NCBI RefSeq assembly: GCF_014337925.2
Contig: NZ_CP143423.1
Span: 774,501-838,500 of the forward strand
DNA: 64,000 nt
Direction: 5' to 3'
From: Roseobacter fucihabitans
Lineage (GTDB): Bacteria; Pseudomonadota; Alphaproteobacteria; Rhodobacterales; Rhodobacteraceae
The notes beneath the pieces are model-generated. The model was not told the origin of the DNA. It did not search any database and was given only the letters and a program-made list of their open reading frames with translations. The translations under genes were made by a program, and so were the position numbers. Positions 1-64,000 of the stretch are shown piece by piece (position 1 is the stretch's first letter; the number at the start of each line of letters is the position of its first letter).

Positions 1-863
1 TTCAGCGTCATATTCATGCCAACCGTCTGAACGGCGTGGACAATCGGTGGCTTTCGGCAAAAGAAGCCAAGGCGTTTTGCCCGCCTCTCAACATTTCGCC
101 AGATGCGCGGTATCCGGTGATGGGAGCGGCGCTGCAACAACGTGCGGGCACCGCGCGCCACGATGCGGTCGCCTGGGGTTATGCCCGCGCGGCGGCCAAG
201 CGCGGCGTTGATATCATCCAGAACTGCCCGGTCATTTCGATCCGGCGCGGTGCGGACGGCGCGGTCGAAGGGGTCGAAACCGCGCGCGGGTTCATCAAAG
301 CCAAAAAGATCGCCGTGTCCGCCGCCGGTCACACCTCTGTCGTGATGGATAGCGCTGGCGTGCGCATGCCGCTGGAAAGCTATCCGTTGCAAGCGCTTGT
401 GTCCGAACCGATCAAGCCCGTGTTCCCCTGCGTCGTGATGTCCAATACCGTGCACGCCTATATCAGCCAGTCCGACAAGGGCGAATTGGTCATCGGCTCG
501 GGCACCGATCAATATACCAGCTATTCACAGCGCGGGGGGCTGCCGTTGATCGAGCACACGGTTGCGGCGATTTGCGAGGTCTTCCCGATCTTCAACCGCA
601 TGCGCATGCTGCGCAAATGGGGCGGGATCGTTGATGTGACACCTGACCGTTCGGCCATCCTCGGCAAGACGCCTGTCAAGGGGCTCTATGTCAATTGCGG
701 CTGGGGCACGGGCGGTTTCAAGGCAACACCGGGGGCCGCGCATACGCTGGCCTGGACGGTTGCCAAGGATGAACCGCACCCCATTAACGCGCCTTTTACG
801 CTGGAGCGTTTCACCACCGGCCGTCTGATTGACGAAGCCGCCGCCGCCGCCGTTGCGCATTGA
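1..863 (+). CDS. soxB: Sarcosine oxidase subunit beta (5' end outside window)
   Basis: Flavoprotein subunit of heterotetrameric sarcosine oxidase, which oxidatively demethylates sarcosine to glycine, passing the one-carbon unit to tetrahydrofolate. The reading frame is open from base 3, so the start lies upstream; 286 residues of about 415 are visible. The C-terminal stretch NCGWGTGGFKATPG is the conserved flavin-binding end of SoxB, followed by the family's typical DEPHPINAPF. The FAD-binding Rossmann N-terminus is missing from the window. It is the first gene of soxBDAG, and the 3' end lies just before the soxD ribosome-binding site. N-methylglutamate dehydrogenase MgdA is a paralogue with the same gene order, but the C-terminal sequence looks like canonical SoxB. 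Confidence 0.95.
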   Translation, partial: QRHIHANRLNGVDNRWLSAKEAKAFCPPLNISPDARYPVMGAALQQRAGTARHDAVAWGYARAAAKRGVDIIQNCPVISIRRGADGAVEGVETARGFIKAKKIAVSAAGHTSVVMDSAGVRMPLESYPLQALVSEPIKPVFPCVVMSNTVHAYISQSDKGELVIGSGTDQYTSYSQRGGLPLIEHTVAAICEVFPIFNRMRMLRKWGGIVDVTPDRSAILGKTPVKGLYVNCGWGTGGFKATPGAAHTLAWTVAKDEPHPINAPFTLERFTTGRLIDEAAAAAVAH

Positions 864-874
864 GGAGATACAAA

Positions 875-1174
875 ATGCTATTGATACATTGCCCCTATTG
901 CGACGAAGCCCTGCCCGAACTGGAATTCGCCTATGCCGGTGAGGCCCATATCGCGCGCCCGCAAGACCCCTCCAAACTGAGCGACGAGGCATGGCGCGAT
1001 TTTCTGTTCATCCGCACCAACGTCAAGGGGGTGCACGCGGAACGCTGGCGTCACATCAACGGGTGCGGGCGGTTTTTCAACGCGCTGCGCGACACAGTCA
1101 GTGACCGTTTCGTGACCACCTATAAGGCCGGAGAGGCCCGCCCTGACGCGTCCGCCCTGGAGGCCATGAAATGA
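875..1174 (+). CDS. soxD: Sarcosine oxidase subunit delta
   Basis: Small zinc-binding structural subunit of heterotetrameric sarcosine oxidase, 99 residues, the usual family length. The expected zinc ligands are visible as Cys6 and Cys9 in the N-terminal CPYC motif, with His60 and Cys64 in HINGCGRFF. An upstream in-frame TTG at 860 overlaps the end of soxB, but I chose ATG 875 because GAGGAG sits at 862-867, a proper spacing, and because this start puts the CPYC motif close to the N-terminus as in the family. Its stop overlaps the soxA start as ATGA, indicating translational coupling. Confidence 0.95.
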   Translation: MLLIHCPYCDEALPELEFAYAGEAHIARPQDPSKLSDEAWRDFLFIRTNVKGVHAERWRHINGCGRFFNALRDTVSDRFVTTYKAGEARPDASALEAMK

Positions 1175-4173
1175 GTGATTTTCGCGTAAAAGACCGGGGT
1201 CGCCTCAACAGAGACAAGCCGGTAAACTTCACATTTGACGGCGAGAGTTTCAAAGGGTTTGAGGGCGATACCGTCGCATCTGCTTTGCTGGCCAATGGCG
1301 TTCACCTGATGGGGCGCAGCTTCAAATATCATCGTCCCCGCGGCGTGGTCACCGCAGGCTCCGAAGAGCCCAATGCGCTGATCGGCACAACGCGCGGCAA
1401 GGGTCGGTTCGAGCCGAACACCCGCGCCACGATTCAGGAAATCTACCAAGGTCTGGAGACCGAAAGCCAAAACAAATGGCCAACGCTCAAATTCGACCTT
1501 GGCGCGATTAATGACCGCCTTTATATGCTGTTTTCGGCTGGGTTCTATTACAAGACCTTCATGTGGCCGCGCAGCTTCTGGGACTCCGTCTATGAGCCGC
1601 TGATCCGCAGGGCTGCAGGTTTGGGAAAAGCCCCGACAGAGCCAGACCCCGACAATTATGCCAGCCGTTACCTGCATTGTGACGTCTTGATTGTTGGTGC
1701 CGGGCCTTCCGGGATTGCTGCCGCGCTGACCGCTGGGCGTGCAGGGTCCAAGGTGGTTTTGGTCGATGAAAACCCTGAAATGGGCGGCACGCTGCTGTCG
1801 GAACCTTCTGTATCTATCGACGATCAAGCCGCCTGGGATTGGCTTGCTGGCGCGGTGGCAGAGCTTGACCGGATGCCCAACGTAGCGCGCATGACGCGCA
1901 CCACGGCGATTGGGTATTACCACCAGAATATGATCGGTCTGGTCCAGAAATTGACAGACCACATGGCCGATGTGCCCGAAGGTGCCCCGCGCGAACGGAT
2001 GTGGCGCTTGCGCGCAAAAGAGGTAGTGCTGGCCCAGGGTGCGATCGAACGACCCATGGTGTTTGACGGCAATGATTGCCCCGGTGTGATGATGGCCGGG
2101 GCGGCGCAGACGTTCCTGAACCGTTTTGGCGTTTTGGTCGGCAAGCGGCCCGCGGTGATCACAAGCCATGATAGCGCTTGGTACAGCGCCTTTGACATGG
2201 CCGATGCCGGTGCAACAGTCGTGGCAATTGTCGATACACGCTCCGAGATTGCACCGACGCTTTTGCAACAGGCGATGAAACGCGGGATCGAAACACTGGT
2301 GGGCTATACCGCCACTGCCACAAAGGGTCGCCTGCGGGTCAAAGGGTTGCGCGTCAATCCGGTCAAAAGTGGCCGTGTTGGTTTTGCGCGGATGCTGTCC
2401 TGTGATGCCGTTCTGGTCTGCGGGGGCTGGACACCGTCGCTGCATCTTTTCTCCCACACCAAAGGCTCGCTGGATTGGGACGCTGAGGCGAAGGCCTATT
2501 TGCCAGGCCATAAAACCGAAGACGTGCATATTGCAGGTGCGGGTCGTGGCCTTTGGGGGATCGCCCGCGCGCTTGAGGATGGCGCCAAGGCGGGCACCGA
2601 CGCGGTTCGGGCTCTGGGTCAAACTACGGCTGCGATATCCTATAACGTGGCGGACGACCGGACCGGGACCGGCATCACTCAAAAAGAACTGCCAAGTGAT
2701 CGCAGTGCGGGCAAAGCCAAAGCATTTGTCGATTTCCAGAATGACGTGACCGCCAAGGACATCCGCCTTGCCGTGCGCGAGGGCATGAAATCCATCGAAC
2801 ATGTCAAACGCTACACCACCAACGGCATGGCGACGGATCAGGGCAAATTATCAAACATGAACGGGCTGACGATTGCCGCCGACGCCTTGGGCAAGGAGGC
2901 CCCGCAAGTGGGTCTGACGACCTTCCGCCCGCCCTATACGCCAACGACATTCGGCGCATTCGCGGGCTATCACAAGGGTGCGCATTTCGAGGTGACCCGC
3001 AAGACGCCCATCGACGGTTGGGCCGAAGAAAACGGCGCAGAATTCGAGCCGGTCGCGTTGTGGCGGCGCGCGTGGTATTTCCCGCAAGCGGGCGAGGATA
3101 TGCACAAAGCGGTGGCGCGCGAATGCAAGCAGACGCGTGAAAGCCTGGGCATGTTTGACGCTTCCACATTGGGCAAGATCGAGGTCTCCGGCCCGGATGT
3201 CGTGGAATTCATGAACCGCATGTACACAAATCCCTGGACCAAGCTCGGGGTCGGGCGCTGCCGCTATGGGCTGCTTTTGGGCGAGGACGGCTTTATCCGC
3301 GATGACGGTGTCATCGGGCGGATGCGCGATGATCTGTTTCATGTGACCACCACCACGGGTGGCGCCGCGCGGGTGCTGAACATGATGGAGGATTACCTTC
3401 AGACCGAATGGCCCGAGCTCAAGGTCTGGTTGACCTCCACCACTGAGGAATGGGCCACGATTGCCCTGAACGGGCCGAACGCGCGCAAACTGCTACAGCC
3501 GTTTGTCGAGGGAGCGGATATTTCTGCGGATGCGATGCCCCATATGGCGCTGGTGGAATGCACCGTCGCCGGCTTCCCGTCGCGACTGTTCCGTGTGAGC
3601 TTTACCGGCGAGTTGGGTTTTGAGATCAACGTCCCCGCCCGCCATGGTCGCGCGCTTTGGGAAACGCTGTATGAAGCGGGTCAGCAGTACGATATTTGCA
3701 CCTATGGTACGGAAACCATGCATGTTCTTCGCGCCGAAAAGGGCTTCATCATCGTCGGACAGGACACTGACGGCACGGTCACCCCGCAGGATGCGGGCAT
3801 CGGTTGGGCCATTGGTAAGATGAAGCCGGATTTCGTCGGTAAACGTTCGCTGGATCGGCCTGATATTATCGCCCCAGGGCGCAAACAGCTGGTGGGCCTT
3901 TTGACCGATGATCCCAAAACCGTTCTGGTTGAGGGTGCGCAGATCGTGGCGGACCCCAAACAGGCCAAACCGATGAAGATGATTGGCCATGTGACGTCAT
4001 CCTACTGGTCGCAAACGCTGGGCCGTTCCATTGCAATGGCCTTGGTAGAGGGTGGTTTTGATCGCATGGATGACACGCTTCATATCCCGACAGAAAACGG
4101 CGAAGCGGTTGCTGCCAAAGTGTCCGGAACCATGTTTTATGATCCCGCAGGCGATCGCCTGAAGATCGAATGA
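1171..4173 (+). CDS. soxA: Sarcosine oxidase subunit alpha
   Basis: Large subunit (1000 residues, normal length) of sarcosine oxidase. The N-terminal region carries the SoxA ferredoxin-like motif with FKYHRPRG; a dinucleotide-binding Rossmann motif IVGAGPSG lies near residue 174; a pyridine nucleotide-disulfide oxidoreductase fold follows; and residues from about 610 to the end match the GcvT aminomethyltransferase fold that binds tetrahydrofolate and takes up the methylene group. The product is cytosolic and joins SoxB, SoxD and SoxG. The start overlaps the soxD stop, and soxG follows after 10 bases with an AGGAGG site, so the four genes form one operon. Confidence 0.97.
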   Translation: MSDFRVKDRGRLNRDKPVNFTFDGESFKGFEGDTVASALLANGVHLMGRSFKYHRPRGVVTAGSEEPNALIGTTRGKGRFEPNTRATIQEIYQGLETESQNKWPTLKFDLGAINDRLYMLFSAGFYYKTFMWPRSFWDSVYEPLIRRAAGLGKAPTEPDPDNYASRYLHCDVLIVGAGPSGIAAALTAGRAGSKVVLVDENPEMGGTLLSEPSVSIDDQAAWDWLAGAVAELDRMPNVARMTRTTAIGYYHQNMIGLVQKLTDHMADVPEGAPRERMWRLRAKEVVLAQGAIERPMVFDGNDCPGVMMAGAAQTFLNRFGVLVGKRPAVITSHDSAWYSAFDMADAGATVVAIVDTRSEIAPTLLQQAMKRGIETLVGYTATATKGRLRVKGLRVNPVKSGRVGFARMLSCDAVLVCGGWTPSLHLFSHTKGSLDWDAEAKAYLPGHKTEDVHIAGAGRGLWGIARALEDGAKAGTDAVRALGQTTAAISYNVADDRTGTGITQKELPSDRSAGKAKAFVDFQNDVTAKDIRLAVREGMKSIEHVKRYTTNGMATDQGKLSNMNGLTIAADALGKEAPQVGLTTFRPPYTPTTFGAFAGYHKGAHFEVTRKTPIDGWAEENGAEFEPVALWRRAWYFPQAGEDMHKAVARECKQTRESLGMFDASTLGKIEVSGPDVVEFMNRMYTNPWTKLGVGRCRYGLLLGEDGFIRDDGVIGRMRDDLFHVTTTTGGAARVLNMMEDYLQTEWPELKVWLTSTTEEWATIALNGPNARKLLQPFVEGADISADAMPHMALVECTVAGFPSRLFRVSFTGELGFEINVPARHGRALWETLYEAGQQYDICTYGTETMHVLRAEKGFIIVGQDTDGTVTPQDAGIGWAIGKMKPDFVGKRSLDRPDIIAPGRKQLVGLLTDDPKTVLVEGAQIVADPKQAKPMKMIGHVTSSYWSQTLGRSIAMALVEGGFDRMDDTLHIPTENGEAVAAKVSGTMFYDPAGDRLKIE

Positions 4174-4183
4174 GGAGGATGAG

Positions 4184-4714
4184 ATGAACGCTCCCGTAAA
4201 GTCTGTTGACGCTGTGTCAGTTACTGTTTTGCCACCCGTTGCACGTTTCAATCTGCGTATTGCACCAGCCGATTTGGACGCGGCTTCCAAAGCCTTCGGG
4301 CTTAAATTGCCTGGCAAAATTGGGCAGGGCGCGCGCAAAGAGGGGCGAGCGGCCTATTGCGTCGGGCCAGATGAATGGCTCCTTCACGCAGCCGAGACCG
4401 ATCAGGCGGCCCTTGTCGCGGTTTTTGATACTGTGCGCGCAAAAACGCCACACAGTCTGACGGTGATATCAGATCGTGAGGTCACAATTGCGATCACCGG
4501 ACCCGCAGCGATGGAGCTGCTGTCGCTGGCTTGCCCGCTCGATTTATCCGGTATGGCTGTGGGTGGCGTCAAGCGCACCGTCTTTGATTACGCGCAGGTG
4601 GTGCTGATCCGGGACGCAGATGACGCATTCCGTTTAGAGGTTTGGCGGTCCTTTTTCCCGCATGTCTCCGGGCTGCTTGATGTCGGCGTCAAAGAGCTTT
4701 CCATCGGTCTGTAA
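4184..4714 (+). CDS. soxG: Sarcosine oxidase subunit gamma
   Basis: Gamma subunit of heterotetrameric sarcosine oxidase, 176 residues, with a GcvT-like small fold. The segment from about residue 90 (SDREVTIAITGPAAMELL) through the C-terminal EVWRSFFPHVSGLL is typical of SoxG. A strong AGGAGG precedes ATG 4184. It is the last gene of the operon; no further coupled gene follows on this strand. No folate or serine hydroxymethyltransferase genes are seen in the part of the operon present here. Confidence 0.93.
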   Translation: MNAPVKSVDAVSVTVLPPVARFNLRIAPADLDAASKAFGLKLPGKIGQGARKEGRAAYCVGPDEWLLHAAETDQAALVAVFDTVRAKTPHSLTVISDREVTIAITGPAAMELLSLACPLDLSGMAVGGVKRTVFDYAQVVLIRDADDAFRLEVWRSFFPHVSGLLDVGVKELSIGL

Positions 4715-4837
4715 GAGCCTCTCGATCCGAAATGGTTGGCGCGTCTCAAACCGTGGCGCGCCCAATCTTTCTGGCTGAAAAGGTGCTCTAAAGGTGAGGG
4801 TTTCAACGATATTTGTTACGGGCCGTTACCCAGCCCG

Positions 4838-4862
4838 ACGTCCCGACGTTTTTTCCATTCCA
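4838..4862 (+). terminator. Possible weak terminator after soxG
   Basis: A short hairpin, ACGT-CCCG-ACGT with one G-U extension, is followed by six T residues (about 4850-4856). It lies between the convergent soxG and PAS genes. The stem is only four or five pairs, so this is weak evidence. Confidence 0.3.
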
Positions 4863-4924
4863 ATCTAAGCTATACGGCCAAATTTTGACGATTAACCTGG
4901 CTCTGCACATGTCTGCTGCTAAAC

Positions 4925-6193
4925 TCACGAAGCCTTCAAGAGGCCTCCAGAGTAAGCATCCAGTGATTTGTTGTTCTTGGCATTGACCTCAAGAGCACAT
5001 TTGATCTCGTGTTGAACAAGGCTTGCACCGTCGACCATAAGGGTCAGGCGGTCTCCTTCAGTTTGCAAGAATTTTTCCAGTTCTTCGACAATCGCCGACA
5101 AACTGGCCGTTTGGAGGTTTTGAATCTGACTGATTTCGATATCGGCTGTGACCCGCATCACGGATATGCCCGAATGCAGTGTTTTGATGGATGCGAAAAT
5201 GCTGTTGAAACCGTCAAGTTGGCTGGCGCTGACCTTCAGGCCTTCTGTAGATTTGGCGTTATAGCGCTGGTTTTGTGCCTGCATGATCGACACTTCCGTG
5301 TCTTTGTCGACGCCATCCATCTGGTGGACTTCGTGCCGAAACACATCGACGACTTCGGTTTGAAGTTGTGTGACACAAGTCAGAAAAAGACCTTCAAGCA
5401 GTGCAGATTCTAACGCTGTTCCGCTTTTTAACAAGCTGGATATCAAACCTTTGATCTGGCCAGTCAATGTGGTGAAATTTCCAGCGATGACGCCAAAGGC
5501 GTTTCCTGCATCCGACAGGTGGGTCGCCTGAATGCGCATATTTACAGGCAATCTTTCAAATTTCGCGAATGCTTCGATTGTCTTGTGTATCTCGACTGAA
5601 ACCTTTTCCCATGCTTCCATCGCCTTAGCCATATGGGCGATCATGACATTTGTTGGATTGCCCAATTCTTGATCACGCATCCCTATTTGTTCTGTGACCG
5701 CTTTGGTCATAAAGGCTTTGTAATCACGAAACCCCAAATCCTTGATATGCTCGACGAGCATAGCTGCACTCTCCTCGGGCGTGACTTCTTTGGACTGCTC
5801 CGCGGCCAAGAGCTTTTCGTAGGATTTTACGATCGTCTCAAAGAGTGGACCCTGCGGCTTCAGTCGAACCGACATATAGCCATCATCAAGAGGCGTCGCG
5901 ATTGCAAAAACCCAGTAATGCTCGCCATTTTCAGACTTGTTCTTAACAAATGCGCCAATGGGGTCGCCCTGCTGCAACATCGTCCAAAACAACCAGAAAA
6001 CCCCTTTAGGCATATCTTGGTGCCGGATGACCTTATGTGGCGCATGGCGCAGTTTCTCCCAGGGGTGACCGCTCACGCTCTGAAATAATGCGTTTGCGGT
6101 CTGTATGACCCCGCGCTTATCTGTTCGGGAAACCAGAATATCTGCCATCTCAAACTTCGTAGACGCAGATACGCATTTATCAGTGTTTGACAT
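4925..6193 (-). CDS. PAS-domain protein with methyl-accepting-like core, soluble
   Basis: A 422-residue protein with no membrane segment. Residues about 20-110 form a PAS domain of the aerotaxis-receptor (Aer) type: HPWEKLRHAPHKVIRHQDMP, then FVKNKSENGEHYWVFA. The later region is helical and includes PVNMRIQATHLSDAGNAFGV, which resembles the hairpin tip of chemoreceptor signalling domains in a degraded form. No HAMP, kinase or GGDEF domain is seen. I chose ATG 6193 (GGGGAAAAAG before it) over the 27-residue-longer start at 6274, which adds an unrelated Cys-rich leader. Two hand-counted 60-base lines give 43% and 48% G+C, below neighbouring genes. No che genes lie nearby. The ligand and partner are unknown. 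Confidence 0.75.
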   Translation of the reverse strand: MSNTDKCVSASTKFEMADILVSRTDKRGVIQTANALFQSVSGHPWEKLRHAPHKVIRHQDMPKGVFWLFWTMLQQGDPIGAFVKNKSENGEHYWVFAIATPLDDGYMSVRLKPQGPLFETIVKSYEKLLAAEQSKEVTPEESAAMLVEHIKDLGFRDYKAFMTKAVTEQIGMRDQELGNPTNVMIAHMAKAMEAWEKVSVEIHKTIEAFAKFERLPVNMRIQATHLSDAGNAFGVIAGNFTTLTGQIKGLISSLLKSGTALESALLEGLFLTCVTQLQTEVVDVFRHEVHQMDGVDKDTEVSIMQAQNQRYNAKSTEGLKVSASQLDGFNSIFASIKTLHSGISVMRVTADIEISQIQNLQTASLSAIVEELEKFLQTEGDRLTLMVDGASLVQHEIKCALEVNAKNNKSLDAYSGGLLKAS

Positions 6194-6357
6194 TCTTTTT
6201 CCCCAGCACGTAAACCCTCTTTGCTTTAAACACAAAGACATAACCGGAACGTTAAATTCCGAAAAAACCAGCATCCGTTAACAGATAAACTTGCAAGTGC
6301 TTGGGCCGCATCGCGCGATCTATAAGAATGCCAATGCCCGTGTTGGTGCGTTTCGGA

Positions 6358-7662
6358 TTACAGACCCAGCCGATCCCGAAGGGCATACCATGTCATCGCA
6401 AGAATAAGCAGAGGCGTCCGCATCGCGCTGCCACCGGGGAAGGAGGGTGTGGCAATGGCTCCCATCGTATCGAACCCATCGCTTTGCCCCTGAATGGCCT
6501 GCGCCATGATTCTACCCGCATGGGTTGCAGTGCCGACGCCGTGGCCCGAGTATCCCGAAGCGGACAGGACGTTGGGCGCAACCCGCGTAAGGTAGGGAAA
6601 CCGCTTCATCGTGATCCCGAGGGTGCCGCCCCAAGCATAGTCGATTTTCACGTCTTTTAGGTGCGGAAAGACGATCTGCAACGGCTTTCGCACGGTAGCC
6701 GCGATATCCTTTGGGAAGCGATAGCCGTAACTTTCCCCTCCGCCAAAAAGCAACCGCCCGTCATGGCTCAGTCGGAAATAATTCACCACAAAGCGGCTGT
6801 CAGCCACCGCAATGTCCCGGTTTAAAACCGCGCTCACGCGCTCCCCCAAAGGTTCGGTTGCGACGATAAAATTGTTGATTGGCATCACACGGGCGGACAC
6901 GGATGGGGCCAGGCCGGATAAATATCCGTTGCAGGCCAGAATGACATGATCCGCAATGACCTGCCCTGTTTGCGTGCGCACCGTTGCGGGCGTTGCATAC
7001 TCCAGACTCTGTACATGGGATCGCTCGAAAATCTGCACCCCGGCCTCTTTTGCGGCACGCGCCAGACCCAGCGCAAAAGCCAGCGGATGCAGATGCGCCG
7101 CCCCCATATCGAGAACCCCGCCCTTGTAGTCCGGCGAGGGGCAGATCGCATGGCATTGCGCCGCGTCAAGCGTTTCGATATCGCCATAACCATAGCGCGT
7201 GTTGAGCCCTTCGGCATAGTCATGCAGATGGGCCACATCGGATCGCGAGGAGGCCGTCCAGGCGACGCCCGGTTTCAGGTGACAGTCGATTTTATGGTCG
7301 TGAATCAAGGATTTCACGAGGTTTTTCGCATCCTCCCCCATGTCCCAGAGCGCTTTCGCGCTGACCTTGCCGACCATCTTTTCCAAAGCGTCCTGATCCA
7401 CACGCTGGCCGCTGCCCAATTGTCCGCCATTGCGTCCAGAGGCCCCAAACCCGACACGATGCGCCTCCAGAACCACGACGCGCCGTCCGGCTTTGGCCAG
7501 ATGCAGCGCCGCTGACAGCCCCGTATAACCGGCACCAATCACGCAGACATCCGCTTTGACCTCGCCCTTGAGGCTGTCAAAGGGCGCGAGGGCTGGGGTG
7601 CTGTCGGCGTACCAACTGGGCGGGTATTGGCCGGGCGCATCATTTGCGTATAGCAGGTTCAC
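6358..7662 (-). CDS. FAD-dependent amine oxidase, PuuB-like (gamma-glutamylputrescine oxidase family)
   Basis: DAO-family flavoenzyme of 434 residues. The Rossmann motif VCVIGAGYTGLSAALHLA is at about residues 35-52, and GFGASGRNGGQLG, typical of PuuB/OrdL oxidases, follows. The C-terminal GYSGHGVGTATHAGRIMA is the second flavin contact. The family oxidises the free amine of gamma-glutamylated amines to the aldehyde plus ammonia and peroxide. It is the last gene of the minus-strand transporter/glutamylation operon, 59 bases after the upstream ligase gene. The exact substrate cannot be read from sequence; a role after the two ligases is inferred from context. Confidence 0.88.
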   Translation of the reverse strand: MNLLYANDAPGQYPPSWYADSTPALAPFDSLKGEVKADVCVIGAGYTGLSAALHLAKAGRRVVVLEAHRVGFGASGRNGGQLGSGQRVDQDALEKMVGKVSAKALWDMGEDAKNLVKSLIHDHKIDCHLKPGVAWTASSRSDVAHLHDYAEGLNTRYGYGDIETLDAAQCHAICPSPDYKGGVLDMGAAHLHPLAFALGLARAAKEAGVQIFERSHVQSLEYATPATVRTQTGQVIADHVILACNGYLSGLAPSVSARVMPINNFIVATEPLGERVSAVLNRDIAVADSRFVVNYFRLSHDGRLLFGGGESYGYRFPKDIAATVRKPLQIVFPHLKDVKIDYAWGGTLGITMKRFPYLTRVAPNVLSASGYSGHGVGTATHAGRIMAQAIQGQSDGFDTMGAIATPSFPGGSAMRTPLLILAMTWYALRDRLGL

Positions 7663-7721
7663 GGATGGGCTCCTATTGCCACCGACCGGTTGATCCGGGT
7701 TCTTTCCGCATCAATGGAAAA

Positions 7722-9080
7722 TCAGACGTTCAATAGAAGATGTTCGCGTTCCCAGGGCGAGATCACCTGTAGGAACTCGTCATATTCCGCGCGTTTCACG
7801 ATGGAATAGACGCGCGCGAACTCGGGGCCAAGCACGCCGTGCAGGGCCGTCGCCTGTTCAAAGAGGTCCAGCGCAGACCCGAGCACCTGCGGTATATCGC
7901 CCTCGCCCTCATAGGCATCGCCCTTGAACTCATCCTTGGGCAAGCGCGCCTCAGTCAGCCCGAGATAACCGCAAGCAAGGCTCGCGGCGATCGCCAGGTA
8001 AGGGTTGCAATCCATCCCCGCCAGCCGGTTTTCGATGCGCCGCCCGCTCGGGTTTGCCAGAGGCACGCGGATACCGGTGGTCCGGTTGTCACGCCCCCAC
8101 TCAAGGTTGATTGGCGCCGCCGTGTCCTTCACATAGCGCCGATAGCTGTTCACATAGGGGGCCATCACCGCCAGCGCATCCGCCATGTGGTGTTGCAGCC
8201 CCGCGATAAAATGAAAAAACGCATCCGTTTCGGAGGTGTCACCCGCCGAGAAGATGTTTTGCCCTGTCTTCACATCCAACAAGGAGTGGTGGATGTGCAT
8301 GGAGGAGCCCGGTTCATCGGCAATCGGCTTGGCCATGAAGGTCGCGTAGCAATCATGGCGCAGCGCGGCTTCGCGGATCAGGCGCTTGAAATAAAACACC
8401 TCATCGGCAAGCTTCACCGGATCGCCATGACGCAGGTTGATCTCCAACTGGCCCGCGCCGCCTTCCTGCGTAATCCCGTCGATCTCGAACCCCTGCGCTT
8501 CGGCGAAGTCATAAATATCATCGATCACCGGGCCGAACTCATCCACGGCCGTCATCGAATACGCCTGGCGCGCTGCGGCAGGGCGCCCCGAGCGGCCCAT
8601 CATCGGTTTGATATCATGCGCCGGATCGAGGTTGCGCGCGACCAAAAAGAACTCCATCTCCGGAGCAACCACTGGTTTCCAGCCCTTGTCGTGATAAAGC
8701 TGGCACACCCGTTTGAGGACGTTGCGCGGGCTGAAGGGGACAATGGTGCCGTTGCGGTCATAGGCATCATGGATCACCTGAAGCGTCCAGTCGCCGGTCC
8801 AGGGTGCCGCCGTCGCCGTGCTCATATCGGGCTTAAGGATCATGTCCCTTTCGATGAAACCATCCTCACCCGCAGCTTCGCCCCAATCGCCTGTAATGGT
8901 TTGATAAAAGATACTGTCGGGCAGGTGAAAATACTCCTGACGGGCGAATTTGGACGCAGGCACGGCCTTGCCGCGTGCAATGCCGGGCAGGTCGGAAATG
9001 ATGCATTCCACCTCATCCAGGCGGCGCCCATCAAGATAGGCCTTGGCGGCGGGTGGCAGGTTCTGTGTCCAGTCGGCCAT
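7722..9080 (-). CDS. Glutamine synthetase-family gamma-glutamyl-amine ligase (PuuA/GlnA3-like), copy 1
   Basis: Class I glutamine-synthetase fold, 452 residues. Conserved features include PEMEFF (metal/ATP glutamate), QLEINL, the SSMHIHHSL motif, NRTTGIRVP and RIENRLAGMDCNPYLAIAAS. It is of the PuuA/GlnA3 type that ligates glutamate to an amine rather than to ammonia; it lacks the C-terminal adenylylation Tyr region of GlnA. Its start overlaps the stop of the amidotransferase gene as TGATG. A second paralogue lies two genes upstream in the same operon. The amine substrate (putrescine, another diamine or an alkylamine) is not determinable here. Confidence 0.88.
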   Translation of the reverse strand: MADWTQNLPPAAKAYLDGRRLDEVECIISDLPGIARGKAVPASKFARQEYFHLPDSIFYQTITGDWGEAAGEDGFIERDMILKPDMSTATAAPWTGDWTLQVIHDAYDRNGTIVPFSPRNVLKRVCQLYHDKGWKPVVAPEMEFFLVARNLDPAHDIKPMMGRSGRPAAARQAYSMTAVDEFGPVIDDIYDFAEAQGFEIDGITQEGGAGQLEINLRHGDPVKLADEVFYFKRLIREAALRHDCYATFMAKPIADEPGSSMHIHHSLLDVKTGQNIFSAGDTSETDAFFHFIAGLQHHMADALAVMAPYVNSYRRYVKDTAAPINLEWGRDNRTTGIRVPLANPSGRRIENRLAGMDCNPYLAIAASLACGYLGLTEARLPKDEFKGDAYEGEGDIPQVLGSALDLFEQATALHGVLGPEFARVYSIVKRAEYDEFLQVISPWEREHLLLNV

Positions 9081-9757
9081 CAGGCCCTCTCTTTCTTGAA
9101 AAACGCGGCCATGGCCTTGGCCACGGCAAGTCGATCCGTCGGGCGCTCCAACTGAGCACGGGCCTGTTCGAGCAGCGCGTCAGGGACCACGCCTTTGCCG
9201 CGCGTATCGATCAGCCCCTGAATGAAATCCGACCCGTATTCGGGATGCGGTTGCAGCGTCCACATCACATCGCCGTACAGCAGTCCTGCATGCGCGCAAA
9301 AAGCGTTGCTTGCACTCACCACGGCCATGTCCGGTTTTTCAACCACCTGATCCTGATGCCAGGCGTTTATGGCGCAGGTGGTCCCATCCATGTCATATTC
9401 GGTGCGTCCGATCGCCCAACCATCGCCGAATTTCTCGACCCGCCCGCCCATGGCCTGGGCGATGATCTGATGTCCAAAGCATATGCCGATCATCGGGCGT
9501 TTGGCGTCAAAGGCCGCGCGGATGAAATCCTCCAGCGGCGGTATCCACGCGTGATCTTCATATGCACCGTGTTTGGAGCCGGTGATCAGCCATCCATCCG
9601 CCTCCTGCACGCTGTCGGGAAAAACACCGTCCACGACGGCCCAGCCCTTAAAGGTGAACCCATAGCCCTCGAGCAACCGCGCAAAATACTGGTCATAAAG
9701 CCCGCCGTCCATCATTGTATCGGGCGGGTGGCCGGTCATCAGAATACCGATCTTCAT
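9080..9757 (-). CDS. Class I glutamine amidotransferase-like hydrolase
   Basis: A 225-residue GATase1 domain of the GMP-synthase type. The nucleophile elbow GICFGHQ puts Cys93 in place, and LQPHPEY gives His171 and Glu173, so the catalytic triad is intact. It sits between two gamma-glutamyl ligase genes (7 bases after the upstream one, overlapping the downstream one), so it probably cleaves the gamma-glutamyl bond of the pathway end product, the job PuuD does in E. coli. Unlike PuuD, which is of peptidase C26 type, this is of the GMP-synthase-like type, so the role is inference from position. Confidence 0.8.
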   Translation of the reverse strand: MKIGILMTGHPPDTMMDGGLYDQYFARLLEGYGFTFKGWAVVDGVFPDSVQEADGWLITGSKHGAYEDHAWIPPLEDFIRAAFDAKRPMIGICFGHQIIAQAMGGRVEKFGDGWAIGRTEYDMDGTTCAINAWHQDQVVEKPDMAVVSASNAFCAHAGLLYGDVMWTLQPHPEYGSDFIQGLIDTRGKGVVPDALLEQARAQLERPTDRLAVAKAMAAFFKKERA

Positions 9758-9764
9758 GGGTGCC

Positions 9765-11099
9765 TCACACTGTATCGAGATAGATTGTAACCTGTTCGGA
9801 CGGGGTCAGTTCCTGCATATAATGGAACTCCTGTCGCTTGGTTAACACAAGGTTGCGGATCAGTTCCGGCGCAAAGATGCGGGCGACGTCCGGGTCTTTT
9901 TCAAAGGCGTTGATCGCAGACATCCAATCGCTCGGGATTTGCGGCAGATCAGCGGCATAGGCATTGCCGGTAATCGGTTCGGGCGGCTCAGCACCGTCCT
10001 CGATCCCGTTGATGGCCGCGCCCAGCACGGCCGCGATCAACAGATAGGGGTTCACATCACCCCCTGCGACGCGATGCTCAATGCGCCGCGCACCCGGATT
10101 GCCCGAAGGAATGCGGATGGCGGAGGTGCGGTTCTCATAGGCCCAACTGACCCCGGTGGGGGCGTGTGAGCCCGGCACCATCCGATCAAAACTATTGGCG
10201 TGGGGAGCAAAGATTAACGCCGATCCGGGCATCGCATTCAGGCACCCGGCAACCGCATGGCGCAGGATATCCGTGCCCTCTTCACCGCCGTTGTCAAAGA
10301 CATTATTGCCCTCGCTGTCCAGCACCGAAAAATGCATATGCAGCCCTGATCCCGCATAATCCTCATAGGGTTTGGCCATGAAGCTGGCGGCAAACCCGTG
10401 GCGGCGGGCCAGACCCTTCACCAGCATCTTGAACAACCACGCGTCATCCGCGGCGCGCAGCGCATCATCACAATGCATCAGGTTAATCTCGAACTGCCCC
10501 AGGCCCGCCTCGGAAATCGCCGTATCCGCAGGAATGTCCATCTCTTCGCAGGCATCATAGAGGTCGGTGAAAAACGTATCAAACTGGTCCAGCGCGCGCA
10601 GGGACAGGATCTCCCCCGCGACGCGGCGTTTGCCGGTGCGCGGGGAGGGCGGGACCTGGAGATTGCGGCCGGAATCGTCGATCAAAAAGAACTCCAGCTC
10701 GACCGCGCAAACCGGCGTCAGCCCGCGCGCCTTGTAGCGATCCAGAACCGCGCGTAACGCGTGACGCGGATCGCCACCATAAGGGCGCCCGTCCTCGTGA
10801 AACATCCAGATGGGCAAAAGGGCCGTGGGCGCATCAAGCCAGGGCATCGGCATGAAGCCACGCTCGGTCGGTTTCAACACGCCGTCCTTGTCGCCGCTCT
10901 CAAAGACCAGCGGGCTGTTGTCGATATCCTCGCCCCAGATGTCGAGGCTGAGAACGGACATGGGAAACCGCGTGCCATCCTCCACGGCCTTGTCGGCGTA
11001 TCGCGATGGAATCCGCTTGCCGCGTGCCTGACCATTCAGATCGGAGGCGGCGACGCGGATGGTGCGGACTTGGGGATTTTTTCGGAGCCAGTTCTTCAT
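9765..11099 (-). CDS. Glutamine synthetase-family gamma-glutamyl-amine ligase, copy 2
   Basis: A second glutamine-synthetase-like ligase of 444 residues. It shows VELEFFLID, QFEINLMHC, SGLHMHFSVLDSEGNN, NRTSAIRIPSGNPGARRIEHR and GDVNPYLLIAAVLGA. It is clearly paralogous to the 7722-9080 gene but quite divergent from it, so the two may use different amines or act at different steps. It follows the permease genes by 85 bases, in the same direction, and comes before the amidotransferase. True GlnA is unlikely given its context and PuuA-like sequence. Confidence 0.88.
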   Translation of the reverse strand: MKNWLRKNPQVRTIRVAASDLNGQARGKRIPSRYADKAVEDGTRFPMSVLSLDIWGEDIDNSPLVFESGDKDGVLKPTERGFMPMPWLDAPTALLPIWMFHEDGRPYGGDPRHALRAVLDRYKARGLTPVCAVELEFFLIDDSGRNLQVPPSPRTGKRRVAGEILSLRALDQFDTFFTDLYDACEEMDIPADTAISEAGLGQFEINLMHCDDALRAADDAWLFKMLVKGLARRHGFAASFMAKPYEDYAGSGLHMHFSVLDSEGNNVFDNGGEEGTDILRHAVAGCLNAMPGSALIFAPHANSFDRMVPGSHAPTGVSWAYENRTSAIRIPSGNPGARRIEHRVAGGDVNPYLLIAAVLGAAINGIEDGAEPPEPITGNAYAADLPQIPSDWMSAINAFEKDPDVARIFAPELIRNLVLTKRQEFHYMQELTPSEQVTIYLDTV

Positions 11100-11184
11100 A
11101 TTTCACCATAGCGGTGGGCTGGCAAAAGGGGTCAAAACCCGATCCAAAGCCAGCGCCACGGATAATTTGATCAAATTATGGATA

Positions 11185-11991
11185 CTACCGGATGAGGTTC
11201 GGGCGCAACCTGATTTTACGGCGTTTGTCTTGGGGCAGGTGACGGTTCAATCGCGCGTTGACCAACCCGAAAACACCGACCACGGCGAGGGTCAGCAAAA
11301 TGAAATAGAGCGCCAGGATCGGGTAGGGCACGAAGGGATTGAAGGTCTTATCCGCGAAATAGTTGGCATAATAGAGCGCATCCCCGCGTTGCTGCCAGGC
11401 CGGGAAGCCGGAGAAAAACACCAGCGCCGTGGCGTGAAACAGGAAGATCGCCTCATTGGTGTAAGCGGGCCAGGCCAGGCGCAGCATGGTGGGCCAGATC
11501 ACCCGCTTGAACCGCCCCCATCCGGACATGCCGTAGGCGTCTGCGGCCTCGATGTCGCCTTTTGGAATAGACAGAAGCGCTCCGTAGAAAATTTCGGCGG
11601 AATAGGCGGCGGTGTTGCAGAACAACACGACCAAGGCACCCAGCCAGGCTGCGGTGAAAGGGTCGAAAAACGGCGATACGGATTTGAGGTTCAGGAATAG
11701 AAAATACCCAAAAAAGAACTGGATAAAAAGCGGCGAGCCGCGAAACAGGAAGATAAACCATTCCGCCGGTATGCGCAAAAGCGCGCGGGGCGAGGCCTTG
11801 CCAAGCGCCAGTGCGGTCGCAAGGAAAAAGCCCATGCACAGCGCAAAGAGGCCGAAATAAATGTTCCAGATCATCCCGGATCCGATCAGGGTGAACTGCT
11901 CGCAGAGGGTGAAATTGTCGCGCGGCAACAGACGCTCGCCAATGCCCACAGCGCGCAACCCATAGTCCTGAATTGTTTGCAGGCAGCTCAT
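11185..11991 (-). CDS. Polar amino acid-type ABC transporter permease (HisM-like)
   Basis: Inner-membrane permease of 268 residues with several hydrophobic spans and the cytoplasmic coupling loop EAADAYGMSGWGRFKRVIWP, the EAA motif of the PAAT family. The RGSPLFIQFFFGYF segment is also typical. Its start overlaps the end of the partner permease as ATGA. Together with that partner, the binding protein and the ATPase it makes a complete importer. The substrate family includes amino acids, opines and some amines. Confidence 0.92.
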   Translation of the reverse strand: MSCLQTIQDYGLRAVGIGERLLPRDNFTLCEQFTLIGSGMIWNIYFGLFALCMGFFLATALALGKASPRALLRIPAEWFIFLFRGSPLFIQFFFGYFLFLNLKSVSPFFDPFTAAWLGALVVLFCNTAAYSAEIFYGALLSIPKGDIEAADAYGMSGWGRFKRVIWPTMLRLAWPAYTNEAIFLFHATALVFFSGFPAWQQRGDALYYANYFADKTFNPFVPYPILALYFILLTLAVVGVFGLVNARLNRHLPQDKRRKIRLRPNLIR

Positions 11992-12824
11992 GCGGTGGCC
12001 TTGCGTTGGGCTTCACCGCCAGCGGTTGCCTGTCCCCGCGTGAGCCGGGCCATGACGCGCGCCAAAACCACCTCAGACACCCGCGTGAAAGCCAGGTAGA
12101 AGACCAGAAGCGCCAGAAAATACCACATGCGCCAATCCCCATGCGGGTAATCGGTAAAACGCGGCGTTTTGGTGCCGCCCAATTCGCGGGCCCAATAGAC
12201 GATATCTTCGACACCCAGCAGGAACAAAAGCGGCGTGGATTTGATCAGGACCATCCACAGGTTGCTAAGGCCGGGCAGCGCATAAACCCACATCTGCGGC
12301 ACCAATACCCGCCAGAAGGTCTGGCGGCGGGACATGCCGTAAGCCTCGGCGGTCTCCAGTTGCGCACGCGGTACGGCGCGCATGGCACCGAACAGGACAT
12401 TTCCGGCAAAAGCGCCGAAAACGATGGAGAACGTCAGCACCGCAACGGCAAAACCATAGCTTTCATGCACCCATTGCGGGGCATTTCCAAGGGGCATTTT
12501 GGCGGCCTGACAGACCACGAAATCATTGCCTTGCCGGATCGGTTCAGACCAGTCTGGACAGAGCAGTTTGTGGCGCAGATATTCGATCCCCTGATCCAGC
12601 GCGATCACGAAGAAGAGGAAAATCGCGATGTCGGGCACGCCGCGCACAAGCGCGATATAGGATTTGCCAAACCAGCGCAGCGGCGCGATGTCCGAGCGTG
12701 CCGCGGACGCGCCGCCAAATCCAAACGCCAGCGCCGTGGGGGCGGTAATGGCGAGCAGCAACAGCACGGTAAACACGGAATAATAGATCGACATATGCTT
12801 GCCCGTTGTCAGGTAGCATGCCAT
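11988..12824 (-). CDS. Polar amino acid-type ABC transporter permease (HisQ-like)
   Basis: Second permease, 278 residues. Hydrophobic spans begin at about residue 12; RGVPDIAIFLFF and the EAA-loop ETAEAYGMSRRQTFWRVLVP mark the PAAT permease family. Between the upstream binding-protein gene and this one lies a 101-base spacer that carries a terminator-like hairpin, so this gene and everything downstream may be transcribed at a lower level than the binding protein. The C-terminus (TAGGEAQRKATA) overlaps the start of the next permease. Confidence 0.92.
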   Translation of the reverse strand: MACYLTTGKHMSIYYSVFTVLLLLAITAPTALAFGFGGASAARSDIAPLRWFGKSYIALVRGVPDIAIFLFFVIALDQGIEYLRHKLLCPDWSEPIRQGNDFVVCQAAKMPLGNAPQWVHESYGFAVAVLTFSIVFGAFAGNVLFGAMRAVPRAQLETAEAYGMSRRQTFWRVLVPQMWVYALPGLSNLWMVLIKSTPLLFLLGVEDIVYWARELGGTKTPRFTDYPHGDWRMWYFLALLVFYLAFTRVSEVVLARVMARLTRGQATAGGEAQRKATA

Positions 12825-12883
12825 CCACTGCCAATCGGGCAGGGTGCTCGGATCCGTGCAAAAACTAAAGATAATCGCCTCTC

Positions 12884-12916
12884 AAAAATATCGGGGGCCG
12901 CAGAATGCAGCCCCCG
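12884..12916 (-). terminator. Intra-operon attenuating hairpin after the binding-protein gene
   Basis: Reading the minus strand, an almost perfect stem (12916-12892; ten pairs, one mismatch, three-base loop) starts ten bases after the binding-protein stop and is followed by ATA and five T residues at 12888-12884. The downstream permeases are co-oriented, so this is best read as a partial terminator or 3'-end stabiliser that gives more binding protein than permease. The stem and T-run are directly visible; the effect is inferred. Confidence 0.7.
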
Positions 12917-12925
12917 GTGATCAGA

Positions 12926-13654
12926 TCAGAACTGCTCCAGATCGGGCAACCATTTCCCGATCAGCACGTTCAAGGAGCCATCGTCCTTCATGGAGCGGAT
13001 GGCCACGTTGAACTTCTCTTTCAACTCGGTATCGCTCTCGCGGATGCCCAGACCGATGCCACCACCGATCAAAACATCCTGCTCCAGCATCTGCAAATCG
13101 GCATCTGCATTGGCGAGTTCGGACAGGAAGGCCTTGTCGGCCAGCACCGCATCCGCTTCGCCGTTTTTCACCGCCGCGACGGTTTCCTCAGGCGTTGCAA
13201 ACTCCACCAGCGTGGCCTCTGTGGAGGCGATGTAGCTCGCCTGGATCGTGTTGGCCTGGGCTGCGATCACACCGCCCTCAATGTCGGCATCCGCCGAGGC
13301 CGCGAGATAGCCCGAAGGGTCCGGCAGCGTATAGGCTTCGGAAAAATCGATGACCTCGTCGCGCTCATCCGTGACGGACATGCCCGCGATGATGACGTCA
13401 TAATTGCCTGATACGAGGTTGGGGATGATGCTGTCCCACTCGTTTGTGACCCACTCGCAGGTCAGTTTCGCGCGCGCGCATAGCTCATCACCCAATTCGC
13501 GCTCAAAGCCGTCCACTTCGCCTGCGTCATTGATGAAATTATAGGGGGGGTAGGCCCCCTCAGTGCCCATACGCACGGTTTTTCCGTGGCCATCGGCCAA
13601 TGCCATGCCCGCTGTCATCGCCAGCGCCGCAGAGGCAAGGATAAGTGTTTTCAT
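12926..13654 (-). CDS. Periplasmic amino acid/amine-binding protein of the ABC importer
   Basis: Solute-binding protein family 3 (SBP_bac_3), 242 residues. An N-terminal signal peptide of about 20 residues ends in MALADG. GTEGAYPPYNFINDAGEVDGFE and DVIIAGMSVTDERDEVIDFSE are standard family signatures. The product delivers its ligand to the two permeases encoded just downstream. The acidic mature protein and Asp-rich pocket motif fit a cationic or polar ligand, but this is only suggestive. The ATPase gene lies 27 bases upstream. Confidence 0.93.
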   Translation of the reverse strand: MKTLILASAALAMTAGMALADGHGKTVRMGTEGAYPPYNFINDAGEVDGFERELGDELCARAKLTCEWVTNEWDSIIPNLVSGNYDVIIAGMSVTDERDEVIDFSEAYTLPDPSGYLAASADADIEGGVIAAQANTIQASYIASTEATLVEFATPEETVAAVKNGEADAVLADKAFLSELANADADLQMLEQDVLIGGGIGLGIRESDTELKEKFNVAIRSMKDDGSLNVLIGKWLPDLEQF

Positions 13655-13681
13655 GGTAGTACTCCCGTTTTTTATTTTAGG

Positions 13682-14476
13682 TTACGCCGCGTGGGTCGCG
13701 GAAAGAAACCCACGCAATCGTTCGGATTTGGGCGCGCCGAAAAGCGTGTCTGGCGCCCCCTGTTCTTCGATCAGCCCCTGATGAAGAAAGACCACATGCT
13801 CGGAGACATCCGCGGCCAGTTTCATGTCATGGGTCACGATCATCATTGTGCGCCCCTCAGAGGCGAGGTCCTTGATCACCCGGACCACTTCTTGTTCCAA
13901 TTCAGGGTCAAGGGCGGAGGTCGGTTCATCAAACAAAAGAGCTTCGGGCTCCATGCAAAGCCCGCGGGCGATGGCCGCGCGTTGCTGCTGGCCGCCCGAA
14001 AGCTGTGCCGGATAGACATCGCATTTATCGCCGATACCGACCTTGTCGAGATAGCTGCGCGCGGCCTGTTCGACCTCGTCGCGTTCGCGTTTCAGCACGG
14101 TCAGCGGGGCCTCCATGACGTTTTGCAGGATCGTCATATGCGCCCAGAGGTTGAACTGCTGAAACACCATCGACAGATTGGTGCGGATGCGCAGGACCTG
14201 CTCTGGATCGGCAGGGCGACGGTTGTGGCCTGTGCCTTTCCAACGCAACGGCTCGCCCTTGAATTTGATCTCGCCCTGTTGACTGTGTTCGAGCAGGTTA
14301 CAACAGCGCAACAAGGTCGATTTGCCGGATCCAGACGAGCCGATCAGGGAAATCACATGGCCTCGCGGTGCGGAAATACTGACACCTTTCAAGACCTCAA
14401 GCGCCCCATAGGCCTTGTGCAAATTGCTGATTTCGATAACCGGTGGTTGAATTGGCAAGGGCTGCGGTCTCTTCAT
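13682..14476 (-). CDS. ABC transporter ATP-binding protein (HisP/GlnQ-like)
   Basis: First gene of the minus-strand importer operon, 264 residues. All ATPase motifs are visible: Walker A GSSGSGKST, Q-loop VFQQFNLW, signature LSGGQQQR, Walker B ALLFDEPTSALD and the H-loop THD. The length and the HNRRPADPEQVLRIRTNL insertion match the polar amino acid family. The upstream minus-strand sequence contains TTGCAA, 17 bases and then CTTTAT close to the start codon, a possible promoter, but the resulting leader would be very short. Confidence 0.93.
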   Translation of the reverse strand: MKRPQPLPIQPPVIEISNLHKAYGALEVLKGVSISAPRGHVISLIGSSGSGKSTLLRCCNLLEHSQQGEIKFKGEPLRWKGTGHNRRPADPEQVLRIRTNLSMVFQQFNLWAHMTILQNVMEAPLTVLKRERDEVEQAARSYLDKVGIGDKCDVYPAQLSGGQQQRAAIARGLCMEPEALLFDEPTSALDPELEQEVVRVIKDLASEGRTMMIVTHDMKLAADVSEHVVFLHQGLIEEQGAPDTLFGAPKSERLRGFLSATHAA

Positions 14477-14859
14477 GGTTTCAGGGCTTTATAAAGTGTT
14501 AAAATACGGGCTTTTGCAACGCTGAATGCACTTCATTGCTGTTTCCACAGGGGAACATGGCTGTTTTTGCGGTGTTCTGCGCAGCTTTCGCGCAGGTGGC
14601 AGCGGTTCCGCGTGATAGCCGGCTGGCAGAATCGCAACAAGGCCCTTGAGGGGTACGCGGTCTTATCCTGCGCACTCAAGCGCTGGAGGGGATGGCTTAA
14701 GGCTTCAAACAGACGGTGCGGATCTGCGCCTTGCGATGCGATCAAGGCAATCCCCGGCGTGGGCCGTGTCGAGATCAAGGCACTCAGACCATTGTCGTTG
14801 GTGTGTTTCGCTTCAACGGGGTTCAGAGCCGATCAAATATGCCCCGCGTCGTTGCGGTA
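14477..14859. other. 383-base gap between the ABC operon and the first terB-like gene
   Basis: This holds overlapping open frames on both strands (81 codons minus at 14533-14778; a plus frame running into the terB-like gene), none with a recognisable family or convincing ribosome-binding site. The right part is downstream of the co-oriented terB-like gene. I see no tRNA, riboswitch or clear terminator. Confidence 0.5.
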
Positions 14860-15300
14860 TCATGCGCTGGTGTCAACGGCCTGTCGTGCAAGGGCGGAGT
14901 CGCGATCACTGATGCCAAGGAAGTTCGTCACCATGCGTACAAGCGCGTCCTCTTCATCCGCGCGTGCGCCATCCGCCAGCACCACCTGCCAAAGCGCCTG
15001 GACGACGGCGCGGCGTTCCTCATAAGGGATCGCATCCTTGATGGCCCGCGTGAAACGCACGGTGTCGGGGGCCTCAGCCTCAAGGTTTTCGGCCTCTTGA
15101 CGCAGCGCAGAGGTAGCACCAGGCCCAAGCCCGTAGCGTCGCGCCGTGATCTGGTCGATGCGATCTTTTTCTTGTGGGCTATAGTCGTTATCCGAGCGCG
15201 CGATGCGGACCAGCAAGGCAGTGAGAGCAAGACGCGCATCGCCGTCGGGCAGCATCTCTGGATCCGGTTGGGTCAACCGCTTTATGAAATCAGCAAACAT
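14860..15300 (-). CDS. TerB-like (tellurite resistance B fold) protein, copy 2
   Basis: A 146-residue, probably cytosolic helical protein. DARLALTALLVRIARSD followed by a helical repeat and the acidic VVLADGARADEEDALVR are typical of TerB-like domains, which bind metal through acidic residues. It lies 38 bases after a paralogue (15339-15770) with the same layout, so the pair is a tandem duplication. There are no other ter genes nearby, so a direct tellurite role is not supported; function unknown. Confidence 0.8.
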   Translation of the reverse strand: MFADFIKRLTQPDPEMLPDGDARLALTALLVRIARSDNDYSPQEKDRIDQITARRYGLGPGATSALRQEAENLEAEAPDTVRFTRAIKDAIPYEERRAVVQALWQVVLADGARADEEDALVRMVTNFLGISDRDSALARQAVDTSA

Positions 15301-15338
15301 GAACAGGGATATAATCGGGTTTCAGCCGGGTGCCAATA

Positions 15339-15770
15339 TTATTTACCGCCAAGCGCGTTTTCGCGGGCTACGGCAATATCCTCATCGGTCAAACCAAGTG
15401 CGGTTTCGATGGCAAGTAATTGTATTTCCTCATCCTCATCCTGATGCCCATCTGCCAAAGCCACGGACCACATGGCGCCCGCAAGGGCTTTTCGATCAGC
15501 ATAGTCCACCTCCTGCCTGAGGATCTGCGCGAATTCCGGCGTGCCGGGGGCCTGTCGTTCAAGGGCCTCGCAGGTGGCGCGCAATTTGGCAGCTTCTACC
15601 GGTTTGAGGTTGAACGTGGCCGCAAGAATCCTGTCGATCTGTCCGATTTCAGAGGCCAGATAGCTGCGATCGGCAAAAGCGATCCGGACCAGTAAGGCTC
15701 CGAGGGCCAGCTGCGCATCAGGTTGCGGCAGCGGTTTTGGCGATCTGCGGGGGAAAAGTTTTTCAAACAT
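15339..15770 (-). CDS. TerB-like protein, copy 1
   Basis: A 143-residue helical protein with DAQLALGALLVRIAFADRSY at about residues 18-37 and the acidic loop ALADGHQDEDEEIQLLAIE, as in its downstream paralogue. Both proteins have an N-terminal MF-x-x-(F/L) amphipathic stretch followed by a Pro-rich linker. It is the first gene of a two-gene minus-strand unit. Family assignment rests on the pattern of helices and the acidic motif; the cellular role is not known. Confidence 0.8.
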   Translation of the reverse strand: MFEKLFPRRSPKPLPQPDAQLALGALLVRIAFADRSYLASEIGQIDRILAATFNLKPVEAAKLRATCEALERQAPGTPEFAQILRQEVDYADRKALAGAMWSVALADGHQDEDEEIQLLAIETALGLTDEDIAVARENALGGK

Positions 15771-15820
15771 GGTATGTTGGCTAAAACCCTTGCGTTGGTT
15801 GGTCTCAAGATGTGCTTTGC

Positions 15821-15861
15821 CGGGGCGTCTCGCGGTGCAGATGGTGCCGCGAGACGCCCCG
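15821..15861. repeat. Perfect 15-bp inverted repeat, GC-rich hairpin
   Basis: Bases 15821-15835 are exactly complementary to 15847-15861 with an 11-base loop. It lies downstream of rlmJ and upstream of the terB-like pair, both read on the minus strand. There is no T-run on either side, so it is not a standard intrinsic terminator; it could stabilise the 3' end of rlmJ mRNA, or act as a leader element for the terB-like genes. Confidence 0.75.
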
Positions 15862-15972
15862 CCCGGTCGTCGTGTTTCAAAGACAATATGTTAATCTTAC
15901 GCGCAGATACAGCACTTGCAGCGTCCTATCCGCCAATGTGGCCTTCAAGGGCGCGGCCCAATGCCCTGCACC

Positions 15973-16755
15973 TCAAACTGCCAGCGTTTTGAAACGGGTC
16001 GCCAGGCTCTGCGCCTGCGCGGCCAGCCCATAAGGCGGATTGATCACGAAAAATCCCGATCCGATCATGCCATGCCCCGCGCGCGCAGGCGGAAAGGAAA
16101 CCTCATGGGCGAGCGCCGCAGGGTGCTGGGCGCGCAGAGTGCGGATCATGCCATCATGCGCGCGCGAGGTTAAGATCGGATACCACAAACAGATCACACC
16201 GACGTTCCAGGCACGTGAAATACGCGCAATATGCCGGGGGATATCATTGTAATCGCTTTTGATTTCATAGCTCGGATCGATCAGCATCACACCCCTGCGC
16301 GGGGTCGGGGGGCAGAGCGAATGGGCCAGTTCAAACCCGTCGCGCTGGTAGCATTTCGCGCCATATGCCGACATCGCGAAATCAAGTGCTGCGTGTTCCT
16401 GCGGGTGCAATTCGGCGAGATGAAGGTTGTCGGCAGGGCGCAGCAATTGCGCGGCAATGCTGGGCGAGCCGGGGTAGCTGCACGCGCCATGTGCCGCGCA
16501 TGTCGCTGCCAGAACCCGCGCGTAGGGATGATCGGCGGTGAACCACTGCGCCACCCGCTCGATGCCCTGTGCGGCCTCGCCAGTCTTGAGCGCGCTGGGG
16601 TCCGCGAGATCATAAAGCGCGCGCCCCGCATGGGTCTCGATATAACTCAGCGGCTTGTCCTTGCGCGTCAGGTATTCCAGCACCCAGGCCAGAAGCCCAT
16701 GCTTGTGTACATCCGCGAGGTTCCCGGCGTGATAGATATGTTGATAGCTGAGCAT
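15973..16755 (-). CDS. rlmJ: 23S rRNA (adenine(2030)-N6)-methyltransferase
   Basis: RlmJ (YhiR/ComJ family) methylates A2030 of 23S rRNA. The N-terminal MLSYQHIYHAGNLADVHKH is diagnostic, ETHAGRALYDL gives the SAM-binding region, and the methyltransferase motif IV appears as LIDPSYEIKSDY (DPPYE in E. coli). The length is 260 residues. A longer in-frame frame runs to 16893, but the family begins at MLSYQH, so ATG 16755 is preferred. It is a stand-alone gene on the minus strand. Confidence 0.92.
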   Translation of the reverse strand: MLSYQHIYHAGNLADVHKHGLLAWVLEYLTRKDKPLSYIETHAGRALYDLADPSALKTGEAAQGIERVAQWFTADHPYARVLAATCAAHGACSYPGSPSIAAQLLRPADNLHLAELHPQEHAALDFAMSAYGAKCYQRDGFELAHSLCPPTPRRGVMLIDPSYEIKSDYNDIPRHIARISRAWNVGVICLWYPILTSRAHDGMIRTLRAQHPAALAHEVSFPPARAGHGMIGSGFFVINPPYGLAAQAQSLATRFKTLAV

Positions 16756-16951
16756 CGCCTTTCCTAATCCCGAATGGGGCGCGCGCGCAACGGTTAACAG
16801 CGGCGTTTTCCACGATGGTGCGAAAGCCGGGGTTAACGCCCTTCTTTTGTGGCAAAACGAGGGAGCACAGCCCGTACACATCCTCCTGTGCACAGGCGGT
16901 GCACCTAGTGTACGTGGCTTTGCTGGTTAACAGTGCGGTCGGTGGGGTTTG

Positions 16952-16966
16952 TTAAGAATGTGTTAA
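16952..16966 (+). promoter_or_regulatory. CtrA-like binding site TTAA-N7-TTAA
   Basis: TTAAGAATGTGTTAA matches exactly the alphaproteobacterial CtrA consensus of two TTAA halves separated by seven bases. It lies 14 bases before the start of the small open frame at 16981 and about 200 bases upstream of rlmJ on the other strand. In high-G+C DNA such a match is uncommon, but one site alone does not prove binding. Confidence 0.4.
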
Positions 16967-16980
16967 AAGGAGGATGTCGC

Positions 16981-17130
16981 ATGGCCCACCCCATTATGCG
17001 ACTTGGCGCGCGGCTCGGAGCCAAACGAACCGGTACATCTCAAGGGCGCTGGTCCTTTGAATGTGCCGATCCAATGCAAATAAATTCGGAAATCTACGCT
17101 AAAAAGCGGATGGTTTTCACCTCGAAATGA
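16981..17130 (+). CDS. Possible small protein, 49 residues
   Basis: An ATG preceded by AAAAGGAGG at an ideal distance opens a 49-codon frame rich in Arg, Lys and Gly. The ribosome-binding site is the main support. There is no recognisable domain, signal peptide or membrane segment. The CtrA-like site just upstream overlaps where a leader should be. It could be noncoding. Confidence 0.35.
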   Translation: MAHPIMRLGARLGAKRTGTSQGRWSFECADPMQINSEIYAKKRMVFTSK

Positions 17131-17186
17131 TGGCTTTCAAAGCGGGGCGTGTGGCAACGTTCCTTCGCGCAGGAAAAAGGTGTAAA

Positions 17187-17223
17187 CCTGCCAGCCTATC
17201 GGGATTTTACGACAACTGGCAGG
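17187..17223 (-). terminator. Inverted repeat after the VPLPA-CTERM gene, possible terminator
   Basis: Eight-base arms CCTGCCAG/CTGGCAGG (17187-17194 and 17216-17223) with a 21-base loop lie 18 bases past the stop of the minus-strand gene. On that strand the stem is followed by TTTACACCTTTTT, a broken T-run. Plausible but imperfect. Confidence 0.45.
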
Positions 17224-17240
17224 CAAATGCGTGGAAGGGG

Positions 17241-17882
17241 TCAGCTTTGCGCAGATTTACGGCGTGCAAGACCAAGCCCCGCCAACGCACCGATCAGCAG
17301 CAGGGATGAGGCTGGCAATGGCACAGCAGAAACCGATGTATCAACGACATCAAAAGTGACGTTCCAATCTCCGCTGATGCTTCCCGCGGATGCTAATATC
17401 GAGTTCGGCGCAATCCCCAACCCAAAAACCCAGGTTTGCTCGTCTCCTAAGCTATTAATTGCGTTCGAGAAATCCGTGGTTGAATTGCCTGTACCTGCGT
17501 TTATGGAAAACCCAAACTGCGGCGGGGCTGTCGGGGTTGCGCCTGGAAAATACACCGTCAGCGCCGTACTGGTCGACACATCCGTGGGCGCAAGAGCCGT
17601 ACCACTAAATTGACCCCCTAGGTTTGAAAAGCTGATGATGATGTTTTCAAGGATCCGATCCGGCCCCAGTACGGCGGAAAATGTATCGGTTTGATCAAGC
17701 TGCGCGAGGCTGCCAGAGATCGAGTATGACGCTGGTGTTGAAAAATCATCATTCGACGTGATGAAAAGCGGCCCTGCGTATAGGTCTTGGTTCGTGAAGT
17801 CGGTGGTTTCGGAAATGATGGTCGCGGCCTGCGCGGTACCTGCGAATGCGGCAAACGCTATTGCTGTAAAAAGTGTTTTCAT
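17241..17882 (-). CDS. Secreted protein with VPLPA-CTERM sorting signal
   Basis: A 213-residue exported protein. The signal peptide MKTLFTAIAFAAFAGTAQA ends at about residue 19. The mature part is rich in Ser, Thr, Asn and Asp with few charged residues, as in other PEP-CTERM type surface proteins. The C-terminus has VPLPASSLLLIGALAGLG followed by ARRKS: the VPLPA motif, a transmembrane helix and a basic tail, which is the sorting signal recognised by the rhodobacterial exosortase. I chose ATG 17882 because AAGGGAAGGGA precedes it and it gives a clean signal peptide. No exosortase gene is in the window. Confidence 0.85.
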   Translation of the reverse strand: MKTLFTAIAFAAFAGTAQAATIISETTDFTNQDLYAGPLFITSNDDFSTPASYSISGSLAQLDQTDTFSAVLGPDRILENIIISFSNLGGQFSGTALAPTDVSTSTALTVYFPGATPTAPPQFGFSINAGTGNSTTDFSNAINSLGDEQTWVFGLGIAPNSILASAGSISGDWNVTFDVVDTSVSAVPLPASSLLLIGALAGLGLARRKSAQS

Positions 17883-18048
17883 TGAGTATCCCTTCCCTTT
17901 TTCAATGGCGAAAAACATGCCGTATTCATTAACGCAAGGCAAGCAGAATGACTGATCCCTAGGGCATGCACGTGCGAGGTTTTATAGGGCGTTATCCAAG
18001 GCGTTTTGTACCGCCCATTTCCTATGCATCACGTGCCTTGAACAGCGC

Positions 18049-19695
18049 TTAGACAAGTCGCGAGATTTCCTTGGCGGCGCGCACGAAATCCTTGAACAGG
18101 GGGTGCGGATCGAAGGGTTTGGATTTGAGTTCGGGGTGGAATTGTACGCCGATGAACCACGGGTGATCCGACCATTCCACGATTTCGGGGAGTTTGCCGT
18201 CAGGCGACATGCCTGAGAAACAAAGCCCTGCCTTTTCAAGCTGCTCGCGGTATTTGATGTCGACCTCATAGCGGTGGCGGTGGCGTTCATCAATCGCGGT
18301 GGTGCCATAAACATCGGCCACACGCGAACCCGGCGTAAGCACCGCGTCATAGGAACCCAGACGCATAGTGCCGCCTTTGTCATCGCCAACCTTGCGCGAG
18401 ACTTTGGCGTTGCCCTGCACCCATTCCTTGAGATGGTAAACGACGGGTTCAAAACGCTTTTTACCGGCCTCATGGTCAAATTCTTCAGACCCTGCCGATG
18501 TGATATTGGCCACATTGCGCGCGGCCTCGATGACCGCCATCTGCATGCCCAGACAGATGCCGAGATAAGGCACCTTGCGGGTGCGCGCGAACTCGGCGGC
18601 CTTGATCTTGCCTTCGGTGCCACGCTCCCCAAAACCGCCGGGCACCAGAATGGCGTGGTACCCCTCCAGATGCGGTGCCACATCTTCGGCTTGATCGAAG
18701 ACCTCTGCATCGACCCATTCCACGCGCACCTTCACCCGGTTGGCCATGCCGCCATGGGTCAGCGCCTCGGCGATGGACTTATAGGCGTCTTCAAGCTGGG
18801 TATATTTGCCGACGATGGCGATCTTGACCTCACCCTCGGGGTTGTGCACCCGGTCAGACACATCGCGCCAGACGGTCAGGTCGGGGCGCGGGGCTGGGGA
18901 AATGTCAAAGGCATCCAGAACCGCCTGATCCAGCCCCTGTTCGTGATAAGCCAGCGGCGCGTCATAGATGGTTTTGAGGTCATAGGCGGCAACCACCGCC
19001 TCCTTGCGCACATTGCAAAACAGCGCGATTTTCTCGCGTTCCTTTTCGGGGATATGGTGCTCAGAACGGCAGACCAGGATGTCGGGCGCGATGCCGATGG
19101 ATTGCAGTTCCTTGACCGAGTGTTGCGTCGGTTTGGTTTTCAATTCACCCGACGCGGCCAGATAAGGCAGCAAGGTCAGATGCATGAAAATACATTGCCC
19201 GCGCGGTTTATCATGGCTGAATTGGCGGATGGCCTCAAAGAACGGCAAGCCTTCGATATCGCCCACGGTGCCGCCGATCTCGCAGAGCATGAAATCCACC
19301 TCATCGCTGCCCACATCGAGGAAGGCTTTGATTTCATTGGTCACATGCGGGATCACCTGGATCGTTTTACCCAGATAATCGCCGCGCCGCTCTTTTTCGA
19401 GCACGGTGGAATAGACCCGGCCCGAGGAGACGGAATCAGTATTGCGCGCGGCCACGCCGGTGAAACGTTCGTAATGCCCGAGATCCAGATCGGTTTCCGC
19501 ACCATCATCGGTCACGAAAACCTCCCCGTGCTCGAAGGGCGACATCGTGCCGGGATCGACGTTGAGATAGGGATCAAGCTTGCGCAGCCGCACCGAAAAA
19601 CCGCGCGCTTGCAGCAATGCGCCGAGGGCGGCGGAGGCCAGACCCTTGCCCAGAGAGGAGACCACGCCGCCGGTGATGAAGATGTAACGTGCCAT
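18049..19695 (-). CDS. pyrG: CTP synthase
   Basis: Makes CTP from UTP, ATP and glutamine. It is 548 residues long, the normal length. The synthetase domain begins [18 protein letters not shown] (P-loop), and the C-terminal class I glutamine amidotransferase domain shows the nucleophile elbow LGICLGMQ and the catalytic HPE in [10 protein letters not shown]. The gene follows secG on the same strand, with a 173-base spacer that contains a short palindrome at 19751-19763. Confidence 0.98.
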
Positions 19696-19868
19696 GGTTT
19701 GATATGCTCCCGTGCAGATTGGCGGTATGTGAAAGGCCGCTCAAATGGGGTGCGAATTTCGCAACTCCACGGGACTTAAGCCTAACAGGATTCGGGTGTA
19801 AGGCGCAAGGAGCGGCGCAATATGCTGTTGCATTTCATCGCGACCCCGCAAGGTGTTGTTGTCAGGGC

Positions 19869-20234
19869 TTATTCCGCTAGCGGCACCAGAGGTGCGTCAC
19901 CGTCCAGACCGGGCGGCAGCAATACACCACCATCCGTCGCATCAGAGCTCGCAGGCTGATTCAGCGCGGGCGGGGTGACGCCCAGGCGGTCCACCACGGA
20001 AGAGCCGGACGCGTTTTCCGCCGCAAAGATCGTCAGCGTGATCGAGGTGCAGATGAAGCAGATCGCCAGCAGCCAGGTCAGTTTCCCCAGAGCCGTTGCC
20101 GCCGAACGACCCGACATGGCACCGCCGCCACCACCACCCATGCCAAGGCCGCCACCCTCCGAGCGCTGTAGCAGGACGACAGCGATCAGGCTCAGCGCCA
20201 GAATAAGGTGGACGATCAGGACGACGTTTTCCAT
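19869..20234 (-). CDS. secG: Preprotein translocase subunit SecG
   Basis: Small subunit of the SecYEG channel. It has 121 residues with two hydrophobic helices: residues about 3-22 (VVLIVHLILALSLIAVVLLQ) and about 53-73 (LTWLLAICFICTSITLTIFA). Between them lies the conserved QRSEGGGLGMGGGGGG loop. The C-terminal tail is Pro/Gly rich and divergent, as usual. The gene order secG-pyrG is common in alphaproteobacteria. Confidence 0.93.
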   Translation of the reverse strand: MENVVLIVHLILALSLIAVVLLQRSEGGGLGMGGGGGGAMSGRSAATALGKLTWLLAICFICTSITLTIFAAENASGSSVVDRLGVTPPALNQPASSDATDGGVLLPPGLDGDAPLVPLAE

Positions 20235-20539
20235 TAAGGACCTGCGGGTTTTGTATGCGTTGGGGGTATCTAGGCAAGTTTGCCCCGGCTCGCAAGGGAG
20301 GAAAGCGGCTAATTGAGCGGGGTGCGTTCACAGCGAGACCGCCACCAGCGGTTTGATCCGGGCGGCGGTCTGTCAAAGCTGATCTGTCAGGCGCGCAGGT
20401 TAAGAGGAATATCCTGGAATTGAGGCGCTGCGGACTCGGCTTGTGCGATTACCCTACCACAATTTACGCGGGAAATCCTCTGTAAAATGCAGGCTGTGGA
20501 TAAGTCTGGCTGGACAATGGCACCTAGCGTCGCAAAGAT
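20235..20539. other. 305-base divergent gap between secG and nitrile hydratase genes
   Basis: This must hold the promoters of secG (minus) and of the nitrile hydratase operon (plus). I cannot pick out a confident -35/-10 pair, riboswitch or RNA gene. A minus-strand open frame that enters it from inside the nitrile hydratase genes is a shadow. Confidence 0.5.
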
Positions 20540-21169
20540 GTGCCCATGCCCCATGATGACCCCGATCACCCGCATAGCCTGTTGCCACCTGATCCAGCAC
20601 TGCGCGTCAAGGCGCTGGAGACGATCTTGACCCGCAAGGGATTGATTGATCCGGCTGCGCTGGACGCGATCATCGACACCTATGAAAACAAGATTGGTCC
20701 GCGCAACGGCGCGCATGTGGTGGCGCGCGCCTGGAGCGATCCGGCCTTCAAGGTGCGGCTTTTGGAAGACGCCACCGCCGTGGTGTCCGAACTGGGGTAT
20801 TACGGGCGCCAAGGCGAGCATATGGTGGCCGTGGAGAACACCGATGTGACACATAATATGGTCGTTTGCACCCTGTGCAGCTGTTATCCGTGGCCACTTC
20901 TGGGCATCCCGCCGACCTGGTATAAATCCGATGCCTACCGCGCGCGCACGGTGCGTGAAGCGCGCGCGGTTCTGGCTGATTTTGGGGTGAATTTGCCGCA
21001 GGAGACGGCGGTGCGGGTCTGGGATTCGACGGCTGAGGTGCGCTATCTGGTGATCCCGCAGCGCCCGGCTGGCAGCGAGGGACTGGAGGAGGCGGCATTG
21101 ATGAACCTTGTGACCCGCGACAGCATGATTGGGACCGGATTGGCTTTGGCCCCGAAGGATGCGTCGTGA
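20540..21169 (+). CDS. nthA: Nitrile hydratase alpha subunit, cobalt type
   Basis: Hydrates nitriles to amides; the alpha subunit holds the metal. It has 209 residues. The metal-binding claw is [14 protein letters not shown], with Cys110, Cys113 and Cys115; Thr between the first Cys pair (CTLCSC) marks the non-corrin cobalt type, where iron enzymes have Ser. Two of these cysteines are normally oxidised in the mature enzyme. The start is GTG 20540 or ATG 20546; neither has a strong ribosome-binding site. The stop overlaps the beta-subunit start. No amidase gene follows. Confidence 0.93.
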
Positions 21170-21837
21170 GCCGACCGCATGATATGGGCGGGCGATACGG
21201 CGACGGTCCGGTGATCCCGGAAGCCGAAGGCAAGGTGTTTCACGCGGATTGGCATGCGCGCGCGCTGGCCGTGACGCTCGCGGCAGGCGCGCATGGCAAA
21301 TGGAACATTGATGTGTCGCGCCACGCGCGTGAATGCCTGGCCCCGATGGATTACGCGCGGTTTTCCTATTACGAAAAATGGATTGCCGCGCTTGCGGATT
21401 TGCTGGTGGCCATCGATTTGGTAAGCGCGCGGGAGCTGTCGCGCGGGGACGCCGATGCCACTCCCCGCGCGCGCGCAACGTTGCAGGCGCGTGACGTTTC
21501 GGCGGTCCTGGCCAAAGGCGGACCGGCGGATCGGCCAAGTGACATTGCCGCAACGTTCAAAACGGGCGATGCGGTGCGCACGCGCCGGATTGCGGCCAAT
21601 ACGCTGGTGGATGGCGGGCATACGCGCTTGCCGCGATATGCCGCGGGCGCGGTGGGGCGCGTGGTGCGGTTTCATGGCACGCATGTTCTGCCGGACAGGT
21701 CTGCGCATGGTCTGGGGGAGGGCGCAGAGCCGCTTTACGGCGTGGCTTTTGCGGCGTCCGAGCTTTGGGCGCATCCGGAACACCCGCGCGATGAGGTGGT
21801 GCTAGACCTGTGGCAGAGCTATCTGGCACCGGCATGA
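21166..21837 (+). CDS. nthB: Nitrile hydratase beta subunit
   Basis: Beta subunit, 223 residues, begins at GTG 21166 inside the alpha stop (GTGA). [16 protein letters not shown] at the N-terminus and [15 protein letters not shown] are family hallmarks; the C-terminal half contains the SH3-like barrel with [20 protein letters not shown], then [13 protein letters not shown]. It encloses the metal site with NthA. Its stop overlaps the start of the activator gene as ATGA, so three genes are translationally coupled. Confidence 0.93.
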
Positions 21838-22151
21838 GCGACGCACCGGAGCCTGTTTTTTCGCAACCTTGGCACGCGGAGGTCTTTGCCTTGACGGTCG
21901 TGCTGAATGAGGCGGGTCATTTTGATTGGCCCGATTGGACCACGCGCTTTGGCGCGACGCTGAAACGCCACGGGCTGGAGCGAGAATTAGATGGGGGCGA
22001 TGATTATTTCGCCGCCTGGCTAGAAACGCTGGAGCATTTTCTGGCCAGTATGGGGCTGGCACAGGCCGAGGATGTTTTGAGGCTCAAAGAGGCTTGGGAA
22101 GAGGCTTATCTGAGCACGCCGCATGGTGCGCCGGTGGCGTTGCAAGAGTAG
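21834..22151 (+). CDS. Nitrile hydratase activator (P14K-type accessory protein)
   Basis: A 105-residue protein homologous to nitrile hydratase accessory proteins that swap into the alpha subunit and insert cobalt. It resembles the beta-subunit N-terminal half: FSQPWHAEVFALTVVLNEAG, then FDWPDWTTRFGATLKR and YFAAWLETLEHFL. I chose ATG 21834, overlapping the nthB stop, over the upstream in-frame ATG at 21810. It completes an alpha-beta-activator operon, the usual order for cobalt enzymes. Confidence 0.87.
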   Translation: MSDAPEPVFSQPWHAEVFALTVVLNEAGHFDWPDWTTRFGATLKRHGLERELDGGDDYFAAWLETLEHFLASMGLAQAEDVLRLKEAWEEAYLSTPHGAPVALQE

Positions 22152-22170
22152 TATGCCGGGCGCGAACGGC

Positions 22171-22566
22171 TTATTCGTCCACGTCATCCATGTCCGACTG
22201 GCCCGAAAGGGCGCGCCGCACATGGCTCCAGCTGAGCCCGATGCCCAGAACGAAGGACAGCGCCCCGAGCCCCAACCAAATCTTGAAGCTTGCGCTGTTC
22301 AGTTTCAGCACGCCCAGATCATGCAAAACCCAAATTAATGCGGCAAGGATCGCCAAGACCAACACCATACCCCCGGCGCCGATCGAGCGCAGCGTGGCGC
22401 GCAGATAAATGATGTAGCCGACGCTCAAAACCAGGCCGAGCAGCACCGCGATTGAGAGGTTCATGTCGCCGTAAGCGCGCACCCATGTGACGTAATTATA
22501 GGGTGTCGGGTTAAAGGTCGCCGCGACAAGTGCGAAGGCGAAAAACCACCGTGTCAGAAATCCCAT
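22171..22566 (-). CDS. Four-helix membrane protein, DUF6524-like
   Basis: A 131-residue inner-membrane protein with about four hydrophobic helices: residues about 3-20, 33-52, 65-82 and 92-112. MGFLTRWFFAFALVAATFNP at the N-terminus is the part I associate with this rhodobacterial family. The C-terminus is acidic (SDMDDVDE). I chose ATG 22566, with GGAG upstream, over a start 23 codons earlier that adds a polar leader. Transcribed away from purA; function unknown. Confidence 0.75.
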   Translation of the reverse strand: MGFLTRWFFAFALVAATFNPTPYNYVTWVRAYGDMNLSIAVLLGLVLSVGYIIYLRATLRSIGAGGMVLVLAILAALIWVLHDLGVLKLNSASFKIWLGLGALSFVLGIGLSWSHVRRALSGQSDMDDVDE

Positions 22567-22745
22567 GATGGTCTGCTCCAAACTTGTAACCCATGTGGGA
22601 TCGCTCCATACGCGCGCCGCGGCGGGTTTGTCCATGGGGCGGGGCGGTGGAATTTAGCCTTTGAAGTTGGTTGTTTTCACCTTTCGCCCCCCGCCACGCG
22701 CGGCTATACCGGGATGGGTTTGAAACACATCAAAAAGGACCAGCC

Positions 22746-24041
22746 ATGGCAAATGTGGTCGTCGTCGGCGCTCAATGGGGCGATGAGGGAAAAGGCAAGA
22801 TTGTCGATTGGCTGTCCGAGCGCGCCGATGTGATTGCGCGGTTTCAAGGTGGGCATAACGCCGGGCACACGCTGGTGATCGACGGCGAGGTGTTCAAGTT
22901 GAACGCGCTGCCCTCGGGGGTCGTGCGGGGCGGTAAATTGTCAGTGATCGGCAATGGCGTTGTGCTGGATCCTTGGCATCTGTTGAAAGAGATCGAGACG
23001 ATCCGCAAGCAAGGTGTTGAAATCACACCTGAAACCCTGATGATCGCGGAGAATACGCCGCTGATCCTGCCAATCCACGGCGAGTTGGATCGCGCGCGCG
23101 AAGAGGCCGCGAGCAAGGGCACAAAGATCGGCACGACCGGGCGCGGCATTGGTCCGGCCTATGAGGATAAGGTCGGGCGGCGCTCTGTGCGGGTAGCGGA
23201 TTTGGCCGATCTTGCGACGTTGGAGTCGCGTGTGGATCGGGCGTTGCAACACCATGACCCGTTGCGTCGCGGTCTGGGCATCGAGCCCATAGACCGCGAC
23301 GCGCTGCTGGCGCAGCTGCGCGCCGTGGCACCGGCGGTTCTGCAATATGCCGCACCCGTCTGGAAGGTGCTGAATGAAAAGCGAAAAGCGGGCAAACGGA
23401 TCTTGTTTGAGGGGGCGCAGGGCGCACTTTTGGACATTGATTTTGGTACATATCCGTTTGTGACATCCTCCAATGTGATTGCCGGGCAGGCCGCGACCGG
23501 TGTGGGCGTCGGGCCGGGGGCAATCGATTATGTGCTTGGCATCGTCAAGGCCTATACCACGCGTGTGGGCGAAGGGCCGTTTCCGACGGAATTGGATGAC
23601 GGTGATGGTCAGCGGTTGGGCGAGCGGGGTCGTGAGTTCGGCACGGTCACGGGGCGCAAGCGGCGGTGTGGGTGGTTTGATGCCGTGTTGGTGCGCCAGA
23701 CCTGTGCGACATCGGGCGTGACCGGCATTGCGTTGACCAAATTGGACGTGCTGGACGGGTTTGACACGCTGAAGATTTGCGTCGGCTATGAGCTGGACGG
23801 GGTGCGGATGGATTACCTGCCCACGGCGGCGGATCATCAGGCGCGGTGCACGCCGATCTATGAGGAAATGCCGGGCTGGCACGATTCGACGGAGGGTGCG
23901 CGCAGCTGGGCCGATCTGCCCGCCAATGCGATCAAATATGTGCGCCGTGTGGAAGAGTTGATCCAATGCCCGGTCGCGCTACTCTCTACCTCGCCGGAGC
24001 GGGAAGACACCATTCTTGTGACGGACCCCTTTGCCGATTGA
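22746..24041 (+). CDS. purA: Adenylosuccinate synthetase
   Basis: Joins IMP and aspartate with GTP in AMP synthesis. It has 431 residues, the normal length. The N-terminal [19 protein letters not shown] is the GTP-binding signature; [14 protein letters not shown] and the [16 protein letters not shown] stretch follow. I chose ATG 22746 with AAAAAGGACC upstream; an in-frame upstream extension to 22671 lacks support. It is monocistronic or followed by the DUF2842 gene 9 bases later. Confidence 0.98.
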
Positions 24042-24050
24042 GAAAGCGCC

Positions 24051-24275
24051 ATGTCCCTGAGTTACAAAGCCCGCCGCCGATTGTCCTTGTTGATCCTGCT
24101 GGTCGGGTTGCCGGCCTATATCATTGCGGCGGTGACAATTGTGAACTTGATAGAGCGCCCGTCAATATGGGTGGAGCTTTTAATTTACGTCGGCCTTGGT
24201 ATCGTTTGGATGTTGCCGTTCAAGTTTATTTTCAAAGGTATCGGGCAGGCGGATCCGGATAAACCGGACGACTAA
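24051..24275 (+). CDS. Small membrane protein, DUF2842 family
   Basis: A 74-residue protein with two hydrophobic helices (about 13-32 and 41-60) and a basic N-terminus, SYKARRRLSLLILLVGLP, typical of DUF2842. WMLPFKFIFKGIGQADPDKP closes the protein. It lies 9 bases after purA and is probably cotranscribed. The role is unknown. Confidence 0.85.
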   Translation: MSLSYKARRRLSLLILLVGLPAYIIAAVTIVNLIERPSIWVELLIYVGLGIVWMLPFKFIFKGIGQADPDKPDD

Positions 24276-24309
24276 ACCCGCACGCAGATCAGGTGTGGTT
24301 CCCGGCCCA

Positions 24310-25566
24310 TCAGGGCATGGTGTGCGCGTGGCTGACGTATCGCGCGGGGTGAAAATCGGTTGTGTCGACGGCGGTGAACTGCCCCGCGCTGAGCTTGTCG
24401 ATTTTTCGCGTCCGCAAGAGTGTACCGAAAGCCCGTAGCCCTTCTTCACGGCTGAAATCGCGGACACGGGCTTGTTCGACCTGGGTCATCAGCTGTGAGC
24501 GCGAAAAATGTGCGTGCCCTTCGACAAACGACAGATATGCGGCGGCAGCTTCAATGAAATCGGGCAATTCGCAGCACCCCAGATGCTTTGCGAAATCTGC
24601 AAAACTGGGTGCTGGGGTCCCGTCGAAATAATCAACGCGCGCAGTGGGCGCGGCGTCCGGTGGCATATCCACGCGCTGCTCTGCGTTTAGTTTCAACACA
24701 GGGGCGCGGGCCTGCGCGGTCGATTTGCACGTGCGCGCGGCACGATGCAGAGGCGGGATGGCTTCGGCGAGGTCGCCGCGATAGGGCTTGGTCGTTTCAC
24801 CCTCATCGCGCGTCTCCCCGATGGTATGATCGGCAGAGCGCGCGGCGGCCGCAGCGCGCAGATGAGAAAAGGCGTTGCGCCGGATGGCCGCTTCGGGCTC
24901 GCGCAAATGCTGGTCGACCTGTGCCATTATGCGCGAAAAATCCTCCTGCGACGGACCGGCGATACCAGATGCCTTGCCATGCGTGGCGGCGGTATTTTGG
25001 TCTTTGGCTGCGCGCGCAGAAACATCCGGTACTGATGAAGGCCGCGCGTCTACCGCAGGCTCCGGTATCGTTGCCGCGTCATCCATTTCGCCCCCTTTCA
25101 GCGCAGCCTCCTGCGCGATCTTCAATTCAGCGCGATCCGCTTTGGTTACGCGGTCCATCACAGCGGTTGTGCTTCCCTGCTGCACTGGCCTTGTCGCGCT
25201 TTTGTTGGGATCAACGTCTTTTGGTCGCGACCTAAGGTCGGCGAATGCCCCGCGGAAAATATTTTCGGGCCGGGCGGGCGCATCTGTCTCAAACCTTGCT
25301 GAAGGCGGCGCGGCTTTTTTGGCGGGTGTCAGATCAGGACTGGCACCCATCTGCGCCGCGATCGTCTGCGCGGCTGGGTCCTGGTGGTGCGGACGCGGGG
25401 TGTCTGTATCCGGGCGCTGCGTCCCATGTCCAAAACGGGACCCGCGCATTTGAGCCGTCAAATATGCGGCAACCGCCTTGACCGCATCAACGGGATTGTC
25501 GAACACTTCGAATTCACGGGGGTGATCCTGTGGTAAGGGCCTTCGAACCTTGTTGTGATCCGTCAT
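24310..25566 (-). CDS. Unknown 418-residue protein with long disordered middle
   Basis: I do not recognise this family. The N-terminal 40 residues (EFEVFDNPVDAVKAVAAYL) and the C-terminal 100 residues (DFIEAAAAYLSFVEGHAHFS, then LMTQVEQARVRDFSREEGLR and AFGTLLRTRKIDKLSAGQF) look folded and helical, separated by about 250 residues rich in Pro, Ala, Thr, Asp and Arg that are probably disordered. There is no signal peptide, membrane helix or known catalytic motif. The C-terminal helices could be a partner- or nucleic-acid-binding module. It is transcribed divergently from the thiamine pyrophosphokinase gene. Confidence 0.7.
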   Translation of the reverse strand: MTDHNKVRRPLPQDHPREFEVFDNPVDAVKAVAAYLTAQMRGSRFGHGTQRPDTDTPRPHHQDPAAQTIAAQMGASPDLTPAKKAAPPSARFETDAPARPENIFRGAFADLRSRPKDVDPNKSATRPVQQGSTTAVMDRVTKADRAELKIAQEAALKGGEMDDAATIPEPAVDARPSSVPDVSARAAKDQNTAATHGKASGIAGPSQEDFSRIMAQVDQHLREPEAAIRRNAFSHLRAAAAARSADHTIGETRDEGETTKPYRGDLAEAIPPLHRAARTCKSTAQARAPVLKLNAEQRVDMPPDAAPTARVDYFDGTPAPSFADFAKHLGCCELPDFIEAAAAYLSFVEGHAHFSRSQLMTQVEQARVRDFSREEGLRAFGTLLRTRKIDKLSAGQFTAVDTTDFHPARYVSHAHTMP

Positions 25567-25705
25567 CGCCTGCGCATCCTCTCCCGTGTCCCAGCCAACA
25601 GTTTGACCCTACGGCGCCGTATCAAAGCGGCGCGATCCCACTGCGTTCTTTACACGAATTTATGGCAATATTGCGTTCTGTTTGTAAAAACGACATTAAC
25701 CAAGG

Positions 25706-26425
25706 GTGATTAATAAAATTATAAACGAAACCGGGCCAGTGACGCTCATTGGTGGGGGTGCCGTGGGCGCGCAGGACCTGTATGACGCCCTCGCGCTTGC
25801 GCCGATCTGTGTTGCAGCCGACAGCGGCGCGGATGTCGCCGTGCAGGCGGGGATTGATCTGGCGGCCGTCATCGGAGACATGGATTCCATCGCACCCGCG
25901 ACCCGTGCGCAAATTCCTGATTCCAAGTTTCACAAAATCCCTGAACAGATGAGCACGGATTTCGACAAGGCGCTGCGCAATATCGCGGCCCCCTGCATCA
26001 TTGGTGTGGGGTTTTCAGGTAAGCGTGTTGATCATCAACTGGGCGTGCTGCACACGCTGGTGATGCGCCCGGAGGCGGCCTGTATCATTCTGGGGGCCGA
26101 TGACATCATTTTTCTGTGCCCGCGGATGTTTACGCTGCCGCTGGAGCCGGGAACCCGCGTGTCGTTGTTTCCGCTGGGCGCGGTCATGGGGCGCTCGCAG
26201 GGGTTGGAGTGGCCGATAGAGGGGCTCGAATTCGCACCCTGGGGCGCGTCCGGGACCTCCAATCGCGCCACGGGCGATCTGCACCTTGAGATGGATGACC
26301 CCTTTATGCTGTGTATTCTGCCGCGCCGGTTTCTGGGAGCGGTTACGGAACGGCTTGCTGGGATGCCAGCGCCTGCGCGCTGGCCCGCTCGCGCAGAACA
26401 ATATAAAGACCCGCCGCAATCGTGA
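25706..26425 (+). CDS. Thiamine diphosphokinase
   Basis: Thiamine pyrophosphokinase (TPK), 239 residues, converts thiamine to thiamine diphosphate with ATP. The catalytic N-terminal domain shows the acidic motif AVIGDMDSI and the STDFDKAL motif; the C-terminal domain has GTSNRATGDLHLEMDDPF. The start is GTG 25706; the ribosome-binding region is weak. Its last 83 bases overlap the 3' end of the convergent EamA gene. No TPP riboswitch is seen. Confidence 0.9.
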   Translation: MINKIINETGPVTLIGGGAVGAQDLYDALALAPICVAADSGADVAVQAGIDLAAVIGDMDSIAPATRAQIPDSKFHKIPEQMSTDFDKALRNIAAPCIIGVGFSGKRVDHQLGVLHTLVMRPEAACIILGADDIIFLCPRMFTLPLEPGTRVSLFPLGAVMGRSQGLEWPIEGLEFAPWGASGTSNRATGDLHLEMDDPFMLCILPRRFLGAVTERLAGMPAPARWPARAEQYKDPPQS

Positions 26426-27260
26426 TCAGGATACCGGCCGAGGCCATCGGATTGGGCCAGTCGCCAAAGACAGCAAAGCCGATGAGCGTTGCAAAGGGAA
26501 TTTCGAGATATTGCATGGGGGCGAGCGTGGCCGAGGGCGCATAGCGCAGCGACCAGGTCATCAGCAGATGCGCCGCAGTGCCCACCAGGCCGATGCCCAG
26601 CAGCAGCAGCCAATCGATGCGGGTGACGGCGATGACCTGCAATTGCGTGAAATCTGAGCCCTGAAACAGCCACAGCACCGGCAGCATAACGACCACCGCC
26701 ATCACCCCGCTGACGGCCTGAAGGCCGATGGGGTCGGTTTCCTTGGCGATCTGGCGCGTGACCAGCATGAAGAGCGAAAAATTCACCGCCACGGCGAGGG
26801 GCAGCAGGGCGGGCCAGCCAACTTGTGAAAAGCTGGGCTGCACCACCAGCAGCGTTCCCAGAAACCCGACCAGACAGGCGATCAGACGGCGCGGCCCGAC
26901 CTCCTCCTTGAGCGCGTAACGCCCCAGCAGCAGCATGATGAAGGGCATCACGAAAGCGATGGCGATGGCATCCGCCAGCGGCAGGTATTTCAGCGCCGTG
27001 ACCATCGCACCGATCCCGATGATATGCAGCAGCGTGCGCAGGAAGGTCAGCCGCAGAAGTCGGCCCCGCATCTTCCAGATGCGCCCGCTCGCCCAGACAA
27101 TCGGGATCAGCACCAGCGCCTGCACGGCGAAACGCACCAGCACCAGTTGCCCCACAGGGACGGTCTGCCCCAGAATCTTGGCGATGGCGTCACCAATCGG
27201 TGCCAGGACACAAAATCCAAGCATGAGCATGATTCCAAGAAGGGGGCGATCCACGGTCAT
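26343..27260 (-). CDS. EamA-family (DMT) transporter
   Basis: A 305-residue inner-membrane protein with about ten hydrophobic helices arranged as two EamA repeats, e.g. LRTLLHIIGIGAMVTALKYL and LMTWSLRYAPSATLAPMQYL. The substrate is not predictable. Its 3' end overlaps the convergent thiamine pyrophosphokinase gene by 83 bases. It lies 61 bases after sdaA on the same strand and may be cotranscribed with it, so amino-acid export is one possibility. Confidence 0.88.
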   Translation of the reverse strand: MTVDRPLLGIMLMLGFCVLAPIGDAIAKILGQTVPVGQLVLVRFAVQALVLIPIVWASGRIWKMRGRLLRLTFLRTLLHIIGIGAMVTALKYLPLADAIAIAFVMPFIMLLLGRYALKEEVGPRRLIACLVGFLGTLLVVQPSFSQVGWPALLPLAVAVNFSLFMLVTRQIAKETDPIGLQAVSGVMAVVVMLPVLWLFQGSDFTQLQVIAVTRIDWLLLLGIGLVGTAAHLLMTWSLRYAPSATLAPMQYLEIPFATLIGFAVFGDWPNPMASAGILITIAAGLYIVLRERASAQALASQQAVP

Positions 27261-27321
27261 TTGCGGAGCCTAGAGGGGCCACCGGATCAAGGCAAGAATA
27301 CCTGAGTGATTAACGCAAGTT

Positions 27322-28695
27322 TCAGCAGTTCGGCACATTCACGGCCAGACCGCCCAGCGAGGTTTCCTTGTATTTCTCGGACATGTCCAAGCCGGTCTGG
27401 CGCATGGTCTCGATGCAGGCATCCAGCGGCACAAGATGTGTGCCATCCCCGCGCAGCGACAGGGACGCGGCGGAAACGGCCTTGATCGCGCCGAGGCCGT
27501 TGCGCTCGATGCAGGGCACCTGCACCAGCCCCTTGACGGGATCGCAGGTCATGCCGAGATGATGTTCCAGCGCGATTTCGGCGGCGTTTTCCACCTGTTG
27601 CGGGGTGCCGCCCATGACGGCGCACAGGCCCGCTGCGGCCATGGCGGCAGCGGATCCGACCTCCGCCTGACAGCCCGCTTCAGCGCCGGATATCGAGGCG
27701 TTATATTTGACCAGACCGCCGATGGCCGCCGCCGTCAGCAGGAAATCCTCGATATGGGATTCTGAGGCACCGGGCACGTGATCAAGGTAGTAGCGCAGCG
27801 TTGCCGGGAGCACGCCCGCCGCACCATTTGTGGGGGCGGTGACGACCTGCCCGCCGGCGGCGTTTTCCTCATTGACCGCCATTGCATAGACGCTCATCCA
27901 GTCGTTGATCGTATGAGGCGGCGTGAGATTCATGCCGCGTTCGGCCAGCAGTTTCTGGTGGATGCCATGGGCGCGCCGCTTGACCGAGAGGCCACCGGGC
28001 AGGATCCCTTCGGCCTCCAGCCCGCGATTGATACAGTCATTCATTACCTGCCAGAGCCGTTTCGTGCCGGATTTAAGGTGATCCTCACCGCCGCGTGCGT
28101 ATTCGTTGGAACGTTTCATTTCTGCAATTGATCGGCCTGAAATCTCCGACATCTCGAGCATTTGTGTTGCAGATTTGAAAGGGAACGGAACGGGCGGGCC
28201 GTCATCGGTGTCCTTCCCTTGCGCCAATTCGGCCTCGGTCAGCACGAACCCCCCGCCCACAGAGTAGTAGGTTTCGCGCAGTGTCACATCGCCCTGGCCG
28301 TCCGTGGCCATCAGGATCATGCCATTGGCGTGGCCGCTCAAAAGCGTGTCGAAATCAAACAGCAAATCCTGGCCGGGATCAAATTTCAGCGCGGGCAGAT
28401 CGCTTGGGTGGATCAGCCCGGTTGCCTTGATGTCGGCCAGCGTCTTTTCGGCCTTATCCGCGTCATAAGTATCCGGCGTGAACCCGGCCAGCCCCAGAAT
28501 GGTGGCGCGGTCGGTGGCATGGCCGACACCGGTGAAGGCCAGCGAGCCGTGCAGCGAGGCGCGCAGCCCGTGAAAGGCGAAGGGCGAGGCGCGCATCAGC
28601 TCCAGAAACCGGGACGCGGCCACCATGGGCCCCATCGTATGGGAGGAGGAGGGGCCGATGCCGACCTTGAACATATCGAAGACGGAGAGAAACAT
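27322..28695 (-). CDS. sdaA: L-serine ammonia-lyase (iron-sulfur type)
   Basis: Deaminates L-serine to pyruvate and ammonia using a 4Fe-4S cluster; 457 residues, single-chain type. [20 protein letters not shown] at the N-terminus is the family signature. Cluster cysteines are visible in [33 protein letters not shown] and nearby. The start codon overlaps the stop of the glutathione transferase gene as TGATG. An EamA transporter follows. Confidence 0.96.
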
Positions 28696-29387
28696 CAGGT
28701 TGGGCTTCCTTCGGGAGGGCAGGGTGCGCGGGGCGCGGTGAACGGGTGCGGGCCGAGGCCTTCGGCGGCTTGTGTGGCGATCACGCTGGGACGCGTTTCC
28801 AGAGCTTGTGCCATGCTGTGTAGGGCAGGGAAAGCGGTGAGGTCAAACCATCCCGCGTCCTGATCTGCGGGGTAAAGACGCAACCAGCGCAGCATCGGCG
28901 CGAGGTATATATCGCTGATACAAGGGTGTTCGCTCTGACGCCAGTTTGCGTCGAGAAGGCGGAGGTGGCAGAGGATGGCGTCGCGTACCTGCGCGCGCAG
29001 CCGCTCCTGATCCGCCGCGCGGGCTCCGGCATAGGAACCGGGATAGAATAACATCCGCAAGGCGGGATGCAGCGTGTTGGACAGGAAAAACAGCCATTTC
29101 AGCATATCGCCGCGTCCAGGGGCCGTGGGGGCAGGGCCGAGCCCCCCATGGCGATCCGCAAGCCACAACAGAATTGCGCCGGTTTCAAACAGCGCGCCAT
29201 CTCTGGTTTCAAGCACGGGTATTTTGCCCGCCGGGTTCAGCGCCAGATAGTCAGGCGCGTTCTGCCCCCCGCGGTGTCGATCCACGAGGCGCGTAACATA
29301 GGGCGCGCGGATCTCCTCCAGCGCGATGCGGATGATCATGGAGGCGTTATCGGGTGCGTAATGCAGGATATAGGGTGTGTCGTTCAT
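28695..29387 (-). CDS. Glutathione S-transferase family protein
   Basis: A 230-residue GST. The N-terminal thioredoxin-like half contains ALNPAGKIPVLETRDGALFE, with the cis-proline and the glutathione-binding E-T/S segment, followed by GAILLWLADRHG. The all-helical C-terminal half shows LDANWRQSEHPCISDIYLAP, a GST N-capping box. It is coupled to sdaA. The substrate is unknown. Confidence 0.9.
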   Translation of the reverse strand: MNDTPYILHYAPDNASMIIRIALEEIRAPYVTRLVDRHRGGQNAPDYLALNPAGKIPVLETRDGALFETGAILLWLADRHGGLGPAPTAPGRGDMLKWLFFLSNTLHPALRMLFYPGSYAGARAADQERLRAQVRDAILCHLRLLDANWRQSEHPCISDIYLAPMLRWLRLYPADQDAGWFDLTAFPALHSMAQALETRPSVIATQAAEGLGPHPFTAPRAPCPPEGSPT

Positions 29388-29577
29388 GCCCTCTGCTCTA
29401 ATCCGATTCCGTGTTGGTAAGCGCGCAAAAAGCGACCTTTAGTCTGATTTTGGCGCAGGATGGCATGTCGCGGCGGTGGTGCGGCATCCGTTTTGACCCG
29501 GAGCGGATGAAATCACCCCTCGCACCCCGTGCGCATGTTTTCTATAAGACGCGCAGAACCGCCAAAGGAAGCTGCTG

Positions 29578-30366
29578 ATGATCCCCGACCTCTCCCCAAG
29601 CGACAAGGCAAAGCTGGCTGCCGCGAAACAAGCGTCTTTGGCCATTGAAACGGGTATGCGGGTCGGGCTCGGCACGGGGTCCACAGCGGCCTGGCTGGTG
29701 AAATGCCTTGCCGCGCGGGTGCGCGAAGAGGGGTTGGCGATCAAATGCGTCCCGACCTCGACACAGACGGCGGAACTTGCGCGCGGCCTTGGCCTGGATG
29801 TGATCACGCTGGATCAAGCGGGGACGCTTGATGTGACCATCGACGGGGCGGATGAGTTTGATGCGCATCTGAATCTGATCAAGGGCGGTGGCGCAGCACT
29901 ATTGCAGGAAAAGATCGTCGCAACCGCCTCCGCGCAGATGATCGTGATTGCCGATAGCGACAAGGAAGTGGCAACGCTTGGGGCTTTTGCGCTGCCCATC
30001 GAGGTGATTCCCTTTGGGCTTGAGAGCACCCGAAAGCAGGTGGAGGAAATGCTGCTTGCCATGGAGGTCGAGGGCCGTGAGACAAGCCTGCGGATGAAGG
30101 AGACAGCCCCCTTGGTGACCGATGAGGGCAACCATATCCTTGATCTGCACCTCAAACGGATCGGCAATGCGCCGCAGCTTGCAATGACGCTGAATCAAAT
30201 TCCGGGCGTGGTTGAAAACGGGCTGTTCATCGACATCTGCGACCGGGTGATCATTGGATCCGGTGACGGCAAGGTCGAGACTCGCGACATCAACGCCGGC
30301 ACAATCGAAACCGATCAGGTGGATTTTGCAAATGCGGAAAATCTATTTGGTGACCCGGCACCCTGA
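29578..30366 (+). CDS. rpiA: Ribose-5-phosphate isomerase A
   Basis: Interconverts ribose-5-phosphate and ribulose-5-phosphate. MRVGLGTGSTAAWLVKCLA, TIDGADEFDAHLNLIKGGGA and LLQEKIVATAS are standard RpiA motifs carrying the catalytic Asp, Glu and Lys. The length of 262 residues is typical of alphaproteobacteria, longer than E. coli RpiA. A GGAAG site precedes ATG 29578. Confidence 0.97.
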   Translation: MIPDLSPSDKAKLAAAKQASLAIETGMRVGLGTGSTAAWLVKCLAARVREEGLAIKCVPTSTQTAELARGLGLDVITLDQAGTLDVTIDGADEFDAHLNLIKGGGAALLQEKIVATASAQMIVIADSDKEVATLGAFALPIEVIPFGLESTRKQVEEMLLAMEVEGRETSLRMKETAPLVTDEGNHILDLHLKRIGNAPQLAMTLNQIPGVVENGLFIDICDRVIIGSGDGKVETRDINAGTIETDQVDFANAENLFGDPAP

Positions 30367-30470
30367 TCCCTGAGGATGCAGAGGGTCAAATGCGCCGCTT
30401 TGCTGTGGTAATACCCCGGTGCAGGCATATATAGACCCTACGAAACGTTATGATCCTGAAAGGCCCGCAC

Positions 30471-31934
30471 ATGAGCGATTTTGACTATGACCTCTTTGTG
30501 ATTGGTGGCGGTTCGGGTGGGGTGCGCGCGGCGCGCGTCGCCGCCGGGGAGGCTGGTGCAAAGGTCGCCCTGGCCGAAGAGGACCGATATGGCGGGACCT
30601 GCGTGATCCGGGGCTGTGTGCCCAAAAAGCTGATGGTTTTTGCCAGCGAATACGCGGGCGTGGTCGAGGATGCGCAATCTTATGGCTGGGACCTCAAACA
30701 GGGACCGTTTGACTGGTCCTCCTTTCGGGGACGTTTGAACGCGGAGCTGGACCGGCTGGAACAGGTCTACCGCAATCTGCTCAAGGGATCGAACGTAGAT
30801 ACGTTTGATGCGCGGGCGTCAGTGTCGGGTGCCCATGAAGTGACCCTGTCCAGCGGCGAGGTCAAAACGGCCAAGCATATTCTGGTCGCAACGGGGGGTC
30901 ATCCTGTGCGCCCGGACATACCGAACGCGCATCTGGGCATCGTGTCGGATGATATCTTCCATCTGGAAGCCCTGCCCAAATCGTTGCTGATCATCGGGGG
31001 CGGTTATATCGCCTGTGAATTCGCAGGGATCATGAACGGGCTGGGCGTGCAGGTGACGCAATATTATCGCGGCGCGCAAATCCTGCGGGGCTTTGATGAT
31101 GAGGCGCGCGGGCTGGTCGCCGAACAGATGCGAGAGCGCGGCGTGAACCTTCATGTCGGCACCAATATCGTGGAAATGGCCCCGGCGGGAGCGGATCATT
31201 CCATGAGCGGTGCCGGCACCGGGTCGGATGCGGCGATGGGGGCACCGGTACAGGAACGCCTCGTAGCGCAGACTGCTGGCAGCACAGAACAAGGCCCGAT
31301 CTGGGTCAAATCCACCAACGGTTCCGAGCAGGTGTTCGACACGGTGCTCTTTGCCACCGGGCGTGATCCGAATTCGCGTGATATGGGCCTTGAGCAGGTC
31401 GGTGTAAAACTGGGGCGGCGCGGCCAGATTGAAGTGGATCAATACAGCCAGACGGGCGTGCCGTCGATTTATGCCATCGGTGATGTGACCGACCGGGTGA
31501 ACCTGACGCCAGTGGCGATCCGCGAGGGTATGGCCTTTGTGGAGACGGTGTTTCATGGTAACCCGACACCGGTCGATCATGCGTTGATCCCATCGGCGAT
31601 CTTTACACAGCCTGAAATGGGCACCATTGGCCTGAGCGAAGAAGAGGCGCGTGACCGCGAGCCGGTTGAGATTTATTGCACGTCGTTCCGCCCGATGCAG
31701 ACGGCCTTTGCGGGGCACCCCGATCGCGTCTTGATGAAACTGATCGTTTCCAAGGCATCGCGCAAGGTTCTGGGCTGTCACATCGTCGCACCGGGCGCGG
31801 GTGAAATGATCCAGCTGGCGGGGGTTGCGATCAAGATGGGCGCAACAAAAGAGGATTTTGACCGGACCGTGGCGGTGCACCCCACCATGTCCGAAGAAAT
31901 GGTGACCATGCGCGCGCCCGTGCGCACGGCTTGA
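30471..31934 (+). CDS. gor: Glutathione-disulfide reductase with an insertion in the NADPH domain
   Basis: NADPH-dependent reduction of oxidised glutathione. From ATG 30471 it has 487 residues, about 30-40 longer than usual. FAD motif FVIGGGSGGVRAARVAA, the redox-active disulfide GGTCVIRGCVPKK, NADPH motif LLIIGGGYIACEFAG, ATGRDPNSRDMGLEQVG and the C-terminal HPTMSEE with the catalytic His-Glu pair are all present. Between VGTNIVEMAP and FDTVLFATGR there is a Gly/Ala/Ser-rich insertion (about 31183-31300) absent from typical enzymes. I chose ATG 30471 over 30450 because MSDFDYDLFVIG is the expected N-terminus. Confidence 0.93.
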   Translation: MSDFDYDLFVIGGGSGGVRAARVAAGEAGAKVALAEEDRYGGTCVIRGCVPKKLMVFASEYAGVVEDAQSYGWDLKQGPFDWSSFRGRLNAELDRLEQVYRNLLKGSNVDTFDARASVSGAHEVTLSSGEVKTAKHILVATGGHPVRPDIPNAHLGIVSDDIFHLEALPKSLLIIGGGYIACEFAGIMNGLGVQVTQYYRGAQILRGFDDEARGLVAEQMRERGVNLHVGTNIVEMAPAGADHSMSGAGTGSDAAMGAPVQERLVAQTAGSTEQGPIWVKSTNGSEQVFDTVLFATGRDPNSRDMGLEQVGVKLGRRGQIEVDQYSQTGVPSIYAIGDVTDRVNLTPVAIREGMAFVETVFHGNPTPVDHALIPSAIFTQPEMGTIGLSEEEARDREPVEIYCTSFRPMQTAFAGHPDRVLMKLIVSKASRKVLGCHIVAPGAGEMIQLAGVAIKMGATKEDFDRTVAVHPTMSEEMVTMRAPVRTA

Positions 31935-32009
31935 AATCCGCGCAAGCGCGCGTACCTATGACTTGAAATTGACCGCGGATATGCGTGGTCCAAGAGGGAA
32001 AGAGACTTA

Positions 32010-33167
32010 ATGGCTGGTAACAATGGCGGCCCCTGGGGGGGCGGCGGTGGAAATTCCGACGATGATAAGCCCAATGGCGGTAACCGGGGCAATAACGGCG
32101 GGGGCCCACGGGGTCCGCGCGGACCTGGTGGCGATGGGCCGCAGATCCCTGAAATCGACGAGCTGGTCAAAAAAGGGCAGGAGCGTCTGCGCGTCCTGAT
32201 GGGCGGCAAGGGCGGCGGTTCTGGTACAGGGGGCGGTGGCGGCGGTGGCGGTCCGGCCTTTACACGCGGCACGCTGGGCCTTGTCGGTCTGGGGGCTGTG
32301 ATCCTTTGGGGTATGGCGAGTTTCTATACGGTCGCACCCGAAGAGCAGTCGGTCGAATTGTTCCTGGGCGAATATTACGCCACGGGTGAATCCGGTCTGA
32401 ACTTTGCGCCCTGGCCTTTGGTCACCGCAGAAGTCTTGCCGGTCACGCGGGAGCAAACCGAAGATATCGGCGCGCGCACCGATACTGGCTTGATGCTGAC
32501 CACGGATGAGAACATCATCGACATCGATTTCCAGGTGGTTTGGAACATCAATGATCCGGCGAAGTTCCTGTTTAATCTGGCAGAGCCTCAGGAAACCATC
32601 CGCGCCGTGTCCGAATCGGCCATGCGCGAAGTGATCGCGCGCAACCAGCTTGCGCCAATCCTGAACCGGGACCGTCAGGTGATTGCAGATGAGGCGCGTG
32701 AGCTGATCCAGGCAACGCTTAATCAATACGACAGTGGTATGAATATCATCCGTCTTAACCTCGACAAAGCCGACCCACCCGGTGAAGTCATTGACAGCTT
32801 CCGTGAAGTGCAGGCGGCAGAGCAGGAGCGCGACAGGCTGGAACGTCAGGCCGATGCCTATGCAAACCGCGTCACAGCGGGTGCCCGTGGTGAGGCCGCA
32901 AGCTCGCTTGAGCGCGCCGAAGCCTACCGCGCCCAGCAAGTGAACGAAGCGCAGGGTGAGGCGGCACGTTTTACATCCGTTCTTGAAGAATACGTCAAGG
33001 CACCGGGAGTGACGCGCAAACGCCTCTATCTGGAGACAATGGAAAAAGTCTTTGGCGATGTAGACAAGATCATCCTGGAAAGCGGTCTCGGCGGTGAAGG
33101 CGGACAAGGCGTCGTGCCGTATCTGCCCTTGAATGAATTGCGCCGGTCCGGCGGAGGAACAAACTGA
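32010..33167 (+). CDS. hflK: FtsH protease modulator HflK
   Basis: Membrane-anchored SPFH-domain protein that, with HflC, forms the cage around the FtsH protease. It has 385 residues: a Gly/Asn/Pro-rich cytosolic N-terminus (to about residue 85), one membrane helix at about 92-110, then an SPFH/band-7 domain (VLPVTREQTEDIG, TTDENIIDIDFQVVWNINDP) and a helical region. It is normally located with its bulk in the periplasm. The stop overlaps the hflC start (TGATG), and hflC in turn overlaps a DUF2065 gene. Confidence 0.96.
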   Translation: MAGNNGGPWGGGGGNSDDDKPNGGNRGNNGGGPRGPRGPGGDGPQIPEIDELVKKGQERLRVLMGGKGGGSGTGGGGGGGGPAFTRGTLGLVGLGAVILWGMASFYTVAPEEQSVELFLGEYYATGESGLNFAPWPLVTAEVLPVTREQTEDIGARTDTGLMLTTDENIIDIDFQVVWNINDPAKFLFNLAEPQETIRAVSESAMREVIARNQLAPILNRDRQVIADEARELIQATLNQYDSGMNIIRLNLDKADPPGEVIDSFREVQAAEQERDRLERQADAYANRVTAGARGEAASSLERAEAYRAQQVNEAQGEAARFTSVLEEYVKAPGVTRKRLYLETMEKVFGDVDKIILESGLGGEGGQGVVPYLPLNELRRSGGGTN

Positions 33168-34066
33168 TGAAAGCTGCTAAATTTCTCATTCCCATCGTTG
33201 CGGTTGCTGTTGTGGGCATCATGAGTTCGGTCTTTATTGTGGATGAGCGCGAAAAAGCACTGGTTCTGCAATTTGGGCAGATCAAATCGGTCAAGGAAGA
33301 ACCGGGATTGGCGTTCAAAATCCCGCTTATTCAAGAAGTTGTTCGGTATGATGACCGCACGCTTTCGCTGGATACCGATGTGGTCGAAGTGACGCCCTCG
33401 GATGATCGTCGTTTGGTCGTGGATGCTTTTGCGCGCTACCGTATTTCTGACGTAACGCAGTTCCGACAAGCTGTGGGTGTGGGCGGCATGCGTCTGGCCG
33501 AAGATCGGCTGCAAGACATCCTTAACCCTGTGATCCGAACTGTTTTGGGTTCCGACGGTGTGACATCGAACACTATCCTCTCTGCTGATCGGGCGGGGCT
33601 GATGCAGCGGATCACGGATCAGGCGCGTCTGCGGGCTTTGCCTCTGGGTCTCGAAGTGGTTGATGTGCGGCTGAAGCAAACCAACCTGCCCGAGCAGAAC
33701 CTGGATGCGACATTCGCAAGGATGCGCGCGGAGCGGGAACGTGAAGCGGCGGATGAAATCGCGCGCGGTGAAGAAGCCGCCCAGCGGGTGCGCGCCTTGG
33801 CGGATCGTACCGTGGTGGAGCTGACCTCGGATGCGACGCGGGAAGCCGATATCATCCGTGGTGAGGCAGACGCCGAGCGGAACGCGATCTTTGCTGCGGC
33901 CTTTGGGGCGGACCCGGAGTTCTTTGAATTCTACCGCTCGCTGACGGCCTATGAACGCTCGCTGCGCGGGGAGAATTCGACGATGGTGATGTCACCGGAT
34001 TCGGAATTCTTCAACTATCTGCGCTCGGATCAGGGCTCGCGCTCTGCCGAGGGTGAATCAAGATGA
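33167..34066 (+). CDS. hflC: FtsH protease modulator HflC
   Basis: Partner of HflK, 299 residues, with an N-terminal signal-anchor helix (residues about 5-22) and a band-7 domain: FIVDEREKALVLQFGQIKSV and RRLVVDAFARYRISD. The C-terminal long helix contains the repeat-rich ARMRAEREREAADEIARGEE segment typical of HflC. It is translationally coupled to hflK upstream and to the DUF2065 gene downstream (ATGA). Confidence 0.96.
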   Translation: MKAAKFLIPIVAVAVVGIMSSVFIVDEREKALVLQFGQIKSVKEEPGLAFKIPLIQEVVRYDDRTLSLDTDVVEVTPSDDRRLVVDAFARYRISDVTQFRQAVGVGGMRLAEDRLQDILNPVIRTVLGSDGVTSNTILSADRAGLMQRITDQARLRALPLGLEVVDVRLKQTNLPEQNLDATFARMRAEREREAADEIARGEEAAQRVRALADRTVVELTSDATREADIIRGEADAERNAIFAAAFGADPEFFEFYRSLTAYERSLRGENSTMVMSPDSEFFNYLRSDQGSRSAEGESR

Positions 34067-34266
34067 CATGGATTTTACTGGCCCTTGGGTTGGTAATGAT
34101 CGTGGAGGGGCTGGCCTATGCGCTGGCCCCTTCGCTTATTGAACGGATGCTTGAAGCCCTGCGCGCCCTGCCGGAGGCCGCCATCCGACAGCTGGGATTG
34201 CTCATTGTTGTCAGCGGGTTGATCCTGGTCTGGCTGGCCTGGCAACTGGGCGGCAGTTTCGGATAA
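34063..34266 (+). CDS. DUF2065 membrane protein
   Basis: A 67-residue protein of two hydrophobic helices, ILLALGLVMIVEGLAYAL and LGLLIVVSGLILVWLAWQL. Its position directly after hflKC, with an ATGA overlap, is the usual place for DUF2065 and suggests a link with the HflKC-FtsH complex, though no function is known. Confidence 0.9.
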   Translation: MTWILLALGLVMIVEGLAYALAPSLIERMLEALRALPEAAIRQLGLLIVVSGLILVWLAWQLGGSFG

Positions 34267-34453
34267 AGCTGCAACGGCGGAAAAAATGCGTCCGCTGCGT
34301 TCACAGTTTGGTAACGGACTGTTGAAACTGTAAAAGTTCACTACATCTTTGAAGTTGCATGAGGGTGGTCCTAGATGCACTTTAAGATCGAGCGCCGATC
34401 ACCCATTCAAGATGCCGTAAGGCCAACAAACAAGTATTTTCAGGAGACGACAC

Positions 34454-35929
34454 ATGCACCCCAAAGCGGTATCCGTGTCCATTACCAGATATATGACAGG
34501 TCCGATGCACCTGCTGGCGATGGCGATTTTAGCACTGGCGGTTCTGCTGGTTCATCCGATGAGCGCGCTGGCGCAGCAAGCGAGCCTTGCACCTCTGGCC
34601 GAAAAAATCAGCCCCTCGGTGGTCAATATCACAACCTCCACGGTGGTCGCGGGACGTACCGGGCCGCAGGGGATCGTTCCGGATGGCTCGCCGTTCGAGG
34701 ATTTCTTCCGTGAATTTCAGGACCGCAACAATGGGGATGGTGAACGGCCGCGCCGCTCTTCCGCACTTGGGTCGGGGTTCGTGATTTCCGAGGATGGATT
34801 TGTTGTCACTAACAATCACGTGATTGAAGGGGCTGATGAGATCCTCATCGAATTTTTCAATGGCGATGAACTCAAAGCCGAAGTGATTGGCACCGACCCC
34901 AACACGGATATTGCGCTGCTGAAGGTGGAAGCCGAAGGGCCGCTACCGTTTGTGTCCTTTGCCGATAGTGATCTGGCGCGTGTGGGCGATTGGGTCGTGG
35001 CGATGGGCAACCCGTTGGGACAGGGTTTCTCGGTCAGCGCCGGGATCGTATCGGCGCGCAACCGCGCTCTCAGCGGGACATATGATGATTACATCCAGAC
35101 CGATGCGGCGATCAACCGGGGCAACTCGGGCGGTCCGTTGTTCAATATGGACGGCGATGTGATCGGTGTGAATACGGCGATCCTGTCGCCCAACGGCGGT
35201 TCCATCGGGATCGGCTTTTCCATGGCGTCCAACGTTGTGACGCGCGTTGTGGATCAGTTGCAGGAGTTTGGCGAAACCCGGCGCGGCTGGCTCGGCGTGC
35301 GCATTCAGGACGTGACCGAGGATGTGGCCGAAGCCATGGGCCTTGCCGCGGCGAGCGGTGCGCTGGTCACGGATGTGCCCGAAGGTCCGGCGATGGAGGC
35401 CGGCATGGAAGCGGGCGATGTCATCATGAGCTTTGCGGGTAACGACGTGGCGGACACGCGTGGGTTGGTGCGCAGCGTGGGCAACAGCCCTGTGGGCGAA
35501 ACGGTGCGTGTTGTGGTCATGCGCGACGGCAAATCCGTGACGCTGAAGGTGACGCTGGGGCGTCGCGAGGAAGCGGAGGGTGCCGTGCCAGCCGTTGCGG
35601 CGGGGCCTGATCTGGAAGAAGCGCCGGTGACCAAGGACTTCATGGGCTTGACCATCACGTCGTTGACGCCTGAGTTGCGCGAGGAACTGGGGGCGGATGC
35701 GGATATGCAGGGCTTGGCAGTGACGGCTGTGGATGAGACGTCGGAGGCCTTTGAAAAAGGTCTGCGTGCGGGTGATATCATCACCGAAGCCGGTCAGCAG
35801 AAGGTCACGACCGTCGCCGAGTTGGACAAGCGCGTTGAGGCAGCCGAAGACGCCGGGCGCAAATCCATTTTGTTACTGGTGCGCCGTGCTGGTGATCCGC
35901 GCTTTGTTGCGCTGTCGCTTTCCGAATAA
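34454..35929 (+). CDS. Do-family (DegP/HtrA-like) periplasmic serine protease
   Basis: A 491-residue periplasmic protease and chaperone. The N-terminal signal region includes MHLLAMAILALAVLLVHPM and ends near ALAQQ. The catalytic triad is intact: His122 (TNNHVIEGA), Asp152 (NTDIALL) and Ser225 (GNSGGPLF). Two PDZ domains follow (about residues 275-365 and 390-490). AGGAGA precedes ATG 34454. It lies downstream of hflKC, as in other rhodobacteria, making a membrane protein quality-control locus. A strong intrinsic terminator closes the unit at 35952-35979. Confidence 0.95.
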   Translation: MHPKAVSVSITRYMTGPMHLLAMAILALAVLLVHPMSALAQQASLAPLAEKISPSVVNITTSTVVAGRTGPQGIVPDGSPFEDFFREFQDRNNGDGERPRRSSALGSGFVISEDGFVVTNNHVIEGADEILIEFFNGDELKAEVIGTDPNTDIALLKVEAEGPLPFVSFADSDLARVGDWVVAMGNPLGQGFSVSAGIVSARNRALSGTYDDYIQTDAAINRGNSGGPLFNMDGDVIGVNTAILSPNGGSIGIGFSMASNVVTRVVDQLQEFGETRRGWLGVRIQDVTEDVAEAMGLAAASGALVTDVPEGPAMEAGMEAGDVIMSFAGNDVADTRGLVRSVGNSPVGETVRVVVMRDGKSVTLKVTLGRREEAEGAVPAVAAGPDLEEAPVTKDFMGLTITSLTPELREELGADADMQGLAVTAVDETSEAFEKGLRAGDIITEAGQQKVTTVAELDKRVEAAEDAGRKSILLLVRRAGDPRFVALSLSE

Positions 35930-35951
35930 AAAAACTTGCAACGATCGGAAT

Positions 35952-35979
35952 GGGGCGTCCTTCGGGGTGCCCCTTTTTT
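35952..35979 (+). terminator. Intrinsic terminator after the Do-family protease gene
   Basis: A nine-pair stem (35952-35960 with 35965-35973, two G-U pairs) capped by a TTCG tetraloop is followed by six T residues at 35974-35979. It lies 22 bases past the stop and abuts the end of the convergent lipoprotein gene. Confidence 0.88.
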
Positions 35980-36502
35980 ATGTTCTGGCGATGGGCACAA
36001 GTCCGAGTTGCTGTGCCGCCGCCACCGTCAGAACAGCGCCGGTCAAGCCCTGTGTGGTCTGAAAATCCGCAAGGGCGGCTCGGGTTGCGCGATCCAGTTT
36101 GCCGGTGGCGGGGCCTGCGTAGAACCCCCGCGCTCTCGGGGCGCGTTGCAGGTTCGCGACAAGGGTTTGCGTCATGTCGGCGCTGCACATGATCTGATAC
36201 CAGTTTTCCTGACGGGGCTGAATGATTTGGGGGCGCGCCTCGATTTGGTATTGCGCGGGGACCTGGATTTTACCATCCGTGCTGATCTGAGCGGGAGAGA
36301 TCAGAACCCTTTCGCGCCGTGTTTCAATGACAGCCGGTGTTTCCGTCTTGTCCCAGCAGGTGCCAGGCTCAGCGCCCAAGGGGCCCGTTGCCGCGAGCCC
36401 TTTCGGATCTGATGGCGGGGCGCAGGCGATGATCAATGTAAAAACACATGCCGCTGTGATCGGTCGAATGAGTTTGCGCGCGCGCGTCCGGGTCATGGTC
36501 AT
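35978..36502 (-). CDS. Lipoprotein with peptidoglycan-binding domain
   Basis: A 174-residue exported lipoprotein. A basic N-terminus TRTRARKLIRP is followed by a hydrophobic core and lipobox LIIAC, the acylated Cys being about residue 25. The C-terminal 60 residues (GPATGKLDRATRAALADFQT and the AAAQQLGLVP end) match the PG_binding_1 fold. I chose ATG 36502 (AAGAAG upstream) because the in-frame upstream extension to 36610 would bury the signal sequence. It converges on the Do-family protease gene and probably anchors the outer membrane or an envelope enzyme to peptidoglycan; the partner is unknown. Confidence 0.82.
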   Translation of the reverse strand: MTMTRTRARKLIRPITAACVFTLIIACAPPSDPKGLAATGPLGAEPGTCWDKTETPAVIETRRERVLISPAQISTDGKIQVPAQYQIEARPQIIQPRQENWYQIMCSADMTQTLVANLQRAPRARGFYAGPATGKLDRATRAALADFQTTQGLTGAVLTVAAAQQLGLVPIART

Positions 36503-37342
<840 letters not shown>

Positions 37343-37343
<1 letters not shown>

Positions 37344-38086
37344 TGCACAAGTGGGCGCGGCGTCCGCTGTGGCGGTGCCTGCAAGGTGTCGTCCGCCGCG
37401 CGCTGCTGATGTTGTGCCTGTTGCCCGGGACGCTTGCGGCCAGTGATGCGATCATATCGGCCCGCTATGAGGGGCCGACAACGCGGTATGCGCATGATGT
37501 GCTCGGGGATGCTATTGAGCATGTCACGCTGCGTGTGGGTCTGGCGAGTGGGGTGACGCGCCGTTTTACCCTGCCGGACGATCTGGTCTTTGAGGATACA
37601 GAGCCGCGCATTGTCGATTTGGATTTTGACGGATCGGCGGAGGTGATTGTCGTGGAGAGCAGCCAGTCGCGGGGGGCGCGGTTGGCCATTTACGGTCAGC
37701 AGGGGCGGATTGCAGCGACCGATTTCATCGGCACACGGTTCCGGTGGCTAGCCCCTATTGGCGCGGCGGATCTGGATGGCGACGGGCATATGGAAATCGC
37801 CTATATCGACCGGCCGCATTTGGCCAAGACCCTGCGCCTTTTGCGCTATCGCGATCAGAACCTGACGTTGATTGCGCAGCTTTCCGGGTTGACCAACCAC
37901 CGTATTGGTGAGCGCGATATTGCCGGTGGGGTGCGCGTTTGTGCGGGGCGTCCCGAGCTATTGGTGGCTTCGCCAGATTGGTCGCAGATGCTCAGCGTCA
38001 CATTTGACGGGGCGTTGGCGGGGCGCGTGATTGGTGAGGACACAAGCCGCGCTGCTTTTGCGCGGGCTTTGGCCTGTGCCTCCTAG
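37343..38086 (+). CDS. Exported FG-GAP/VCBS-repeat protein
   Basis: A 247-residue protein with a signal peptide (LLMLCLLPGTLAASDA, cleavage about residue 32). Two calcium-binding DxDxDG-like loops are visible, DLDFDGSAEVIVVE and DLDGDGHMEIAYID, in a beta-propeller-like FG-GAP arrangement. It is translationally coupled to the ferredoxin gene. Its stop codon overlaps that of purD in the four-base CTAG at 38083-38086. Family members of this kind are common in rhodobacteria but uncharacterised as far as I know. Confidence 0.8.
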
Positions 38087-39354
38087 GTCTCGGGTAATGC
38101 GCGCCAGCCGATGTCGCGGCGGCAAAACCCTTCGGGCCAATCAATGCCATCCACCATTGCATAAGCTTTGCCCTGTGCTTCCACCAGCGATCCGGCGCGT
38201 GCGGTTACGGCCAGAACGCGGCCTCCCTGCGCGGTGAACTGGCCCGCCTGGCGGCCTGTGCCGGCGTGAAAGATCATGTGGCTGCTGTCCTCGGGCACCT
38301 TGTCCACCCCCCCGATGATGGACCCTTTTTGATAAGCACCGGGGTAGCCATTGGCCGCCAGAACAACGCTCAACGCATGATCCGCGGCCCAATTGACCTG
38401 CGCTTGTGCCAGCCGTCCTTCAGCGCAGGCTTGCAGCAGATCCAGCACCTGCGCGCCCAGCCGCATCATCAGCACCTGACACTCTGGATCCCCGAAGCGC
38501 ACGTTATATTCCACCAGACGGGGCGCGCCATCTTCGATCATCAGACCGACAAATAACACCCCTTGGTAAGGTGTGCCTTGCCGTACCATTTCGGCCATCG
38601 TCGGTTTCACGATCTTCTCCAGCGTAGCCGCGATGACGTCATCGCTCATCACCGGCGCCGGAGAATAGGCCCCCATGCCGCCGGTATTGGGGCCGGTATC
38701 GCCCTCGCCGACGCGCTTGTGATCCTGCGCGGTGCCGATGGGCAGCACGTTTTCACCGTCACAAAGCACGAAAAACGATGCCTCTTCACCGGACATGAAT
38801 TCTTCGATCACAACTTCCGCGCCGGCATCCCCGAAAGCGCCGGAAAACATGTCATCGACCGCACTCAGGGCCTCATTGATCGTTTGTGCGATGATCACGC
38901 CTTTGCCCGCGGCCAGCCCGTCGGCCTTGATCACGATCGGCGCGCCTTGCGCTTGCACATAGGCCCTCGCGGCGGCGGAATCGGTGAAATGGCCATAGGC
39001 GGCGGTGGGGGCCCCGGCGGCATCGCAAATCTGTTTGGTGAAGGCCTTGGAGGCCTCTAGCCGGGACGCCGCCCCGCTGGGGCCGAACACCAGAAACCCC
39101 GCCGCGCGCAATCGGTCGGAGACGCCCGCCGCGAGCGGCGCTTCGGGGCCGATGATCACGAAATCAATGGCGTTTTCTTCGGCAAATGTGGCGACGGCCC
39201 CGCCATCCTCGATATCCAGCGCAGCGCAATCGGCGATTTCGGCAATTCCCGCATTGCCGGGGGCCACGATCAGACGATCACATTTGGGGTTTTGCATCAC
39301 CGCCCAGGCGAGGCTGTGTTCGCGCCCGCCGCTGCCAAGGATGAGAATGTTCAT
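38083..39354 (-). CDS. purD: Phosphoribosylamine-glycine ligase
   Basis: Second step of purine synthesis: glycine plus phosphoribosylamine and ATP to GAR. It has 423 residues. It starts MNILILGSGGREHSLAW; the ATP-grasp region contains APIVIKADGLAAGKGVIIA and VVIEEFMSGEEASFFVL, and DHKRVGEGDTGPNTGGMGAY is diagnostic. I chose ATG 39354; upstream in-frame codons to 39459 overlap the divergent xseA region and have no support. Confidence 0.97.
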   Translation of the reverse strand: MNILILGSGGREHSLAWAVMQNPKCDRLIVAPGNAGIAEIADCAALDIEDGGAVATFAEENAIDFVIIGPEAPLAAGVSDRLRAAGFLVFGPSGAASRLEASKAFTKQICDAAGAPTAAYGHFTDSAAARAYVQAQGAPIVIKADGLAAGKGVIIAQTINEALSAVDDMFSGAFGDAGAEVVIEEFMSGEEASFFVLCDGENVLPIGTAQDHKRVGEGDTGPNTGGMGAYSPAPVMSDDVIAATLEKIVKPTMAEMVRQGTPYQGVLFVGLMIEDGAPRLVEYNVRFGDPECQVLMMRLGAQVLDLLQACAEGRLAQAQVNWAADHALSVVLAANGYPGAYQKGSIIGGVDKVPEDSSHMIFHAGTGRQAGQFTAQGGRVLAVTARAGSLVEAQGKAYAMVDGIDWPEGFCRRDIGWRALPET

Positions 39355-39434
39355 GGGCGTGCTCCTGATCTGCTTGGCCTTAGGTCCCGCGCGTTCTAAG
39401 CTGCGCGCATCCTTGATACAACACCAGAGGCACC

Positions 39435-40976
39435 ATGGACCTGATTGACGATCCCGCACCGGGCCAGAACACGCCCGAATTCACTGTCAGCGAGATTTCC
39501 GGCGCGGTGAAACGCACGCTGGAGGGCGAATTTGGCCGTGTGCGGGTGCGCGGCGAGGTCAGCCGTGTGATCAAGGCGCGCTCAGGCCATATGTATTACG
39601 ACATCAAGGATGATCGGAACCAGCTGTCCTGCACCACCTGGAAAGGGCAGGTCGCCAAGCTCAGCGTGATCCCCGAAGAGGGGTTGGAGGTCATCGTCAC
39701 CGGGCGCATCACGGCTTATGGGGCGCAATCCAAATACAACATGAACGTGGATGATGTTGCGGTGGCAGGCAAGGGCGCGCTGATGGCGCTTTTGGAAAAG
39801 CGCAAGAAGATGCTCGAGGCGGAAGGGCTGTTTGAGCCTGCACGCAAACGGCCCTTGCCCTATCTGCCCGAGGTGATCGGGGTTGTGACCTCACCCACCG
39901 GCGCGGTGATCCGCGATATTTTGCACCGCTTGCGGGACAGGTTTCCGCGCAAGGTTCTGATCTGGCCGGTGGCGGTGCAGGGTACCAATTGCGCCCCCGA
40001 AGTCACCCGCGCGATTGAGGGTTTCAACAAATTAAGTGTCGGGGGGGCCTTGCCACGCCCGGACCTGTTGATCGTGGCGCGTGGTGGGGGGTCGGTTGAG
40101 GACCTCTGGGGCTTCAATGAGGAGAGCGTGGCGCGCGCTGTGGCGGCCTCAAACATCCCGCTGATTTCGGCGGTGGGGCATGAGACCGATACCACGCTGA
40201 TTGATTACGTATCCGACAGACGCGCCCCGACCCCGACGGCGGCGGCGGAATTGGCCGTGCCGGTGCGCCATGAATTGATGGCCTGGCTGGAGGGGCAGGA
40301 TGCGCGCATGAAACAGGCGCTGAGCCAGGGGTTGACGCGGCGCGGGCAACGGCTGCGGGATGTTGCACGTGCTCTGCCACGCGCGGAAACGCTGCTCGAT
40401 ACCCCCCGCCAGCGGCTCGATACGGTGAGCGCGCGGCTGGGACCGGCGCTGATCGCCTCTGTGCAGCGGCGCAAAATCCGGCTTGCGGATATGAGCGGGA
40501 GCCTGCGGCCTGCGACCTTGGATCGTGCGATTTCAGTTGAAAAGCGACGCTTGCGCGAGACATCGGCGCGTTTGTCCCCGTCGCTGTTACGCGCGGTTGC
40601 GTCGCGGCGCGAGCAGTTGGAAGCGCGCGCGCAGCGGTTCCGCCCCGATGCCCTGCGCCAGGAGCATGCGCGCAAGTCCCGCGAGTTTCGCGCGATTTCC
40701 CGCCGTCTGTCCGATGCCGGTCAGCGCAATATCACCCGCTGGCGCAGCGGGATCGAGACGCTGGAAAGGCTGCGCCGGACGCTGGGCTATGAGGCGACGC
40801 TGGAGCGGGGCTTCGCCGTTGTGCGCAGCGAAGGGGTGCTGGTGACCGACAGCAAAGCGGCGCAACAAGCCACCGCGCTGGAGATCCAATTCGCCGATGG
40901 CCGCGTGACAGTCGGCGCAAAACCCGCACCGCGCAAGGTGGCCCGCAAGCCGCCCGAGCAGGGAAACCTGTTTTGA
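39435..40976 (+). CDS. xseA: Exodeoxyribonuclease VII large subunit
   Basis: Nuclease subunit with an N-terminal OB fold (VRVRGEVSRVIKARSGHMYY) and a catalytic domain (GVVTSPTGAVIRDILHRLRD, then LLIVARGGGSVEDLWGFNEE and SAVGHETDTTLIDYVSDRRA). A long Arg-rich coiled-coil (about residues 280-440) binds the small subunit. It has 513 residues. The small subunit xseB is not in the window. It is transcribed divergently from purD. Confidence 0.96.
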   Translation: MDLIDDPAPGQNTPEFTVSEISGAVKRTLEGEFGRVRVRGEVSRVIKARSGHMYYDIKDDRNQLSCTTWKGQVAKLSVIPEEGLEVIVTGRITAYGAQSKYNMNVDDVAVAGKGALMALLEKRKKMLEAEGLFEPARKRPLPYLPEVIGVVTSPTGAVIRDILHRLRDRFPRKVLIWPVAVQGTNCAPEVTRAIEGFNKLSVGGALPRPDLLIVARGGGSVEDLWGFNEESVARAVAASNIPLISAVGHETDTTLIDYVSDRRAPTPTAAAELAVPVRHELMAWLEGQDARMKQALSQGLTRRGQRLRDVARALPRAETLLDTPRQRLDTVSARLGPALIASVQRRKIRLADMSGSLRPATLDRAISVEKRRLRETSARLSPSLLRAVASRREQLEARAQRFRPDALRQEHARKSREFRAISRRLSDAGQRNITRWRSGIETLERLRRTLGYEATLERGFAVVRSEGVLVTDSKAAQQATALEIQFADGRVTVGAKPAPRKVARKPPEQGNLF

Positions 40977-40982
40977 GGCCGT

Positions 40983-41399
40983 TCAGACGCCGATTTCCGG
41001 ACCCAGACAGATCATCTCTTGGCCCATATCACCCGCTTCATAGAGCTCGGTCGTACCGGGCAGGTTCTGAAAGCGTGCGATAAGCCCGGAGCCCTTTTCG
41101 CTGAAGGTCCAGCACTGCGGGTCATCGGGGTTGTCTTCATAGATGAAGCAGATTTGCCCGCCTTCCTCATACCACTCGCCTTCCTTGCATTGCCCGTCGA
41201 GAAACGACCATTGCACGCGGCGGTTGCTCATGTAGCGTTCGGCCCCATAGGACGCGCCACCTTGCCCGTAAAACAGGGTTTTGCCGCGCGTGTAGTCGTC
41301 AAATTCCTGAGCCGACATGGGTTCGCCAGCCAGTACGGGGCCTGCGAGAAGGCAGAGGCTCAAAAGACCGGACATACCGTATTTGGACATGGAAAACAT
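40983..41399 (-). CDS. Small exported protein of unknown function
   Basis: A 138-residue protein with signal peptide MSGLLSLCLLAGPVLAGE. The mature part contains YTRGKTLFYGQGGASYGAER, a Trp/Cys-rich middle (CKEGEWYEEGGQICFIYED) and DPQCWTFSEKG, with four Cys (three here and one near the C-terminus) that could form disulfides in the periplasm. I know of related small proteins in rhodobacteria but no function. AAGGG precedes ATG 41399. It converges on xseA six bases away. Confidence 0.72.
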   Translation of the reverse strand: MFSMSKYGMSGLLSLCLLAGPVLAGEPMSAQEFDDYTRGKTLFYGQGGASYGAERYMSNRRVQWSFLDGQCKEGEWYEEGGQICFIYEDNPDDPQCWTFSEKGSGLIARFQNLPGTTELYEAGDMGQEMICLGPEIGV

Positions 41400-41836
41400 A
41401 AATAACCCTTACATAGCTGGGGGTGTGAAACGACCAATGCGATGCGTTTGCACTGTGACGATGCGGTGATCTGCATGGGCTTTAGGCCCGCCTGGCGCAG
41501 GAGCGGGTGATTTAGGCGCGCGGGTCCTATTGCAGGCGTTTTGCGCCCCGGAAGATGCGGGGACCACCGCGGCGGTATGCCGATTGCCACCCGGTATAAG
41601 GATCAAAGAGGATCTGCTTTTGCTCATATTAGGGATTTGTTTACTATTTTCGCACGCCGCCTCCAAGGCCTGGATGATGTCTCAGTTAATGACGGAAGTT
41701 TCTGATCAGACACAGAGTGTCGTTTCTGGTGCGGTTCTGCGTCCGTTTTGGTCATATCCTGCGTGAAAACGGGCTGCTATGGTCACGTTCAGAGATTTGA
41801 AACCCCGGGCGGCGCGCGCGGGCACGGGAGACGGAA
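41400..41836. other. 437-base gap upstream of the NuoE-NuoF fusion gene
   Basis: This is the divergent promoter region for the small exported protein and the fusion gene. It contains a GC-rich half (41440-41600) and an AT-rich stretch (about 41600-41660) that may be a promoter. A plus-strand frame of 78 codons (41530-41766) and a minus one (41360-41590) have no recognisable content. I see no RNA gene. Confidence 0.45.
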
Positions 41837-43537
41837 ATGGCCTTGGACACAGCAGATAAAACCCCGCGTAAAGGGGTGTGGAAATCCGGCAAGGGTAAAG
41901 GACGTCGCCATACCAAAGGCCGCCAGTTGCACGATGAGGCCTGGGATGAGGTGCGCACGCTTCTGGGGAATGCACCACGCCGCGCGGATCTATTGATCGA
42001 ACATCTGCACAAAATTCAGGACCGTTTCGGGCATCTTTCGGCGGCCCATCTGCGGGCGCTGGCCGAAGAGATGCGCATGTCCATGGCCGAGGTCTATGAG
42101 GTCGCGACGTTTTATGCGCATTTCGATGTGGTCAAGGAAGGCGAGACACCGCCGCCCGCGCTGACCATCCGGGTGTGCGATTCGCTGTCGTGTGAATTGG
42201 CGGGCGCGCAGGCGCTGAAATCGGCGCTGGAGGAAGGGCTCGATCCGATGGAGGTGCGCGTGTTGCGCGCGCCCTGCATGGGGCGATGCGACACCGCACC
42301 GGTGCTGGAGTTGGGGCATGCGCATATCGATCACGCGACGCCGGAAAAGGTGAACGCGGCGATTGAGGCGGGACACACCCACGCCCATATCCCCGCCTAT
42401 CAGGATTTTGACGCCTATTGCGCGGAGGGCGGATATGCCGTTCTCAGAGATATGCGCGCCAGCGCGGATTGGGAATCGGTGCAGGATAAGGTTCTGGCTT
42501 CGGGCCTGCGTGGTTTGGGCGGGGCGGGCTTCCCGTCGGGCAAGAAATGGGGTTTCGTGCGCGCCAATCCGGGTCCGCGCTATCTGGCCGTGAACGGCGA
42601 TGAGGGCGAGCCTGGCACATTCAAGGATCGCTATTATCTGGAGCGGGTGCCGCATCTGTTCCTGGAGGGCATGTTGATCGCGGCCTGGGCCGTTGAAGCT
42701 GAAACCGCCTTTATCTACATGCGTGACGAATACCCCGCCGTTTTGGAAATTCTGGCCCGTGAAATCAAGGCGCTGGAGAAGGCCGGGATCGTGGAGCCGG
42801 GCTATATCGACCTGCGCCGGGGCGCCGGGGCCTATATCTGCGGTGAGGAATCCGCGATGATCGAGAGCATTGAGGGCAAGCGCGGCATGCCGCGTCACCG
42901 TCCCCCCTTTGTGGCGCAGGTCGGGATTTTTGGCCAACCCACGCTGGTGCATAATGTCGAGACGCTTCATTGGGTCACGCGCATTTGCCGCGAAGGGCCG
43001 GAGGTGTTGTCCGCCACCGAAAAGAACGGTCGCAAGGGTTTGCGCAGCTATTCCGTGTCGGGTCGCGTGGCCGCACCTGGCGTCTATCTGCTGCCCGCCG
43101 GGTCCACTATCACCGATATCATCGAGGCGGCGGGCGGTATGGCTGAGGGGCATATTTTCAAGGCCTATCAACCCGGCGGGCCGTCCTCGGGGTTGTTGCC
43201 CGCCGCGATCCATGATGTGCCGCTTGATTTTGACACGCTGCAACCTTTGGGCTCGTTTATCGGGTCGGCGGCGGTCGTGGTCTTGTCGGACCAGGATTCG
43301 GCACGCGCCGCGGCGCTCAATATGCTGCGGTTTTTTGAGGATGAAAGCTGCGGGCAATGCACGCCCTGCCGTGTGGGGTGTGAAAAGGCCGTCAAGCTGA
43401 TGCAGCAGGACACCTGGGACCAGCCCTTGCTGGAAGAGTTGAGCACGGCGATGGTGGATACCTCGATCTGTGGTCTGGGGCAGGCCGCCCCCAACCCGAT
43501 CCGCATGGTCATCAAGCACTTCCCCGACGAGATATGA
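41837..43537 (+). CDS. NuoE-NuoF fusion, FdsGB-like NADH-binding subunit
   Basis: A 566-residue fusion. The N-terminal half is NuoE/FdsG-like, with 2Fe-2S ligands Cys114, Cys119, Cys147 and Cys151. From about residue 190 it is NuoF/FdsB-like: FMN site GLRGLGGAGFPSGKKW and NGDEGEPGTFKDRYYLE, NADH site GAGAYICGEESAMIES, and a 4Fe-4S motif CGQCTPCRVGCEK near the end. Such fusions pass electrons between NAD and a formate dehydrogenase or hydrogenase. No catalytic alpha subunit follows; the next gene is ftsY. The 25-residue basic N-terminal extension (KGKGRRHTKGR) is unusual. Confidence 0.92.
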   Translation: MALDTADKTPRKGVWKSGKGKGRRHTKGRQLHDEAWDEVRTLLGNAPRRADLLIEHLHKIQDRFGHLSAAHLRALAEEMRMSMAEVYEVATFYAHFDVVKEGETPPPALTIRVCDSLSCELAGAQALKSALEEGLDPMEVRVLRAPCMGRCDTAPVLELGHAHIDHATPEKVNAAIEAGHTHAHIPAYQDFDAYCAEGGYAVLRDMRASADWESVQDKVLASGLRGLGGAGFPSGKKWGFVRANPGPRYLAVNGDEGEPGTFKDRYYLERVPHLFLEGMLIAAWAVEAETAFIYMRDEYPAVLEILAREIKALEKAGIVEPGYIDLRRGAGAYICGEESAMIESIEGKRGMPRHRPPFVAQVGIFGQPTLVHNVETLHWVTRICREGPEVLSATEKNGRKGLRSYSVSGRVAAPGVYLLPAGSTITDIIEAAGGMAEGHIFKAYQPGGPSSGLLPAAIHDVPLDFDTLQPLGSFIGSAAVVVLSDQDSARAAALNMLRFFEDESCGQCTPCRVGCEKAVKLMQQDTWDQPLLEELSTAMVDTSICGLGQAAPNPIRMVIKHFPDEI

Positions 43538-43615
43538 ACTGGACCCGTCCGGGTCTTCCCCTTGCCGTGAATTCCCCTTAGAGGGGGGAGAACGGTCAAG
43601 GGGGCGCGGGCGTAG

Positions 43616-45073
<1,458 letters not shown>

Positions 45074-45128
45074 CATGCCCAAACGCCTGCGCCCGTAAGG
45101 TGGGCCTTGGGCCACCTTCCTTGCCTGC

Positions 45129-46031
45129 GTGACCGACTGGCTGATCTCTATTGAGGGCACGGAAACCGGTCACCGTATGGCCCTCGTTCTGGCCTTGATG
45201 GCGGCTTTGCTACATGCGGTCTTCGGGGCGCTGCAAAAGGGCCGCCATGATCCCTGGCTCACCCGCGGAGCCATTGATTTCTGTTATATGGTCATGGCCA
45301 TCCCCTTCGTGCTCTTTGTGGTGCCCTGGCCCGAATCTCATATGTGGCCGATATTTGCCGCCGTCTGGTTGATCCATGTGATCTACAAATTGCTGCAAGC
45401 CTGGGCCTATACCAAAGGCGCCTATACGGTGGTCTATCCGGTGGTGCGGGGCACGGGGCCGCTGTTCACGGTGATCGGTGCCTATGTGATCTTCGAGGAA
45501 ACCTTCACCGGCACCCAATGGCTCGGCATTGCGGTATTGCTTGCGGGGATCTTTGGTCTGGCAATCTATAACATGATCTTTCTGATCTCCGAACGCGACA
45601 CGCTCAACGCTGCCCTTGGTCTGGCCGTCCTCACCGGCCTCTTTGTCGCGCTTTACACGACCTATGACGCCTACGGCATCCGCGCCACGGCGAACCCCTT
45701 CACCTTCCTGGCATGGTTCTTCATGATCGACGGGTTTTTCATGCCCTTGGTCGCGGCTGCGCGGTGGCTGCGCCTGCAGGATCGCCCGACATTGGCCCCC
45801 TTGATGATGCGCGGTCTGGTCGGCGGTCTGGTCGCCCCCTTCAGTTTCGGCGCGGTGATGATGGCCACGCGTCTGGACAAGGTCGGCGAGGCGGCCGTCT
45901 TGCGTGAAACCTCGACGGTGTTCGCAGCTCTGATCGGCTGGTTGTTCCTCAAGGAGACCGTCGGGCCGCGCCGCATCGCCCTTATGGCATTGATTGCGCT
46001 GGGGGCTGTGATAGTGGAGATGGGCGGATAA
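45129..46031 (+). CDS. EamA-family (DMT) transporter-like membrane protein
   Basis: A 300-residue inner-membrane protein with about nine or ten helices in two EamA-like halves, for example PVVRGTGPLFTVIGAYVIFE and EAAVLRETSTVFAALIGWLF with FLKETVGPRRIALMALIALG. It starts at GTG 45129, 55 bases after ftsY, and yciB follows 9 bases later. A transported substrate cannot be inferred. The hairpin at 45097-45118 precedes the start. Confidence 0.85.
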   Translation: MTDWLISIEGTETGHRMALVLALMAALLHAVFGALQKGRHDPWLTRGAIDFCYMVMAIPFVLFVVPWPESHMWPIFAAVWLIHVIYKLLQAWAYTKGAYTVVYPVVRGTGPLFTVIGAYVIFEETFTGTQWLGIAVLLAGIFGLAIYNMIFLISERDTLNAALGLAVLTGLFVALYTTYDAYGIRATANPFTFLAWFFMIDGFFMPLVAAARWLRLQDRPTLAPLMMRGLVGGLVAPFSFGAVMMATRLDKVGEAAVLRETSTVFAALIGWLFLKETVGPRRIALMALIALGAVIVEMGG

Positions 46032-46040
46032 GGAAGAACA

Positions 46041-46655
46041 ATGTCAGAGATAAAACCGATCAACCCGATTTTGAAACAGGTCCTCGAACTGGGCCCTACC
46101 ATCCTGTTTTTCCTGATCTATCTGAAGATCAAGGAAGACGTATTTGTGATCGGAGGCACGGAATATTCCGGCTTCATCGTGGCCGCTCTGGTGTTCGTAC
46201 CGATCCTGCTGGTGGCCATGGCGATCCTGTGGCGCTTGACGGGGCAACTCAGCCGGATGCAGGTCTTCACCGCTTTCATGGTGATCTTCTTTGGTGGCCT
46301 GACCGCCTGGTTCAACGATGAGCGGTTTTTCAAGATGAAAACCAGCATCGTTTATGGGCTGTTCTCGGTGCTTTTGGGCATCGGTCTTTTGCGCGGCCAA
46401 TCCTACCTCGCCTATGTTATGAACGAGATGATGCCGATGCGCGAAGAAGGCTGGATGATCCTGACGCGCCGGCTGTGTGCGATGTTCGCGCTGCTGGCCG
46501 TGGCCAATGAGGTGGTCTGGCGCAGCATGTCCACAGATGCCTGGGTCAAGATCGAAACATTTGGTTTTCCGGTTGTTCTGATGGCATTTTTGATGTGGCA
46601 ATTCACCACCCTGCAAGACCATCTGATTACCGAAGAGCCCGACGAGGAAGCCTAA
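46041..46655 (+). CDS. yciB: Inner membrane septation protein A (YciB/IspZ)
   Basis: Membrane protein of 204 residues with about five or six helices: LELGPTILFFLIYLKI, AALVFVPILLVAMAILWRLT, VFTAFMVIFFGGLTAWF, SIVYGLFSVLLGIGLLRG and later ones. FFGGLTAWFNDERFFKMKTS is the family signature. Family members are needed for normal cell division and envelope integrity. It is third in ftsY-eamA-yciB, and its last four bases overlap the stop of the convergent Popeye-like gene. Confidence 0.93.
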   Translation: MSEIKPINPILKQVLELGPTILFFLIYLKIKEDVFVIGGTEYSGFIVAALVFVPILLVAMAILWRLTGQLSRMQVFTAFMVIFFGGLTAWFNDERFFKMKTSIVYGLFSVLLGIGLLRGQSYLAYVMNEMMPMREEGWMILTRRLCAMFALLAVANEVVWRSMSTDAWVKIETFGFPVVLMAFLMWQFTTLQDHLITEEPDEEA

Positions 46656-47377
46656 CCCTTTTGGACCGAACTCAAGGCGTCCACCATCGGCTTTGGAATA
46701 TCCGCAATGCGCCTTGCATCCTTGCCGGTGGAATGGGCGACCTTGCGCGCCAGGTCCACCGAAATGGCGGCTTCAAGCGCCAGTTTGAACCGCACGTTCT
46801 TGGCGCATTTTCGGCGTAAATCGTCAAAGCGCCATTCCAGCACTTCGGCCCCCTCTTCCAGCCAGGCCGAGGCCGAACTTGGCGTGCCAATCAGAAAGGC
46901 GATCTCGCCCAGAAACAGCTTTGGGGAGAGAACAAAGGCCTGATCCCCTTTGCGCACCAGCGTGGCCCCCTTGATCACAAAATAAAGCTTGCTGCCCGGC
47001 TCACCTTCAACGGTGATCTGGCGATCTTCCTCCACAGTATAACGGTGCGCCAGTTTCATCAGCGCGCGAAAATCCCCCGGCGGCAATCGCGGGAAATCGA
47101 AATAAATATCTGCATGGGCGGCCGGAATCGCCAGCCGCGAATTGCGCGCAATCAGCGCCGTGAGCCCGCCCAGGTTGGCAAGACCGATCAACAGGCTGAC
47201 GTAAATGGCCTCCCAAAGGGGGTTTTCCGCGATGGTCGAATAGTAGACGAGATAAATCGCGGTTCCGGCCAGAATGAAAAGGCGCAGAACGATCTGATTT
47301 GTGATCGCGAGACCCGCGACATAAAACGCACCTGCGAGATAGACCAGGTTCTGTGGAATGATCACAGATTCGAGCAT
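46652..47377 (-). CDS. Popeye-like membrane protein with cyclic-nucleotide-binding fold
   Basis: A 241-residue protein with three N-terminal hydrophobic helices (residues about 8-26, 30-46 and 56-78) followed by a cNMP-binding jelly roll: DRQITVEGEPGSKLYFVIKG, then LFLGEIAFLIGTPSSASAWL. The phosphate-binding cassette has GEIAFL but not the full Arg-containing RTA core of Crp. This layout of helices then cNMP domain is that of Popeye-domain (POPDC) proteins. No effector domain follows. It lies downstream of a glutathione transferase gene on the same strand, 113 bases away. Confidence 0.75.
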   Translation of the reverse strand: MLESVIIPQNLVYLAGAFYVAGLAITNQIVLRLFILAGTAIYLVYYSTIAENPLWEAIYVSLLIGLANLGGLTALIARNSRLAIPAAHADIYFDFPRLPPGDFRALMKLAHRYTVEEDRQITVEGEPGSKLYFVIKGATLVRKGDQAFVLSPKLFLGEIAFLIGTPSSASAWLEEGAEVLEWRFDDLRRKCAKNVRFKLALEAAISVDLARKVAHSTGKDARRIADIPKPMVDALSSVQKG

Positions 47378-47490
47378 ACGGGCTGACTACCTTTTAACAC
47401 CACCTTCGGGGTTGTGGCGGCAAATCATTCGCTTTGCAAAGAAAATCGGGACGTAAAGTCTCGCAAAATGCGTCCTTCATATCCGGCGGA

Positions 47491-48195
47491 TCAGCTTTTC
47501 TTGAACAGCTTGGCCTGTGCGTCCTTGTCCTTGCGAAAATCAGCGCGCTTTTCTGCATGCAGCGCACGCCCCGCCTGAACCCCCGGTCGCGCGGCCATCA
47601 TATCCAGCCAACGCGCCATATTTGGTTTATCCTCAAGGCTCTGTTGTTGCCCCTCCCAGAGCGAGGCCCAGCCCCAGATTGCCATATCCGCGATGGAATA
47701 AAAATCGCCCGCGACATATTCGTGTCGCGCCAATTCCCGGTCTAACACCCCATAAAGACGTGCTGTTTCCGCGCGGTACCGGTCCTTGGCATAGGGGATA
47801 TCGTTGGGCGGCTCCATGAAGGGGGCGTATTTCAGGAAGTGATGCGCTTGTCCGGCCATCGGTCCAAGCCCGCCCATCTGCCACATTAACCACTCCGTTA
47901 CGGCGATTTTTTCGCGCTCGGTGGTGCCGCCAAATTGCCCGGTCTTGCGCGCCAGATATTGCAGGATCGCACCGGATTCAAAGACCGATATTGATGCGCC
48001 ATCGGGTCCATCCGGATCGATAATCGCGGGGATGCGGTTGTTAGGCGCAACTTTAAGGAAATCCGGCGCGAATTGATCGCCCGCACCGATGTTGATCAGG
48101 TGGGTCTCATAGGGCAGCGCCATTTCTTCCAGCGCGATAGAGATTTTCCAGCCGTTGGGTGTCGGCCAGAAATAGAGATCAATAGGCGTGCTCAT
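47491..48195 (-). CDS. Glutathione S-transferase family protein (YfcG/YghU-like)
   Basis: A 234-residue GST. The N-terminal domain starts PIDLYFWPTPNGWKISIALE, with the TPNGWK(V/I) motif of the disulfide-reductase YfcG/YghU group; NNRIPAIIDPDGPDGASISV follows, and the C-terminal helices start at YRAETARLYGVLDREL. Its first 17 bases overlap the 3' end of the alpha/beta hydrolase gene, so the two are probably coupled. Confidence 0.9.
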   Translation of the reverse strand: MSTPIDLYFWPTPNGWKISIALEEMALPYETHLINIGAGDQFAPDFLKVAPNNRIPAIIDPDGPDGASISVFESGAILQYLARKTGQFGGTTEREKIAVTEWLMWQMGGLGPMAGQAHHFLKYAPFMEPPNDIPYAKDRYRAETARLYGVLDRELARHEYVAGDFYSIADMAIWGWASLWEGQQQSLEDKPNMARWLDMMAARPGVQAGRALHAEKRADFRKDKDAQAKLFKKS

Positions 48196-49165
48196 TATTT
48201 TTTCCCTGCGCTGATGTTGCCGCCATGATGCGGTTTTTCATCCTCAGAGCAAGGGGCACCAACGCCGGACCCGTGGGGCCACCCCGCGCAAACCGCACAG
48301 GTTTGAAGCGGGACCAGCGCGGCGCGCAAGCTTCAGGCAACAGATGCGCAAGACGTGATTGTGTCAGCGCACCATCGCCCCGCAGGATTGCAGCATAAAG
48401 CGCCATGACGCCAGGGCGTTGATAGACGGACCAATGGCTGACGCGGCGCTGCGCGCGCGCAACCGGTAAGCCCAGAAGCGCCAGCGCATTAAGCGTTGTG
48501 TCGCAATCCAGTTGCAGATTTAGGGCATTGGGGGCCTGTACCCCCTGGCCGATGGCGCGGTCATTGAGATCGCGGGCGGCGACCAGATGCTCGAAGGCGA
48601 GGTCAAACAGGTCGTTTTCGCGGCTCGTTATATTGAACACTTCGGTTGTCATCCCGGCGGGGGTTGCCAGCATGTCCTGGGCCTTGCCGATGAAGCTTGC
48701 GCCCGTCAGCAGCAGCATCCGATCAATGCTGGCACCGGGCAGATGGACCAGCGCCGACAGCGCGATTTCCGCGCCCAGCGAATGGGCGATCAGATGCAGG
48801 GGGCGGTGAGGTGCCAGCGCGCGTAACGATGCGATCAGGCCCGCCAGAACCGCGCCGAGTTTTGCAGCGCGACGATGCGCCCGCCACAGGGGACCACGCG
48901 CGGACCAGGCAAAGGCGATGCACAGGCCTTCATCAACCTGATCGCTCAAAAATCCGAGCGCGCGGGGCCAGCCGTTGGCGGCAGCATTGAAGAGCTTGCG
49001 ATGCGGGCAATGTGCGGCGTCTTCGGGGGTATATTTATACCCATGCAGCATGATGACGATGGGGCCGGTCTGTGTCGCCTGTGCCGCCAGAACGCGCGCC
49101 AGGGGGATGGTGCTGGCATGGTGCTGCAGGCCGTCTTCGGTGGCATTGATCCTGAGCACTGGCAT
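48179..49165 (-). CDS. Alpha/beta hydrolase
   Basis: A 328-residue hydrolase fold. GPIVIMLHGYKYTPEDAAHC carries the oxyanion HG motif at about residue 40, and LHLIAHSLGAEIALSAL gives the nucleophile elbow with Ser in AHSLG. The catalytic His near the C-terminus may be in RVSHWSVYQRPG. An insertion of about 20 residues follows GYKY. It is coupled to a GST gene downstream. The substrate is unknown. Confidence 0.82.
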   Translation of the reverse strand: MPVLRINATEDGLQHHASTIPLARVLAAQATQTGPIVIMLHGYKYTPEDAAHCPHRKLFNAAANGWPRALGFLSDQVDEGLCIAFAWSARGPLWRAHRRAAKLGAVLAGLIASLRALAPHRPLHLIAHSLGAEIALSALVHLPGASIDRMLLLTGASFIGKAQDMLATPAGMTTEVFNITSRENDLFDLAFEHLVAARDLNDRAIGQGVQAPNALNLQLDCDTTLNALALLGLPVARAQRRVSHWSVYQRPGVMALYAAILRGDGALTQSRLAHLLPEACAPRWSRFKPVRFARGGPTGPALVPLALRMKNRIMAATSAQGKNNEHAY

Positions 49166-49290
49166 GCGCTGCCCCTTCTACAAGATATTGTGGTCGATAT
49201 GTGCCATATGCCTAAGACAGTGCGGTGAAATTAATGTTACACCACCGTGACGGTGTTGACGCGCAACAGCCTTTGTCCTAACGATACCGC

Positions 49291-49343
49291 AGTGGCGATT
49301 TGTTACCGGATTGCGGGCCACTTTAAACATTCCGCTAAAAGGT
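49291..49343 (+). promoter_or_regulatory. SAM-II riboswitch (S-adenosylmethionine aptamer) upstream of metZ
   Basis: The P1 stem AGTGGC (49291-49296) with GCCACT (49317-49322), the conserved loop GATTTGTTACCGGATTGC, the A-rich TTTAAAC linker and the terminal CGCTAAAAGG match the SAM-II (metA/SAM-alpha) class, known from alphaproteobacteria upstream of methionine genes. The 3' end forms the pseudoknot. It lies 75 bases before the metZ start. Confidence 0.92.
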
Positions 49344-49355
49344 CACCGATGAGGG

Positions 49356-49390
49356 AACCCCGTCGCGTTGACCGCGTCTGGGGTTTTTTT
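49356..49390 (+). terminator. Intrinsic terminator between SAM-II aptamer and metZ
   Basis: AACCCC (49356-49361) pairs with GGGGTT (49380-49385), with an inner CGCG/CGCG stem (49364-49367 with 49373-49376) around a short loop, and seven T residues at 49384-49390. It starts only 13 bases after the aptamer, so it is probably the expression platform: with SAM bound, transcription stops before metZ. Confidence 0.88.
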
Positions 49391-49418
49391 GTGCCCGATG
49401 GGGCTGGAGAGTGAGAAG

Positions 49419-50600
49419 ATGACACGGGATTTGAAGCCACGCACCAAAGCCGTCCACGCAGGCACACGCCGGAGCCAATATGGCGAGGTATCTGAGGCGA
49501 TATTCCTGACGCAGGGCTTTGTCTATGACACGGCTGAGGATGCCGAGGCGCGCTTTATTGAGGCCGGTCCGGATGAGTTCATCTATGCGCGTTATGGCAA
49601 CCCCACTGTGGCGATGTTCGAAGACCGCATCGCGGCCCTTGAGGGGGCGGAGGATGCCTTTGCCACCGCCTCTGGCATGGCGGCGGTTTCGGGCGCTTTG
49701 ACCTCCATGCTCAAAGCCGGGGACCATGTGGTTTCTGCCCGCGCACTGTTTGGGTCATGCCTTTATGTACTCGAGGAAATCCTGACGCGTTTCGGGGTCC
49801 GGGTGACGTTTGTGGATGGCGCGGAACTTGCCGCCTGGGCGGCGGCGATAACCGATGACACCACGCTTGTGTTCTTTGAATCCCTGTCCAATCCGACATT
49901 GCAAGCCGTTGATATCGAAGGCGTCTCAGCCCTCGCGCATGCTAAGGGGGCCAAAGTCGTCGTGGACAACGTCTTTGCCACGCCGGTCTGGTCCAAGGCC
50001 ATATCGCAGGGGGCGGATGTGGTGATCTATTCCGCAACCAAACATATCGACGGACAGGGGCGCGCGCTGGGCGGGGTGATCCTGGGCACCCGTGATTACA
50101 TCCGCAAAACCGTTGAACCTTATATGAAACACACCGGCGGCTCGATGAGCCCGTTCACCGCCTGGGTCATGCTCAAGGGGTTGGAGACGATGGATTTGCG
50201 CGTGCGGGCGCAAACGTCCAATGCCACCGCCATCGCGCAGGCGCTTCAGGGGCATGTCAACGTGTCAAAGGTGATCTATCCCGGCCACGCCAGCCACCCC
50301 CAACACGCGCTGGTGCAGCGCCAGATGGGGCAGGGGGGAACCGTTCTGTCCATCGAACTGAAAGGGGGAAAGCAGGCCGCCTTTCGCTTCCTGAACGCGA
50401 TCGAAATTGGCGTGATTTCCAACAACCTCGGGGATGCAAAAACGATCATGACTCATCCGGCGACCACGACGCATCAACGCCTGCCGCAGGATCAAAAAGA
50501 TGCCTTGGGCATCACGGATGGTCTTGTGCGGATCAGCGTGGGCATTGAAGATGCGACCGATCTGATTGAAGATATTTTGCGTGCGCTGAAGTCGGTTTGA
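49419..50600 (+). CDS. metZ: O-succinylhomoserine sulfhydrylase
   Basis: PLP enzyme of the Cys/Met metabolism family, 393 residues; it makes homocysteine directly from O-succinylhomoserine and sulfide. PLP-binding Lys208 is in IYSATKHIDGQGRALGG; YARYGNPTV, DNVFATPVWSKAI and SVGIEDATDLIEDI are family motifs. I chose ATG 49419 with GAGAGTGAGAAG upstream; a longer frame begins with TTG inside the terminator and is rejected. Control is by the SAM-II riboswitch and terminator just upstream. Confidence 0.95.
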   Translation: MTRDLKPRTKAVHAGTRRSQYGEVSEAIFLTQGFVYDTAEDAEARFIEAGPDEFIYARYGNPTVAMFEDRIAALEGAEDAFATASGMAAVSGALTSMLKAGDHVVSARALFGSCLYVLEEILTRFGVRVTFVDGAELAAWAAAITDDTTLVFFESLSNPTLQAVDIEGVSALAHAKGAKVVVDNVFATPVWSKAISQGADVVIYSATKHIDGQGRALGGVILGTRDYIRKTVEPYMKHTGGSMSPFTAWVMLKGLETMDLRVRAQTSNATAIAQALQGHVNVSKVIYPGHASHPQHALVQRQMGQGGTVLSIELKGGKQAAFRFLNAIEIGVISNNLGDAKTIMTHPATTTHQRLPQDQKDALGITDGLVRISVGIEDATDLIEDILRALKSV

Positions 50601-50752
50601 TGCTTGTGATGGGGTGTGTGGAATTTTTCTCTACCAGATTTTCGAGGTTTTATGATCCTGTTGGCATCATCTGACGTATCTGTGAGGAGAGTTGGTAAAC
50701 GGGCGCTGAAGGTCTACCTTCTGTCACAGACACCATCATGAGGGACATAGCG

Positions 50753-51856
50753 ATGAACATCCACACACCCATCCTTGATGCGGCACCCGAGCGCGAAGAG
50801 GCCGAAGCGGCCCTGACCCTTTTGCGCAAATGGGCAAAAGGCGCGACGGCAACGGAAATTTTGGAATTGGACCCTTCCGTGGCGCGTCTGGTGCCGGGCG
50901 GGGATATGGCCGACTACCCGGCGTTTTCGCGCGAATATCCCGAAGGATTCGAGACCGACGAGGGGTATAAATCAACGCTCCCCGATTTGCAGAACGGGCC
51001 GTCCAGCCTGATCCGGGGCGCGCGCCAGCAGATCCAGCATGTTGGCATTTCCAACTTCCGCCTGCCCATCCGGTTTCGCACGCGTGACAATGGTGAGCTG
51101 ATGCTGGAGACCTCCGTGACGGGCTCCGTTAGCCTTGAGGCCGATAAAAAAGGCATCAACATGTCGCGGATCATGCGCTCGTTTTACAAGCATGCCGAGG
51201 CGACCTTTAGTTTTGAGGTGATCGAGGCGGCGCTGGATGATTACATCAGCGATCTGGAAAGCTTCGATGCCCGCATCCAGATGCGGTTCAGCTTCCCAAT
51301 GAAGGTCGATAGCCTGCGTTCGGGCCTGTCGGGGTATCAGTATTACGATATTGCGTTGGAACTGGTCGAAACCGGCGGTGTGCGCAAAAAGATCATGCAT
51401 CTTGATTATGTTTACTCCTCAACCTGCCCGTGCTCACTGGAACTCTCTGAACATGCGCGCGCGACCCGTGGACAATTGGCCACACCGCATTCGCAACGCT
51501 CAGTTGCGCGGGTGTCGGTGGAAATTGACGATGATGCGGGCTGTTTGTGGTTTGAGGACCTGATTGAGGCCTGCCGGCGCGCGGTCCCGACCGAGACGCA
51601 GGTCATGGTCAAACGCGAAGACGAACAGGCTTTTGCCGAATTGAACGCGGCCAACCCGATTTTTGTCGAAGACGCAGCGCGCCTGTTTTGTGAGCAATTA
51701 CAAGCGGATGTACGTGTTGGTGATTTCCGTGTGATTGCCAGCCATCAAGAAAGCCTGCACAGCCATGATGCCGTCAGCGTCTTGGTGGAAGGCGAAACCT
51801 TCGCGGCCGAGAGCCTTGATCCGAAATTGTTCAACACGTTGTTTCACGTCGGATAA
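50753..51856 (+). CDS. folE2: GTP cyclohydrolase I type 2 (FolE2)
   Basis: First step of tetrahydrofolate synthesis, with 367 residues. The metal-independent-of-zinc family COG1469: GISNFRLPIRFR, HLDYVYSSTCPCSLELSEHA (active-site Cys region) and PHSQRSVARVSVEIDDDAGC are recognisable. I chose ATG 50753 (AGGGA seven bases before) over 50738. It lies 153 bases after metZ and ends at a strong terminator. Folate supply fits the one-carbon theme of sarcosine oxidase in this window. I see no Zur box or riboswitch before it. Confidence 0.95.
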   Translation: MNIHTPILDAAPEREEAEAALTLLRKWAKGATATEILELDPSVARLVPGGDMADYPAFSREYPEGFETDEGYKSTLPDLQNGPSSLIRGARQQIQHVGISNFRLPIRFRTRDNGELMLETSVTGSVSLEADKKGINMSRIMRSFYKHAEATFSFEVIEAALDDYISDLESFDARIQMRFSFPMKVDSLRSGLSGYQYYDIALELVETGGVRKKIMHLDYVYSSTCPCSLELSEHARATRGQLATPHSQRSVARVSVEIDDDAGCLWFEDLIEACRRAVPTETQVMVKREDEQAFAELNAANPIFVEDAARLFCEQLQADVRVGDFRVIASHQESLHSHDAVSVLVEGETFAAESLDPKLFNTLFHVG

Positions 51857-51879
51857 CCAACGGTGACATCTCGGATCAA

Positions 51880-51905
51880 ACGCGTCCCGGCGGGGTGCGT
51901 TTTTT
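51880..51905 (+). terminator. Intrinsic terminator after folE2
   Basis: A nine-pair stem with two G-U pairs (51880-51888 with 51892-51900) and a three-base loop is followed by T residues to 51905. It lies 23 bases past the folE2 stop. Confidence 0.88.
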
Positions 51906-52016
51906 CGTATCAAGCCAAAGCGATAGCGGCTATGCACAATGCGCAATTCTCATACCGCCGCTTTCCAACTATATCGATCCGGGGGAGGGGAACCCGAACA
52001 AAAGTGAGAATTTTCG

Positions 52017-52256
52017 ATGGCTTACCAACTGATTGAACGTGAAAATGGCGTTGCGCGCGTATTTTATGCTCTGACCTCCGCCTTGGGCGGTTTTTTCGTT
52101 TCCCTGACCCGAGCGCTGATGGCGTCAAGTGCGCAGGCAAAACGCGCGCAGCAATTCAAGGCGTTGCATGATAAATCCGATGCGCAACTGGCGGCGCTGA
52201 ACATCAAGCGCGATGATATCGTGCACCATGTTTTTCAGGATCTCTATTACTCCTGA
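52017..52256 (+). CDS. DUF1127-like small protein
   Basis: A 79-residue protein. A hydrophobic amphipathic middle (VARVFYALTSALGGFFVSLT) is followed by the C-terminal LHDKSDAQLAALNIKRDDIV, which resembles the DUF1127 (YjiS) motif, where related small proteins bind RNA or act in phosphate and stress control. The start is ATG 52017, with AAAAGTGAG upstream. It stands between folE2 and trkH, 18 bases from the latter. Function unknown. Confidence 0.75.
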   Translation: MAYQLIERENGVARVFYALTSALGGFFVSLTRALMASSAQAKRAQQFKALHDKSDAQLAALNIKRDDIVHHVFQDLYYS

Positions 52257-52273
52257 TCCAATCCACCCCCTGC

Positions 52274-53764
52274 ATGCGCTTGACACCGGCACGGCGCAAC
52301 GCCAAGCCTGCACCCATGTTGGACCTGCGCCCCGTTGGATATGTGATCGGATTGCTGGTGGCCGTTCTGGGAGCGGCCATGTTGCTGCCGATGTTGGTGG
52401 ATATCGCAGAGGGGCGCGGTCATTGGCCGGTCTTCATCCAATCCGCGGTCATCACGGTGCTGGCGGGGGGGTTGATTTCGCTGGCCTGTGCAAACGGTGT
52501 CAAAGAAGGCCTGACGATCCAGCAAACCTTCCTGCTGACCACCGGCGTCTGGCTTGCCCTGCCGCTGTTCGGGGCCTTGCCGTTTATGTTCGGCGAAACC
52601 GAAGCGCGGTTTGTCGATGCGTTTTTCGAGGCGATGTCCGGGCTGACGACCACGGGCTCCACGGTGTTTTCGGGGCTTCAGGACCTGCCCAAAGGGTTAC
52701 TCTTGTGGCGGGGCATCCTGCAATGGCTGGGCGGCATCGGTATCATTGTTGTTGCCATGGTGTTTTTGCCGGAACTCAAGGTCGGCGGGATGCAGATATT
52801 CCGCTCCGAGGGTTTTGATACCATGGGCAAAATCCTGCCGCGCGCCGGGCAGATCGCCAGCCAGATTTCCAGCATCTATCTCGGGCTCACCATGGTCTGC
52901 GCGCTGAGTTACCTGGCCTTGGGCATGGATGCCTTTGATGCGACCGTGCATGCTTTGACCACGGTTTCGACGGGTGGTTTTGCCAATTATGACGATTCCT
53001 TCGGGGTCTTCAAAGGCAACATAGAAATCGCCGCGACGCTTTTCATGATCCTTTCTGCGCTGCCGTTCGTGCGATATGTCCAATTGCTCAACGGGCAACA
53101 TAAACCGCTCTGGCAGGACAGCCAGGTCAGGGTTTTTATCATCACTTTGCTGGTCATCACGCTGGTGGTATCGCTGGCTTTGACCCAGCTTTTCCCGCTG
53201 GACCGGGCGCAGTCCATCCGCGAGGCTCTGTTCAATGTCACCTCGATCATGACAGGCACGGGCTATGCCTCAACGGATTACATGTTGTGGGGTCCCTTTT
53301 TGATTTCCATGTTCTTTTTCATGGGGTTGATTGGCGGCTGTGCGGGCTCGACCACCTGCTCAATCAAAATTTTCCGGTATCAGCTGCTTTTTGCCTCGAT
53401 CAAGATGCAATTGCGCCGGATCCGCTCACCCAATGGCGTCTTCGTGGTGCGCTATGACAAACGTCCCGTGGGCGAGGATGTCCTGTCCTCGGTGATCTCC
53501 TTCTTCATGTTCTTCATCGTGACGCTTGGCCTTCTGGCCGTGGCGCTGAGCCTGACGGGCCTCGACTTCATCACCTCGTTGTCGGGGGCGGCGACGGCGC
53601 TGTCCAATGTGGGTCCGGGACTGGGACCGGAAATCGGACCGGCGGGTAATTTTTCCGGCCTCAATGATACTGCGAAATGGCTGCTGTCGGCGGGGATGTT
53701 ACTGGGACGGCTCGAACTTCTGGCGGTTTACGCCATCCTGACCGTCCAATTCTGGAGAAACTGA
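52274..53764 (+). CDS. trkH: Potassium uptake protein TrkH/TrkG family
   Basis: Channel-like K+ transporter with four repeated membrane-pore-membrane units, 496 residues. The pore-loop sequences are visible: TTTGSTVFSG, TTVSTGGFANYD, TSIMTGTGYAS and ALSNVGPGLGPEIG, the last being the selectivity-filter-like loop. The start may be 52274 or 52316 (MLDLRP). The TrkA NAD-binding partner is not in the window. Its stop is one base before the start of the following ThDP decarboxylase gene. Confidence 0.94.
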   Translation: MRLTPARRNAKPAPMLDLRPVGYVIGLLVAVLGAAMLLPMLVDIAEGRGHWPVFIQSAVITVLAGGLISLACANGVKEGLTIQQTFLLTTGVWLALPLFGALPFMFGETEARFVDAFFEAMSGLTTTGSTVFSGLQDLPKGLLLWRGILQWLGGIGIIVVAMVFLPELKVGGMQIFRSEGFDTMGKILPRAGQIASQISSIYLGLTMVCALSYLALGMDAFDATVHALTTVSTGGFANYDDSFGVFKGNIEIAATLFMILSALPFVRYVQLLNGQHKPLWQDSQVRVFIITLLVITLVVSLALTQLFPLDRAQSIREALFNVTSIMTGTGYASTDYMLWGPFLISMFFFMGLIGGCAGSTTCSIKIFRYQLLFASIKMQLRRIRSPNGVFVVRYDKRPVGEDVLSSVISFFMFFIVTLGLLAVALSLTGLDFITSLSGAATALSNVGPGLGPEIGPAGNFSGLNDTAKWLLSAGMLLGRLELLAVYAILTVQFWRN

Positions 53765-53765
53765 T

Positions 53766-55349
53766 ATGCAACGCCCCTTGGGTGCACAGATATCTCACAT
53801 GCTGAAAGATCGCGGTGTCGATGTGATCTTTGGCATTCCAGGCGTGCATAATCAGGAAATGTACCGCGGCATCGAAGAGGCGGGCATCACCCATGTGCTG
53901 GCGCGTCACGAACAGGGTGCGGGGTTCATGGCCGATGGCTATGCGCGCGCGACGGGCAAACCCGGCGTGGCCTATGTGATCACCGGGCCGGGGCTGTGCA
54001 ATATCATGACGCCGATGGGGCAGGCCTATTCGGATTCCGTCCCCTTGCTGGTGATATCCTCTTGTCTGGATGAAACCGCCGCCCAGAAAGGCCAATTGCA
54101 TCAGATGAAAGATCAGCGTGCAGCGGCTGACACGGTTTGCGACTGGTCCTTGGAAGCGAGAACAGCGCAGGCCGCCTATGCGCTGGTCGACCGGGCCTTC
54201 ACGGAATTTCAAACGCAAAGCCCACTGCCCAAACATATTCAGGTGCCGATTGCCTGTCTTGAGGCTTTGGCCGAGCCTGCGCCCTTGATGTCGGCCCCAC
54301 CACGTGGCGTTGGCGTGCGGGCTGAGGATGTGGCCGAGGCGGTGGCCAGGTTGAAAACCTCCAAACGGGCGCTGTTTGTCCTGGGCGGTGGGGCGGTGAG
54401 GGCCTCGGAGCAGGCCCGCGCATTGCTGGAGCGGTTGCGCGCGGCCTCCTATGTGACCTACGCCGGAAGTGGGATCGCCGCGCTGGATGATCCCTTATGT
54501 TATGGCGCGATGCTGGGCACCGACGCGGCAGTCGCGGAGTTGCGCAAGGCCGATCTGGTGATCTGTGTCGGGACCGATCTGGCGGAGGTGGATCACTATC
54601 GCGCTGAATTGGGTCACGATGCCCCGGCCATCCACGTCAATTTGGACCCTGCCGTCCTGAGCCGTGCAAAGGCGGGGGATCACAAACACCTCGCCGATGC
54701 CGCCGCCTGGCTGGCGGCTGTGAATGCCGCATTGGTGGGGCATGCCCCGGTGAGCGCGTGGCAAACACAGGAGGTCGCACAGGCACGCGCACGTGGGCGC
54801 GCGGAAATCGACGCGGCCTATCCGGGGATCGGGGCGGTTTGTGATGCGCTGCGCGCGGCTGTACCGCGCGGTACGATGATCTATTCTGACATGACACAGA
54901 TCGCCTATACTGCCAAAATTATCTGGGACATGGACCGTCCCGGCCATTGGCACCACCCTTGCGGCTTTGGGACCTTGGGGTATGCGACGCCGGCGGCCAT
55001 TGGCGGGGCGATGGCGCGGCGGGGCAAACCAACGATGGCGATCATCGGGGATTACGGGTTCCACTATACCATGCAGGAATTAGGCGTGGCGGTCGAGTTG
55101 GGTCTGAGCCTGCCGATCATCCTTTGGGACAATGGCAAGCTCAAGGAGATCGAGGACAGCATGGTGCGCGCCCAGATTGCCCCAAATGCGGTCATCGCGC
55201 GCAACCCGGATTTTTGCAAACTGGCCGAGGCCTTTGGCGCGTTGACGCAATCCCCAAAGACGCTGGAAGCGCTGCAAGCGAGTGTCCAACAAGCGTTTCA
55301 TGCGGATGGACCGACGTTGATTTATGTCACGCCGGATATCACGGGGTGA
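53766..55349 (+). CDS. ThDP-dependent decarboxylase, probable 5-guanidino-2-oxopentanoate decarboxylase
   Basis: A 527-residue thiamine-diphosphate enzyme. Glu49 in ARHEQGAGFMADGYARATGK is the cofactor-activating glutamate; the C-terminal GDYGFHYTMQELGVA and WDNGKLKEIED bind diphosphate-Mg2+. Sequence type resembles the AruI enzyme of the arginine transaminase pathway, but acetolactate-synthase-like and oxalyl-CoA-decarboxylase-like relatives are alternatives. It starts with ATG 53766 one base after trkH, an odd partner. No aruH transaminase is next to it. Confidence 0.78.
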   Translation: MQRPLGAQISHMLKDRGVDVIFGIPGVHNQEMYRGIEEAGITHVLARHEQGAGFMADGYARATGKPGVAYVITGPGLCNIMTPMGQAYSDSVPLLVISSCLDETAAQKGQLHQMKDQRAAADTVCDWSLEARTAQAAYALVDRAFTEFQTQSPLPKHIQVPIACLEALAEPAPLMSAPPRGVGVRAEDVAEAVARLKTSKRALFVLGGGAVRASEQARALLERLRAASYVTYAGSGIAALDDPLCYGAMLGTDAAVAELRKADLVICVGTDLAEVDHYRAELGHDAPAIHVNLDPAVLSRAKAGDHKHLADAAAWLAAVNAALVGHAPVSAWQTQEVAQARARGRAEIDAAYPGIGAVCDALRAAVPRGTMIYSDMTQIAYTAKIIWDMDRPGHWHHPCGFGTLGYATPAAIGGAMARRGKPTMAIIGDYGFHYTMQELGVAVELGLSLPIILWDNGKLKEIEDSMVRAQIAPNAVIARNPDFCKLAEAFGALTQSPKTLEALQASVQQAFHADGPTLIYVTPDITG

Positions 55350-55463
55350 TGGGTGATGTGTTGAGCGGGCTTGTGATGGTCCGTGCGGGCACCCCCCCCT
55401 TTGGCCTTGTGAACAGCCAAGCCCCAAGCCCATTGCCAAGGATCTGGAGCCTGTGCAGGGATC

Positions 55464-55482
55464 AAAAAAACCCTTAGGTTTT
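55464..55482. terminator. Possible bidirectional terminator between convergent genes
   Basis: A six-pair AT-rich stem AAAACC-CTTA-GGTTTT (55467-55482) has an extra A/T run on its left side, giving a T-run after the stem on the minus strand. It lies between the convergent decarboxylase and the degenerate protease-like gene. Weak stem. Confidence 0.4.
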
Positions 55483-55585
55483 AACCCATCCGGTCCACGG
55501 TTTTCGGCAAAGTGCGGCGAGAGGCGCGGCTCTGCATAAGGCCGGGGGCCGCCTCGCGGGCTTCCAAGACAAGCGCGCGGGACAG

Positions 55586-57376
55586 TTATTCCCAGCAACT
55601 GACCAATACTGTCATGGCCCGCGCCTGCCGCGTGATGTCTTCGGGGGGCATGGCCTCGGTGCGCTGCGTGCGCGCACCTGCCAGCCCGGCACGTTGCATG
55701 GTGGCAAGTATCGCCTCGCCCGCCAAGGCAAACGTCACCTCCTGTGGCAGCTTGCGCTCGGCACCACCGCGCGGCAACAGCATGCCAAATACATTGCCCG
55801 CATCGTCAAACACCGGCCCGCCGGCATCGCCGGGCAGAGAATCCAGCGCCAACCGGTTCAGGTTGTTTTCCCCCTGCAATCCACGCAGATCCGACAAGGT
55901 GCCAAACGTCATGGTCGGGGCCTCAAGAATCCCCTCATATGAATAACCCGCAACGGCCACGTCGGAAGCAAGGCGCGGCGAAATATCCGCAAAACGTGCA
56001 ATCTGAGGCGGGGAGAGCTTTGCCGATGGCGTCAGGATCGCGATCCCCAGCCCGGCGTCGAGCGTGCTGATATCCGCCTCGAACTCTTCATCCAGCGTGA
56101 TGCGCGTGCACGCCTGAACCGCTTCAGCGGTCGTGGCGACAGACCCGTTCTGATCCACAAAGAAGCCAGAGCGCGAAATGCGGGGCTTGCGGACCTGCAA
56201 TCCGGCAATCAGGTCCACCTGCTGTTGCGCCTCAACACCCGCCGCTGGGTCAAGCACGCCCGGCAGGCGCGTGAAACTCGCCTGCATTTCGGCCAGGAGC
56301 CTGGTGCGGCGCTCTTCCTCCCCTGCGGGCCAGACCAGCGTGAAACCCTTGATCTGCCCGTTGCTCAGGGACACCCGCGTTTCGCTGGTGATTTCCGCGT
56401 TGCGCCCGGTGATGGAAAACCCGGTTGGTGTCAGGCTGCGCGGACCGTCAAGCGGCACAATTGCCAGCGTCTGCATGATCTCATAGAGGCTATTGAGCGT
56501 GTCCCGATTGCCTTCCTGGCTGATCAGCAAGGCTTGTGCTTTGCTTTCATCACCGGCGGTGAAGAGGGCAAAGGGGGCCTGATACCGCTGAAACGCCAGC
56601 CTGCCCGTCGGGATCAAAATCTCGATCCCTGTCGCATTATCCGTGACCCGGCGCAGCTCCAGACCTTCCAATACGGCGTTATACTTCTGCAACAGAATGG
56701 CGCGCTGGGATGTGGTCAAAATGCCCGTCGCCTCAAAGCCCTTGGCCTGCTGCCAGGCGGTCATGGAATTGCGCGTGCCACGTCCGAATGCGCCGTCGAT
56801 GGTCGCGCTATAATACCCGGCCCATTGCAGCGCAGTCTGGATTTGGCGCCGTTCGGCTGGCGTCAGATTGCGCTCGTTGTTTCGGGCCTCTGCGGGTGTT
56901 TCATCCGGCCCTGCGGTGTTTCCTTGCGCAGGTTGGGAAAGGCCGCCAAGGGTGATGTCGCGCGCGCTGTCGGAAATCACCGGTGCCAGGGGTTCCGGGC
57001 TGTCCACAGTGGCCAGGGGTTGTACGTCACGCGGCAAGGTTTCGGTGTCTGGGGGAAAAAATCGGCCCGAAAACGCGGTGCTTTGGGCAATGAAGCTGTC
57101 GCGCGGGATGCGCCCATCGCTGCGGTAAAGACGCAAAACCTGCTCAGCGTCCGCCGCCGTATAGGGTCCCAGAACGATCCCAAACCAGTCCCCGCCAAGC
57201 GCAAAACCGTTCACATCGGCCAAGGTGCGGGCATAGGCGCGGGCGCGTTCCAACCCGTCTTGCAGGTTTGGCTGAGCTTCGATTTGTATCCAAACCGTCT
57301 GATCTGATGACTGCGCGCGCGCAACCTGCACAACGCTCATAAAAACCGCAACAAAAACCACAAATAACCGTATCAT
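55586..57376 (-). CDS. Exported SPOR-like / peptidoglycan-binding protein with degenerate trypsin-like domain
   Basis: A 596-residue exported protein. The signal peptide spans residues 1-21 (MIRLFVVFVAVFMSVVQVAR). A SPOR-like region at about 25-95 and a PG_binding_1 domain at about 171-232 (IDGAFGRGTRNSMTAWQQAK) follow. Residues about 395-550 have the trypsin-like fold, but the nucleophile motif is GDAGGP with Ala518 in place of Ser, and the His motif reads TTAEAV with Glu418. The Asp position in GLGIAIL is Gly. So it lacks a working triad. I chose ATG 57376 (GGAG upstream) over GTG 57412. Confidence 0.82.
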   Translation of the reverse strand: MIRLFVVFVAVFMSVVQVARAQSSDQTVWIQIEAQPNLQDGLERARAYARTLADVNGFALGGDWFGIVLGPYTAADAEQVLRLYRSDGRIPRDSFIAQSTAFSGRFFPPDTETLPRDVQPLATVDSPEPLAPVISDSARDITLGGLSQPAQGNTAGPDETPAEARNNERNLTPAERRQIQTALQWAGYYSATIDGAFGRGTRNSMTAWQQAKGFEATGILTTSQRAILLQKYNAVLEGLELRRVTDNATGIEILIPTGRLAFQRYQAPFALFTAGDESKAQALLISQEGNRDTLNSLYEIMQTLAIVPLDGPRSLTPTGFSITGRNAEITSETRVSLSNGQIKGFTLVWPAGEEERRTRLLAEMQASFTRLPGVLDPAAGVEAQQQVDLIAGLQVRKPRISRSGFFVDQNGSVATTAEAVQACTRITLDEEFEADISTLDAGLGIAILTPSAKLSPPQIARFADISPRLASDVAVAGYSYEGILEAPTMTFGTLSDLRGLQGENNLNRLALDSLPGDAGGPVFDDAGNVFGMLLPRGGAERKLPQEVTFALAGEAILATMQRAGLAGARTQRTEAMPPEDITRQARAMTVLVSCWE

Positions 57377-57535
57377 GCCAAGATTGACTCCGAACCAAAT
57401 TTTCTTCGACACTATTAATCAGGAAATGAGCGTGGTGACCATAAGGCATTGGCCGGAATTATCGCGCGCTGCGCAATTGACGCCTCCCACACACCCACGT
57501 AGGAAAGGCGCGCAAGAGCAGCCGAGGCGGCCCCA

Positions 57536-58477
57536 ATGTCGGATATTATATCTCCCCCGAAATCCTTTCAGGACATCATCCTGAGGCTCCAGTCTTACTG
57601 GGCCAATCAGGGCTGCGCTGTGCTGCAGCCCTATGACATGGAGGTCGGCGCCGGGACGTTTCACCCTGCAACCACCCTGCGCTCGCTGGGACCGCAACCC
57701 TGGGCTGCGGCCTATGTGCAACCCTCGCGCCGCCCGACCGATGGGCGCTACGGCGAAAACCCCAACCGCTTGCAGCATTATTACCAGTTTCAGGTGCTGA
57801 TCAAACCCAGCCCGCCCGATCTTCAGGATCTCTATCTTGGATCCCTGCGCGCCATCGGCGTGGATATGGCCCTGCATGACATCCGCTTTGTCGAGGATGA
57901 CTGGGAAAGCCCGACGCTCGGTGCCTGGGGGCTGGGCTGGGAAGTCTGGTGTGACGGTATGGAAGTCAGCCAGTTTACCTATTTCCAACAGGTTGGCGGG
58001 CATGATTGCCACCCGGTTTCGGGCGAATTGACCTATGGTCTGGAACGGCTGGCGATGTATATCCTCGGCGTCGATCACGTGATGGACATGCCGTTCAATG
58101 ATCCGCAAACGCCGATCGCCCTGAGTTACGGCGATATTTTCAAACAGACCGAAGAGGAATACGCGCGATGGAATTTCGACACGGCTGATACGGACGTGCT
58201 GCTGCGCCATTTCGTGGAGGCCGAAACCCATTGCCGCGAAATTCTCGATGCCCCGCACGATGACCCCAAAACCGGCAAGCGGATCGTCATGGCGCATCCG
58301 GCCTATGATCAATGCATCAAGGCAAGCCACATTTTCAACCTGCTGGATGCGCGCGGCGTGATCTCCGTGACCGAACGGCAGGCCTACATCGGGCGGGTGC
58401 GCGGCCTGGCGAAACTCTGCGCGGATGCGTTTGTGCAAACCCGTGCTGGGGGCTGGACCCCGGATGCTGCGACATGA
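57536..58477 (+). CDS. glyQ: Glycyl-tRNA synthetase alpha subunit
   Basis: Alpha chain of the bacterial (alpha-beta)2 glycyl-tRNA synthetase, 313 residues, with the class II aminoacylation core: [20 protein letters not shown], the motif [20 protein letters not shown], and [20 protein letters not shown] with class II motif 3. The stop overlaps the next gene as ATGA. A small DUF6446-like gene separates it from glyS. Confidence 0.97.
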
Positions 58478-58995
58478 ACGGCAAAATCGTCGGCATTGTG
58501 ATCCTGTCCTGCGCGCTCTTTGCGGGTGCTGCGCTCTATTATCTGCAGGTCTACGGCTTCTACCGCGAAGCCACATCGGCGCTGCCTGAAGTCCAGTTGG
58601 TGTCGCTGACATCCGACCAATCCGAGACGATTGAAACTCGGGCTATTCAGGCGATTGACGCCGACAGTTCGCCCATCCGCTTCCGCGCCTGTTTCGAGAC
58701 CCCCCTGAGCCTTGCCGTGCTGAGCGCCGCTTACGTCAGCCTTGAACGCGCCACCCCGCGCAACGCCCCAAACTGGTTTGACTGCTTTGACGCAGAGGCC
58801 ATCGCGCAAGATCTCGCTTCCGGACAGGCCGCGGCGTTCCTGGGCCAGAAAAACGTGGATTTCGGCGTCGACCGCATCGTGGCGATCACCCAGGATGGGC
58901 GCGGCTACATCTGGCACGAACTCAACGATTGCGGTGAAAAAGCCTATGACGGAACGATTGTGGGCGAGGAATGCCCGAGACTGGATGAAAACTGA
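58474..58995 (+). CDS. Small single-helix membrane protein, DUF6446-like, between glyQ and glyS
   Basis: A 173-residue protein with an N-terminal signal-anchor (residues about 4-24, [20 protein letters not shown]). The periplasmic part includes [20 protein letters not shown] and [20 protein letters not shown], then [20 protein letters not shown], with several Cys. It begins inside the glyQ stop and ends inside the glyS start (TGATG), so all three are translationally coupled. Function unknown; the position between the synthetase genes is curious. Confidence 0.78.
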
Positions 58996-61286
58996 TGCCT
59001 GATCTGCTGATCGAACTCTTTTCCGAAGAAATCCCCGCGCGCATGCAACGCCGCGCCGCGCAGGATCTGAAAAAGCGGATCACGGATGGTCTGGTCGAGG
59101 CCGGTCTGACCTATGCCTCGGCGGCGGAATTTTCGACCCCGCGCCGTTTGACCCTCACGCTGGACGGGGTGCTGGCCGCCAGCCCTACCACCGTTGAGGA
59201 GCGCAAAGGCCCGCGCGCCGATGCGCCGAACAAGGCCATCGACGGGTTTCTGCGCGGTGCTGGCCTCACCCGTGATCAATTGGAAGAACGCGACACGCCC
59301 AAAGGCGCGGTGCTTTTTGCGCGGATCGAAAAGCCTGGTCGCCCAGCCTCCGAGATCATCGCCGAGGTTCTGGAGGCTACGATCCGCAATTTCCCCTGGC
59401 CGAAATCCATGCGTTGGGGCGCGGGGACCCTGCGCTGGGTGCGCCCCTTGCACTCGATCCTGTGCATTCTGAGCGATGAGGCTGGGCATGACATCGTGCC
59501 GCTTAATGTCGATGGTATCTTGACCTCGGACACGACTGCGGGCCACCGCTTCCTTGCGCCCAAACGCTTCGCCGTGGCCTCTTTTGAGGATTACGCCGCC
59601 AAGCTCAAACGCGCCTCTGTGGTGCTCGATCCGGCGGAGCGGGAGCAATCGATCTGGCATGACGCCACCAACACGGCCTTTGCCAATGGGTTGGAGGTGG
59701 TCGAGGACGCGGGCCTGCTGGCCGAAGTCGCGGGGCTTGTCGAATGGCCGGTGGTCTTGATGGGCAAGATCGGCGAGGATTTCCTCGGCCTGCCGTCCGA
59801 AGTTTTGCAAACCTCGATGAAAGAGCACCAGAAGTTCTTTTCCGTGCGCAACCCCAAGACGGGCCGCATTGAGGGTTTCATCACGGTCGCCAATACCGAA
59901 ACTGCGGATCATGGGGCGACGATTCTGGCGGGCAATGAAAAGGTCCTGTCCGCACGGCTGGCGGATGCGAAGTTCTTCTGGGACAATGACCTGCGGATTG
60001 CGCAGAGCGACATGAGCGTCTGGCTTAAAGCTCTTGAAAACGTGACCTTTCACAACAAACTCGGTAGTCAGGCCGATTTGATCGAACGTGTTGCTGTCCT
60101 GTCCCGCGAGCTTGCCCCGCTTGTCGGTGCTGACCCCGACGAGGCCGAAGAGGCCGCGCGCCTGGCCAAGGCGGATTTATCCTCCGAAATGGTCTATGAA
60201 TTCCCAGAACTTCAAGGGCTTATGGGGCGGTATTACATTAAAGCTTCAGGTCGTTCCGATGCTATTGCGGCAGCGGCGCAGGAACACTACGCGCCGCTTG
60301 GTCCGTCAGATGATGTGCCCACCGCACCGGTCTCCGTGGCCGTCGCACTGGCCGAGAAAATCGACAAGCTGACGGGCTTCTGGACGATTGATGAAAAGCC
60401 CACCGGAAGCAAGGACCCTTACGCGCTCCGGCGGGCGGCTTTGGGGGTTATTCGGATAATCTTAGACAATGATCTGTACATTTTTCTGCAAGAAAAATTT
60501 TATCTACTTGTTGTCAGTCAATATGATGTAATGGCTCAGAAAAATCATGTTTTGAAACTACAAGAAGAAATCTATTCGCCAGATGGGTCTCCCAAAAAAC
60601 TAGTGTGGATTGCCGATAAGTATGAAAGTGGCACTGAAGTTGGACAATATTTATTCTGGGCCAACTCGGATAGTGAGCGCGATACTAGGCAAGATGCTGA
60701 GAAAATTAATGATCCGGATAGATCCAGTTTATGTATTGGCTTGGTTCCCTGCATGGCCGCTGATGGTCTTGTCTCCTTCCTCCACGACCGCCTCAAAGTC
60801 TACCTGCGCGATCAAGGTATCAGGCATGACATCATCGACGCCTGCATCGCCATGCCGGGCAATGATGATCTAGCCCTGCTGGTCAAACGCGCGCGCGCCT
60901 TGTCGGAAACGCTCAAGACGGATGACGGTGAAAACCTGCTGCAAGCTTTCAAACGCGCCAATAACATTCTGACGCAGGCCGAAGAGGCGGATGGCGTCGA
61001 ATACTCCTACGGTGCGGATGTGAAATTCGCCGAGACGGAAGAAGAGCGCGCTCTCTTTGCTGCCCTTGAGGGCGCCGAGGCCGCAATCAAACCCGCGATG
61101 GAAGCCCTCGATTTCACCACGGCCATGTCCGCGCTGGCCGCCCTGCGCACACCGCTGGATGCATTTTTCGAAACGGTTCAGGTCAATTCGGACAATGGCG
61201 CGGTGCGGCGCAACCGGTTGAATTTGCTGAGCCAGATCACCAAACTCTGCACCTCGGTGGCTGACCTGCGCCGCATCGAGGGGTAA
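58995..61286 (+). CDS. glyS: Glycyl-tRNA synthetase beta subunit with AT-rich internal insertion
   Basis: Beta chain carrying tRNA-binding and HD-like domains, 763 residues. Family motifs are [69 protein letters not shown] and HDRLKVYLRDQGIRHDIIDA, with a C-terminal anticodon-binding domain (ALFAALEGAEAAIKPAMEAL). Residues about 488-583 (60455-60745) are AT-rich and do not resemble the usual link between ALRRAALGVIR and the FHDRLKVYLR region. Reading frame and both flanks are intact, so it should be made as one chain. Confidence 0.95.
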   Translation: MPDLLIELFSEEIPARMQRRAAQDLKKRITDGLVEAGLTYASAAEFSTPRRLTLTLDGVLAASPTTVEERKGPRADAPNKAIDGFLRGAGLTRDQLEERDTPKGAVLFARIEKPGRPASEIIAEVLEATIRNFPWPKSMRWGAGTLRWVRPLHSILCILSDEAGHDIVPLNVDGILTSDTTAGHRFLAPKRFAVASFEDYAAKLKRASVVLDPAEREQSIWHDATNTAFANGLEVVEDAGLLAEVAGLVEWPVVLMGKIGEDFLGLPSEVLQTSMKEHQKFFSVRNPKTGRIEGFITVANTETADHGATILAGNEKVLSARLADAKFFWDNDLRIAQSDMSVWLKALENVTFHNKLGSQADLIERVAVLSRELAPLVGADPDEAEEAARLAKADLSSEMVYEFPELQGLMGRYYIKASGRSDAIAAAAQEHYAPLGPSDDVPTAPVSVAVALAEKIDKLTGFWTIDEKPTGSKDPYALRRAALGVIRIILDNDLYIFLQEKFYLLVVSQYDVMAQKNHVLKLQEEIYSPDGSPKKLVWIADKYESGTEVGQYLFWANSDSERDTRQDAEKINDPDRSSLCIGLVPCMAADGLVSFLHDRLKVYLRDQGIRHDIIDACIAMPGNDDLALLVKRARALSETLKTDDGENLLQAFKRANNILTQAEEADGVEYSYGADVKFAETEEERALFAALEGAEAAIKPAMEALDFTTAMSALAALRTPLDAFFETVQVNSDNGAVRRNRLNLLSQITKLCTSVADLRRIEG
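60455..60745 (+). other. AT-rich in-frame segment inside glyS
   Basis: By hand count 60481-60720 is about 37% G+C (90 of 240), and the line at 60481-60540 is 30%, while 60301-60360 and 60841-60900 are each about 65%. It encodes roughly 90 residues rich in Lys, Asn, Tyr, Asp and Glu, and then the canonical sequence resumes at LVSFLHDRLKVYLRD. It has no terminal repeats that I can see. Confidence 0.85.
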
Positions 61287-61341
61287 TGCCGGTGCATGCC
61301 GGTATCATGTCTAGGCACTTGTCAGCGTAGGTTTACACCCT

Positions 61342-63906
61342 ATGCTGCACCCACACAATTTAGGTGCCGCAGTGCAGAATAACCCAGATACGACCCTTGT
61401 AACGGCCCAAGCGCCGATCACCGCCGAAACCCACGGTGGTCGCGCAAAATGCCTGCAACGTCTGGTGCGTCTGGAATTGCCGGTGCCGCGCACGGTCGCG
61501 CTGTCCTTCGACGCGGTCAAGCGGATCGCGCGCGGCGAATTGCCCGATATCCGCGCGATCGTGTCACAGTTTCCCGATGGTGCATTGCTTTGTGTGCGCC
61601 CCTCTTCGGAGGATCCCGATTGGGGCGGACCGGGTGCGATTTTGAACATCGGGATGAATGAGGTCCGGTTTGCCGCGCTTAAGGAACGGCTCGGAGAAAC
61701 GGCGGCGCGGGCGATTTATACGCGGTTTGTGCAATCCTATGCGGTGGATGTGGCGCGCCTTGATCCGGATGTTTTCGAGGATGTGCATGGGGAGGGATGC
61801 GAAGGGTTGCGCGAAGCTCTGCGTGCCTATGAGAACGAGTTGGAAGAACCCTTTCCCGCAGACCCTTCCGCGCAACTCGCCGCTGTGTTGAAATCCATGG
61901 CGCGGGCCTGGGACGGGACCTCGGCGCGGCTTTTACGTCAGGCCAAGGGCGCGCCGGCGGATGCCGGGCTGGGGCTTGTGGTGCAGGAAATGGCGCTGGG
62001 TCTGGGACAGGGGGAATGCGGTTCGGGTGTGTTGCAACTGGTGGACGGGGATACCGGTCTGCCCCAGATCACCGGGCGCTATCTGAGCCAGAGCCAGGGG
62101 CGCGACGCGCTTGAAGGGGATGCTGCGGCGCTTTATCTGCGGCGCGATCCACGCGGCGCATCGCTTGAAGACCTTGCACCGGAGGCTTTCCAAGACCTCC
62201 AGGCTCATGCCGCGCTGATGCGTGCGAAACTGCGCGAAGAAATGCAGGTCGAATTTGCCATCGAAAACGGGGCGCTGCATATTCTGGACGGCGTGCGTGT
62301 TGCGCGTTCGAGCCAAGCGGCCGTGCGTATTGCCGTGCAGCTTGCAGATGATCAGATCATTTCACGTGCCGAAGCCTTGATGCGCATCCAGCCGCGTACC
62401 CTGTCGGAACTGTTGCACCGCCAGATCAGCCCGAACGCAAAGCGGGACATAATCGGTCGCGGCATCGCGGCGAGCCCCGGTGCGGCCACCGGTCAGATTG
62501 TTTTCACCGCCGCCGAAGCGCAAGCCAGTGCGGCGCGGGGCGATCCGTGCATCCTCGTGCGGCGCGAAACATCCCCTGAGGACATTCGCGGCATGCATGC
62601 GGCCCATGCGGTGTTGACCGAACGGGGCGGCATCACCAGCCACGCCGCCGTGATTGGGCGGGGGATCGGGTTGCCCTGCGTCGTGGGTGCCTCGAATATG
62701 CGGTTCATCCTGAGCAAGAACCAGCTGGTCACCAAGGACGGCCGTGTCTTTACGACCGGCGAGGTCATTACCGTGGACGGCACCAGCGGTGAAGTTCTGG
62801 CGGGGGCACCCAAGATGCGCGAAGCAGCGCTTGACGAAAGTTTCCGGAAGCTGATGGATTGGGCCACGGAATTTTGTGACATCGGGATCAGGGCCAATGC
62901 GGATACACCCGCGGATGCCCAGACGGCGCGTAATTTCAACGCGCAGGGCATCGGATTGTGCCGGACCGAGCATATGTTCTTTGAAGCCGGACGTTTAACG
63001 GTCATGCGCGAGATGATATTTGCCGAAACCTCCGAGGACAGACGTGCCGTTCTGGAGCGGTTGTTGCCGATGCAGCGCGAGGATTTCACGCAGCTTTTCC
63101 GGATCATGGAAGGGCAACCCGTGTGCATTCGCCTGTTTGATCCGCCGCTGCATGAATTCCTGCCAAGCGACCGGGTGGGGCAACGTGAATTGGCCGAAGC
63201 GCTTGACTTGCCCCTGTCTGATGTCACCCGGCGGATTGATGCCATGTCCGAATATAACCCGATGCTGGGTCTTCGCGGCGTGCGGTTGGGTGTCACGGTG
63301 CCTGAGATCTATGAAATGCAGGCCCGTGCGATCTTTGAGGCCACCATCGAGGTAAACAGCACGGGCACGGCGGTTGTGCCCGAGATTATGATCCCGCTGG
63401 TGTCGGCGCGCCGCGAGGTTGAATTGGTCAAGACATCCATTGATGCCGTGGCCGCTGCCGTGCGCACGGAAAGGGATCAGGCATTCGATTACCGTCTCGG
63501 CGTCATGGTTGAAACGCCGCGTGCGGCCCTCAGGGCGGCAGAAATTGCGCCGCATTGCGCCTTCCTCAGCTTTGGGACCAATGATCTGACGCAAATGACC
63601 TATGGGTTGTCGCGTGATGATGCGGGGCGGTTCATGTCGGATTACGTGCAACAGGGTGTCTTTCCCGAAGACCCGTTTCATGTGCTTGATACCGATGGCG
63701 TTGGCGAGCTGTTGAAGGTCGGCGCAGAGCGCGGGCGCGCGGCGCAACCTGGCGTCACATTGTCGATATGTGGCGAACACGGGGGCAACCCCGAATCGAT
63801 TGCCTTCTGCCGGGACGCCGGATTCGACTATGTGTCCTGCTCGCCCTTCCGTGTACCGGTGGCGCGACTTGCTGCCGCACAACTGGCTATAGGGGCGGTT
63901 ATGTAG
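61342..63906 (+). CDS. PEP-utilising enzyme, divergent pyruvate phosphate dikinase
   Basis: An 854-residue protein with the three-part dikinase architecture. The phosphohistidine domain has TERGGITSHAAVIGRGIGLP with His434, and the C-terminal PEP/pyruvate TIM barrel has GLCRTEHMFF, SFGTNDLTQMTYGLSRDDAG and catalytic Cys810 in CGEHGGNP. The N-terminal ATP-grasp part is divergent: RPSSEDPDWGGPGAILNIG stands where the family has an RSGA...PGMMDT motif, and the C-terminal ATP-site QTR is replaced by DGVRVARS. It may be a dikinase with altered nucleotide use. It lies 55 bases after glyS on the same strand. Confidence 0.88.
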   Translation: MLHPHNLGAAVQNNPDTTLVTAQAPITAETHGGRAKCLQRLVRLELPVPRTVALSFDAVKRIARGELPDIRAIVSQFPDGALLCVRPSSEDPDWGGPGAILNIGMNEVRFAALKERLGETAARAIYTRFVQSYAVDVARLDPDVFEDVHGEGCEGLREALRAYENELEEPFPADPSAQLAAVLKSMARAWDGTSARLLRQAKGAPADAGLGLVVQEMALGLGQGECGSGVLQLVDGDTGLPQITGRYLSQSQGRDALEGDAAALYLRRDPRGASLEDLAPEAFQDLQAHAALMRAKLREEMQVEFAIENGALHILDGVRVARSSQAAVRIAVQLADDQIISRAEALMRIQPRTLSELLHRQISPNAKRDIIGRGIAASPGAATGQIVFTAAEAQASAARGDPCILVRRETSPEDIRGMHAAHAVLTERGGITSHAAVIGRGIGLPCVVGASNMRFILSKNQLVTKDGRVFTTGEVITVDGTSGEVLAGAPKMREAALDESFRKLMDWATEFCDIGIRANADTPADAQTARNFNAQGIGLCRTEHMFFEAGRLTVMREMIFAETSEDRRAVLERLLPMQREDFTQLFRIMEGQPVCIRLFDPPLHEFLPSDRVGQRELAEALDLPLSDVTRRIDAMSEYNPMLGLRGVRLGVTVPEIYEMQARAIFEATIEVNSTGTAVVPEIMIPLVSARREVELVKTSIDAVAAAVRTERDQAFDYRLGVMVETPRAALRAAEIAPHCAFLSFGTNDLTQMTYGLSRDDAGRFMSDYVQQGVFPEDPFHVLDTDGVGELLKVGAERGRAAQPGVTLSICGEHGGNPESIAFCRDAGFDYVSCSPFRVPVARLAAAQLAIGAVM

Positions 63907-63977
63907 TGTTTTTATACTAGAAGCCCACTATATGTTGCGCAATCCCGTTCAGCGTGTTGAGCGGTTGCCTGCCGATG

Positions 63978-63992
63978 TTAACCATCCATAAA
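63978..63992 (+). promoter_or_regulatory. Near-consensus CtrA-like site at the window end
   Basis: TTAACCATCCATAAA matches TTAA-N7-TTAA with one mismatch in the second half (TAAA), and contains the common TTAACCAT form. The gene it could serve lies beyond the window. One imperfect match only. Confidence 0.2.
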
Positions 63993-64000
63993 CCAGTAAA

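What the first reader, a model, noticed from the sequence alone, without database searches (positions are those of the whole stretch)
60455..60745. AT-rich in-frame insertion in an essential tRNA synthetase gene
The stretch drops from about 65% G+C to about 30-45% with clear edges and then returns. It keeps the frame and replaces or enlarges a link in GlyS between ALRRAALGVIR and HDRLKVYLRD. Codon use (many AAA, AAT, TTT, TAT, ATA-like codons) is unlike the rest of the gene. This is a strong sign of a foreign or recently mobile in-frame segment, or of a family-specific domain of different origin. It might change tRNA recognition, add a partner-binding module, or be a palindromic-element-like inserted sequence.
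Basis: partly seen in the sequence, partly recalled or inferred. Interest (0 to 1): 0.75.

Follow-up and report, generated by a model that had tools for sequence, protein, structure and literature searches.

The report
Swappable protein cassette in glycyl-tRNA synthetase
A fixed site in an essential protein-making enzyme of mostly marine bacteria is often filled with unrelated protein modules in closely related species, as if the module were being swapped under constant pressure, which is unexpected for a housekeeping enzyme.

Summary
The AT-rich in-frame segment is real: residues 489-591 of GlyS (window 60459-60767), GC3 0.34 against 0.70 in the rest. It is not a one-off insertion. In 290 distinct GlyS proteins of the window's family and its named relatives, the same slot, inside the tRNA-binding HD domain, holds a short linker (54), one widespread helical family (103), or other cassettes (133: 22 small families, 79 singletons). 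Of these 133, 118 are AT-shifted. Of 74 long-cassette pairs with 95% or more identity in flanking GlyS, 52 carry different cassette families, while related cassettes occur in distant genera. Among 54 Sulfitobacter-genus species the cassette class changes at least 34 times. Cassette families that can be compared keep protein similarity although synonymous sites are old or saturated. The window's own cassette is a singleton, so constraint on it is untested. Exchange is the best reading; the driver is inferred: I favour an arms race with something that binds GlyRS (phage product or rival toxin). No convincing relative of the window's cassette turned up in family genomes, phages, plasmids or viral contigs. 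The palindromic-element idea fails. My literature searches found no description.

The parts
57536..58477 (+). alpha subunit of the same enzyme (glyQ), upstream neighbour
   Evidence: ORF; name recalled from the sequence, not run through a library
58995..61286 (+). glyS, glycine--tRNA ligase beta subunit, 763 aa, the only glyS match found in the genome
   Evidence: no dimeric-type GlyRS (TIGR00389) match in the genome
60423..60458 (+). 5' anchor ALRRAALGVIRI (residues 477-488); R479/R480 align with E. coli R481/R482, reported to contact the tRNA acceptor stem
   Evidence: alignment; tRNA contacts from passages of PMC9908026
60459..60488 (+). entry stretch ILDNDLYIFL, resembling the VLENxLRLxL start of most relatives' slots
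60459..60767 (+). the cassette, residues 489-591, AT-rich, no convincing relative in 394 family genomes; freely variable core about 60489-60758
60768..60797 (+). 3' anchor LVSFLHDRLK (residues 592-601); R599 aligns with E. coli R531, a reported tRNA backbone contact
   Evidence: alignment; PMC9908026 passages

Best explanation
The site between helix H19 and the next long helix of the GlyS HD domain is an exchange site for protein cassettes. SHOWN: the anchor-to-anchor slot holds a short linker, one widespread helical family, or one of many cassettes without detectable relation to each other (46-156 aa); cassette class changes many times within a genus; related cassettes sit in distant genera; the families that can be compared keep protein similarity while synonymous sites are old or saturated. 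INFERRED: cassettes are exchanged by homologous recombination in the conserved glyS flanks; they are exposed, folded or partly folded modules on the side of the HD domain away from the tRNA acceptor stem; diversity is kept by selection for being different, most likely to escape (or detect) a phage product or rival toxin that binds GlyRS. NOT SHOWN: any binding partner, the source of new cassettes, and constraint on the 79 singletons, the window's cassette among them.
For: (1) 290 distinct GlyS: 103 in one family (HGVFG), 133 'other' in 22 families of 2-9 plus 79 singletons, 54 short. (2) Of 74 long-long pairs with core identity 0.95 or more 22 share a family, 52 do not; at 0.70-0.80 it is 4348 of 21910 (pairs share members). 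The nearest congener has another class in 17 of 19, 41 of 54 and 27 of 46 species of three genera (both short: 2, 8, 0; same family: 0, 5, 19). (3) L006/L007: core 97% identical, cassettes unrelated (about 20%); each cassette has its relative in another genus (L228, L211). (4) At least 34 changes of class (28 classes) on a 54-species tree of one genus, built from glyS DNA that ends 40 codons before the slot. (5) dN/dS within families: median 0.19 (HGVFG, 95 pairs), 0.12 (other, 14 pairs, 12 of them from one family), core 0.06. In 34 pairs from 21 AT-shifted families synonymous sites are at the level of unrelated cassettes (pS median 0.81, 0.70 or more in 30 of 34; unrelated 0.77), while pN is lower (median 0.45 against 0.59, sd 0.04; families were defined by protein similarity, which favours this). 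(6) In 11 of 18 independent same-family pairs synonymous divergence is higher in the cassette than in the core (Fisher p<0.01), in 7 there is no significant difference, in none is it lower. (7) A model of one HGVFG protein gives cassette helices 499-515, 521-537, 540-552, block pLDDT 74-93. (8) The HGVFG cassette of L080 was found in 47 of 198 genomes, each time once and in a glyS-length frame.
Against: No partner, toxin or phage factor is identified. Swapped pairs as a group show no donor tract beside the cassette: synonymous differences just upstream are raised in swapped (9) and same-cassette (8) pairs alike; single pairs (L006/L007, L003/L015) do look like tracts. No phage or plasmid source was found for the few cassettes tried. 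The window's own cassette is modelled with pLDDT under 50 over residues 517-583: disordered, or simply without a useful alignment. One young pair, L116/L120, has dN/dS 0.55. 54 of 290 do without a long cassette.
Confidence: 0.57

Rival explanations
1. Tolerated linker: the loop is unconstrained, so insertions, deletions and AT-biased mutation scramble it without function.
For: The site is permissive: 54 of 290 are short, and 18 of 26 parsed slots from other families of the class are under 46 aa. An AT shift fits weak codon selection. The window cassette is modelled at low confidence. L116/L120 has cassette dN/dS 0.55, and AT-shifted families diverge fast in protein (pN/pS 0.19-0.75). For 79 singletons there is no test of constraint.
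Against: Low dN/dS in HGVFG and the nine-member family; protein similarity kept at saturated synonymous sites in AT-shifted families; equal lengths within families (94/94 twice, 93/93, 139/139, 96/96/96); related cassettes in distant genera; confident helices in one family.
Confidence: 0.18
2. Partner-binding module: each cassette docks GlyRS to a lineage-specific partner or adjusts tRNA handling, and swaps follow changes of partner, without an arms race.
For: The cassette lies in the HD domain between residues that align with E. coli tRNA contacts. One nine-member family stays within genus g68.
Against: Turnover among species with 96.5-98.5% identical GlyS cores is fast for ordinary physiology (judgement). 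The first four acceptor-stem pairs of bacterial tRNA-Gly are reported as highly conserved (passage of PMC9908026).
Confidence: 0.15
3. Locally raised mutation or gene conversion, not exchange between lineages, makes the diversity.
For: Synonymous differences are raised just upstream of the slot in same-cassette pairs as well.
Against: 7 of 18 same-family pairs show no significant excess in the cassette and the other 11 have pS 0.64-0.98: not a steady rate. Point mutation would not give unrelated sequences of other lengths. No second copy of the window cassette in its genome as a donor.
Confidence: 0.07

Closest known systems
(alpha-beta)2 GlyRS beta subunit of E. coli (PDB 7yse, 7eiv; PMC9908026, PMC8464048, passages read)
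   Same: Same protein, same HD domain and tRNA-contact residues
   Different: By the alignment E. coli has about 16 residues (503-518) where the window has about 86 (501-586)
Segmentally variable genes (PMC387263; passages read)
   Same: Conserved gene with a variable segment; the paper discusses the ProRS insertion domain
   Different: Here the segment is replaced by unrelated sequences between close species, at one fixed slot; the word 'glycyl' does not occur in that text
Type I restriction specificity subunits (exchange of target recognition domains); recalled, not tested
   Same: Conserved flanks with unrelated, exchangeable modules
   Different: Those are dispensable defence genes; this is the only GlyRS found in the genome
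Rickettsia palindromic elements; recalled, not tested
   Same: In-frame inserts in housekeeping genes
   Different: Those are repeated and palindromic; here single-copy, not palindromic, one slot

Membership tests
(alpha-beta)2 GlyRS beta subunit | tRNA_synt_2f and DALR domains | tested here: met
(alpha-beta)2 GlyRS beta subunit | tRNA acceptor-stem contacts R481/R482/R531 of E. coli present | tested here: met
   alignment gives R479/R480/R599; contacts from PMC9908026 passages
Palindromic-element-like insert | Long inverted repeat | tested here: not met
   11 and 14 nt imperfect arms, 91 and 285 nt apart
Palindromic-element-like insert | Several copies in the genome | tested here: not met
   one full match; others 17-20 bases at E 2.4 or more
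Intein | Recognisable splicing (Hint) domain | tested here: not met
   No intein model among Pfam hits of the window protein (E<=1) or of 133 cassettes (E<=0.05, 22 families listed)
Segmentally variable gene | Conserved gene with a long variable segment | tested here: met
   the paper's numeric threshold was not read
Exchangeable-module system (HsdS-like logic) | Unrelated modules between conserved flanks, incongruent with the tree | tested here: met
Exchangeable-module system (HsdS-like logic) | Modules determine a recognition specificity | not testable with these tools
   no functional data
Known anti-phage defence protein | Convincing match to a PADLOC model | tested here: not met
   17 models at E<=0.05 over 133 cassettes, one member each, best 0.001

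The most novel reading that the evidence does not exclude
GlyRS of these bacteria carries an allotype: a polymorphic bait or shield on an essential enzyme, selected because phages or competitors attack or hijack GlyRS, so that rare cassettes win and the pool is shared across genera by gene transfer.
Probability: 0.35. Interest if true: 0.93.

Novelty: new variant of a known kind. Interest (0 to 1): 0.82.

Why it matters
Aminoacyl-tRNA synthetases are textbook conserved genes. A slot in one of them that is refilled with unrelated modules between close species points to a strong, unrecognised selective pressure on GlyRS in a large group of bacteria. It gives a ready set of natural cassette swaps for finding the antagonist, and it warns against using glyS around this slot as a phylogenetic marker.

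Tried and rejected
Palindromic element: rejected. Internal promoter or terminator in 60200-61000: none by the consensus scan. Phage or plasmid source: window cassette against phages and plasmids, no match; the L099 and L184 cassettes against plasmids, no match; window, L101 and L099 cassettes and a whole-GlyS alignment in viral contigs, no relative (94-97; close relatives only for single proteins). Origin of the window cassette from a purC fragment: 34.7 bits over 51 residues to one PurC-like protein, NCBIfam PurC model E 0.06 and 0.04, two of 394 genomes at E 0.003 and 0.009 (14; both frames look like PurC by recall). The agreement is curious, but with so many comparisons I treat it as chance level. 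Known domains in cassettes: 133 against Pfam (E<=0.05), PADLOC (0.05), PHROGs (0.01) and NCBIfam (0.1; 25 of 41 families shown) gave scattered weak hits, mostly one member each (best 0.0007, 0.001, 0.0003, 0.0017); their number is above the nominal expectation, unexplained. A swap-specific recombination tract: not seen in pooled data. A first clustering with a too strict 3' anchor (234 proteins) was replaced. Foldseek of the L080 model gave 13 PDB chains at E<=0.001, all GlyRS by title or (9a71, 'BUK-SYGB') apparently so; it says nothing about the cassette.

Rows dropped and sampling: one search left out 15 loci without both anchors (L018, L072, L078, L113, L118, L122, L124, L125, L128, L145, L155, L159, L185, L229, L267) and 13 duplicates; L018, L113, L118, L122, L124, L125, L185 and L229 had been read or 27 and hold slots too. 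The 46-aa limit between short and long is arbitrary. From (380 matches) I used 30 automatic loci and 80 fetched regions, taken mainly from the best-scoring rows and partly chosen by frame length, so the family sample is not random. From (54 genomes) 47 loci were taken and 46 used; the 7 not fetched all have 742-aa frames, like many HGVFG genes, so HGVFG is under-counted in g68. From (56 matches) 54 were used.

Full report
What is there. The glyS gene (58995-61286, 763 aa) is an open frame with the usual domains. Residues 489-591 (60459-60767) lie between two well-kept anchors, ALRRAALGVIRI and LVSFLHDRLK. This stretch has GC3 0.34 against 0.70 in the core. In 1740 80-codon windows upstream of the slot the GC3 difference never fell below -0.226. 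Pooled 'other' cassettes keep a coding pattern (GC1 0.60, GC2 0.37, GC3 0.50). The genome has one glyS match and no match to the dimeric GlyRS model TIGR00389 (the control rings in 14 of 14 known genomes, over the cut-off in 7), so this is the only GlyRS found.

Relatives. In a first set of 29 relatives (L002-L030) the same place had inserts of other lengths and mostly unalignable sequence. I enlarged the set with 80 named contigs, part of a family-wide sample (380 of 394 genomes match; 30 loci and 80 fetched regions used), and two genera: g80, which holds Sulfitobacter brevis (locus L315 equals L051), and g68, which holds strain KLH11 (L335 equals L067). After removing 13 duplicates and 15 loci without both anchors, 290 distinct GlyS remained. 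Slot length runs from 18 to 156 aa, median 80. The sample is not random: see Tried and rejected.

Three kinds of filling. 54 are short (<46 aa). 103 belong to one family with the motif HGVFGAA; its GC3 is near that of the host (mean difference -0.075; 22 of 103 below -0.15). 133 are others: 22 families of 2 to 9 and 79 singletons at E<1e-3, mean difference -0.268, 118 of 133 below -0.15; short slots: mean -0.103, 17 of 54 below -0.15. A search with the L080 cassette found HGVFG relatives in 47 of 198 genomes, once each, in glyS-length frames. Among the best-scoring loci from other families of the class, 18 of 26 parsed slots are 24-40 aa and 8 are 47-119 aa (one further locus could not be parsed). 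The short slot is probably ancestral and the site permissive in general (inference).

Turnover. Core identity hardly predicts the cassette: 22 of 74 long-long pairs at core identity 0.95 or more share a family, as do 4348 of 21910 at 0.70-0.80 (pairs share members, and most of the shared ones are HGVFG). Excluding HGVFG, 4 of 33 such close pairs share a family and 13 of 6490 distant ones, so close species do share rare cassettes more often, as some vertical descent requires. In g80, L279, L286, L287, L288, L289 and L280 have pairwise core identity 0.965-0.985 and six different fillings, one of them short. On a quick tree of 54 species from upstream glyS DNA at least 34 changes of class are needed (28 classes), 16 if only the three kinds are counted (SH-aLRT support only, 15 of 51 inner branches open).

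Exchange. L006 and L007 are 97% identical in the core and carry unrelated 94-aa cassettes; each is related to a cassette of another genus (L228, core 78%; L211, core 80%). L101 (Paracoccus solventivorans) and L281 (g80) share a cassette at 44% identity with cores 68% identical. DNA identity along L006/L007 and L003/L015 falls over roughly the last 200-400 bases upstream of the cassette and is high again just after it, as a recombination tract would look. But over 9 swapped and 8 same-cassette independent pairs the rise over the last 80 codons is much the same (0.26-0.32 against 0.24-0.31 synonymous differences per codon), so this signature does not stand as general evidence.

Selection. Within families dN/dS is low where it can be computed: median 0.19 for 95 HGVFG pairs and 0.12 for 14 others, core 0.06 (pairs overlap, saturated pairs left out, 12 of the 14 from one nine-member family whose GC3 is on average near the host's). 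For AT-shifted families the test is weaker: in 34 pairs from 21 families synonymous sites are as different as in unrelated cassettes (pS median 0.81; unrelated 0.77) while proteins still resemble each other (pN median 0.45; unrelated 0.59). Since families were defined by protein similarity, this is constraint in those families, not in the 79 singletons. In 11 of 18 independent same-family pairs (13 of them HGVFG) the cassette has significantly more synonymous divergence than the core, in 7 no significant difference, in none less. Two states rather than a steady excess fit replacement by older alleles better than a raised mutation rate.

Place in the enzyme. By alignment R479/R480 and R599 correspond to E. 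coli R481/R482 and R531. The E. coli papers report that these contact the tRNA-Gly acceptor stem, within an HD domain at residues 341-540 (passages of PMC9908026 and PMC8464048). The cassette takes the place of about residues 503-518 of E. coli. Since the tRNA contacts sit at the start of H19 and some way into the next helix, the cassette should lie at the far end of these helices; this is inference, as no coordinates could be measured. A model of an HGVFG protein gives three cassette helices at block pLDDT 74-93 (mean pLDDT 89). The window protein is modelled with a helix at 498-516 and pLDDT under 50 at 517-583; its alignment held 13 relatives with slots of 62 aa or less. Cassettes are acidic (net per 100 aa: other -6.6, HGVFG -9.4, short -10.5, core -4.0), which speaks mildly against a tRNA-binding role (inference).

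Why. A module kept in function yet exchanged faster than species diverge points to selection for difference. Inside the cell the plausible agents are phage products and toxins of competitors. Two phage-resistance studies list glyS: a glyS SNP with the count 4 in a table from 109 resistant E. coli mutants (PMC8711792 passages) and a two-base indel upstream of glyS in phage-coevolved Vibrio alginolyticus (PMC8521149 passages). These are weak leads; I saw no test of glyS in those passages. Gene transfer agents of Rhodobacterales (recalled) would be a natural carrier; untested.

Window cassette. It has no convincing relative in 394 family genomes, phages, plasmids or viral contigs, no full second copy in its own genome, and is one of the 79 singletons.

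Novelty. Segment variability in synthetases is known in principle (ProRS insertion domain, PMC387263 passages). Exchange of unrelated cassettes at one slot of an essential synthetase between close species was not found in searches, in an open-access library only. I file it as a new variant of a known kind (segmentally variable, module-exchanging genes), because the exchange logic is known from other systems while the setting is not.

Noticed in passing
window 43616-44150: A frame beginning [21 protein letters not shown] (looks like FtsY, by recall) holds a long CCAGAG tandem array coding Pro-Glu repeats at about 43838-44014.
   Followed up: no
L006 about 530 bases upstream of glyS: In the pairwise alignments L006 differs from L007 and L016 by a gap of about 356 columns upstream of glyS.
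   Followed up: no
glyS, last 80 codons upstream of the slot, 8 same-cassette pairs: Synonymous differences are raised next to the slot even where the cassette family is unchanged; perhaps repeated exchange of like cassettes.
   Followed up: partly
L254/L263, L053/L249 (g68): Within the HGVFG family 93-aa and 79-aa subtypes also alternate between near-identical cores (cassette identity about 0.3).
   Followed up: partly
L350, L364, L369, L371 (other Alphaproteobacteria): The same slot carries 60-119 aa fillings in other families of the class, so the phenomenon may not be confined to the window's family.
   Followed up: no
window 60489-60645 (cassette residues 13-63): A 51-residue stretch of the window cassette resembles part of PurC at 35% identity; probably chance, but seen by three routes.
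   Followed up: partly
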